Source: Hydra vulgaris
Lineage: Eukaryota; Cnidaria; Hydrozoa; Anthoathecata; Hydridae
Length of the DNA: 64,000 nt
NCBI RefSeq assembly: GCF_038396675.1
Contig: NC_088934.1
Coordinates: 3,104,001 to 3,168,000, forward strand
Reading direction: 5' to 3'
Shown here: positions 1-64,000 of the stretch, one piece after another
Numbering within the stretch: the stretch's first letter is position 1
How the letters are laid out: the number at the start of each line of letters is the position of its first letter
Position numbers and translations under genes: made by a program
Notes under the pieces: generated by a model
What the model saw: the letters and a program-made list of their open reading frames with translations, nothing else
Told to the model about the DNA's origin: nothing
Databases searched by the model: none

Positions 1-1235
1 ATTATACTTAGATATGAATATTGAACTAAATAAAGTAAATAATTGGTTTAGGGCTAACAAACTCTCACTTAACTCAGAGAAAACAAACTATATATTATTC
101 CATAAAAAACACAAGAAGAAAACCTTCCTCTTAAGTTGCCTGACGTTATCTTTAATGATAACTTAATTAAAAAACAAGCCAGTATAAGGTTCTTAGGAGT
201 TTTTGTTGATGAGAACTTATCCTGGCTTCCTCAAAAAAGATATATTCAATCTAAAATCACTAATATAATTGGTATGATGTATCGAGTTCGCTCATATATC
301 AATAAACAAAGTCTCAAACTAATATATTTTGGACTAATTCATTGCTTCATCAGCTATGCTAACATAACATGGGCGAGTACGCAACCATCAAAACTTAAAA
401 AAATTTATAGTCTACAAAAACATGCTAGCAGAATCATTTACTCTAAAAATAAGCGTGAACACGCTAAACCTATATTGAAAGATATGAAAATGATGGATGC
501 TTATGAAATAAATGTCTATCAGCATTTAATTTTTATGTATCGATTCAATAATAATCTCTCTCCTGCAAACTTTAATAACAAGTTTGAAATAAACATAAAT
601 GAAAACTATTATCTAAGAGCAAATATTAGTAACTCATATAAACTGCCTCAAAACTTAAATAAATATGCTGAATATAGCATTGCATATCGAGGACCAAATA
701 TATGGAATAGTTATCAAAAAGGATTCAAATGTATGGCAAAATCATTAAGTTCATTTAAGTTCTAATAAAAAAGGAAATTTTTAAAATTTGAGAATCAATT
801 GTGCTTAAAAGGATCATCAAGTAATTTTAATTATTTTAGTATTTATTTTATTTGATCTTTTTTTTGATTTACTGATTAGCGCAGCAGTTTTATGTCCATT
901 AGCGTTTTTTAATTTTATATCTATATTCTACTAAAAATGTATAAAGAGGCTGTATGAAAAGATTGCGATGACGTATTGTCATTTTCATCTTCTTTGAGCC
1001 CCTGTCTGTTTAACTTTTTATTTTATAAAGATCATTGTAAAAAAGAACAGTTTTTATTTTTTATTGCATATACAAAAACGGTGCTTGTTGACAAGATTTT
1101 ACTGTCTTCTTTGTATCTACGGACATATTTTTATTTTTTCTTGTATATATATGTTGATTATTTATTGTTAAACAGCCAAAAAATAAAAAATAAATAAAAA
1201 ATTAAAAATAAAAAAAAATAAATAAAAAAATGCAA
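1..1235 (+). mobile_element. Non-LTR retrotransposon (LINE), 3' part with tail
   Basis: This is the C-terminal part of a reverse transcriptase gene, its 3' UTR and an A-rich (TAAA)-type tail. The open frame at 136-765 carries the downstream signature of jockey/CR1-like polymerases: RFLGVFVDENLSW, LIYFGLIHCFISYANITWAS and IAYRGPNIWN. A second frame upstream (about 2-125) encodes VNNWFRANKLSLNSEK, so one frameshift in an A-rich run near 110-121 separates the two pieces. The catalytic palm lies left of the window edge. A related copy at 11028-12030 matches through coding and tail sequence up to about 12010. The assignment to a LINE is firm; the clade is not. Confidence 0.88.
136..765 (+). pseudogene. 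LINE reverse transcriptase C-terminal fragment
   Basis: A fragment of about 209 codons downstream of the polymerase palm. Visible landmarks are FLGVFVDENLSW (thumb region), SKITNIIGMMYRVR and the HCFISYANITW block that follows in cnidarian LINEs. It lacks the YADD catalytic motif, which would lie upstream of the window. The first codon here is not a real start; the frame merely opens after a frameshift. It is a transposon remnant, not a host gene. Confidence 0.85.
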
Positions 1236-1244
1236 GAGGAAAAA

Positions 1245-1400
1245 GCGTTATTTTTTGCAATTCTGGTAACAACTACAACTTATTTTTAAATATAAAATAT
1301 TTAAAAAATTAAAATAAATTGCCGAATACGATGCATGCATCATGTTTAAGAGAGCTCACTTAATTAAAAACACCTGTTGACAAAAAATTTAACAAATTTT
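1245..1400. repeat. Interspersed repeat R1, copy 1
   Basis: This segment has a diverged second copy at about 7072-7200. Both run from a 'gtaacaactacaa' block through 'acgatgcatgcatcatgtt' to an 'acaggtt/cacctgtt'-like block with the same spacing. Copy 1 directly follows the LINE tail and copy 2 directly follows a SINE tail. Origin unknown. Confidence 0.6.
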
Positions 1401-1563
1401 GACTTTTTTCGTTTAGCAGGGCTGATCTAAAATTAGGAAAAGAATTTTTAAAATAAGGATGCGTGCTAAAACTTTCCAGGTCTACATTTTTTCAAAAAAT
1501 CATTACCTCATTTTGGAACATTATGAACAGGTAACCAAAGTAAGCATAAGTTTTACTTTTGCG

Positions 1564-1629
1564 TTTCAAGATATTGAACTAGGAGTTTCAAGATATTGAA
1601 CTAGGAGTTTCAAGATATTGAACTAGGAG
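1564..1629. repeat. 22-bp tandem repeat, three units
   Basis: Three identical head-to-tail 22-base units beginning TTTCAAGATATTGAAC. Identity between units implies recent expansion. No open frame is attached. Confidence 0.92.
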
Positions 1630-1635
1630 TTTATG

Positions 1636-3068
1636 CCTTCGAAACCTTTAGAATGAGTATGAATATATTTAGTATTTCTGAAAATGCTTTTGATAAATTG
1701 CAAAAAAAAAAAATGGTTTGGTTTATAATGTTTATTCAAATGTTACAACTAAAAGTGTGAAAAAAGGCAAGCTTAAGAAAGATATAGAAAATGAAATGGA
1801 TTGTCCCTACTATCAATGTATTGATAGAAGTGACAATCTAGTTTATGGTGCCGAATAAACGTACCGATATATTAATTTAGCACCAAAAACTTCCAACATG
1901 TTTTTTCTAAGCCCATTAGACCTTAATACAATCTTTTTTTTAATAAAATTAAAGTTTTCTTAACTATGAATTAGTATAAATATAAAATAACTTTAAAAGA
2001 GCCTAACTCTATCGAAATATAATCTAATTTATATAGGATTGGAGAAACAGACACTTCATCATTTAGTGGTGTCATGCAGAGCAAGACATGTAAGTAATCA
2101 AGGAAAACTTTAGTAAGATCAGCATGTATAAGTCTTTAGGGTAGTAGTAGGGTAGTCTGTTTTAAAACTTTTTTATTATTTCAGGGGTTTTACCAGTAAT
2201 GACATTTTTTCTAAAAAACGCTAAATACCTAAAACTACAACTTTAGGACAATTTTTAAATCCCTCAAAACAATGGTAGTTCAAATAATGGATTGTTACAG
2301 ACTAGCTGTTGTTGTTTCTTAGTGGGGTTCACACAATGGCTTTATTAATCACTAAAGAATAATTATACAAAGTACAATTATTTATTATATACACGGTTAA
2401 TATGTAATAAGATATATAATACGATTAATTTACTACTAATTGTTCTTATCCAACAAAAGATTTGCTTTCAAACGCCATACATGTCACGTAACATAAATCA
2501 GTTTAGTTACTCTCATTTCAATTGTTTTTAAACATTTTATATCGCTATTTTCATTCAAATGCATATAATATTGCAAAACTGCGTTTAAGGAGGTATTTCT
2601 TTTTATTCTCTTTAGACCACAACTAAAGGGTCTTTACTAAATTTTACATTTTAAAAATACTTAAGTAAAAAGTAAAAGTAACAAGCATTGCGAAACTTAC
2701 TTAAGTAAAAATAAAAAGTCTGTTGAAAGTACTATTAACTGGGAATTCCTGAAAGACCATTGAAAGTTTCTCTATGTGGGCTCGATGGCTGTAGTACACA
2801 CTAAAAAAAAAAAGGTAGAAATTTCTAACTTAGGGTAGGATGTATGATATACCTTTAGTAAGGTATAATTTTCAACCTCTTAAGGTCAAAAATTATATTT
2901 TAAAAAATGATTTATCATACAACTGTTTATGTAAACAAAATCAATGCTAAAAAATAGAAATGACTTTAAAACGAACTGCATCATCATAAAAGACCAAAGC
3001 AAGAATTATTTTATGCAATTTGAGATAATATAACACTTTCTAAAACATCGGTTTACATAGCAAGATCT
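1636..3068. other. Non-coding stretch, no recognised gene
   Basis: AT-rich sequence without a supportable coding region. A run at 2655-2730 contains clustered AAGTAAAAGTA-like blocks. These resemble the ends of some hAT-type elements, but no partner inverted repeat was seen. Confidence 0.4.
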
Positions 3069-3130
3069 TTTTATTTTATTTTATTTAGGTGCCTAAGTCC
3101 ATACGGTCATATCACAGAGCATCGCGGATG
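3069..3130 (-). mobile_element. SINE family 1, 3' tail (minus strand)
   Basis: Read on the minus strand, this matches the tail of the SINE at 6827-6998: CCGCGATGCTCTGTGA, then CTTAGG-CACCTAAA-like sequence and an A-rich end. Only the 3' end is present, and it abuts the decayed coding remnant at 3107-4062. Confidence 0.6.
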
Positions 3131-4062
3131 AGCATTTAACAGGAATAAACATGTCAGTTGATTAGCTTTCTTGCATTCTTCTTTAGTCATCAGGAGTAAT
3201 GTGAATATTGTACTTATATCTCCTGGGGCATAGTTAAATAAAGGTATTAGAAAGACAAAAGACAATTTGTACATCTGACTTACGGACATGGATAGTACCA
3301 TATAGCCGTTCCAACCAGGTCTAAAATATTTCAACAGATTCGAAAAACTTTGCTTCGTTATATGATGAACACAGTCCAATATTGGAAAGAATTTCCATTG
3401 GAATCTTGAATTCGAAGTGTCTGTATAAGTACGCAGACAACCCGATTTGAATGTTAGACAGAAATGATTTTATTGCACATATAATAGTTTTTAAGTAACG
3501 CATTTACGTTTAAGGGTGTTCTCAACGTTTAAGGGTATTCTCCTTACTCTTTTTGTCCATATTAACAACGTTTTCAACAAAGATTAATAAGCATTATGCA
3601 ACTTGTTCCTTTGAGGTAACCATCATATTCTGAAATGTAGGATATTTTTCTAACTCATAAGCATGACAAAGTATGTCCTCTCGAATAACTACTGCAGCTG
3701 TCTCAATAATCCGATGTCGTTCATCGTTCCAATGACGTATCTTTTGTAAATACCAATTATCCGTTAAAATTTTATGACTTGCATGAAGGAAGCAAAAAAT
3801 AATTTTCCCCTGGAAAAGTTATAATTAACAGTTAATCTTTAAAACATGCTTTAAGTTTAATTTTCAAATTTTTATCTGTGTACGGATCAATTCTAGTTGG
3901 ATGGAATTCACAGAACTTGTCATTTAATTTGGAAATTAAATACTGGCACTCGTTGTTATCATTGAGATAATCGCATAATTTATTGAATACCAACTTTTGT
4001 TCTAAATTAAATGGACAACAAGACTTTCTATTAATAACTTTCTTTTCTTTCGAAAACTGCAC
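3107..4062 (-). pseudogene. Decayed coding remnant of a repetitive gene family
   Basis: Three minus-strand frame pieces follow one another in order: 4062-3832, 3503-3321 and 3379-3107. Legible stretches include LNDKFCEFHP, QIGLSAYLYRHFE and NIGLCSSYNEAKFFES, separated by stops and frameshifts. Similar wording (a Cys/Ser-rich SSYNEA...FE block) is familiar to me from high-copy uncharacterised proteins in cnidarian genomes that probably belong to a transposon, but I cannot name the family. Together they look like one degraded protein, not three genes. Confidence 0.4.
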
Positions 4063-4198
4063 CTGACAGGCCCTATGATATCACCCTTTTGAAACAACCT
4101 AATCTATAACAATACAAACTTGTGCTTAAACCACCTCGTCTCAATCGTCATTTTTCATTTGAGCTAAATCTAACTTAATGGCTATAGGTTTATACGAT

Positions 4199-4306
4199 AG
4201 TTAATAAGATAGAAATTGTTTCTAGTTACACGATAGAAATTGTTTCTAGTTACACGATAGAAATTGTTTCTAGTTAATACGATAGTTAATACGATAGAAA
4301 TTGTTT
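4199..4306. repeat. 24-bp tandem repeat
   Basis: About four units of GATAGAAATTGTTTCTAGTT plus a short TAYACG linker. The last units are truncated. Confidence 0.85.
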
Positions 4307-4721
4307 GCCTCTTCTTATACTTCTTCTTACTTTCGTCTTATAAATTTGCAGATTTTCCGCAGAATTAACAATTTAATTTGAAATCACACTTTCCTAACGT
4401 TGATCGAAGTCTTCAAACATTTTTTAATGAAGCACTTGACTCCAAATTGGAAATGGTTATTTGTTGATTGCGCTTAGCATTTTTGTAGATTTGCGCCAAT
4501 AAACGTAAACACAGGTTGACTTACATTCTCTCATTTTTAAGTTTACTGCAACTTATCAAGTTTTTTAAACCTACAAACAATAAATTTATAGCCAGACGTT
4601 ATTTTTTGGTTTTTATATAATAGCGCACAAAAGCCTAATTAAAGTGAGAAATTGAAGACCTAATATCACAATTAAGTTTTGTGAAAAGCATTGAAGGCTT
4701 ATATACCTCTTTGAACAAGTA

Positions 4722-5314
4722 GGGGAGAGTGGTGAGTGGGACACGTAAATTATTTTTAGGGTAATTTCAATATCTTTTTTATTTGATGTATAAACTGAAC
4801 AAAACAAGTTTTTACGAAAAAACCTCTTTTTAGGCACCGATTCAATCCCCTTAGGTTTCCAGCCAATTATAACTAAGTAAATAAATTTTTGCTTTTAGAG
4901 AAACCGTTCCATTGGGGTAAAAAGGGACAAGTGTGAGTAGAAGTGGAACAAATACATTTAAAACAACATTTTAACACAAATATTTAAATAGCAACTGATA
5001 AAATCATAAAATCACCTAACCGATATAAAAATGTTCAAGAGCTTTCACCAATCAAAATAATCAAATGGCGATGGGAATGGCGGGGCATAAATATTTCTTT
5101 TTTCTGTCCCACTTCACCCCAATGTAAACACTTTTTTAAGGTACATTTTAAAATTAGGGCTTCTAGCGCACCCAGGGAAACAATGCAATTTTTGCTTAAT
5201 AGAGGGGAAGAAATTTAATTGTTTACATTAAATAACAGTATTTAGGCACCACTCCTAATTAGAAATTTTAGGCTGTCTCACTTCTCCCGCGTCCCACTTC
5301 TCCCAACTCTGCCC
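4722..5314. mobile_element. 593-bp inverted-repeat element with TA target duplication
   Basis: The left end reads TA then GGGGAGAGTGGTGAGTGGGA. The right end on the other strand reads TA then GGGCAGAGTTGGGAGAAGTG. Both are immediately flanked by TA, as in Tc1/mariner-type insertions. Internal blocks repeat the 'gtcccactt'/'aagggac' theme. There is no transposase, so it is a non-autonomous (MITE-like) copy. Confidence 0.75.
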
Positions 5315-5339
5315 TAATACTTCAGTACAAAAACTCGTC

Positions 5340-6820
5340 TGTTACGTCCATTATAATAAAAATAATAAAATTTATTTTTAGTGAACTAAAACAAAATTTT
5401 TAGGGTCAACTAAACTCAACTATTATTCCTATAAGGATTGACAACAGTTTGTAATCTCGTCTAAATAACCGCCAGAGATTAATTGGCGCTTTATATTGCA
5501 ACAATGACGTTATATACGTACTTTTGAAGTTTCAAAGGGATTACAGTTGAGAAATAATGACTTATAAGCGTGCTGTTCAAGAAAACTGACGTCATAATAT
5601 AGTTTAATTGTAATTTAATTAATAGTTATAATTTAAATTAGTTTTTTAGATTTGCAGTCTACTAGTAAGAAATATAATAATTTAGACAAGAAGTAATTTT
5701 TTTAGTGTCACAGGGAAACAAGAATAACTCCCTGCCAATTGTAATTTAAATGATTAATTATAATTAACTTATTTTAGATTTCAGTTTAAAAAAAGAGAAT
5801 TCATTTGAGAACAAACTCCACTTATTAAATAGTTAAGAATTGCTCTATTAAATCTTTAACATTAGTTTCGATATATACAAAAAAATTTGAATGCAATCTT
5901 TTTTGCGTCATGATGTTAAAAAACGAGTTATCAAGCCAATAAAAGATACAAAAGACAAATTTTTTTCATCCAGTAAAAAAAAAAAAAAAATATCTTGCCC
6001 AAGATGTTGAAAAGCATCAAAACAGCTTCAAAGAAGCATATTACTTAAAGGAATAAATTGTTCTCGAAAAAGGAGCATGATACTCAAAGGAATAAAAGTT
6101 CTCAACAAATCAAAAAATAATGTTTCAGTAACGTGATTAATTTTAAACTGATTAATATTTTAATAATGATAAAGATATTGACTCCGCTCATAAAGAAAAA
6201 TATTATTGGTTAATTAAGAAATATTAATGGTTAATTAAGAAAAATATTAATAGTTAATTAAGAAAAATATTAATGAAAAATATTAATGTTTCGCAATATT
6301 AAGGCAACCTTTTATTAAACTATCCGATAAGGGAGTCGAAAAAGTGGAAGATGAGAACAGTTGGTCCAAGTATCACTTCAATAAGGTTTATGACACAAAC
6401 AAATATTAAGAACATAAATCATTATGTATAGAAGTTTTTGATTTACAAAAACTATTTTTTCACAATTTAACAGAAGGATTTTATTAAAATTTCTATAATT
6501 TCTAAATAAGGATTTTATTTAAATGTCTTCATTAATATTGGATGCGAATATAACGGCTGATTAAATAAGTTGAAAGGGCATTCCTATAATGATTTTTGTA
6601 AACGAATCAACAGTAGCAATTCAATTATTCTTCACTGAATTTAATATTGGTCCTTGTGTAGGATATCCATTGTCCCACTTTTTACGTAATTTTCCCACGT
6701 AAAAAGCGGAACAAAAGGAACTCAAACTTAATGTTTTTTTTTGTCTGTTTTATCGAAGTTTTAGTCTTTCTAATAATGCAACGACAATCATAGTAAAACA
6801 AAAAAAATTTACAATTGTCA
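5340..6820. other. Non-coding AT-rich stretch
   Basis: No supportable gene. It contains the short tandem repeat at 6199-6290 and many TTAATTAA-like runs. Confidence 0.4.
6199..6290. repeat. Short tandem repeat
   Basis: About four imperfect units of TATTAATGGTTAATTAAGAA, shortening to the right. Confidence 0.8.
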
Positions 6821-6826
6821 GTAAAA

Positions 6827-6998
6827 GTAGCGCAGTGGTTAGCGCGCTCCGAAGTCAGAGATCCGTGGTTTAACGTGGTTTAACCGTGGTTTAACGCCAC
6901 CTATAGGCAGGTTTTGTAACATCGGTAAGGAAGACGTAAACTTTCTTTATAATGCTCTACCGCGATGCTCTGTGACAAGACACTAAGGACACCTAAAA
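6827..6998 (+). mobile_element. SINE family 1, tRNA-derived, near full length
   Basis: It begins with a tRNA-like A-box region, GTAGCGCAGTGGTTAGCGCG, which would act as an internal polymerase III promoter. A corrupted B-box region follows, where GTGGTTTAAC is repeated three times. The body contains AACATCGGTAAGGAAG and GATGCTCTGTGACAAGAC, and the end is A-rich. Related tails occur at 3069-3130 (-) and 47945-48105 (+). It is not a functional tRNA because no cloverleaf can be formed. Confidence 0.72.
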
Positions 6999-7071
6999 TT
7001 AAAAAATAAAAATAAAAATAATAGAGACAGTAAACAGTTAAAAGAGTATTTAAAAAAAGGATTGTAATATT

Positions 7072-7200
7072 TATTGCAGTAACAACTACAATTTATTTTT
7101 GAAGTTAAAAAAAAAAAATTGTAGAACACGATGCATGCATCATGTTGTAGACAGCTCACACAATTAGAAACACAGGTTAGCAAAAAAAATTTATCAATTT
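7072..7200. repeat. Interspersed repeat R1, copy 2
   Basis: Diverged copy of the segment at 1245-1400, sharing 'gtaacaactacaa' and 'acgatgcatgcatcatgtt'. The short open frames across it on both strands are shadows. Confidence 0.6.
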
Positions 7201-7464
7201 TGCGCTTTAAAACATTCAACGATCTTGCTCCTACGATTTTATTAGGAAACAAATTTCAATTACGATACACTAAGTTGAAGAAAAAATTATATCTTTGCAA
7301 ACATGATACTAAATTCTGCTTCTCGATATAGAAGTATATAATACAATTTCTATATTATAAGCGTATATAACTAATGGTATTAGAAATAGTTTTAAAATTA
7401 TATTTTAAATAATTTAATCGATGCAATTTAATGACGCAGAATGTTAATTGTTTTGTTTTTTTAG

Positions 7465-7629
7465 CTGACTTTGTTACATGTAACTGGTGTGATATTTTTG
7501 TTAATCAGTACGTCAATGATTATTCAAAGCTGTGTAGACATTCGAAACTTTAAAGTGTTAAACTTTGATACTTGTCGTGAAATTAAAAAGCTAACATCAA
7601 CAAGCTGCTCAGTTTGTGAAGGAAGTGCA
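7465..7629 (+). CDS. MARVEL-like gene 1, penultimate exon
   Basis: 55 codons, preceded by the acceptor TTTTTTAG and followed by the donor GTAAGT at 7630. It encodes helix 3 and the following Cys-containing loop. Both boundaries are phase 0, as in the paralogous exon 22815-22946. Confidence 0.78.
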
Positions 7630-7841
7630 GTAAGTTATTAATGTTTCAGAGAAAATACTTTAATTGAAACGCTGTTTCACTTTTATTTATTTTTTTTGAA
7701 CAGGCTGCTGGATTTTTAGCTTTAATTGTGCTCGTATTCGATACCTATTTGCATTGCCTAAAGTACTTAGATATTAAAAGACGGTTAGCTATAGCAAAAG
7801 AAGAAGAAGAAAAAAGTAAAGAAAAGTTGCCATCTCCTTAA
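7465..7841 (+). CDS. MARVEL/CKLF-like membrane protein, last two exons (5' part not found)
   Basis: Two exons joined in phase 0 encode the third and fourth transmembrane helices and the C-terminal tail of a MARVEL-domain protein. This family of four-helix membrane proteins includes MAL, CMTM/CKLF and physin relatives, with roles in membrane apposition and vesicle trafficking. Helix 3 lies in HVTGVIFLLISTSMIIQSC. A loop with CREIKKLTSTSCSVCEGSA follows, then helix 4 in GFLALIVLVFDTYLHCL. The tail is charged, with four consecutive Glu residues. The gene at 17979-28622 has the same layout, so two earlier exons (start codon, helices 1-2) are expected upstream. I did not find them between 1 and 7464; they may be outside the window. 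No stop or frameshift is seen. Confidence 0.78.
7704..7841 (+). CDS. MARVEL-like gene 1, last exon
   Basis: 45 codons plus TAA, preceded by the acceptor TTTGAACAG after a 74-base intron. It encodes helix 4 and a Lys/Glu-rich tail ending KEKLPSP. It is collinear with exon 28479-28622 of gene 2. Confidence 0.78.
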   Translation, partial: AAGFLALIVLVFDTYLHCLKYLDIKRRLAIAKEEEEKSKEKLPSP

Positions 7842-7975
7842 AGAAAATTTATTTATTATTAATTTCAATTATCTATTAATAGATATTTAAAACACTAATT
7901 TTAAATATCTATTAATAGTCCACAACTTTTAATGTATACTTGTTAAAAACGTATGCAGTCTTTGTGTTAAAACTT

Positions 7976-10900
7976 TTGTTAGGTCAGGTTATCCTGCTAC
8001 TGGTAACATGTAACCCAGTACAATCTGCTTCATGTCCTATTGCCTTGCAGGATACGCTTTTTTTAGGCAACGGCTAAAAGAAGCCTGCTCCGACTTAAAA
8101 CACCCCCTGCCTTGGGGCTCTCAGTTGAATAAAGAGATAGTGTCTCGATAAAAATACTCATCTTTGGCAGATGTTAAACGCATTCATCTACTGTCTTGTA
8201 GAAAGCCTCCTAGGCAAAGACTTAAGGGGTAAACAGATTCTATCTGTTGACCAACCTCGCACCCCTTCTTCATCTATTAGGCTGGCGCAGATGTATTTTT
8301 AATACATTGTTTCCAGTTTAGGATGTTGAATGCTGGACCTTCTTGACTCAATGCATGGGTTTTGCATATGTCTCTGTTTTTATGACTAGGCAACTTATTA
8401 TAATATTTCCTAAATAGGTTACAGCTCTAAAACTCAGTTTTATGGTTCTGAGGCCGACTGCTAGTAAGGTTTCCTTAACTCTATGATAGCTCTCAGAGAG
8501 GCTGATTCCATCAACAGCTGAAAAGTATCAAAGTATTAACAGTGCCATGTTGCGCATGGATGGTATCCCTGTTTGTACTTTTGGTGTGCATTCTCATGGC
8601 CCCATTTGAAGCCCTTTGTTACGGCTTAGGGTTTATTAATAGTAATGAGGCAATTGCTTGGGCTATTAAACAGTGTACTGAGTACTATCTATGCTTTGAT
8701 TCAAGTTCTTTAACAAATTTAAATAAATAAATTACCAAAAACCATAAAACACAAAAAACTATCATCATCACCAAGTTCTTTAAACCTATTATTCACTAAT
8801 ATTCGTGGTCTTGAAAGTAACTTTTCTTCTGTTGAGTCTTATCTCTTGCAAATTTCACCTGGGTCTCTTTCCATGATTTTCTTTGTGATAGCCCTTGGGT
8901 AGAAATTATTTATAGATTCAAGCTGGCATGGAATCTTTTATTCCTTTTCAACAATTCCAGGTCAAGCCTCACTCTTCACCATGGTTTTCCTCACATTGTG
9001 CTGCTGTGATTGTCAATCGAAACTGTTACCTTCATATCTATCAGCAAAACAATTCTCCAGAAAACAGACGTCTGTTTATTACTGCCAGAAACCATTATTT
9101 TGTCTAACGCCAAAGCCCGCTACTTTCAGGTCATAAAATCTCATATCTCATCTCAAAAAATAGGCTCTCGTGACTTCTGGAGAATCTATAACAGTATCAA
9201 TAATAAGGGCTAATCTTTAGTTCCACCTCTCTTATATGGTTCAGACTTTGTCACCTCACCTAAAGACAAAGCTGAACTGTTTGCTAAAAACTTTTTGTCA
9301 ATATTATCTCTTGATTCCAATAGTTGCTTTCTACTGAGTTGATTCCGCGAGTTGCGTAAAGCCGACAAACAGGTTGATCCGTTGTTTGACATTCGTATCA
9401 CTCCAGCTTCTGTATCTAAAGCGATTTCCTGCCTAGACTCTTCTACAGCTTGTGGCCCAGACAACATACCTTTTATAGTCTTTCAGAAGTGTTCTCCTGA
9501 GCTGTTGTCTATATTTTCAAAACTAATCAACAATTGCTTATCAGAGTCTTGATTTCCAGCCTACTGGAAAGCGGCATCTGTTATCTCTATCTTCAAAAAT
9601 TCTGGAGAGCGATCTGATTCGTCTAACTACCGTCCCATTAGTCTTCTTCCTATCATAAGCAAGATTTTTGAATCTTTAATTAACAAACACTTAATTTCTC
9701 ATCTTGAATCTAATAACTTACTTTCTGATCATGAATATGAATTTCAATCTTTTCGTTCTACAGCTGATTTGCTAACAGTAATAACTCATAGGTTTTATCG
9801 TGCATTAGATAAAGGTGGAGAGGTTAAGGTCATTGCTCTTGACGTTTCAAAAGCTTTTGATAAAGTTTGGCATGCTGGTCTTCTCCATAAGCTTTCTTCT
9901 TAAGGTGTATCTGGTAACATCTTTAAGATTATCAAATCCTTCTTTTCCAATCGTTGTATAAAAGTTGTCCTTGATGGTCAGCACTCTTATTCTGTAACTT
10001 CAGGGGTTCCTCAAGGTTCAATCCTTGGCCCTATACTCATTTTAATTTACATTAACAACCTTCCAGATGTTCTTACATCTAAGGTGGCATTGTTCGCTGA
10101 TGACACTACCATTTATTTTATGTCATGATAAGAAGTCAACACTCTCTGATTGCTTGGAGGAGGCATTTGAGCTTTAAAAAGGATCTAACTTCTGCTACAG
10201 CATGGGGTTCACAGTGGCTGGTAAACTTTAATTCAGATAAAACTCAATTTTTTTCAGCCAATTGTGTTATTGCAATAATTTAGATTTTCCTATATTTATG
10301 AACGGTAATGTACTCAATGAGTCATATAATCTTCATCCTCTAGGATTAACTTTTACTTCTAATCTTTCTTGGAAGCCATATATCAAATCTGTTGCAAAAT
10401 TAGCTTCTGCTAAGGTTGCATCTCTTTATCAAGCTCAACACCTTCTTACTTCGGATTCTATTCTCTATCTCCATAAATCTCAAATTCGTCCTTGTATGGA
10501 ATACTGTTGCCATATCTGGGGCGAATCTTCTAATAATGCCCTTTCTCTTTTAGACAAAAAGACAACTATGCTTACAATGCAAAAACGCATTGTAAGCATA
10601 GTTGGACCTGCACTTGCAACCAACCTCAAACCATTATCACATGGTCTTAATGTTGCTTCTTTTTTTCTTTTCTACAAATACTATAATGACCATTGCTCTA
10701 AAGAGCTAGCGTCTCTTGTGCCATCTACTAAAATTCATTTTCTTGTTACTCGTCATTCAATTAAGTCTTATCCTTTCACTGTAACTGTTCCTAAGTGCTC
10801 CAAAAACTCTTATTTCTCTAGTTTTTTTCCTCGAATATGAGTTCTTTGAAATTCGCTTCCTTCATCTTGCTTTCCTGATTCATATAATTTGCAATCTTTT

Positions 10901-11027
10901 AAGTCGTCTGTAAATCGTTATCTTGCTCTACAATCTTCATCTTCTCTCTTCCAGTAACTTCCAACTCCAAATAGTGGTTACTTGCAGCCTTGTTGGAAGC
11001 GAATATTTAAAAAAAACAAAAAAAAAC
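7976..11027 (+). mobile_element. LINE with endonuclease and reverse transcriptase remnants
   Basis: An almost full-length but broken non-LTR element. A GC-richer leader with short open pieces occupies about 7976-8760. The start of an apurinic-type endonuclease follows at about 8770-8870 (LLFTNIRGLESNFSSVESYL), then an internal deletion near 8900. The linker is at 8930-9540 and the reverse transcriptase at 9540-10250. The thumb/C-terminal part is at 10262-10960. The element ends in the A-rich run at about 11005-11030. Several in-frame stops and frameshifts make it inactive. It inserted just 135 bases downstream of the MARVEL gene 1 stop codon. Confidence 0.88.
9010..10960 (+). pseudogene. Broken jockey/CR1-like reverse transcriptase
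   Basis: The coding order is clear despite stops near 9211, 9550, 9901 and 10127. It starts with a linker (SSQKIGSRDFWRIYNSINNK). Next come CGPDNIPFIVF, the NYRPISLLPIISKIFE block and motif A with VIALDVSKAFDKVWH. These are followed by the GVPQGSILGPIL block and the catalytic FADDTTIYF, with both aspartates retained. The thumb (LGLTFTSNLSWKPYI) and the SQIRPCMEYCCHIWG block close it. The family reverse-transcribes its own RNA at a nicked target. All catalytic residues seen are intact, so inactivation came from stops. Confidence 0.88.
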
Positions 11028-12030
11028 AATTGGTTCAGGGCAAATAAAATCTTGCTTAACTCAGAGAAAATAAAGTACTATCATTCTATAAGAAAACACA
11101 AAAAGAAAACCTTTCTTTTAAGTTGCCTGACCTTACCTAAAATTATAAATAAATTAAAAAACGAGCCAGTATAAGATTCTTAGGAATTTTTGTTGATGAG
11201 AATTTATCTTGGCTTTCTCAATTAAGATATATTCAATCTAAGATCACCAATATAATTGGTACGATGTATCGAGTTCGTGTATCAATAAACAAGCCTCAAA
11301 CTAATATATTTTGGATTAATTGATTGCTTCATCAGTTATGCAAATATATAGTACGCAATTATCAAAAACTTAAACATCAAGTAGGCAAGCATCAAAACTT
11401 AAAAAAAATTTAAAGCTTGCAAAAACATGAGTGCAGAATTATTAACTCTAAAAATAAGCGTGAACACACTTAACCTGTAATGAATGATATGAAAATGATG
11501 GATAACTTTGAAATAAATATCAGCATTTATTTTTTATATATCGATTCAACAATAATCTCTCTCCTTAAAACATATAAACTGCCTCAAAACTTTAATAAAT
11601 ATACTGAATATAGCATTGCATATCGATGACCAAATATATGGAATATTTGTCGAAAAGGATTTAAATGTATGGCAAAGTCATTAAGTTCATTTAAGTTTCA
11701 AATCAAAAAAGAATTTGTTTAAAATTTGAAATTCATTTGTGCTTTTTAATTTTTTCAGTTTTTTTTATCTTTATTTGGTTTATTAATCAGCGCAGCAGTT
11801 TTATGCCCAGTTTTAATATAATAACTAAATTCTATTGAATGTATATATAGGGGATCTATGAAAAGATTGCGATAACTTATACTCACCTTCATCTTCTTTG
11901 AGCCCTTGTCTGCTTAATTCTTTATTTTATAAAGGTCATTGTAAATCATACAAAAACGGTGCTTGTTGACAAGGTTTTACTCTCTTCTTCGTTCTACCGA
12001 CATATTTTAAAGCTCTTGATGATTTTATCA
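11028..12030 (+). mobile_element. LINE 3' fragment, second copy of the 1-1235 family
   Basis: A 5'-truncated copy starting at AATTGGTTCAGGGCAAAT, directly after the A-rich tail of the preceding LINE. It shares with copy 1 the thumb block (FLGIFVDENLSWLSQ), the tail 'atcttctttgagccc' and 'acaaaaacggtgcttgttgacaag'. It is more damaged, with deletions in the region of the YANITW block. It shows the same frameshift position in the A-rich run as copy 1. Confidence 0.85.
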
Positions 12031-13380
12031 TTAACGACGTAAAACTGCATGTTATTCCAAATATTAAAAACCTATTAATTATTGTTTGGTATATTTAATA
12101 AAATTTATTTATATATATTTACAAGTTTAGCACAAAGAATTTGCACATAAATGAAATAAAAAGCTTTAGTGCTAACAATAATAAAGAAAAGAGCTGTGAA
12201 TAAACTTAGAATTCGAAAAGCTGCTAATGTATATGACATATTTAAGTTTGGCCTACATTACCATATTGCTAATAAGTCAGCTCATCAAAAATGTTACCAA
12301 ATAGTTTCAGGATATTTTTTGTGTGATTTATGTAACCCATAATAATTTTGTTTAATTTTAGATTTAGTAATTACCAATTTAACAATATATACTAGTTTTG
12401 CCCTACTTAAATTTTAGAACAATTTCTTAAGTTTGTTTGTTTGAGAGTATTTTATAATAAACACAAAAAGTTTTTTTTTTTAGTTATTTTTTTTTTTTTG
12501 TTTTTTTTTTTGTAATGTTTGGGTGTACGAGCGTGTAATTTGTATGTTACTTTTTTAAGATTTTAATGTCTGAACAAGTTTAAATGATAAAATGCCTTCA
12601 TTTTTTATCACTTATAAAGCTATACAATTAACGAATCACTGCTGCTTTTTCACTGTCCCATTTTGCCCCCCCCCTCCCCCCCATTTGCAAAATGTAAAAA
12701 TTTGCTAGTCTAGAATTTTTGTTACTTTAGTTTTTTTTTTTTTTGTTTTTCCGTTTTCTTATATCAATGAATTGATATAAACTTATAAAAATTTATAAAA
12801 AATAGTGTCTACTATGATTAGATTATCTGCAACTAGCATTTGTTTCTTAAGTATCCCCTCCTCCCGCTCTACCTTATCTCTGTTAGCTGTTTTTCAAAGA
12901 ACGTAGAGCTCTCTAGTGGTTCTCGTAAAGCTCTCTCGTGGTTCTCTTAGAGCTTTCTTGTGGTTCAATTTTAATAGTTTTTTTTTTCAATTTTCTGAAT
13001 ATATAGAATAAATTACACTATAATTCTCCATATATTCAATATATGATATTCAAATTTGAAACTTGAAGTACTTATAAAAAGACAAAGCATGATGAAATTA
13101 TCTTTAAGGAAGAATTTAAACCAAAAACTCTATTAAAAATTACCCTAAAGTTTTCACGTTAAATTTTGAAGATTCATCATCCTACAAAAACGACATGTTT
13201 ATATAATAACGAAATGTTTTATAATAATAAAACACGTTCCTCAATATTTTTTAATCAAATGAAAATCCCCAATATATATTAATAAACGTATATAAAACTT
13301 TATCTTTTGTTTATATGTTGAAGTATGATTTATCTCCTTTAATTTTTAAAGACTTTTTTATTTTGAAACAATTAAGCAAG
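12031..13380. other. Non-coding stretch with homopolymer runs
   Basis: No supportable gene. It contains long T runs (12472-12515, 12729-12745) and a C-rich block at 12664-12683, but no paired inverted repeats. Confidence 0.4.
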
Positions 13381-13381
13381 T

Positions 13382-13427
13382 TTAATATGAGGGATAATAA
13401 TTATTTAATTATTATCCCTCATATTAA
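13382..13427. repeat. Perfect 22-bp-arm palindrome
   Basis: Left arm 13382-13403 and right arm 13406-13427 are exact reverse complements with a 2-base centre. It lies just upstream of LINE C-terminal coding sequence. Confidence 0.95.
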
Positions 13428-13429
13428 TC

Positions 13430-13890
13430 TCATTCTGTCGAACAAAATTCAATCAATTTTGCATCACTTATCGTGCAGCTCGTCTCTGGAACAAAATTAT
13501 TTGCCTAAATTATTTTGCCTGTTTATTATTATAACCCCTAACCTATCATACATGACAATAAAAATTATTTTTTATCTTGTGATAAAAAATAATTTTTATT
13601 GTCATGTATGTTCAAGTTTGTTTTATACTTGTTTACAGTTTATTTTCATTTACCTAAATATGATTAATTGTTTTTATGTTATTTTTTTTACGTATTCTTA
13701 TTGTAAAAAGGCGTTTTTATAATATTTTACGTACTCTCTTTTGTAAAAGACTTCTGACAATAAGATCATTGTGATCTTCTTTTAGAAGCCTTGTTTGTAT
13801 TTGAAAAATATTTAATTTATATATATTACATCAAATGTAAACAAAACGTAAAATAAAAAAAAATAAAAAATAATAAAAATTCAATATGCA
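13430..13890 (+). mobile_element. LINE 3' fragment
   Basis: One frame at 13450-13510 reads FNQFCITYRAARLWNKIICL, the RGPxLWN-type block near the end of LINE polymerases. It is followed by a tail containing 'agacttctgacaataagatc' and an A-rich end at about 13850-13880. The longer open frame across 13315-13722 is in a different phase and is not the real product. A second palindrome sits inside. Confidence 0.6.
13547..13610. repeat. Perfect 30-bp-arm palindrome
   Basis: Left arm 13547-13576, 4-base loop TTGT, right arm 13581-13610, with no mismatch. It would fold as a long hairpin in either strand. Confidence 0.95.
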
Positions 13891-14879
13891 ATGCTTTTAA
13901 GACTGCTAATTTATAATAAGTTTTATTTTAAAGGTATTTATTGTTAATAAGCATTAAATAATGGCATAATATATAGACCCACAACACCCCATCCAACAAT
14001 GTTGTATATTTCCAAAAAAAACTATGCATTTGTCTTAAAACTAATTGAACCTAATTATCTGGTAATTTTTCTGCCAGATGAGACATTTTCTATGTGTTGG
14101 AGCCCATTTTTAATACCTTTTTTCAAAGTTTATGGTTTCCGAATAAAAATAAAAACTCTGTTTAAATATATGCGCCATTTTGAATAAAAAATATACATAA
14201 GAATTTGCCTAGTAAACTGATAATTAAAATTTAGAGAGCTGTTTTAACCATCTTTAACATACAGAAAATAGCTTCTACCTAAATCCTTACTTCTGTAAAA
14301 CTTATAAACGTTGATTATACCATAATTAACGTTTTTAAGTTTGCTCATAGGCCAACATTACTCCATCCTACACTATTTGATATTCAAATAATGCTTTTTG
14401 AAATATTCAAAACGAAACTACAAATAAAAAAATTCGAAACATTTTTGGACAGTCTCGATGTGGAGAAACAAAAATACAATTTTGTATGGTTTTTTTTTTT
14501 GTTGTTTTTTCTTCCATATCATTATCAAACAAATTTTCGATGTTGTCTAACTTTTATGGTATCGAAAATTTGATTGATGATACTATGGAAGAAGAAATAG
14601 AAGAAGATTTCACATGAAATTAGTACTCTCATTCCGTTTAGATTTTGGTGAAGAAAATGAATATTTTATTACATTTAAATAATTACTTTGATCAAATTAT
14701 TATCAATTTAAGAGGTGCTACAAGAATTTTTGAAAAACTGTATGCAAAGCATTCTGCTTAAATATATAAATATTCTGTTTTGCAACGAAATATGACTAAA
14801 ATAACGTAAAATATAATAGATAAAAAAAATAAGACAAAAACTCAATGGAATTCTTTAAGTGTAATGATTTGACGATTTT

Positions 14880-15330
14880 TAATTATATCCGATTGTATTT
14901 ATTGAATTGAAAATTGATTCCATTTTAGAAATTGATATTTTAGCGCAGCAAAAAACCTTTTTGAAGTTCTCGCACCAGTAGAATAAAATACTAATGCCTA
15001 TCTTATAACTGATGGAGGAGTCAACATTTGTTTAAAAAATTGCAACCATTGCAAATTGATATAGCTAAAAAAAAATGATAAATGCTATCAATAAAAGGAT
15101 GGATGAGAAAAGAGATCCAGTTTTAATGACTCTGATAGCTTATCAACAGAGTGGAAATATACCAGGTTCTAACGATCACTTGAAAACTCCTCAAAAAATG
15201 CAGAGATTTCATTTGCTTTTAGATTATGGAACAAATACATCCAAAAATGTTTATAAATATGTACGTTTATAAAAATAATGATGCTTCCTCATCTTCACTT
15301 GATGAAGATGATTTAATAGAAACAGCATCA
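14880..15330 (+). pseudogene. hAT-type transposase remnant
   Basis: Frame pieces read AAKNLFEVLAPVE and then MINAINKRMDEKRDPVLMTL. These resemble the 'leaky' helical part of hAT transposases just before the C-terminal dimerisation region ('F..LAPFEE...', 'AI.KR...DPVL..ATLLDP'). Stops and indels separate them. No terminal repeats were identified, and it is unrelated in position to the hAT element at 55-60 kb. Confidence 0.42.
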
Positions 15331-15759
15331 CATGTTGCAAAAAAACTCTAAAAAGAACAGCGAAAAGAACTTCAAAACGCAATAAGTTTGATTTTAGATC
15401 CACAAAGCAAAATTATTGCTAAACTGATAAACATATTGAACAGAAAACAGAAAAGCAAATGTAGTTGTATGGTCTACTCTATATAAAAAAAAACTTTTAG
15501 GTATTGGTATTTAAAACTTACATTGCACCCTAATTCAAGAGAACTAAATAAGGTACTTACAGATAATGCAAGAACAATATTGATGCGTTTGAGGGCAGAG
15601 AGAATTAAATAAGTAAATTTCAATCGATTGAGTTGAAGCAATTAGAGAAGTATTTTCCGAAAATGTGCCTAGAAAGATCGCTTTGCTGAACTCGGTGTAA
15701 CTCTTTTTCTTTGGTTGAGATTGGGATGCTGATGGATCAATCACGTTCATGACAATATT

Positions 15760-16090
15760 TTGAGATCTCTCTCCTCCATCAACACCAATATGTAGAATTC
15801 AAAGTTTCAATAACCTGACGGATCACACTTTATTTTCTGGCATAGATATGTCATTACAATAAACAATATATTTTTTATAAATGTTTTAAAAACATTTTTT
15901 GACATTCTAAAACTTATCAAGGTAATTTGACTTTTTCTTAACATCAGCATAGGCGCTCTCTTGTATTCTGGATCCTTTAACAACTTTTCTTCTCTTTTTT
16001 ATTATACCAATAATATTTCTTATACACCTTACTGGTAATCGTTTCATATTTTAGCAGAAAGAGCGTACACTTTAACAGGAAGAGCGTTTT
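15760..16090. other. Non-coding stretch
   Basis: Nothing recognisable as a gene or repeat. Confidence 0.4.
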
Positions 16091-16096
16091 TTTATT

Positions 16097-16360
16097 GCGA
16101 TGTTAGAGTTATCTTGTTCTACCTCCACTTTTTGAAAAATTTGAGTTATTGATAGTGTTATGTACCTCAGGGTTAGGGTTAGGGTTAAGAAGAATGTTTT
16201 TCTATTGTATTAAAACCTAAGTTATAAGTAAAAAGTTGCGGAGAAATCATAAGTTATAAAATAAATTTTATATACCGTCTCCTAAAATATTTTTTTTTCA
16301 AATCTTTTTATCTCTAAACTCAAAAATAAGGAGGTAGAACAAGATAATTCTAATGTCGCG
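16097..16360. mobile_element. Inverted-repeat element (MITE-like)
   Basis: The left end GCGATGTTAGAGTTATCTTG and the right end on the other strand GCGACATTAGAATTATCTTG continue as TTCTACCTCC in both, giving about 30-bp ends with four mismatches. It is about 264 bp with no coding capacity. A target duplication could not be assigned. Confidence 0.75.
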
Positions 16361-16777
16361 TTATGTTTCAATTTTTATATATGTACTGTCACAGATAACA
16401 AATTTCTCCTTTAGCGTACGAGAAACAATTCTGACAGCAATTTAGATTTTTTGGAATAATTTAGGCACAGAGATTTTGAACAGTTATTTTTGTTGTTACA
16501 AAAGTGACAAATTTTTTCAGAAAGTGATTTTTGTTCAAGTGGAATTTTTATCAGTTTCTTCGTAGGTGAATTCAGCAAGATTAAGTATGCGATTACTTTT
16601 TAGTACATTGCTCTTCACAAATAGTACAATAGCAGTTTTCTATCTTCTTTTTTCTTTTTACTCAACTTTTGATGAATTTTAAATTAATGTATAATGTAAA
16701 TAATTTCAATTTAACCTGGAAGTCTCTGCAGCCATTCTGATAGCCTTACCTTTCTGTTTAAAAAATAGGTTTGTCTT

Positions 16778-16826
16778 GCAGCTTCCACTAATTCTAGTTT
16801 GTCTTGCAGCTTCCACTAATTCCAGT
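16778..16826. repeat. Direct duplication of about 25 bp
   Basis: The block GTTTGTCTTGCAGCTTCCAC plus TAATTC occurs twice in tandem with one difference. It lies inside an otherwise unexplained region. Confidence 0.8.
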
Positions 16827-17978
16827 TGAAAGTCAATAAAGTTTTTGATCAGTTGAATGAATGAACCATTTTTTTCTAAAGGTAGACATTTTTTTTGTTG
16901 ACGCAACAGAAACAAGGCCATCTCCTATTTTCTAAATGAAGTCTGGCAGGCTCACTTTGAAACAAAACATTTTGTTTTGGAATTTTTTATGTTAGATTAT
17001 TTTTGTTTTATAAGTTTTATAAATATTCTAACTAATTGCCTAATTTAAACAAATTATCAGGCAATCGAAATTAATTTTATTGAGTTAAGCTAAGTTTAAC
17101 AACTGAATTGAGATTGGTTTTTTGACATATTTTGTGCCAACCTTTTGCATTTAGCCTCTAAATAAAAAAAATCTTTTATTTGTGGCAGACACCACGCGAT
17201 TTAAAAATTTGAACTAAAATACCTTCAGGAAACACCCCCAGTATCTCCATAGATTGAAGAAGTTAGTTTAAGGGGAAAAAATATTCTTAAATGCAATCGT
17301 AATTTTTAATTCGGTATCAAGTTTTATCAATATATGTTTCGACGTTTAAATGATACATTTGTAGATAAAATCCCCCTCCCCTCTCTCCCTACCCCTAACT
17401 TTTAAACGTCTAAAATTTTCTAAAAAAGGTAAAAAAAAAAAAAAAAGTACGGTTTTTAATTCTTTTTCAACGATTTCTATTTCATGCTTAATAAAAAAAG
17501 AAGAAAAGTAACGTCAACAAAAAAATTGGCAAATATATCGGCAAAACATAATACTACATTTTTTAATAAATAATTATTTAAAGGTACCAATTGTAAGTGT
17601 AAAAATAACTTAGATAATAAAAGAAAAAAATTTAACAAATAAAAACTTTATTTTATATACACAACACATTGTTATTTACCTAAAGTAAGTTTTATATAGA
17701 ATAAAGAAGTTTGGAGAAGCCATGTTTACTAACATTTGATTGATAATTTATCTTGTATTCAATAAAACTGTTATCTTATGAACATAGCAACGGTTTTTAC
17801 AAACTTATCAACTTCTTTGGCTTACGAACATGTGCGCTATCTTATGAACATAGCAATTTATTATAAGCGTAGTTACAAAGTTATGATCAAATAAACATTA
17901 TTGCATTAATTTGAACATGAACTTATGATTGCAGTTTGTATTTGCTTCTAATTTTTTTTTGATTTAAAAAAAGTATCT

Positions 17979-28622
<10,644 letters not shown>

Positions 28623-28639
28623 AAAAATTGTAAAACTTT

Positions 28640-29130
28640 ATTTAATGTTTGTAATTATTTTTAAAGAAAATTAAAAAATTACTTAAAAACTGCATGTAAA
28701 AACACATAGATCCCCCCTGATTAAAGCGTAACCTTATTGATTTATAATTCAATTTATTTATTTTCTAACTTGATTAATGTTTTGAAGGTGCCTTTACAGT
28801 GGGCACTGACGCCGTAATACCTTAAGTAAGACGTTAAAAGGAAGTCCAATGCTCACTCGGTTCATTTTATAAACTTAAAATTATCTGGATTTAAAATTAT
28901 CACTTTTTAACTTTTAATTTTTGATATTTCGTTTTCTTTATAATTTTGCAGAAATGTGATAATTTAATAAATTATATTACTTTATCAATAATTGGATAAA
29001 GGTGGTATGTCACCCCAATAAAGGGGTTTGTTGTGAATTAAACTGAAAGTTTTAAACATATTTTGTTCTAGATATTTTTCTATAGCAAAGATATTTGTAA
29101 CGATGTTGCAATCAAAATAGCATTATTAAT
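28640..29130. other. Intergenic stretch
   Basis: No supportable gene. A block at 28785-28860 (GTGCCTTTACAGTGGGCACT) contains a short inverted repeat of unknown origin. Confidence 0.35.
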
Positions 29131-29137
29131 GAACCAA

Positions 29138-29294
29138 CATCCTCGTTATATATTGTTGAGGGTAAGGTAATGAACATACGACCACGTTATATATTGTTAA
29201 AGGTAAGTTAATAAACATACATCCGCGTTATATATTGTTGAGGGTAAGTTAATGAACATACATCCCCGTTATATATTGTTGAGAGTGAGTTGAT
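29138..29294. repeat. Tandem repeat of about 42 bp, four units
   Basis: Units contain CGTTATATATTGTTGAGGGT followed by AAGTTAATGAACATAC, with point differences. Confidence 0.88.
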
Positions 29295-30185
29295 GAGCAA
29301 CATAACTCTTCCACATCCACAGTGAAAATTTTATTTTAGTATATTTTTATGCAATCTTATTAAGTTCGTGTGAATGAGCGTTACTTAAAACTGTTATCTG
29401 CAATGAGGATGCTTGTATTTTCGCGACATAACACCTTCATTCTCTTAAACCTTCAATTGATATTGTGGTTTATCGTTCTCCAGCTAATTTTAATATAGAG
29501 GCCACATACAAAGATCCGAAGAAGACTTAAGCCTACTAGAAAGCATCGTAACCCACCTTTCCGGAACAGGAGTAAGTGAGTTTTTAGAAGAACAGAAATA
29601 AAATAAAGTAAGAGCCTGAAACGATTGAGTTAAAATGATAACAGATAGAAAAATAGGCACATAGGTCATTTATAAAACATAAAAACTATAATTTCTCATC
29701 TTTTCGGACTAAAAAGTTTTAGTGTCTGGTTTTTAAAATGTCAAAATGATAAACTAAAAATTGTTTATTCTTAAACTTTGTCATAAATATGCAGCTAAGT
29801 TTCATAAATATGAGATTCAATTTTATTGTGGAGGAAAGTTTTATCCTTGAAATTTTATTTTTTTAAATAGTAACAAAAGGCAACAACAAAGTCTTTTGAA
29901 ATAATCATTTTTAGGGAGCTACCATAGTTCAGGAGGTCTGTGACAGGAGAGCTACCACAGTCCAGGAGGCAGTTGTTGTTACAACCATCTCTCAATGCTC
30001 TTAGCCCAAAACACAAGCAGTTGCCCTGTTTATACGTTAGCATGTTCGAATAAAATATTTCTTCAAAATTTTCTTTAATTGGCTAGAATAAATTCCGCCT
30101 ACAAAATAGTATTTAAATTTTTCTTATGTCTTAATAGAAAACTTTGATTAAAGTGTGAAGATGCAATTTGCTAACGTTTATTGTT

Positions 30186-30420
30186 TTTTTGTTTTTTTTT
30201 TTGCCATATAAATTTATTCGTGTCGGAAACCATAATATAAATACAAATAGCAGGGGCAAGAAGAAGACATAATTGGTCCTATCACCAAGCCCCTTAGCCT
30301 ATACTTTAAATATAAAACAAGAAAAATTAAAAACGTAACAATATATAATAAAAAACGTTTATAAAATAAAAATCATCGGTCCTAAAGTCCGACTTTAACT
30401 TTTTATTTTTGTGTTGGTAA
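30186..30420 (-). mobile_element. LINE 3' tail (minus strand)
   Basis: On the minus strand, GGGGCTTGGTGATAGGAC and TCTTCTTCTTGCCCCTGC match the order of the tail blocks at 28150-28200. No coding sequence is attached. Confidence 0.6.
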
Positions 30421-30429
30421 AAAATTTAA

Positions 30430-31385
30430 AAAAAAGAAAAAGAAAAAAAAAGAAATTACAAAGAAACTTTATGTATGTAGTTATTAACGCTTATGAATGT
30501 AGTTAATACCGTTCGTGTGTGTATTTATTCGTTTTATAAAACAGTTAGTAGGTATCATTCATACCACAAATTTATCATAAGTCATATTTGAGGAGCCCGT
30601 TTGTAAGACGCGCCAAGTCCGAATAAACTGATTTTGAGAAAACAACGAAAAACTAAACTACCTTAGTTGCGCATCAAAAGAAAAAAATAAAATTTTTGTC
30701 CATTTCTAGGAGTAAACATTTATTAACAGGTTTAAAATTTAAATAGATATTAGATTTCAATATAAAGAATAGAGAAATGGAACTAACTCTTAATTTTTAT
30801 TTTTGTGACTTTTAGATGGGCTCCTCATTTGATCTCCCCTCCTCAACGTGAGGGCACTGATGTAGTGAAGTTTTAAACTATACAATCTTAAACTAAATTT
30901 AATTTTATTGAGAGATTTAAAATTTCATTAAAAAATATTGTGAATTACAAAATCTATGACCATGAAAAATTTACAATCCTCTCATTTAGGGGAGGGTTTC
31001 GGAACATTAATGAAACACGTATATCAATAATGTATGCTTATCTTGCTATAACAAACACCATATGGTAACTACATATAAAACAAATAATTCTGCTTCACCA
31101 CTGACATTTATGCAGTACATTTACGCCTTACACTAATAGCTATTTATTATTACGACTTTTAATGACCGTCACCATTCTTGATTATTTTTTATTATTCTTT
31201 TTATATTTACTTTGTTTTAGCATGATTAAATTTTAGTATCTTACTTGATAGCTACTCCTTATTCTCCACTAAACATCTGTCCTTTTATACTTTTATCTCA
31301 ATTTGCTACACCCTTTTGAACATATTATGCTTTTTTAGACATCCAATGCTCAGTGCAGTTCTACTAGAATACATTGCATTCAACA
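30430..31385. other. Intergenic stretch
   Basis: No recognisable gene or repeat. Confidence 0.4.
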
Positions 31386-31386
31386 T

Positions 31387-31389
<3 letters not shown>

Positions 31390-31458
<69 letters not shown>
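31390..31458. repeat. (TA)n microsatellite
   Basis: About 34 TA units. Confidence 0.96.
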
Positions 31459-31461
<3 letters not shown>

Positions 31462-31462
31462 A

Positions 31463-31721
31463 GAGGGCATCCATAAAGTACGTACGCAGTGATTAAGGAC
31501 CCCCATTTTACGCACCTGTGTGCATTTAACAACCTCACCTTTCTCTGCGAACATACGCGATATTTTTATACAAAATCAACCTCCTCTTCCACAACGCATA
31601 ACTTTTTCAAAACATTAAATACATAACATAAAAATTATTTTGATGCGACATATCTGTTACAAAATGTAATCAATTTAGTTTATCAATTATGGGATAAATA
31701 GTGCGTATGTACTATAGAGGG
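31463..31721. mobile_element. Interspersed inverted-repeat element, copy 1
   Basis: It begins GAGGGCATCCATAAAGTACG continuing TACGCAGT. The far end on the other strand reads CCCTCTATAGTACATACGCA, giving imperfect terminal repeats over about 259 bp. A related left end occurs at 49587. Confidence 0.5.
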
Positions 31722-31934
31722 AAGACTTAAAAGCAAAATAATGCGTACAAGGTGAAGGGGGATCTTATGCTAAAAGATTATTTTCTCATCCAATATTTTG
31801 ATAAAAAAAGTCCTATAGTTCAAAACTGCCTGTAGAAAACTATAAATACATGAAGCTATTTTATAAAATTTTTATAGGAAAAAAAAATAAAAAATAGTTA
31901 ACCAAGCATAAAAAAGTTGGCAGACCAACCAGCT

Positions 31935-32927
31935 TTACCATGTAGCTTCCTTCAAAATGTGTTCTTGAACATAGTCACGAACAGCTTCATCAAGCGTAAA
32001 CTTAAGAGGAGCCTTTCCAGTAATATTATGATATTTTTCCATGTTGGCACAGGTAAAGTTCTGGTACTGCTTGGCTAGATCTGCTGGCATCTCAATATAC
32101 TCGATGTTCACTGGGAGACCCATAGATTTAAAAATTTCTGTAGCTAGCTGATTCCAGGTAGTTGGCTTCCCAGTTCCGATATTATATATACCACAATGTT
32201 GATTGTCTAGGAAAGAACAGGTCATCTCAGCAACGTCTTTAACATAAATGAAATCTCGGCATTGTCCACCATCTGAAAAACGCCCAGGCTCAGTTGATTT
32301 GAAAAGGCGAATGACCCCTTCTTTCTGCACTTGTGGAACCATTTTGCAAATCATGGAGGCCATTCTTCCTTTATGCAACTCATTAGGCCCAAAAACGTTA
32401 AAATACTTTAGGCCAACAATACGGTTTATCACTCCATGCTCAAGTGCCCAAAGGTCAAATAGTTGCTTAGAAAACCCATATGCATTCAGCGGTTTGAGTT
32501 TGTGTAACATGTCATGATCATCATTAAAGCCTAAAGCACCATCACCATAGGTAGCTGCTGAGGAGGCATAGATAAAGCGCTGTCCATATTGCAGGGCATA
32601 TTCTGCTAATCTAATTGTATAGCGCGTGTTATTATCAAGAAGATAGTCGACACGGGTTTCTAAAGTATCTGAACAAGCACCCAGATGGATAAAGGCAGCA
32701 ACATTGTGCTCTTTTCCTCCTAGCCAATCGAACAGCTGACTGATACCAATAAAGTACTTGAAACGTTTACCAAGCAGGTTTTTCCATTTGTCAGAAGTGC
32801 CAATATCATCAACAAGAACAAGGTTGGTAAAACCACAATCATTGAGACGGCGCACAATGCAAGAGCCGATAAAACCAGCAGCACCTGTGATGACAATTAA
32901 ATCTGAAGTTTGGATTTTTCTTTGCAT
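31935..32927 (-). CDS. hldD: ADP-L-glycero-D-manno-heptose 6-epimerase (bacterial-type)
   Basis: An intact, intronless 330-codon gene. HldD inverts C6 of ADP-D-glycero-D-manno-heptose to the L,D form, the last step in making the core heptose donor of bacterial lipopolysaccharide. It is a short-chain dehydrogenase-type enzyme. The sequence shows the cofactor loop TGAAGFIG (residues 14-21) and HLGACSDT. YASSAATYG supplies the active-site Ser (122/123). YGFSK has catalytic Tyr150 and Lys154. KYFNVFGP is followed by HKGRMAS, with Lys186 at the place of the second catalytic base. CRDFIYVKDVA and GIYNIGTGKPTTWNQLA follow. Length is close to bacterial HldD (about 310). Base composition is clearly richer in G+C than the surroundings: three 60-base stretches I counted gave 40, 52 and 40 percent. 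No other lipopolysaccharide gene is adjacent. Lateral transfer is the simplest reading; assembly contamination is the main alternative. Confidence 0.92.
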   Translation of the reverse strand: MQRKIQTSDLIVITGAAGFIGSCIVRRLNDCGFTNLVLVDDIGTSDKWKNLLGKRFKYFIGISQLFDWLGGKEHNVAAFIHLGACSDTLETRVDYLLDNNTRYTIRLAEYALQYGQRFIYASSAATYGDGALGFNDDHDMLHKLKPLNAYGFSKQLFDLWALEHGVINRIVGLKYFNVFGPNELHKGRMASMICKMVPQVQKEGVIRLFKSTEPGRFSDGGQCRDFIYVKDVAEMTCSFLDNQHCGIYNIGTGKPTTWNQLATEIFKSMGLPVNIEYIEMPADLAKQYQNFTCANMEKYHNITGKAPLKFTLDEAVRDYVQEHILKEATW

Positions 32928-32990
32928 GGAGCCCCCTTATCATACCAATTTTACAGTTTTCTTACTATCAGACCAAAATATGTATATAAT
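32928..32990 (-). promoter_or_regulatory. Upstream region of hldD: Shine-Dalgarno-like run and TATA-like box
   Basis: Directly before the ATG on the minus strand is GATAAGGGGGCTCC, a purine run four bases from the start codon that resembles a bacterial ribosome binding site. About 50 bases further up lies TTATATACATA, which could serve as a TATA-like element. The purine run may be a relic or chance; nothing else decides it. Confidence 0.35.
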
Positions 32991-33009
32991 TTACTATTGT
33001 TGTATTTTT

Positions 33010-33840
33010 TAAATAAAACTGCAAAAAATAAAAAAAGTCAAGAAATTAATTATAGTAGTCCAAACTACTATAAATAATATATATGCATAATACAAACTAA
33101 AAATGTACATTTTTAAATGTATACTTTTTTAAATTGGATGAGCAAAGTTAACTAGAATAAATGTTTGAAAATTATGTTTTAAAAAACACGTTTAAAAAGT
33201 TCTTCATCTTGTTAATTAAAAATAAGCTATAGATATTTTATTTGAATTAATTTTTCATAACCATTTAGAAATATATATAGAGTGAACCTACAAATATCAA
33301 CTGATTTTCAAGGAATACAATGCCTTACAATGTAAAACAAGTAAGGGTTTTGGCTCAAGCAGGAAGTCTATTACTTCATAAAAAAGTTATTTTTATGTTT
33401 TCAAACATTTTCTGGTTGTTTTTTTTTTTAACTTTTTTTTTCCAAAAAAATGGTAAGCATAATAAAGAGTCTACCTAGAGTCAATATTGCAATAATTATT
33501 GATAGACAGCTGTTTTGTTTATGTTTACAATATTCATAGTATATTATAAACATAAATATAAACAGTGCAACATTATATACCCTTACATATATGTGATGTT
33601 ATACATATGAATTGGTGAGAAGAAGAACAGTACAAGTCCATTTTTTGTTATTTGCACTTCTTTTCATAATTTCATATAACTTATGTCGATCTCTCTATGT
33701 ACTAAAAAAATAATACTAGTTCATTTTCCTTTCATTATTTTTTTGCCATAAAGTAGATAGAGTAAATAGTTTATAAACTGTTTAAAACTTAAATATTATC
33801 TCGAAATGAAAATATTGGACGAGAACTGTTCTTCTTTTCA
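33010..33840. other. Intergenic stretch
   Basis: AT-rich with no recognisable gene. It precedes the Penelope-like terminal cluster. Confidence 0.4.
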
Positions 33841-33844
33841 CCGA

Positions 33845-34033
<189 letters not shown>

Positions 34034-34061
34034 TAGAAAATCACTTAACAAAATTTTTTTC

Positions 34062-34103
34062 CATTTGACACTGTGTTTCATCAACAAAGATTCATCAGAA
34101 ATA
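34062..34103 (-). ncRNA. Hammerhead ribozyme, minus-strand copy
   Basis: Reading the minus strand: stem I 5' side TATTT (34103-34099), CTGATGA (34098-34092), stem II ATC/GAT with a six-base loop, and GAAA. Stem III is three pairs with a CAG loop, the cleavage site is GTC, and the stem I 3' side is AAATG (34066-34062). One stem I pair is a U-G wobble; the plus copy has C-G there. All conserved core bases are present. Confidence 0.82.
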
Positions 34104-34127
34104 AATGATCAAATTAATATGATCATT

Positions 34128-34169
34128 CATTTCTGATGAATCTTTGTTGATGAAACACAGTGTCAAATG
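34128..34169 (+). ncRNA. Hammerhead ribozyme, plus-strand copy
   Basis: Stem I CATTT (34128-34132) pairs perfectly with AAATG (34165-34169). CUGAUGA is at 34133-34139. Stem II is ATC (34140-34142) with GAT (34149-34151) and loop TTTGTT. GAAA is at 34152-34155. Stem III is ACA/TGT with a CAG triloop at 34155-34163. The cleavage position is after C34164 (GUC). This is a type I hammerhead with minimal stem III, the form known from Penelope-like elements. Stem I can extend by a U-G and a U-A pair. Such short-stem motifs are thought to need dimers for efficient cleavage. Confidence 0.87.
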
Positions 34170-34200
34170 GAAAAAAATTTTGTTAAGTGATTTTCTACTA

Positions 34201-34778
<578 letters not shown>

Positions 34779-34903
34779 CCTGTGCCAGCAGCAATGCAGC
34801 TGTGTATAGATTAAACAGAACTTTTAATTAATTACTTCTTTTTTTTTAATCTTAACTATAGACCTTGTACTGCACTTGTTGTCTGAATCAAATAAATAAA
34901 TAA

Positions 34904-34910
<7 letters not shown>
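34779..34910 (+). repeat. Duplicated segment, copy 2
   Basis: Matches 34377-34508, including the T run and the (TAAA)n tail. High identity implies recent duplication or an assembly repeat. Confidence 0.85.
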
Positions 34911-35398
<488 letters not shown>

Positions 35399-35409
35399 CA
35401 TACGTATAA

Positions 35410-36485
35410 CATTGTGTATATGTATATATAACGTTGAATGTGTTATACTTTTGTCATAACATACTACTAACTTGACTAAGAAGGAAAAATAAATAATTTT
35501 ACTATTATCATAAATAAATATGTTACATGAAATTTTTAAATTCATCAAATTCTAGGTTGTTATATATCGTTAAAAAGAGCTTCATTTCAATATTCTAAAA
35601 GTGAAAAAATTTTCAAAATCGAACCACCCTACAAAAAGTTATGAGGTTTTAACTACCAATTTTTTGATAATAGGATTTGTTGAAGAAACTGTGGTCAAAA
35701 TAAAATTTTTATTAACTAAAACTATTATAACTTAATCAATTCTTATCCAAAAGTTTACATCTTGGTATCAAAAGATAGATCCAGGAGTACGGGCACATCC
35801 GGGGGCAAGAGGGGGCACAAAACCACTATCCATACCATAAAGACTGACAATATTTATAAAAGTGTTTTTTTTTAATGAAAATGTAAATTTTTATATACAA
35901 GATGTTTTGTAATTAGCTATCAGACCACAGTCAAATATAGAAGTTTCATTATTGTCTTTGGGTGGATGTAAGGGTGATGGTTTCAAACACCCTATTATCA
36001 AAAATGACTCTTTTTTTTATAAATATTTATCTTTATAATTAAAAAGAAACCTAGTATCAAATCAAAAATTATATTTTACTACTTTACAACATCAATAGCA
36101 GCGCACCCTTTGTTTCAAGGGGTGTAGATGGGGAAGGGGGCGTGTCATCGCTCTCCTCCCCCTTTTTTACAACCTAAAAAAATTTATATTTTTAATGAGA
36201 TTCGAAAAAATATTTAAATGTAATTAAAATAATAAACTTTAATATTTTATCTTTTACCAAAATTCAAAATACATCACATAATGCTTAGTGATAGTTATAG
36301 ATGGTTCCTCCTCTGACCTGAAAAAAATTTTAAAAACAAAAAATGTTTTAAAATATTATTTTAATTAGTTTACATCTTGGCTTTTAGTTAATGATTAAGA
36401 TATTAAATTCCATTAATGAAACTATATAATAATTATTGTTAACAATAGACATGACGTGAATGTAAACTAGACCCGTCTATCAAAG
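35410..36485. other. Intergenic stretch
   Basis: No recognisable gene or paired repeat. Confidence 0.4.
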
Positions 36486-36488
36486 AAA

Positions 36489-36771
36489 TTGCAAGTTCCA
36501 CTACTCACTTTATACTTTTGCAAGTTCCACTACTCGCTGTAGATTTTTTTTGTGCAAGTTCCACTACTCACTGTAATTTTTTTTGTGCAAGTTCCACGAC
36601 TTGCTTTAAACATTTTTTGCAAGTTCCACAACTCCGTGTACATATCTTTGCAAGTTCCACTACTCAATGTACATTTTTTTTTTGCAAGTTCCACTACTCG
36701 CTGTAAATTTTTTTGCAAGTTCCACTACTCGCTGTAAATTTTTTTTGCAAGTTCCACTACTTGTTGCACAC
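36489..36771. repeat. 32-bp tandem repeat, nine units
   Basis: Each unit contains TGCAAGTTCCACTACTCGCTG followed by a TAAATTTTTT spacer of variable length. Open frames run through on both strands because units lack stops, but they show no protein signature. The unit and spacer pattern is a minisatellite, not a CRISPR array, since spacers are low-complexity T runs. Confidence 0.93.
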
Positions 36772-36932
<161 letters not shown>

Positions 36933-36939
36933 CATACAT

Positions 36940-38285
36940 ACAATCAAAAAATAGTAAAATCATGTAGTAAGATAATAAAATGCATGTCCAATTATCAAAA
37001 AATAATGGCAACAAATTCACATAAGGAAAACATCAACTTACTGGAAACATCAATGAAAATAAAAACATCACTGGAAACATCAATGAAAATGAAAACATCA
37101 ACTACAATATCAGCAACTAGCTGGAACTTTTTCATATAATAATCAACAACTTCAGAATCATTTTCTTTTCTAGTCCAGTAAAAAATAGTAATAGCCTTTC
37201 TATGTTTTTTTTAAGTTTTTCTATTCTGCTATTGTGCAAGACTGTCATTGCTGTATAATATAATGTAATAAATATATATTATATAATAGTATATATTTAA
37301 TATATACTATAATATAGTATATATTAAATATATATTATACTATAAATATAATATACTATAAATAGTATATTAAATTTAATATACTATAAATATATTATAT
37401 GTCTATATATTTTTAGACAAATATTAGTATATTACTAATATATGATATACTCTAAATACATAAAAAAGCAATCTATTATATTATTATATGATATAAAGCT
37501 TTTTAAAAATGTAATAATATGATTGGACTGAGCAAAAAACATGTATTATTGATTTAATGTATAATAAATGTTATTTTTACATTGATTCTTTATAAATGTA
37601 ATATTAGTACTTATATCACAAAATCATTGTATAGAAAAATCACATAAATTTTTTAATAATTATTATTGGCTTATAAAAACGAATATTTAATAGCCTTCAG
37701 TATCCTCCCCTTCTCCCCCAAACAGAAGTCGGAAAAACAAAATTTAGGTACCAAAAGTGAGGGTAAAAATAGGGTATCTGCTAGTTAAAATAAATTCTTG
37801 AAATTTGGCATGTGCATAGAAAACGTATAAACTTAAAAAAAAGAATAAGATAGAAAAAAAAAGATAATATTTTCAACATTTACTAAGAACAAGAAGTACA
37901 ACACACTTTTTGATATCAATAAGTAACACTTTAACTTTCGTCAATATAATAAAAAAATACTCTTTAAAAAAGTTCAACTATTCTGCCTTTAAAAAAACTT
38001 CTAAGTTAATATAAAATTCTAAAAAAATATGCTACAAAACACCATACTGCTCAAACGCCAAGTTCTAAAAACATGGAACAGTTTTTTCGCACACAAATCG
38101 GCTCCGTAAAACGCGGGATTTGACATACCTATCATAAAGAATACTTTCTGATAAACTTTTATGTTTGCTACTATGTTCATTCGACTGCAACTAATTTTTA
38201 GAAATTTGATTTTGTTACTAGATTTATATAAAACCTACATTTAAAAGATTAAAAATTTTAAACTAAAAGTCAAAACTAGATTTAA
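36940..38285. other. Non-coding stretch
   Basis: AT-rich with dense short TATA palindromes at 37255-37450. There is also a small duplication of ACATCAATGAAAATRAAAAC at 37045-37100. No gene. Confidence 0.4.
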
Positions 38286-39819
38286 GGTGTGTCGCTGGAA
38301 TTTCGGTCAGCGAAAATTCTTATCCCGGACCAAATATTTCGTTGAAATTTTTGGTCCGGCCGGATCAATTTTTGCGATAATTTTGGTCCACTTTGAAAGA
38401 AAAGATCCGTGATAATATTTTACAAATTGCGCACAAATTTTGCAGTTTTGATATCGGACCATATTACGTAAAATTTTTGATCGGTGCGATAAAGTGTAAA
38501 ATAGTAAATTTGATATAAATTTTTTTTACAGGTTTTTGAAATCAATTATTCAAGAAAACAACGGTTAACCCATTTATAACCTTTCGTAACTAAAATTTAC
38601 TGACATGGATTTATGCTTTTTCACTCTCCCAGCATTTAATCATATTTGCATATCTTTGTACTTATAGATTTTGATGGCTTTGTCTAGTTGCATAAAATTT
38701 GCGTCTTGGACTAAATTTAGACTACACTATCATCATAGTATAGCAGAGCTTGATCTGATTTTTAAATTTGTCTGGAAAACCGTCAATATTCAGAACAAAC
38801 TATAATAGACTTAAAACCGAACCTTAGGGTACGTCGATGGTAACCATGGACAACTATGCTTTGATCCATGCACAAAGCATCCTCATTAATTCCATAGCTT
38901 TCCAGAATCAAAGCTCCTCATTGATTCCATAGATTTCCAGAATTTTGTAAAAGATATAAGGAAACTCTAAATATTATTTCGGAAAATGAATTTTAGTTTT
39001 AATATTTTTCTTTTTTCTGTTTAAAAAAATATATATATCTTTTCAGAAATGCATTATACAAAATATTATCCCTTTGAATAAAAAGTGCGTGCATAAAATG
39101 TTACACCAAGTAATAATTTTAACTAATGGGTCGATGAAAATTTTATTATATATACTTTGGGGACGGTTTAGAGAAAGTTAGGAAATCCTGCTCTGGGTGT
39201 ACCTAAAATGGTCTGGGTTGCCACTATTGAGAAAGTATTGAGAGAGTATTTTTTGGCGCGCTTTTCTCTGAAAGTTAAAGTATATGCTGCATGCCTAGTA
39301 TATGCTTCAGACATCTGAAAATGTCTGAAAATTTATGCTTAGCTTTAAAAAACTATTTTACTGTATAGTGACAAGTTCACTCATTAAAATTTTTTAATGT
39401 AGTTTAGGTTAGTGCAAACAAACAGAGGACTGACAACCTTTTTTTAATGACTGTTTTATAAGGAAACGCTAAGAAGTGCATATCACAAAGTCTTATTACA
39501 GACCTCTGCAAATATAATGCCAAAATCGTTGGGGAAGAGGGACCATTAACTCCCTAAATGGTACTATAAAAACGTTCATTGTACGGGCCTGATAATAGAT
39601 TATTTTACATATTGAAAAAATCAATTAGTCCGTAGGTCGATGCCTAATGTAAATTGTTAGCGTATTCTACAAAGTTATATAAGTGTTTTCTACTTATTTA
39701 AATGTAACAGGCCAAATAAAATTGTAAATATTTAATTCGTACTTGTGCGTGTTTTGTATAATTTAGGGTACTTTTAACGGCTGGAAAGATGTTTAAATAC
39801 GTATTTTTTAAGCGTATTA

Positions 39820-40190
39820 CAGGGTTCGTAGACAATTTTTCATTTAAAATTCCGTGACTTTTTTTAAAAATCGGTCAATTTTCCCTGACTATTTTTAACA
39901 CAGAACAACATTTAAAAAAGCCATCGGCTATATTCGGTATGTTATAAATGGACATTTTAGAATTGTCAAAACAAATAATTAGCATAAAAGCCTTATCGAT
40001 TCCGATGAGTTAACTGTATGGTATCAGCAAGAGAAAAAAACACCATAATTATAAAATAAGTCACTTTCTCTATCAAAATTCCCTGACTATCTAATTCAAT
40101 ATTATTAATTCCCTGACTATTTTAGGTTTCCCCTCACTTTTGCCAAAATGAACCAATTTTCCATGTTTTCCAGGTTCGCTACGAACCCTG
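39820..40190. mobile_element. 371-bp MITE nested in the Ginger element
   Basis: Ends CAGGGTTCGTAG and its reverse complement. TATTA flanks both sides (39815-39819, 40191-40195). Inside are repeated 'ttccctgacta' blocks. It has the same CAGGG start and 5-base duplication as the element at 27068-27213. Confidence 0.75.
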
Positions 40191-41100
40191 TATTAATTCG
40201 TATTGTAGGACTTTTATAGGACTAAATACGTAGACAACTTTTTTAGGACTAAATACGTATCTTTTAAACGTATTAATACGTATTATAGGACTTTTTATGT
40301 ATTATATACAAAACTTTTCTAGAAAAACTTCGTATATCATCGGCATACATCGGTATTTGCTTTTTTTTTGCCTTACATTTATTTTACTTAAGTATCCATA
40401 GGGTTTGTGATACGTAAGTAGACATGAATTGGACGTAAGCTTTGTTTTTAAATTTATAAGCCATATGCAATTATAAAATTTTTTATTTTTAGATTTTATT
40501 TCAAAGTTATTTCAATAACTGGTTATTGATTCAAATTCTTCATTCATCCATATTATCCATTTATTGTTCTACCAACTAATGTTTTTAGCTTAGCAAATAA
40601 ATGTACTTTAAAAAACACTTTGAAAAAACAAAGGAGATCTACTAATGGTAACCCCAAGATGTACATGTATGTACTACATTCGAATCACTTTGAAAACATT
40701 TTAAATCTAAAAATATATTAGGCAAATAATTAAAATAATATCATCATAAGTTAAAAAAAATCTCATTATTAACATCACAAGTACAATAAATTGAATAAAA
40801 AAGCATTAAACTGATCTGCAATGTTACCAGTTAACAAAGTATTTTTACCTTACTTATGTTAAATTTCTTTTCTTTAACTATTGGCTAATGATCAATATAG
40901 TAAATTTCAATGATCAATATATTAAAATTTACCAAATTAAAACCATATTTCAACAGGTAACCATATTTCAACAGTTCAATGAAATTTAAACAAAAGGTAA
41001 AACTAAAGAAAAAGAAATTTAATTAAAAGTAAAAAACATAATCATATTTTAAACATTTGAAACCTAAATAAATAAAAAATCATAATGTATGAAAAATAAT

Positions 41101-41130
41101 ATAATGGCAGTCTTAGAAGACTGCCATTAT
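41101..41130. repeat. Perfect 14-bp-arm hairpin
   Basis: ATAATGGCAGTCTT, two bases AG, then the exact reverse complement. Confidence 0.95.
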
Positions 41131-41346
41131 GAATATTTTGAAACTAGATTTGGAAACTTTGCTTTATTTAATTTTGAATAAAAATTAACATGTCTTGTTC
41201 TTGCAAAGCGTGAAACACATAGTTCATATGTCAATGAAAGAAGTAGTTATATATGACGTAGTGATAAGTAGTGATGTAGGCCTAAGACCGCAGCCCTGTT
41301 AAAATAAAAGATTACCATGGGTTGGTAACCAGGACTAGGAAAACTT

Positions 41347-41347
<1 letters not shown>

Positions 41348-41407
<60 letters not shown>
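41348..41407. repeat. Compound (TA)n(CA)n microsatellite
   Basis: About 12 TA units followed by about 19 CA units. Confidence 0.95.
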
Positions 41408-41412
<5 letters not shown>

Positions 41413-42207
41413 TTATAAATATGCTCATTTCCCTTAACTTATATCGCTTTGTTCTTTAACATACAACACATGCGCTGTCCATGAGAGTAGCAGGTTTCTT
41501 TTAGATACCTACCAAATCAAGAAACATTTAAAATTGAATCTTATTGATTGTTACTAAATATTCCAATCAGAAAACAGATTACATTTTAGTACCAATTGTA
41601 AATGAAAATCTGATAGCTGCAACTAAATCCGAGATCAAATACCCATTTACCACCAGAAAAAGCTATGCATCATCGTTACTATTTTGAAAAGTACAAACTT
41701 TTATCTCAATTCCTAAGTAACATATAAAAACTACACAACCAATTTTAAATTTTAAATAATTAGATATACCTGAGGTAGTTGAACTGTTCAAAAACTGAAC
41801 AAGAAAGTTATTTTTTTAAATTATGGTTGCCAGTGTTAACTTGATCATCGCTTAGATAAACTTTGATATTTCCCAGCAAATTTTCCAACATCAAACTAAA
41901 GAAATGAAAAAAGAAGCATAAAAAATAGGTGTTTATATTTGTAAACAAAATAAAATAAAAATTAATACAAAGTATATAATCCTTATAATCAACAAATATA
42001 ATCCTAACAATTGAAAATTAAAAAAATTATTAATTGAAGAGAACGAATTAAATAAATTAGGATATAAAATTTTACTTCATTTATTTATATATACTTTATA
42101 TATTTAATATATTTTATATGTACTTAACTTATTTATAACTTATTAAAATATAAAAATATTTCAATTTTAATAAATTTAAATAAAGTGATATAATAGATAA
42201 ATTTACT

Positions 42208-42460
42208 AACTACCCACTCTTCTTTCTGTTGGCACTCACACTAAAAAAGTAAAACTTATAACTCTCACTTGTTAACACTCTCACTAAAAAACTTTCAACT
42301 CTCACTTGTTGGCACTTTCACTAAAAAACTAAAACTTCTAACTCTCACTTGTTGGCACTCTCACTAAAAAACCTAAACTTTAACTCTCACTTGTTGGCAC
42401 TCTCACTAAAAAGCAAAACTTTTAGCTCTAACTTGTTGGCACTCTCACTATAAAATTAAT
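42208..42460. repeat. Tandem repeat of about 42 bp, six units
   Basis: Units contain AACTCTCACTTGTTGGCACT and TCACTAAAAAACTAAAACTT with small indels. Confidence 0.9.
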
Positions 42461-42776
42461 AAGAAGAAGAATTTTATTAATAAGAATTATTTTATCTCAA
42501 TCTATCTGGTATATTAATTCAAACCTTTCTATATTTAATCAAACCATAATAAAACTATTATATATGATAGTTTATATGTAAGTATAGTTACAGAGCAATA
42601 AGTATACTTATTCCTCTTTATAAGATTTTTTATAAGATTATTTAAGAAAAAATGGGTCTCTACTAAAAATAGGTTGCCAAACCAAAGTATAAACTGGTAA
42701 TTGATCAAGGCTGCTGTGCACTATCTGACAGACTATCTAACATAAAACACATACATAGCAAAGAACAACAACTTAT

Positions 42777-42897
<121 letters not shown>

Positions 42898-42964
42898 TAT
42901 TGTTGTTATATAACAAAATATGGTAATGTTAGACCAAAATAAAGTTATTTACAACCGCAACACC

Positions 42965-43112
42965 ATAAAAGATTATTGCATATCAATGTTTTTGGTGCTT
43001 CAACACATTCTATATGAAACCATTCCTTGCATAACCCACATTGTATCATTGGTTTTTCATTACTTGGCATTCTGCAATTGCAATATATATCTAAAAACTC
43101 AACCTTTGAAAT
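42965..43112 (-). pseudogene. PHD finger, C-terminus of Ginger protein
   Basis: The minus strand encodes YCNCRMPSNEKPMIQCGLC and then KEWFHIECV. This has the C-x-C, C-x2-C, H-x2-C spacing of a PHD zinc finger, usually a histone-tail reader. It follows the Ulp1-like domain in the same orientation. The last cysteine pair would lie beyond the legible part, towards the TA array. A targeting role for the transposon is possible but unproven. Confidence 0.65.
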
Positions 43113-43115
43113 TTG

Positions 43116-43665
43116 TTACATAACTCTCTGCAGCTTATATGGAAACTGTGTCAACTCTAATTTTTCAAATGACTTAAACAAATTTTTTCTCATATCTTCC
43201 TGTGTGTACTTTACAATGGATGGATCTCTGCCAAAGCAAAGTTCACAAGCATTTGGAAGTGCAAAAAGTCCACAGTCATCTGAACCTAACTGATACCGAA
43301 CATTTACATATTCAATTTTTAATTTTGTTAGTGTTAGAGCACAAAAGATCAGCAACTGTGTTCTTCAGCAACAATGTCAACTTATTATGCAAACTGTCAT
43401 AAACCCTAACAGTCCCCTGTGTACAGCCTAGTGTTGCTATAGTGATTCAATATATACCGTTGTAATTCAGACATTGAATAAACTCTTTATCTATTTGAAC
43501 CACTAAACTATTTGTGAGCTGTAAAATGGGATCTTGAAACCCTGATAAATGAGGAAAAGCATCTTTAAGCATTTGCATACCAGCATAAATGATTGTGTCA
43601 TTTAACCATCCACCACTCATCAAAACATTTTTATCATCTACTGAAAGTATTATTTTTCTAGTTTA
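43116..43665 (-). pseudogene. Ulp1-like cysteine protease domain of Ginger element
   Basis: Reading the minus strand in order: GGWLNDTIIYAGMQMLKDAF, then the NGIY-stop-ITIATLGC block, VRVYDSLHNKL, and RYQLGSDDCGLFALPNACEL with the nucleophile Cys. In this protease family (SUMO/Nedd8-type deconjugases) the order is His, Asp, Gln, Cys. Here the expected His-Trp is replaced by Tyr and a stop codon, while Asp, Gln and Cys remain. A frameshift lies near 43370. The domain is therefore dead in this copy. Confidence 0.75.
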
Positions 43666-43674
43666 AAAAAGACC

Positions 43675-44090
43675 ATAGAAATGGTCTCTTCTGTATATGC
43701 TTCTTCTTCAATAAGTTCTGCTAGAAAAGCTTTCTGCCTATTTACACATTCTATTTGGGTGGCAATGACTTTTGCATGCTACACGGAACTGTTTGCAACG
43801 GCATCGTTTTGTAGCACACCTATTTTTGCATGAACAAACCAAATTCATTTGATAGATTTCATCTTCTATTTTTACTTCTGAATGTGTATCATCAATAGTG
43901 GAACAATTTATATTTTCTTTGGAGCACTCATGAGCATAGTTTAATGCATCTACTGAAGGTGAGCCATTACCAGAGATACTTGTTTTTTGAGGAGTTTCAT
44001 TTAAATCCTCATAATTATCATTTCTTGGTTCATTTTCTGATATTAAGTCTGATGATTCAATAAAGACCAAGGGATCCGGAGAAATTACTT
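43675..44090 (-). pseudogene. Acidic linker and Cys-rich block of Ginger protein
   Basis: An acidic Ser/Asn-rich stretch (SSDLISENEPRNDNYEDL) is followed by CSCKNRCATKRCRCKQF and CKSHCHPNRMC. This is a dense cysteine cluster like the CXC-type zinc modules that bind DNA in other proteins. It sits between the integrase and the Ulp1-like region. Confidence 0.65.
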
Positions 44091-44099
44091 CAACATTAA

Positions 44100-44703
44100 A
44101 ACATTAATTATCAGAATTCTTCATCAGAAGAGCTATAATCAACCAAATGTTTTGCAATTTTGTAGAGTCTGAAGGTTCACAAATTTTGAGATGACTGCCA
44201 GTAGCACGAGTTATAACACCTTTATTATCTTGAAGTTTGTATACTCCATGAGATAGGCAACTAAGTAATTTATACGGGCCTACAAATCTATCATTTAATT
44301 TACCTCCTTTAGTTTTTTTCCGTCTATGATTTAATTTTAGTACTAATGAATTGACTTTATTGACTACAGGTTTCGTGTGCTTTTTATCATATTTTTTTTT
44401 TGCTTTACTTAAGCTTTTAAAATATTTTGTTCAGCTTCTTCCAAAACTAACTTATATTCACTTTGCGCCATGTTAGGCTCCTTTAATTTAAAATAATTTG
44501 AACTTAATTCTTCCAAAGATTCTGTCTGGAAATCTACATCAATTGGAAGATATGCTTGTGGACCATACACCAGTTAAAATGGTGTGAACTTTGTAGATCA
44601 TGACAAGATGTATTGTGTGTGCATGCACAGAAATACTAGAGGATACATATTTGACTAGCATATTCTGCAAAGTTTGATTAAATCGTTCATCAAGTCCATT
44701 AGC
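44100..44703 (-). pseudogene. Ginger integrase, third catalytic residue and C-terminal part
   Basis: It opens NGLDERFNQTLQNMLVKYVS, carrying the glutamate of the DDE triad. It continues to LVYGPQAYLPIDVDFQTES and a Lys-rich region with an internal stop. It is separated from the preceding piece by an AT-rich intron-like gap (44704-44830) whose ends are GTAAGT and TTAAG on the minus strand. Confidence 0.72.
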
Positions 44704-44831
44704 CTTAAATCAAAAAAAAAATTTTTTAAATGTTTTATAATTTAAATAATTTAAACTAATTGAATTAATTGACTAAATAACTTGAGATATTAATATCATA
44801 TTTCTTTATTAACCTATTTAAGAACTTTTTT

Positions 44832-45570
44832 AAATTTAACTTACTTGTGGGGGTGATATGGTGTTGTGAGCCTTTTCTTTATACCAAGCAATACATTAAG
44901 TGTATTATTAAGTTCATTACAAAATTCAGTCCCATTATCTAACAGCAAAACTCTTGGCACTCCCAACCTCATGAAAACCTGAATGATAAACTTATTATAA
45001 AAGTACTATATATACGCAAACCATGAAGTTACATAGATGCTAATATACATAACACATAAATCATAAGAACATAAGAATAGACATCTTGCGACTGTAACTG
45101 CCATTTTGTCTTTAGTGGGTATTACTTCAACCCACTTTGAAAAAAAGTCACTAATAGTTAAAATATATTTACAACCATCTTCACTAATTGGACTGAGTGG
45201 GCCAATAAAATTTATGCCAACCATATACTATGGAGCCTTCACCTTTATTGGGTGCGTCTCTGGTTTCCCACAGTTTAACTTTCTATTCATTCTCTGGCAT
45301 ACATCACATGATATAAGCTTAAACAGAATTTAGAATGGTATAGCAATACCTTATTATAATTATTAGGAAAAATCATAATTTGCTCATAATGCATAATGCA
45401 AAATCTGAATTACCAACTCATGGACATTTTTTACCATTCTGTGCCACATGAAACGCTCTTTTATCCTGCCCAATGTTCTTGTTTTACCCATATGGCCAGT
45501 AGGATGGACATGGCAAGCAACTAATACTTTTTTTCTTTCATCGTGATTTATGATGTATCACAGAAGCAGT
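44832..45570 (-). pseudogene. Ginger integrase: zinc-binding domain and catalytic core
   Basis: The HHCC domain is legible as CHVHPTGHMGKTRTLGRIKE and then SCDVCQRMNRKLNCGKPE. The core follows: VGINFIGPLSPISEDGCKYI, where relatives have Asp and this copy has Asn after GI. Next come ISDFFSKWVEVIPTKDKMA and, in the next piece, RVLLLDNGTEFCNELNN with the second Asp. A stop lies just before the core (KAP-stop-YMVGIN). The enzyme would cut and join element ends. The loss of the first Asp plus stops means it is inactive. Confidence 0.8.
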
Positions 45571-45905
45571 TTCTTTTAAAAAAACATCACATACAACTAT
45601 TTTACAAATAAATTATTTAACTTAACAAAATTATGTTGTGTTTTTAAAAGTTTAAAATTTTCAAAATATTTTTTGATTAACAAATTGTTTATTTGCTTTT
45701 CACTCATTCTTTCATAACCAAAATTTCAAAAACATATAAAATCCACCCATTAGGGGACGTAGTTGCTATAAATCAACTAAAATTCCATTGTACAGATTTT
45801 TCTTTAGAACCCTAGGGAACTGTTTATAAGGGTTAAAATCCATAAAATAATTAAAAGAGCTATTTTTTATCTTAAAAAGATATAAATAATTTAAATATTT
45901 CTTAC

Positions 45906-46143
45906 CTTCATTATTTTGCAATTTTTTAACAATACTTTCTACATTATTTTTTCCGATGGAATATGTGACATGTTTTGCTTTTATATTTGAAAGGTCACGA
46001 CCTGTTATTACTTTCCCAGTAATGTTTTTCAAATGACTTTGCAAAACCATCTTATTGCATCGCATCTTTAGTAGTTTGACTGCTTCATCAGAAGCAGATC
46101 CAGATAACTTTCTTTGATGAGGTAGATGAGAAAATGCTACTTA
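45906..46143 (-). pseudogene. Ginger-linked N-terminal gene, exon 3 remnant
   Basis: Encodes AFSHLPHQRKLSGSASDEAV then KLLKMRCNKMVLQSHLKN and GRDLSNIKAKHVTYSIGK, ending at a GTAAG donor (45905). The acceptor is damaged: AAG-TAG does not restore the frame. I do not recognise this helical stretch with confidence. It resembles the linker after the zinc domain in ZSWIM3/MULE-like proteins. Confidence 0.55.
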
Positions 46144-46252
46144 AAAAACAAAATAAAGTAAAGAAGCAATAACACTGTCAGTATTTGTTTATCTAAATTT
46201 TTTTATTCATCCTTATACTAAAATAAAAGAGAAAATATTTAAACAAAGTTAC

Positions 46253-46361
46253 CTCACTACATTGATGGTTATGATTCATATTTAAGGATGCAACTTTAAG
46301 GCAAGAACCTTCCTTTTCAACTGTCAATATTATTTCCACTGGACAATTCATTTTGAATGTA
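46253..46361 (-). pseudogene. Ginger-linked N-terminal gene, exon 2 (zinc domain half)
   Basis: 109 bases. The two spare bases of exon 1 join in frame to give TFKMNCPVEIILTVEKEGS and LKVASLNMNHNHQCSE. The C...C...H-x-H arrangement completes a WRKY-GCM1/FLYWCH-like zinc domain begun in exon 1. The donor on the minus strand is GTAACT. Confidence 0.65.
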
Positions 46362-46642
46362 CTTAATCATAAATTATTTTTTATTACAGTTACAAAAGTT
46401 CGTTGCAACAACACTTTCAACAATTTTTAACCTATTTTTCCAGTACATCATTAAAACTTAATGAACATGATATATAAACGAAAATGATCCTATCTTATTA
46501 CAAAACTTATAATATATTATAGTATAAATTAAAATATTATACTATAATATTTTAATTTATAAATATTTAGACCATGTATGGTATATATACACGTACACAT
46601 CAAGACTATACACAACAAACAGTAAAAGTTATTAAAACTCAC

Positions 46643-46878
46643 CTTTGATTTGGTCTTTTGCCTTTTGACTTCGATACGAACTTCTTTCCCCCTGCAATAC
46701 ATGCAAAAACTATAAAGGAATACTCCAGCTCTGGCTTTATTATCTTTCCTGGCGTGCGTTTTAATGCTGATGCTATACTTCTGTTATCTTTTATATAAGT
46801 TGTCTTTTGTAACGTTTCTATCGCCTTCTTCAAATCACCAAAAGAGGAAAATGCCCTGCCAATATCAAAAGTGTCCAT
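46643..46878 (-). pseudogene. Ginger-linked N-terminal gene, exon 1
   Basis: 78 codons from ATG: MDTFDIGRAFSSFGDLKKAI ... YSFIVFACIAGGKKFVSKSK, ending at the donor GTGAGT (46642). The pattern of a beta-rich 'F.C' strand followed by a basic GKRPNQ run is that of ZSWIM1/3-type or Mutator-like N-terminal DNA-binding domains. It starts only 490 bases inside the right transposon end and is in line with the integrase exons. It is likely the 5' end of the same transposon gene, or a second gene of that element. Confidence 0.65.
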
Positions 46879-47372
46879 TGTAGTGTAACCTTAAATTAGC
46901 AAAATTGTGATTTAGGAATAAATTGATTTAGGAATAAATCGAGATTTTAAGTATTTGTATCTGCGCGCGCATGCTTGTCGGAAGAAGAGCCATTTGATTC
47001 TGAGTAAGTTATTATTCCGGTGTCGGAACAATAACCACAGCCTATAGTAATTCCCCTCATTCAGAAATTATAAGCTTTAAAAGCCTTTTTTCTAATTATT
47101 CTTTTATCGCCATCTAAACTTCCATCAGGGTATTGCTTATTACTTAAATAGTAAAAACTTTTTATTGCACATGCAAACTAAATTATTTTTTATTGCAAAC
47201 TAACTTTTTATTGCAATATATTGCATATGCAAACTAAATTATTCTTTGCGGATCAATTTTTTCTAGCTATGACTAATTTTTTCGAAAAAAAATTATCCGG
47301 GCGGATATATATTTTCTGAGAAATTTAGTTCGGGGTCATTTTATCGGCGGACCAATATTATCGTGACAGGTG

Positions 47373-47940
47373 CAATTACATTTTTGGGTTATACTGCGTA
47401 AAACAAATTTATTTCTTAGTTTATTACATTATATTATGGTAAGCATTATTTGTACGCGCGTACAAACATGAAAAAATTAGTTGTACGTGCGTACCAATAA
47501 AAAAAAATTAATAAGTAATAAGGATAAAATATGCCCAGAAAATGCTATAAGGCATTGAAAGCTAAATTGGTAGTATAGGATAAGCCTATATTGAGATTTT
47601 TTTAACGATTGCTTAATGATTAAGTTAGTTAATAAAGTTTAGCAAAATAATTAGTTTTTGGTTAAAGCGGCTGTTGAAATAATACGTGACATTTTGTGAC
47701 ATTTTTATTGATCCAAACCCCCTCTTATATGTGTGTGACATTATTTTTAAACAAAAAATTAACTCAGAGTTGGTAAGCTAAAGATCACTAGTTCCGCTTT
47801 GATAAGAGTTTAAATAAAAAAAAATTGGCAACTTGACACTGTAGCTAAACCCTCCCCTATGTGATATTTGGTGACACTTTTTAATACCCTTTTCCTCTTG
47901 GACTGTCACATATTATTTGGACAGCCCCTATTGGACATCA
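47373..47940. other. Non-coding stretch
   Basis: No gene or paired repeat recognised. Confidence 0.4.
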
Positions 47941-47944
47941 AATA

Positions 47945-48105
47945 GACGCTTGGACAAGAAGCAAGAGATTGGTGGTTCAAAGCCACCACTCGGCAAATTT
48001 TGCGATATCGGTTAGAAAGGAGGCGTGTATTTCCTGTTAAATACTATTTCGCAGTGCTCTGTGATAAAACTCTAAGGATTTCTTGGGGAACCTATAATAA
48101 AATTA
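47945..48105 (+). mobile_element. SINE family 1, copy with B box
   Basis: Contains GGTGGTTCAAAGCCACCACTC (B-box region with a stem), CGATATCGGTTAGAAAGGAGG and GCAGTGCTCTGTGATAAAAC, and an A-rich end. It aligns with 6827-6998. The A-box end is damaged. Confidence 0.62.
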
Positions 48106-48479
48106 AAAAAAATAGATTTGAGACGAACTATTTGTTTACTACTGGAAATTTAACATTTAGCACTTTTCAAACTTCCGCAAATTTTTCTATTAAATAAGTT
48201 GCCTACCCTACCCACGAGCAAAACAGATGGTTACATTATGATTTTTGTTTGGGTTTACGGAAGGGGGTTTTGATCGTTCTGGGTTTCAGACTGGTCTGAA
48301 ACCCCGAACCCAAAAAATTAGTATTTATAGAGATTTTTGAAATAATATTCAATAAATACTCTGTCAATTACTATCTTGAAGACGATAAAAAATGTCATAA
48401 GGAGTTATCCAAAATAACTAACAATACTAAGTTTTGTAAATTATTGGCTCTGTATTGAAGTTAGGTGATGTGGATAAGT

Positions 48480-49470
48480 TTTTTGATAAGACATGAGTAT
48501 ATTACTTATAGAAGAAAACCAAAGAAGATTCAGCATTTTTGGGTATAAAACTACACAAAATATTTTTGTTTGTTTTTTTGTTTTTTTACGAATTAAGAAT
48601 ATGCAATTTTACTTGCCATTTTAACGATGATAGTCCATCAAAGTCTTTTAAATTTTTGCTTTTTAAGTTTTTCCATGATTTGGGGCTTTGTGACATAACC
48701 AAAAATTCAGAATATTGGATTTTAGTTTTTTTAAATAATAGCTATTTTAACTATTTGATCGCAAATTTACGACTTTATGAAAATGTAAACGAAAATATGT
48801 CTAAAAAAGATCTCGGTAACATGTCATTTTTATATTTAAACATAAAAATAGGAACTGATATAAATTAAGTTGTTCCAAGTTTAAGAGTTTTATATTTTGC
48901 ATCACATTGGAAGGATTATTCATTCTACTACTTCAGATAATGAACGCATGGTTTTGCAAGCCTTATAATTTGATTAATATGGTTTTGTATGTTTTAGCCC
49001 ATACTATATTAGCATATGAGAGAGTTTTTTTGTTGAGCAAAATTAAAAAAAAGCGAGATTTATTTAATATACCTGTTGCAGATGTTATTTTTGATTCAAT
49101 GTGTCTAATATAATTTCTCCATGATAAATTTTTGTCTGTTTGAACACCAAGAAACTTTGCATATATTTCCGTTTTATTGTTTTATTGTTAATAAACAACT
49201 CCAGAATTTTTAACGGTAGAAATATTCACTATTCTGTTTTAAAACAAGATGTATTTGCTTTTTCGCAGTAAAAGTTTTTTTGCTCTGAACCGTAAAGTTT
49301 TTTAGTTCGGTAATTATAGTTCCGAACATCGATTTTATATTATTAAGATAAAAAAACAAATCTGTGTCACCTGCATAAATTGTAGAAGATACTATTAATA
49401 GTGCTTTATATATACTATTGATATAAATTAAAAACAACAAATGCCCAAATTCCATTGCACACAGAGAATT
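48480..49470 (-). mobile_element. LINE reverse transcriptase remnant (minus strand)
   Basis: On the minus strand: FGHLLFLIYINSIYK (motif B side), then YAGDTDLFFYLNNI where the catalytic box has lost its first Asp (GD for DD). AKFLGVQTDKNLSWRNYI and ANIVWAKTYK follow, then MFKYKNDMLPRSFLDIF and SQSPKSWKNLKSK at the C-terminus (48540-48870). Several stops are present. The plus-strand open frames at 48539-48868 and 48907-49113 are shadows of this element. Confidence 0.75.
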
Positions 49471-49479
49471 TGATAACGG

Positions 49480-50730
49480 ATCAATCCGTTGTCATTAAAC
49501 TAACGGGTATCCCGCTATAGTTGAAAATTTTAACGGATTGAAGTCCGTGGATATTATTCTTTTTCAAATAAGGGATTTATTACGTTTGAGGGCATCTATA
49601 AAGTACGTACGCAGTAAAACCAATGGTTTCAGACTCCACATTCGCCCTTGAAGGCAGCTGTATGCTTTTAACGACCCGTCCTTTCACTGCTTACGTAAGC
49701 ATTATCTCTTATAAAAAAAGTTTCATAAAATAAAAAACAAACAAAATGAAAACTTTTTGTTAAAATTATATTTTTTTATTAGTAAATTAAAATTTTATTA
49801 GTATTTTCATTAGTAAAGATTCATGAAAAAGATAGTCAAACCACGTACTTACTCGCCGTCTTGAACCAATGCCGTACCCAGCGATAGTTTAAGCTGTAAC
49901 GGACCGTTACCTCCCAAATAAAGCGGTAATGCTCCATATCAATGTACCGGTTCATCGAAATGACGATTTAACCTATACGTTCAGCAATTTACGTTTAATA
50001 AAATCTGTGATCATTTGGAATATTTAAACTTTTTTGATGTTGTTAATGCGGTGTTTATTTACATTAAGTTTATTATTATTAAAAAAATTTTATTTGGGCG
50101 CCCATACCGGTCAAACGGTATAGAATTACGTCTGGATACGGCACTGCTTGAACACCCTTTCTCCCTTTTACGAATCTGTAAGCTTTTGGATGGTCCCTGT
50201 CCCCCATAACTGCGTAATAAAAACTTTACTTTAAGAAGACACCTTAATGTAACAAACAATCAGTTGAAAAAAAGCAGTTACATGTTGTTTTTTTCAAGCA
50301 TAACGGTTCGGATTTTTTTTCCTAATATTTTATAAGCATACATGTGAAAATAAAAGTGTTTAAAAAAAACCATGTATTAAGTTAGTGCATCAAGTTATGC
50401 GCAGTTGATATTCATTAAAATAATGGAGTAATAAGGCTGTTGAAGAAAATAATCCGTTTAAATCACTCCATTAAAATTAAGCAGGAATTAAGCCAGATAA
50501 TTCTAATTTCATAACAAAACAATCCTTTATTTTGTAAACTTATGGATTTTTATTATTAATATGACATAAATAAACATTGGTGTATAAATGTAATATTAGT
50601 TGTAAGTCTAATTAAGTCATAACTAAATGTAAGCTTTCAAAAACTGTGCATTAAAAACTATTAAAATATTTATAATACTTTAATTTAATATAATACAAAC
50701 TTTTAATTACAATCAAAATATTTTTTATAT
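49480..50730. other. Non-coding stretch with repeat fragments
   Basis: Holds a GAGGGCATCTATAAAGTACG block at 49587 (relative of 31463) and AACGGAT/ATCCGTT inverted motifs at 49477-49550. The small frames at 50015-50259 show no family signature. Confidence 0.45.
49587..49690. repeat. Interspersed element, copy 2 (left end)
   Basis: Shares GGGCATCYATAAAGTACGTA, CGCAGT and a later 'catttaacaacc/cttttaacgacc' block with 31463-31540. Confidence 0.6.
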
Positions 50731-50735
50731 ATATT

Positions 50736-50736
<1 letters not shown>

Positions 50737-50782
<46 letters not shown>

Positions 50783-50853
50783 CATAAATATATATATACA
50801 TATATATATATATATATTCCATAAATATACATATATATATATATATATATTCC

Positions 50854-50907
<54 letters not shown>

Positions 50908-50966
50908 CATATATATATATATATATATATATTCCATAAATATATATATATATATATATATATTCC

Positions 50967-51038
<72 letters not shown>

Positions 51039-51097
51039 CATATATATATATATATATATATATATTCCATAAATATATATATATATATATTCCATAA

Positions 51098-51151
<54 letters not shown>

Positions 51152-51152
51152 C

Positions 51153-51201
<49 letters not shown>

Positions 51202-51207
51202 TATTCC

Positions 51208-51249
<42 letters not shown>

Positions 51250-51250
51250 C

Positions 51251-51292
<42 letters not shown>

Positions 51293-51297
51293 CATAA

Positions 51298-51341
<44 letters not shown>

Positions 51342-51346
51342 CATAA

Positions 51347-51386
<40 letters not shown>

Positions 51387-51387
51387 C

Positions 51388-51457
<70 letters not shown>

Positions 51458-51466
51458 CATAAATCC
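50737..51466. repeat. Composite (TA)n array with TTCCATAAA punctuation
   Basis: About 18 TA runs of varying length separated by TTCCATAAA or TTCCATATA, sometimes followed by TACATA. The last TTCCATAAA runs straight into the truncated SINE at 51470. Open frames of several hundred codons ([10 protein letters not shown]) are meaningless. Confidence 0.95.
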
Positions 51467-51469
51467 CCA

Positions 51470-51767
<298 letters not shown>

Positions 51768-51832
51768 CATGTTTTCCGTTTGCGCTCAAGCCAAAAACTT
51801 TCTATGTCCGCAGTTTAAACATTTTTCACAAC

Positions 51833-52600
51833 CTACTTTTGGTGCATGCTAAAGATTGATAGATAGATAATGATTTTATTATACAAGCTGTTTGTTTTCT
51901 TGATCTTTGTTTTTTTTATCTCTTCCTGTAATTCTTTGATAGCGATTTTGTGTTTCCTTTCTATCTTTTTAACATTTTGTTGCAACTGTGTTCTACTAGT
52001 TTTAAGAATTCTCAATTTATTTATGAAATTTAGAGAATGAAACTTATTCTGCTGACTTGCACTTTTTTTTTTTTTTTTGGAATATTTCAATTTCCACAAA
52101 TTTAGTGAAAAATACTGTCTTTTAAGTTTTTTGTTTGTAAGCTTGTTTCGGGTCATTGAATTTTTCAAAAAACAAACTCTCTGCTGCTATTTTCTGTTTT
52201 TTCTTGTAAACTGTGTATTGCATCTTTTTTTTATTTTGCATAAATCACACTTTATTCTCTTTATTGTGTCTAAGGCAATATTTAAATCACTTGTGATGTT
52301 CAAGTGAATTTTTGTATTGGAACTATTTATTTTTCTTTCATATTTAAATGGTTGCTGCAAAAATTAACGATAGCACCCCATGACTGGGTATGGTTTCTTT
52401 TAATGATTTTTATCTTTTTATGAAAATATCTTTTATTGTTGATATATTTCTTAAAATCAGATGGATTTTTGGATTCAATATTTAGTTTTTTTAATTTCAG
52501 ATAAAATGCAACTTTTTTAAACATGAAGGAGATTTTGAAGTATCGGTTATTATTTATCAAATGAAAGATCCATAAATAATTTATTTGAGCATGTCAAAAT
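51833..52600 (-). pseudogene. Unidentified decayed coding remnant with coiled coil
   Basis: Minus-strand frames at 52560-52327 and 52168-51833 read as one decaying protein. The first has FKKVAFYLKLKKLNIESKNP and SWGAIVNFCSNHLN. The second has LNFINKLRILKTSRTQLQQN and KHKIAIKELQEEIKKTK, a coiled coil. The separating sequence is open in other phases. I do not recognise the family; a transposase is possible but unsupported. Confidence 0.3.
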
Positions 52601-52955
52601 CATTTCTGAGCATTTATATTAGTATATTAATTTTTTTATATGAAAATTACCTATTTTTCAAGGATTCGTTTTGGCAGGATTCGTTAACAGTGAATCACAA
52701 TTTTTTACCAATGCTTTTATTAACTCGTCGTCTCTGTTGGTCCGTCAGTAAGCATCAAATCTTGCAATCAATTTTTGAGTCACTTCCTGATGACAATACA
52801 ATATTCAATAATTATATTTGAAATAAGTCCATTAATTTAGTTAATTTTAATTAAGTTAATTTTTTTATATGGTAATAAGAATGGTAATTATTAAAATAAG
52901 TATATTGATTGTTCTCCTACTTATACGTGTTCTCCTACTTATACGTGCGTTTAGC

Positions 52956-53000
52956 TTATTTGGATAAAGCATTGACTTTGTAAACGCCTTATCCAAATAA
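52956..53000. repeat. 12-bp-arm inverted repeat
   Basis: TTATTTGGATAA at 52956 and TTATCCAAATAA at 52989, 21-base loop. Confidence 0.85.
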
Positions 53001-53359
53001 TCTTCGCCTTATCTTTGAGATCCGCCACTTCCTACATTTTTTTTGTTTTTTTACACACGCATACAGCAGAATGTTAATAAAATAAAATAGTAATATCAAA
53101 AAAAATTTATTGCAAAAATTGTGGTTTAATAACACATAAAAGTATTGGGTGCTAAAAAATTTGTTTTTAAGTTTACTTGTTAAAAGTTGTAGCACTATAA
53201 AGAAGTTTAACCTTCACTTTAAACGAAAAAATAAAATAAAAATTGAGAGTTTATTTTTTTGCTGGCTTTTAAAAACTCATTTCTTCATGCATATAGCGTA
53301 ATTTGAAAATTAAGGAAAACCAGAATCTTTATAAAAGCGTTGTCAAAATAAAAAACCAA

Positions 53360-53904
53360 TGATATATTATATAAACTAGATGTCTAACTTGCGGGATTTT
53401 ATTGGATAAAAATTGAAGCCGCTTTTTTTTTGTTTATAACAATAGTCCGCCATTTGTAAAAAGGGCAAAAGCTGAAGTGTGGAATAAAAGTTAAAAATGC
53501 AAGTCAAAAGTTCCCAATAAATAAAAGATAATTCAAAAACAAATTTTAATAATTATAAAATACTTACAAAAGTTTTTTTATGAGCCTATGTTTATTAAAA
53601 AGTTTTTTATTTCATAAAAATGCTTCAAAAGCGTTTTTTCGTTTTACTTTTCTATTCAAAACATTAATCCCATTTTAATCGAAAATAAATTAAGAAATCA
53701 TAAATTATTATTTTACAAGTATTATAATTTCCGCTTAACACTTTTACATAAATAGTATGTAAATTTAAAATATATTTACTTCATTTAAGAAAATAAAAGT
53801 GAAAAATATTTGTTTACAAATTTAATCCGCCGTTTGTAAAAAGGACAAAAAATGCGGCTTCACTTTTCGAATCGAAGTTAGACATCTAGTTATATAATAT
53901 ATCA
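53360..53904. mobile_element. 545-bp inverted-repeat element
   Basis: Left TGATATATTATATAAACTAG then ATGTCTAACTT. The right end on the other strand is TGATATATTATATAACTAG then ATGTCTAACTT. Subterminal GTCCGCCATTTGTAAAAAGG/CCGCCGTTTGTAAAAAGG is repeated in direct orientation. There is no coding sequence; target duplication is uncertain because the flanks are TA-rich. Confidence 0.8.
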
Positions 53905-54422
53905 GTGTAAAAAATGGTACCTATATATATTATATATAGACTATTTATTTACTATAAATAGTATTTATAATAAATGTTCTATATCCGTATTACAAGTTAA
54001 TAGTGATAGTGCATCGTGTGTTAAACTTTTTAATATTTATTAACAATCATAGTAATCACTTTTTGAATGGAATAAATGAATACTCTTTAAAGTATATGTA
54101 TTATATATTAAATAGTGTTAAGTAGTGCAAAATATATATTCTACTATACTTAATAAGTTGCTCTATGCAGTATAATGTATCACTCTGATTGTTGAATAAA
54201 TGTTTAAAATTATATTTTCAATAAATTATTAAATATATAATTTGTTTTACTGTTTCTATGATAATTGCTGAGGTAAAAAAAGTAAAAACTTTAAACAAAA
54301 TAGCTGACCAAGAATGGCTTTTTGGACTCAAGACCAAGTCAATTTTGTACTTAAAAAAAAAAAAATCACAATAAACATTATCATGACAACTAAGTTATTC
54401 AAAGTTGGCAAGACAATATAAA

Positions 54423-54490
54423 TGTTGTAAACTAGTATTGATGTAACATGTTGTAAACTAGTATTGATGTAACAATTTGTAAACTTGTTG
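54423..54490. repeat. 28-bp tandem repeat, about 2.5 units
   Basis: Units of ATGTTGTAAACTAGTATTGATGTAAC. Confidence 0.88.
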
Positions 54491-55306
54491 CTAATATAAT
54501 ATTTTTAAAACTTCTAGCTAAGACAGATAAGAATGATTTAGATTCTCATCAATAAGGCCTGCACTTTTAAAGAGCGTACAGATTTAAAACATATTTTCTC
54601 ATTAAATAAGCTCCAATCAAGCTTTTAAGATCAATTACCTGATATTGATATTACAATATTAAATAATTATCTAAAAAGTTTAGATATTTAGGAGGAGATT
54701 TTTGTAATAATGAGTAAACAATAAAGATATAAAAGAGATAATACCTGATAAAGGTATAAAAAAAAAAAAAACTAGCAATTTTTTGTACTTTGAAATTTAA
54801 CCAATGAAATGATTTTTAATTCCTTTATAGGCATTTAACCTATTTGCCCTAATATTATAGTCTTATTAGTTTTCCATATGTTTTAGAGACGACCTTTGCA
54901 TCATATTTGAGATGATAAATTTTTTTCGTAGTCTGCAAATTTAAAAATCTGTGACACCTCCTTTTGTGCATGCTAAAGATCGCTAACCGAAGTAATTATT
55001 TTAAATTAAAATTTTAAATAACTTAAAAATTGTGTATATTTTTAAATTTTTTGTTTGTTTTTTCACTTGTAACATTTTCATCAATATTAGAATAAATAAT
55101 GGGTTACTTTTGTGTATTTTGTGCAGAGATGTAGTCAAGACAGTAAAAGCCAAGACCAAGACTAAGACCAATATATTTGGGCTCGAGACCAAGACCAAGA
55201 CTGAATGCTTCATTGAATCAACAAAAAGTATCAATAAAAAATGTCTAAAAACAAATAGCAGACATGCTAGACTAGTAGCCATATACTATAGCTACAAAAA
55301 ATAAAA

Positions 55307-55564
55307 TGAAAGGGTCATTTTAGAAACAATATAAGTAAAAAAAACCGGGTTGAATATGGCTAAAGATGAATTTGAAATATCAGCCGCAATCCCTACACAA
55401 TTACACTGATTTTGCTTGAGACAATGATATATTATATTGTACATACCATATCTTTATCGTTGGTAGAATCAGCGTAATTGTGGCTTATATTTCAGATTCA
55501 TCTGTAGCAATATTCGCCCCGGCTTTTTTTTTGACTTAAGTTATCTCTGAAATGACTCTTTCAA
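55307..55564. mobile_element. 258-bp MITE with long terminal inverted repeats
   Basis: Left TGAAAGGGTCATTTTAGAAA and right (other strand) TGAAAGAGTCATTTCAGAGA. They stay alignable for about 90 bases (AACCGGGTTGAATATGGC against AGCCGGGGCGAATATTGC). A/T-rich centre, no gene. Confidence 0.82.
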
Positions 55565-56279
55565 GTAACGGTTACATATTTTTATTTAAGTACTTTATGT
55601 AAGAAGTTAAATTGACAAGTTTTTACCACTTGATTTCACGACTTATATAATACGTTATTTAATCCTAGTAGAAACAAACTACACATTATCAGATATCATG
55701 GTTTACGCATCACTGTTACATTTCAAATAAACAAGAAACAACCTAATCTCATCACCCAGCCTGGAACAATCCGGTTGCATAATTAAACCTCTCTGGCTGA
55801 ATACGCACTCCACTGGTGCAGAAGAAGCTGGAATAAAGAAAAACTTCTCTAGCAGAGGATTCATAATATTGTAATATTCGGCAAATTGTTCTTTCAACCA
55901 TGCCTCTTCTCCATATGTGTTTGATGCAATGCAAACCATTTTTTCTATGTAAGTTGTAGAAATAGTGGTTGGTGACAATGAAACAATATTCTATTGTTGC
56001 TGTTCAATTCTCTGACAACGTTTTGCATATAAAGCAAAAAGTGTTGATTTATGCTAGCTTGAACGAATCACGTCAATACTAGTACCACCACCATTTTTTT
56101 CCAGCTCTTCTTGCGTCTCCTTCTCTTCTGTTGTTGGTGCCAATAAATCTTGAGTGGAAATTGTGGTGTATGACTTGACTATAATGGCCAAAACCTCTGC
56201 TGTTATAAGAGTGGAAAAATCAATATTGTCAACGTAAAGCATAAAAATAAAACAATGAGAAAAATTTAAAACTAACAAG

Positions 56280-56326
56280 TTATAACGGAATTATTGGAAT
56301 ATAATTATGGAATATAATTCCGTTAT
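56280..56326. repeat. Near-perfect hairpin in the hAT gene
   Basis: TTATAACGGAATTAT and ATAATTCCGTTATAA arms around an AT-rich centre. Confidence 0.8.
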
Positions 56327-56384
56327 AATCTACGAACCACCGTTAATTTTTAAAAAAACTAAATATTAAACTTTTTTTACTTAC

Positions 56385-56427
56385 TTTCAAAATGTTCACG
56401 AACAAATCGTTCGTGAACATTTTGAAA
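56385..56427. repeat. Perfect 19-bp-arm hairpin in the hAT gene
   Basis: Arms 56385-56403 and 56409-56427, loop AAATC, no mismatch. The hAT frame reads through both arms on the minus strand. Confidence 0.93.
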
Positions 56428-58191
56428 TCTTTTACATTGTCTGGTTCAGGATGGTCTCCCTCTACCCAAAGTAACAACTAGGATCTAAGGCTAAGACCAT
56501 AAGGTAAAGCATTGAAATTTCTTCTTAATTATGTCACCTGTTGGTAAAATTTTGACGTTCTGCAACAATCGACCAAATCTGTCACTCAAGGAACTTAACA
56601 AATCGTTAACCAGTGGAGTGTGATACTTGACAGTTGAACTAAGTGTGTTGAGACACTTATGCAGGCCAATAATTGAAACCACAACACATCCTATTTTTGG
56701 ATAACTATCACCCTTCAACAAATTTGTAGCCTCTGCAAAAGGCTGAAGGATTTCTACAAGTTCATGCAGCATTGCCATCTTCACGTTATGTCAAGATAAA
56801 AATACTATGGTCTCCCTTGAGCAAATCCAAAAGTTTTACGGGATCCAATCTGATTATACTGGATAGCTGAATATACATGCTGTTCCACCTTGTAGCATTG
56901 GTTTTTGGTATAGAGCGTCCTTTTCCGAATTTCGACTCAAAATTCCATGGAAAAGGGTGCTTTGATGTGTTAAATTTGCCAGCTTTGAACATTTAGCTAA
57001 TAAACTTTTATCTGTTTTTAGATGAGTTAGCCCATCCTTTACACACAGCTGCAATGAATGCGTATAGCAGGCCAATCTTTTAGTTGCGTGTTGCTCGATA
57101 GCTTTGTTCACAATGAGTTAATCTTCTTTATGCAGATTATTCCATATTTCTTTGTCATCAACTATAACAATATTTCCAGATTCCCCTTCACTCTCATTTG
57201 CCTGCAACTTACTGAGCACATCACAAGCTTTTTTCTTATTCGAGGCGTTATCAGTTACAACACATCCCAGCTTTGTTCTGATTTGATTTTGGTTAATGAT
57301 GTTATTTAACTCATCTGCAATTAACTGGTCATTATGCCTTCCTTTGAATTGACAAAAAGCCAAAAGAAAATTTTGGAGCTTGCCATCAGAAAAGTAGTGT
57401 CCCTTACAAGCAAGATATGAATGCACCCACCTATCCATCTATCAGTCCATATATCAACAGTCATGGCTATATGCCCAATGAACTGAACTTGTTTTGAAGT
57501 AATTTATCTTTTTTCTTTAACAGTCTTTGGTATTAATTGAGATGTTAGATGGCTTCGTGATGGTAGTACGTACCGTCAAACGGTGTGACTTTGGTAGGTT
57601 TTTGAGCATTTTTGCAAATAAACTCTTTCGTATAAAGTTTTTTTTGAATTTTATTTTTCGATATAACATTATACCTTTCCTTTATAGGATTCCTTAAATA
57701 TAATTTTTTTTTGATTCTAAAAAAAAATTAAAAATGTTATCAATCTCAATCCTTCGCTGGGGGTGACTTTCCTAGTTTATTATTTCTTTAAAGCTTATTA
57801 ATTAAGCCATCTTCACAAGTGTCATTAATACTTTTTTTTTTGAGTTTTACTAAGTTACAACACAATTTACAAATTTATTTTTAAGATTTTACTGGTAAAA
57901 TTACAAATTTAGACAACAAGATTGGTTATCGAATATATCCCCAAAATGGACGAAAAAATAAAAAACAATTTGGTGTTAATACGCTTAACATAAAAATATA
58001 ATTTATAAATACTATCATTAGAGTAATTGTAATTAGCAGTTATAATTGACTAATGATACTAACAAAAAAAGGTACTAATTGTATATAAATATTAAGTACT
58101 AATGTACTCTACTTGTTTAGCTCCATTTAAAATAAAAAAAAAACGAACCAAAACAAAAAAACCTAAAAATCACATTTTCTGAAGATTTTAC

Positions 58192-58244
58192 AACAACTGG
58201 TGTTAAAACCGGACTAGGAATTAGTGGTTTTTACACCAGTTGTT
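58192..58244. repeat. 19-bp-arm hairpin near the pogo 3' coding end
   Basis: AACAACTGGTGTTAAAACC and GGTTTTTACACCAGTTGTT with one mismatch, 15-base loop. It lies at the end of the C-terminal coding remnant. Confidence 0.88.
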
Positions 58245-60072
58245 AAAGAGGTTGAAGATGTTGCAATATACTTGAGAAATGTACAGCAAAAACGATGTCT
58301 TCTGCAACAAGATAATTAAACAGATTTTGGATCCTTCTACTTTTCTTAGGAACCTCATATAAAGTATTTTGGGTGTTGGTAAAACCTCAACAATCTGTCT
58401 AATGTAATTCATTTCACACTTTTTTTAGTTTTTCCTGGGAAGACTACAACATGCCAACTCCTTGTAGTTAGAAATTGTTGACATCAGGTTCTTCTTGATT
58501 AGACTCAGTTAAATCAAAATCTTTCTTGTCATTACTTTCATTGGGATAACCACTACTACCTACTTCAACGTCTTCTAATTCAGACAAAGATTCTACATCC
58601 TTTGAAGCTATTTTTGATTTTTTGCCTTTAATTTGTTGGTTTAAGGATTTTTTCTGTTTTGATTTTTGTCTATAATCAATGTCATCTATTGCGATCAATT
58701 TTCCTGGTGCAATTTCCCCCCCTCTTTTTCTGTTGGTTTTTCCTGCTGCATCATTGCCACAGTACTTCGTGAGAATATTTATTACAACCTCATTTACTAT
58801 TTCTTTTATGGTGGCACCGCTATAGTCTTTGTTGACATCTCGAAGCCGTTTTAATACTTTTTCTTGATTCAAAGGATATATGCCTGAAGCTTCAAATCCC
58901 GCTTTTAAGTTGTCTGCTATCAGAGTATTTTGCAACTTTGTCAAGTGCGCTGGGAAATGGTTTTTTGGAATCGAACCCTTGATTCGTGATTCTCTTCTTC
59001 ATGTTTGTAAAATTTTCTTCCACTCAACTTTCAAGGATCTAAAAACAGCAATATTAAGCGGTTGTTGCAGATGTGTGGTATTTGGGATTAAACATGTAAA
59101 CCGAATATTATTTCCAAGCATGCTTTGATGATATTAGATGAGAAATGTGAAGTTAAATTATCCCCAATAACAACTTTAGTTCCTGTAAGAGATGCTGTTT
59201 TAGGAACAAAAATTCCCCTGAACTAACGTTCAAATGTTCTAGAATCGAACCAACCAGGTTTTGAACTGTCGAGTATAGTTCCAGGTGAGTCACTATTTGC
59301 CCATTCTATGTAGCAGTTTGCAGCTTTATAAACAACCATGGGAGAAAGAAACTGACCAGCTGCACTCCCACAATACATAATACTAATAGCTCCTTTAGAA
59401 TGCTGCATTTTTCTTTCTACGCGTTTAAGGCCACGTTTACAAACTACTGTTTTAGAGCCTGGATTATCACTCACATTTGTCTCATTATAGATGATTATAT
59501 TGATATTAGGAATGTCTTGAAGTGTAATGGATAACACATCGAAATATGAGCATACCGAATTTCGATCAATTTCAGCTCCTGCTGGTTTTACGTTGTCAGC
59601 AATTCGAGCAGTCAGATTATTGCAAATAATGAAGGATTTTATCCAATCAGGAACAGGCAAGTTATTTTAAATTTTAAATCAATAACACTCATTCTGTCTA
59701 GATAGTCTTTTACTAGCAGACGTATATCCAACTTATCCAAAGGTAATTTCCAATCTGTCAGGATGCTAATAATTTGTAGAAACTTTTCTTCGTAATGGGG
59801 TTGTAATCTGGTCTGCCCTCCAAGGTTTGTCTTAGTTTACTCTTGTTGTGCAGAGTACTATATGGTATACCATATAACTTGGATGCCTTAAAAATTGATA
59901 TTCTGTTAGTTGAGATATCTAACAAGGCATTTTGCATTGCTTCTGCTGGATACAATGCATAGGATCGATTACCTGGTTTACGTTTATAAGCTTTCATGAA
60001 TTTTTCTGCAACTCTTCTTGTGATTTTTTTTGTCTTAATGTCTTTTTTGAAAATTATTTGAAAAAGTGACAA
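58221..60072 (-). pseudogene. pogo/Tigger-like (jerky-type) transposase, frameshifted
   Basis: The gene starts at 60072 (MSLFQIIFKKD). A pipsqueak-type helix-turn-helix follows at about residues 43-88 (ALLDISTNRISIFKASKLYG, IPYSTLHNK). Then come LDIRLLVKDYLDRM, PVPDWIKSFIICNN and the DDE region: YNETNVSDNPGSKTVVCKRG, ISIMYCGSAAGQFLSPMVVY, GDNLTSHFSS and PNTTHLQQPLNIAVF. Relatives carry Asp in 'DETN' and 'QPLD'; here both are Asn. The middle Asp (GDN) remains. The C-terminus (58468-58944) is Lys-rich, then acidic (LSELEDVEVGSS), with a last conserved piece QIVEVLPTPKILYMRFLRK at 58340-58412. Frameshifts lie near 59765, 59665 and 59225. Confidence 0.87.
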
Positions 60073-60482
60073 ACAAAATTGTTTTGAATTTTCTGCAAAT
60101 GTAATTGGGAGTAACCAAATATGAGTGGTATATTACAGTGGTATTATAACTGGAATATACCACTTGAACATCTAAGTATAGATTTTAAGAAAAAAATTTA
60201 TTCCAAAAAATTAAAATCATATGTTTTTTGGCATTTTTTTGGTACATGTAAAAATCGATATTTTGTTGTTTAAGTCATATTAATCCCAACACATTTGCGC
60301 AAGTTAGAATCACTTCACAATCATTAAAATTTCAAAAATATACGCAAAATATAACAATGTACTAGAAAAAAAAAAAAAAAAAAGTTTCTAATTTTGCAAT
60401 TACATCTCTAAATCGATACTTTTGTAACTAACAGGCAAATTTATTAAAGTCACCCCGCGTATCAAAGTATCGTTTTACGGTA

Positions 60483-60735
60483 CTTGTTATTCATATCGCA
60501 GATAAATTTCTGAAAATTTGAATTCTCGACAAGAGATAATAGAAGTGAGCAACCAACAATAAAATTTGCAACTAAGGAACCTATAATTTTAATTTGGTTA
60601 GGATGTTGCGATCCGTTCGAACTATTTTGTTTTGTGAAGAATGAATCGATATTTATTTGTTTGCGATTAAAATTGTTATATTTTTGTGCCGCATACTTTG
60701 CGTGTTTTTCAGGGTGAACGTTACTATAATGTTTA
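60483..60735 (-). pseudogene. hAT transposase N-terminal part (BED finger remnant)
   Basis: The minus strand encodes FKHYSNVHPEKHAKYAAQKY, the end of a BED zinc finger. It continues with NRKQINIDSFFTKQN and GSLVANFIVGCSLLLSLVEN, leading to MNNKY at the pogo insertion point. The hAT frame resumes as VLPSRSHLTSQ on the far side of the inserted element. The N-terminal cysteines are missing because the SINE sits there. Confidence 0.8.
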
Positions 60736-60744
60736 AAATATTAT

Positions 60745-60987
60745 GCGGTAGTGATGTAGTGGTAAAGCGCTCGCTTCATAAGCGAGAGGTTCCTAGTTCG
60801 ATCCCCACCACGTCCCTGGTAGTACCGCGCTCAACTTGTTTCTCCGCGCAGCGGCTTTGTTCGTCAAGTTTCGTGTTTCGGAGTTACAGAGTTGAGAGAG
60901 GGTTATAACCACTATTAAGTAGCTTCCTCATCTGTTGTGGCCTTCTCGGCTTTGAGGAGGTGAATAAAAGAAAAAAATAAATAAAAG
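60745..60987 (+). mobile_element. SINE family 2, tRNA-derived, full length
   Basis: The head looks like an initiator/elongator Met tRNA: A-box region GTAGTGGTAAAGCGC, an anticodon arm CTCGC-TTCATAA-GCGAG, and B box AGTTCGATCCC. The T arm does not pair well, so it is a pol III promoter relic, not a tRNA gene. The body has CAGCGGCTTTGTTCGTCAAG and GTTGAGAGAGGGTTATAACC, ending GAGGAGGTGAATAAAAG and an A-rich tail. A truncated copy is at 51470-51634. Confidence 0.85.
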
Positions 60988-60989
60988 TG

Positions 60990-61540
60990 GAAAGGTATAA
61001 TATAAATAGATAAAATACTTTTATTTTCTAAAAACAGCGAGATATTTGAACATTTCTTTTTGCTTTTTATTTTTATTTTTTTGTCAATCTAAAAAAAAGG
61101 AGGGGTCTCGACAAATGAGAGGGCCGGAATATTAAAAAAGCTTCAATTTTAGAAAAACACGAAAACAAAAGAAAAAAGTAGATTTACTTATAAGAACAAA
61201 GTAATTTTTTTTCTGAATAAACAATATAATTGTTAATTTTTGTTAAAGACTCGAAATAATAAAGATTCTTTAGCATTTCTATCGAATACTTTCAAACAAA
61301 AGCACTTCTCCTTTTTTCTAAATTTAAAAAATAAGGTAGTTTTTTAGTTCTTATACAGATTTAAATCTATAATGGAGAAACTTATGTGCTTTTTTACGTA
61401 ATGAAATAATTCGCTTTTAACTTTGTTAAAAAACGGAAAGAAAAATTTATCTCTTAAAATAAATATATCGACATTGACGTTCTTTCTAAATTATTAAATG
61501 TCCCAATCTGTTTATTAACTTTTCCCCACAACTTTATTAA
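60990..61540. other. Non-coding stretch
   Basis: May include the missing hAT right end, but no matching terminal repeat was found. Confidence 0.35.
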
Positions 61541-61541
61541 A

Positions 61542-61862
61542 ATGAATGTTGCCTATAAATTTTCTTTAACTTTTTCTGTTTTTGCGTTGTTTTTTTGTTT
61601 GTTTATTTTGATTTTTTTTTCCATAATTATTATCAATTTTAAAAAAAAAATTAGCATGAGTTACAATTACTTAAGAAAAACTTTAAATCATACAAAAACG
61701 TTAAAGTGTACCATACAAAAACTTAAAAGTGTATCATACAAGTGTATCATACAAAAAGCGATTGTTAAAGATATCAAAATAGGATATCACCACCTTAAGA
61801 ACATAAAACGCATTATTGCAACATGGCAAACCAAGCAACAAATACCAACGTACCTTGTGTAA
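61542..61862 (+). CDS. Small open frame with N-terminal membrane segment
   Basis: 106 codons. Residues about 8-33 (FSLTFSVFALFFCLFILIFF) form a strong hydrophobic helix, followed by a Lys-rich, soluble-looking tail with repeated CTIQKLKSV/CIIQKAIVK-like motifs. It could be a signal-anchored small protein, or simply open by chance in T-rich DNA. No family is recognised. The context AAAATGAATG gives a plausible start. Confidence 0.22.
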   Translation: MNVAYKFSLTFSVFALFFCLFILIFFSIIIINFKKKISMSYNYLRKTLNHTKTLKCTIQKLKSVSYKCIIQKAIVKDIKIGYHHLKNIKRIIATWQTKQQIPTYLV

Positions 61863-61869
61863 CTAGAAG

Positions 61870-62630
61870 TTGTACCTTTAGTTTCTGTTATTGGTTCTTT
61901 ACAAATATTACACTTAGCATGAGTTTTGAACTTCGTCTTTAATTACTTTACGACTTTCACGAGAGTCACAATAAACAAATTTAATAATCTCAATGCAACT
62001 AAGGTATGGTAAACGTTTTTCCGAACAAAAATATAAGTTTTTTCAATTACAATATATGTAAGTTATTTCATCAAAAAGTATGGCATATTTGATATGTATG
62101 GAAAGATTATTTTAACCACTATTATAATCTGATAAAAATAATGCGACTATAACAAATTGTCAAGCGTAGTTTTATTTAGAAAATATGTAATTTTCAACAT
62201 AAAGTACCCTGGGGCTTGGGTATAGATAAATCTATGGATTTGATTTTTTCATAAAAGCACGTATTGGTGCTTGTTTTCAATGAATGTAACTTGACATTTA
62301 TAATCAGACATTATTTGGGAAAATTATCCATGAAAAACCATTTTTTTATGAAAATTGAAGTTTTTATTTTCAATACCTGAACTAAATGAGTATGTTTAAC
62401 AATAATGTCACGTTAGATTTAGATAAACTATGGTAGTGTTAATTTTTCTACCAAAGTCGTTTTCGCATAAATGATTATAATTTTTAGCCCCATTCAAAAA
62501 ACTGTTTTCGGTATTTAGTATCATTTTTTAAAATACATTCTTTTAAAAAGACTTGAAAGTTATGGAATTAAAAGTACATATTTAGAATGACTCAAAAGTT
62601 ATCTAAACAATTGAAAACAATACATAGCAC
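61870..62630. other. Non-coding stretch
   Basis: Nothing recognisable before the LINE at 62640. Confidence 0.4.
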
Positions 62631-62639
62631 ACGAAGAAG

Positions 62640-64000
62640 GAAAAATTGATTACTTGACTATAACTTGTGGTGTTCCCAAAGGCTCAATTCTGGGTCCACT
62701 TTTATTTCTTATTTATATAAACGATTTCCATAAGTTTTCAAACATTTTAAATTCAGTTTTATTTTATTCTAATGGAGATGTCAACCTTTTATTTAAAATA
62801 GTAAACAAGGAATTTTTAAATCTAGCGGATTGGTTTAAGACAAACAAATTGTCCTTAAATTTAAATAAAACTAAGTTTACTTTTTTTCTGAGAATTCGCA
62901 ATAAAGAAAATATTCCATTAAAACTTCCTGAAATAATTAGAGAGTCATCGTTAAAGTTTTTAGGAGTGATACTTGACGAAAACCTAACACGGAGAGAACA
63001 CATAAGAACGTTTGAAAATAAAATTTCAAAAAATATTGGCATTCCATACAAAGCTAAGCAATTATTAAACCAATACTGTTTAAAAATCTTATATTTCTCC
63101 CTCATACATTGTTATATAAACTATGCAAATATTGCATGGTGCAGCTCTAATGTAAGTAAAGTTAAAAAATTGCTTAGTAAGCAAGAGTACGCTGTCAGAA
63201 TTATTTTAGGTGCAGGTCGTTTCACACTTTCTAAAGAACTATTTAAAAATCATATACTTAATGTTTTTCAGTTAAACATTTTATCAAATTCTTATATTTA
63301 TGTACAAACTTCATAATAAAGTAAATCCTATAATATTTAATACACTTTTCAATAAAATGAATCACGAGTACCCTACAAGATTTTCCAATTATCAACCTAA
63401 TCCAATGAGCAACCTAAAATGCACAATTTGGTTACTAAATTTTCTATTGCCATTAGAGGTCCTAAATTATTTATTAAATAACCAGCTGAAAAATTGTTCT
63501 TCACTTTCTCTATTCAAATAAAAACTTCTTAACGATGTAAATGAATTAAATTCTTTTTAAGATTCTTTTTTTTCATTCATTTTATTTTATTTTACTTTTT
63601 TAATTTTTGATTTTCTTTTTCTTTTTTAACAACTATCTTATTAACTGGTCTTTAATTTAAATTTTCCTTAATAATTTATCCTAAATTATTTTTAGTTTTT
63701 AGATGTAGTTATTATTATTATTTTTTATCTTTTTTTACGATTTTCTTTTGATTGTAGATTAGTAACTGATCTTAACATACTTGTAAAAATTTGTATTTAT
63801 TTTTTATACAGTACAAAGTAATTTTATGTTTACATTTTAATGATTGTACACGCTTGCTGATGAAAGCACGTCGGAGCGTAGTGAAAAGACAAATATTGTC
63901 TACTTTTAGCCCCGGTGATGTAGATTTTATTTATGTAAAACGGCATTGTGTTCTTTTTTTTAATGACTAAATAAATAAATAATTATTTTATTTAAACATT
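62640..64000 (+). mobile_element. LINE 3' half with tail
   Basis: 5'-truncated at about 62640, just before motif B (GVPKGSILGPLLFLIYINDF). It continues with the catalytic region as YSNGDVNLLF, the thumb (SSLKFLGVILDENLTRREHI), the YINYANIAWCSS block, and a second piece at 63300-63521 in another frame. The 3' UTR is T-rich, includes a GC-richer block GATGAAAGCACGTCGGAGCG, and ends in a (TAAA)n repeat near 63965. It is related to the 1-1235 family. Confidence 0.88.
62654..63521 (+). pseudogene. LINE reverse transcriptase, inactivated
   Basis: The frame 62654-63316 starts at motif B and has no stops through the thumb. The catalytic box, normally YADD or FADD, reads YSNGD: both its Ala-Asp and first Asp are replaced, so the polymerase cannot work. 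A frameshift near 63300 moves the remaining C-terminus (MYKLHNKVNPIIFNTLFNKM) to another frame. Confidence 0.86.

Follow-up and report, generated by a model that had tools for sequence, protein, structure and literature searches.

A chlamydial-type hldD gene in a Hydra vulgaris chromosome and its possible place in a patchwork ADP-heptose pathway

The hldD locus

The window, i.e., the whole stretch of 64,000 nucleotides that was analysed, corresponds to C15:3104001-3168000 of the Hydra vulgaris genome, which comprises 911.5 Mb in 15 contigs, C15 being a contig of 57.7 Mb. According to the list of open reading frames (ORFs) of the window, an intact ORF of 330 codons, from ATG to TAA, occupies 31935..32927 on the minus strand; the plus-strand reading of the same interval has 16 stops. 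The features of the locus are the following.

31000..31390, no strand: host repeat, then TA array; many diverged copies elsewhere in the genome
31465..31896, no strand: downstream flank, not CpG-depleted (10 CpG, o/e 1.00)
31897..31941, minus strand: kinase remnant, i.e., the opening ~15 codons of the bacterial heptose-kinase gene that follows hldD, recognised by the overlap and the breakpoint
31935..32927, minus strand: hldD, predicted ADP-L-glycero-D-manno-heptose 6-epimerase of chlamydial origin, by profile, structure relatives and tree
32928..33608, no strand: hldD upstream (5') flank, AT-rich, with 1 CpG against 8.8 expected (P 0.0015)
33019..33038, minus strand: sequence like an acceptor for splicing or trans-splicing (TTTTTTTATTTTTTGCAG), its AG being at -93/-92 relative to the ATG
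33608..33830, no strand: host repeat, then long TA array; many copies elsewhere in the genome

The encoded protein matches the NCBIfam model TIGR02197 (heptose_epim) with 342.6 bits, for a cut-off of 274.6, and an E-value of 2e-102, which excludes a chance match to the family. The match spans residues 11-323 of the protein and positions 1-313 of the 316 in the profile. With a second HldD model, NF008360, the protein scores below the cut-off (214 vs 452). Its best solved relatives are the HldD enzymes 4ej0, 1eq2 and 2x6t, and it carries the motifs TGAAGFIG (residues 14-21) and YxxxK (Y150, S153, K154). Residues T14, G15, G18, I20, G21, Y150, S153 and K154 are invariant in 40/40 rows of the hldD alignment, and these include the residues of the Rossmann GxxGxxG plus YxxxK pattern that is looked for in HldD (G15, G18, G21, Y150 and K154). 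An intron is absent, and the G+C content is 0.41, whereas the 680 bp upstream have 0.23 and the downstream side 0.31. The original prediction, which described an intact, intronless 330-codon HldD gene with its active-site motifs and a G+C content well above its flanks, is thus borne out, with the minus strand now added.

In the whole genome the HldD-grade match is single-copy; apart from it, only a sugar epimerase-like ORF with 25% identity, on contig C3, was matched. This second ORF (L002:1441-2442, plus strand) is intact and intronless and encodes a nucleotide-sugar epimerase-like protein of 333 aa, which among NCBIfam models scores highest with TviC (316 bits, cut-off 760). Its fourfold G+C is 0.138 and its CpG o/e 0.64, and it is possibly another old bacterial transfer.

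The host repeats on both sides of hldD are found on many contigs, and hldD itself lies on a chromosome-scale contig. Copies of 31000..31390 are nearly all 71-83% identical, with one short copy at 96% (best 40 of 521 candidates), and those of 33608..33830 reach 82-90% in the longer matches listed. Animal transposons and TA arrays had been described all around the gene; this stands for the host repeats at 31000-31390 and 33608-33830, but not for the 680 bp at the start of the gene (32928..33608), of which no other genomic copy was found among the best 40 of 196 candidates. Genome searches with the flanks found neither an empty site nor a target duplication for the insertion, since they yielded no second copy of the sequence directly beside the gene.

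The upstream flank is a possible 5' leader or intron of a predicted methylated transcription unit. Sites as good as its acceptor-like site occur at 0.28 per kb on the minus strand. The start codon context of hldD is weak and an out-of-frame ATG stands 16 bases before it, which counts against the explanation favoured below. On the other side of the gene, the variant poly(A)-signal-like TATAAA occurs at 31876 and 31865; three such variants together are found at 6.8 per kb and are thus common by chance.

Chlamydial origin

The closest match to Hydra HldD in the genome collection is that of the Simkania MAG CROMO_BS_87_3_0, with 77-78% identity. Matches at E 1e-3 were found in 204/232 Chlamydiota genomes (paralogues included), the best at 78, 73, 67 and 65%. 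The HldD tree comprised the Hydra sequence, 30 chlamydial rows, i.e., the best-scoring 30 of the 204 genomes with any match, and 6 other bacteria as the outgroup. Locus L036, which holds a sugar epimerase paralogue from the Simkania genome, was left out, and L035 duplicates part of L003.

In this tree Hydra and Simkania are joined with support values of 99/91, and a second chlamydia comes next with 100/99. A tree in which the 30 chlamydial rows form a group that excludes Hydra is worse by 30 log-likelihood units and is rejected (p-AU 0.0056). The phylogeny places Hydra HldD inside Chlamydiota, and near-identity to a symbiont genome, which had been named in the original prediction as a sign of contamination, was not found, the best match being 78%. 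Judged from these sequences, the source of Hydra hldD is chlamydial, and Simkaniaceae-like. The Hydra gene shares with the Simkaniaceae HldD of CROMO_BS_87_3_0 a 78% identical protein, the same motifs and the overlap with a kinase gene described below, but differs from it in lying in an animal-type chromosome, in having lost the operon and in being CpG-depleted. A viral carrier of hldD was considered and rejected, an HldD relative being absent from the viral contig collection.

Simkaniaceae, a family of intracellular bacteria, are reported to be frequent in cnidarians (PMC11070183). Chlamydiae of another family inhabit the endoderm of Hydra oligactis, inside cells, and wild H. oligactis harbours several chlamydial families; among them that report names Parachlamydiaceae, Rhabdochlamydiaceae and Endochlamydiaceae, and not Simkaniaceae (PMC13229535).

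Operon remnant and breakpoint

The hldD stop overlaps the start of a heptose-kinase gene in 30/30 chlamydial loci (ATG in 29, GTG in Simkania), and the kinase frame stays open. Hydra retains this overlap, as ATGGTAA, together with ~15 kinase codons. Among the first 15 bases past the Hydra stop, 11 match the Simkania gene, which is equalled at 5e-5 of window positions; codons 8-15 of the remnant are identical to the Simkania gene at 15/24 positions, and 0.0002 of window positions do as well. Past ~15 kinase codons the similarity is at chance level, and at the other end bacterial similarity begins within a few bases of the hldD ATG. These limits indicate that the integrated DNA piece measured ~1 kb and had its break within the kinase gene. 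The claim that the gene has no bacterial neighbour thus fails, given the ~15 codons of chlamydial kinase at 31897-31941. Retroposition of hldD from mRNA was rejected because the sense strand 3' of the gene is T-rich, not A-rich.

The Simkania kinase gene scores 351.3 bits with TIGR02198 (vs 345), above the kinase-domain cut-off, and gives no match to the adenylyltransferase domain: the C-terminal ~130 residues are not recognised as such a domain. A heptose kinase follows hldD at L003:5999-7366 and, as the matching gene, in nine other chlamydial loci, and the pattern G-x-[FY]-D...HxxH was found in none of the chlamydial loci searched.

CpG content

In comparison with 30 chlamydial hldD genes, which present a CpG o/e of 0.76-1.27 (mean 0.97, sd 0.14), Hydra hldD has a CpG o/e of 0.51. 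Both TG and CA are more abundant in it than in any of the 30, and together with CpG they are the three strongest outliers among the 16 dinucleotides. Low CpG with high TG and CA is the product of the deamination of methylated CpG. The depletion runs on through the 680 bp upstream and ends at the downstream junction. For Hydra vulgaris, the published average CpG o/e is 0.63 in gene bodies and 1.03 in repeats (PMC8857923, Table 1). By its sequence, hldD resembles a methylated, presumably transcribed Hydra gene. Given that 20.6% of 993-bp window tiles have a CpG o/e of 0.51 or less, the value, with a bootstrap interval of 0.33-0.71, is unusual for hldD genes and not for the region.

Two results do not follow this pattern. 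The fate of shared CpGs does not set Hydra apart, either for those common to single row pairs or for CpGs found in at least 3 rows, of which Hydra keeps 9/37 and eight chlamydial rows keep 7-11 of 24-32. The fourfold G+C of hldD is 0.331 vs 0.333 in Simkania, 0.188 in the HldE-like and 0.212 in the GmhA-like ORF presented below, which counts against the favoured explanation. Since fourfold G+C falls by ~0.1 in simulations, the donor would have needed about 0.42; eight chlamydial rows range from 0.31 to 0.54.

With the chromosomal context, the truncated bacterial neighbour and the animal-type CpG loss, the claim of a bacterial-type HldD inside a cnidarian chromosome is supported, and contamination or a very recent insertion of hldD appears unlikely from the sequence.

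Selection on hldD

An intact frame had been taken to imply selection. This does not hold for the frame alone, as a young insertion would also be intact; what does argue for selection is a loss of CpG at silent sites without a loss at replacement sites. Hydra hldD has 10 silently losable CpGs, vs a chlamydial mean of 33.4 (minimum 14), and 11 replacement-only CpGs, vs 10.1 (range 3-15). The difference between silent and replacement loss yields a Fisher p of 0.004 against the pooled 30 rows, in a test that treats related chlamydial rows as independent, and of 0.036 against the two nearest.

Of the 92 sites at which all 30 chlamydial rows agree, Hydra differs at one (A268S), vs 0-5 in bacterial leave-one-out counts, such sites being biased toward the query's kin because the 30 rows are the best-scoring of 204 genomes. 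Residues unseen in the 30 rows number 7/326 in hldD (0-28 in bacterial rows) vs 4/15 in the kinase remnant (Fisher 0.0007), whose extent was set after seeing it and in which two of the bacterial rows have 4 and 5 such residues as well.

In silent-only simulations, a CpG o/e of 0.51 was reached near 0.10 changes/site if CpG is 20-fold hypermutable and slightly above 0.20 if it is 10-fold so, and was not reached by 0.20 with 5-fold; these factors are assumed and may differ from Hydra's. Of 600 runs at 0.10 changes/site, 0.5% left a neutral frame with its start and free of stops, and at 0.15 none did. When stops and frameshifts are both considered, the probability of frame survival is 0.59 at 0.5% neutral change, 0.32 at 1% and <1% at 5%, under an assumed indel rate and base spectrum. 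Taken from the sequence of one host genome, these values lend indirect support to the retention of hldD by purifying selection after the transfer.

The strongest competitor is a fairly recent, functionless insertion of chlamydial DNA that is intact because little time has passed, which we consider rather unlikely. It would account for the G+C and fourfold G+C of hldD, both still bacterial-like, and for the intact frame, which is likely at 0.5-1% neutral change with frameshifts included; 1/92 changed invariant sites also fits a small divergence, at most one change having a probability of 0.40 at 1%. However, the silent-only CpG loss exceeds what a neutral intact frame tolerates, unless the donor was CpG-poor, and the kinase remnant shows more unseen residues than hldD. 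Taken together, the remnant of the operon and a CpG loss confined to silent positions allow a resident, selected transfer to be separated from contamination without reads.

Rate-based analyses were less informative. Codon models yielded an omega of ~0.005, with the Hydra branch no different (2dlnL 0.0001), and one larger model ended at a lower likelihood than the smaller one and had not converged. The silent sites are saturated, Hydra and its nearest relative being different at 65% of 105 fourfold sites, branch lengths in the codon models are implausible, and the omega conveys nothing beyond strong overall constraint. Relative-rate counts against 7 outgroups presented no consistent acceleration, the Hydra-unique/Simkania-unique changes being 28/16, 19/23, 23/20, 21/15, 21/22, 23/18 and 20/15.

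Other ADP-heptose and LPS genes in the genome

Animals in general are not known to have GmhA or HldE. A search of the genome with the Simkania kinase yielded an HldE-like ORF on contig C13 (L078:1066-2538, minus strand), and a GmhA profile search yielded a GmhA-like ORF on contig C5 (L111:1483-2055, minus strand). Both are intact and intronless, with 490 and 190 aa, respectively.

The HldE-like ORF has both domains, a PfkB kinase and a cytidylyltransferase-like domain, and is about one third identical to bacterial HldE, although it stays below the NCBIfam equivalog cut-offs (338.5 vs 521, 242 vs 345 and 166 vs 181.5 bits). Its adenylylation may be impaired, since HVNH stands in place of HxGH, the form found in 31/31 motif matches of 19 viral-contig loci, many of which are near-identical and some of whose matches come from a neighbouring gene. 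Given that the Simkania kinase has no second domain, this ORF is unlikely to stem from the chlamydial operon, and its composition is host-like, as its fourfold G+C indicates.

The GmhA-like ORF is likewise below the equivalog cut-offs (180.9 vs 209.45 and 187 vs 276 bits). Its residues 28-188 match a phosphoheptose isomerase structure, and the C-terminal QESH...IH segment is alike. Among the plasmid records listed, both ORFs have distant bacterial matches only, with identities of 33-34% for the HldE-like ORF and, to phosphoheptose isomerases, of 48-52% over ~77% of its length for the GmhA-like one. Neither ORF is CpG-depleted (0.91 and 1.27, respectively), which counts against the favoured explanation.

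Searches of the whole genome for GmhB at E 1e-3 gave no match with TIGR00213 or NF006506, which matched 5/14 and 12/14 control genomes. In the same way, no genomic match was found for the GT9 heptosyltransferase (PF01075; 5/14 control genomes), the Kdo transferase (PF04413; 3/14) or LpxC (PF03331; 4/14). These results apply to six-frame searches, which are blind to heavily split genes, on a genome with some stretches masked and with controls that include no eukaryote.

In comparison with the Gram-negative ADP-heptose pathway (GmhA, HldE, GmhB, HldD), three of the four enzymes have homologues in the Hydra genome. The Hydra homologues differ, however, in being unlinked, on three contigs and of mixed origin, and in that GmhB, GT9, Kdo transferase and LpxC were not found. 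It had been suggested that the gene could remodel ADP-heptose; the suggestion gains support from the GmhA-like and HldE-like ORFs, yet is held back by the HVNH motif and by the failure to find GmhB.

The same gaps favour another reading, in which hldD is expressed and selected for some other reaction, as an epimerase or dehydratase acting on another nucleotide sugar, and the GmhA- and HldE-like proteins serve other routes: with HVNH for HxGH, and GmhB and GT9 not found, the classical pathway may not close. We regard this as improbable, because the HldD motifs and 91/92 invariant residues are kept and because the co-occurrence of three homologues that fit the pathway in a single animal genome would otherwise be hard to explain.

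Proposed explanation

The explanation we consider probable, with appreciable doubt, is that a Simkaniaceae-like hldD was integrated and selected, and is part of a patchwork ADP-heptose pathway that does not serve lipopolysaccharide (LPS). A fragment of the hldD-kinase operon of a Simkaniaceae-like chlamydia would have entered the genome of a Hydra germ or stem cell, the integration cutting the kinase gene after ~15 codons. Purifying selection would have retained hldD since then, as a predicted methylated and transcribed host gene. The GmhA- and HldE-like genes, whose base composition now resembles that of the host, would have been gained before hldD.

Since the genome carries both of these ORFs, the substrate of HldD is plausibly made inside the animal. 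The predicted roles are those of a sedoheptulose-7-phosphate isomerase for the GmhA-like protein, of a heptose kinase and adenylyltransferase for the HldE-like protein, and of the epimerisation for HldD; an unrelated host HAD phosphatase may stand in at the GmhB step. As the LPS acceptor genes were not detected, any product made probably has a use other than LPS, either as a free sugar nucleotide or as the donor for some glycan. The analysis itself shows the chlamydial origin, the operon remnant, the CpG signature, the presence of the GmhA- and HldE-like ORFs and the negative searches for LPS genes. The species, the transcription and methylation of hldD, its catalysis, the pathway flux and the end use are all matters that we infer from sequence, and the explanation is weakest with regard to expression, to the HVNH motif and to GmhB, which was not found.

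A more tentative proposal, which the homologues found would permit and which we consider possible but doubtful, is that two or more independent bacterial transfers have given Hydra a working pathway that converts sedoheptulose 7-phosphate to ADP-L-glycero-D-manno-heptose. If true, the animal would itself produce the L,D-heptose donor, either to heptosylate a surface glycan or to tune the recognition of its bacteria by converting the D,D form into another isomer.

Contamination or mis-assembly, i.e., bacterial sequence wrongly joined into the chromosome, would be in keeping with the chlamydiae reported to live inside Hydra oligactis cells (PMC13229535), but is very hard to believe given that only ~1 kb is bacterial and is cut inside a bacterial gene, with AT-rich DNA on both sides and host repeats further out, that the CpG signature of hldD is unlike all 30 chlamydial genes compared, and that the genome holds one HldD-grade copy, the other match being a 25% relative.

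Relation to known transfers

The Hydra genome paper of 2010 reportedly listed about 71 candidate bacterial genes, among which sugar enzymes were remarked upon. The acquisition of bacterial genes by Hydra, such as those for the PPOD lectins and flp, is known, and some of these genes have sugar-related functions (PMC3531485, PMC3273482). The hldD gene resembles these transfers in being a bacterial-type gene in Hydra; it differs from them in that the phylum of the donor can be named, part of an operon is still present and more than one enzyme of the same bacterial pathway has a homologue in the genome. Insects assemble patchwork pathways from several bacterial donors, e.g., the peptidoglycan genes of mealybugs. 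Both cases would gather steps of a bacterial pathway from different donors in an animal genome; in Hydra vulgaris, however, the pathway and its function are only putative, and no symbiont there is known to need the ADP-heptose product.

No earlier report of a Hydra hldD was found among the matches listed in searches of openly licensed papers. As far as these matches reach, three points appear to be new: the chlamydial source with an operon remnant, as read from the sequence; the use of a CpG loss restricted to silent positions to argue for residence and selection; and the presence in a single animal genome of homologues of three enzymes of the ADP-heptose pathway.

ADP-heptose is regarded as a microbial metabolite. 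An animal with three pathway homologues, one of them clearly chlamydial and apparently selected, would blur this line. Given that Hydra can be kept germ-free, the question of animal ADP-heptose is directly testable. ADP-heptose is reported to activate the mammalian kinase ALPK1 (PMC12457700).

Other features of the window

Three further features were observed in the window. Reverse transcriptase fragments of retroelements lie on the plus strand at 25776-26447 and 62654-63316 (PF00078, 38.4 and 26.1 bits, respectively, for a cut-off of 29.6). A long TA-rich array at 50651-51496 is broken by a recurring short unit, which gives rise to three overlapping spurious minus-strand ORFs. Beside a TA array, a near-perfect palindrome occupies 34024-34207, with arms of ~90 bases and 97.6% identity over its self-alignment.
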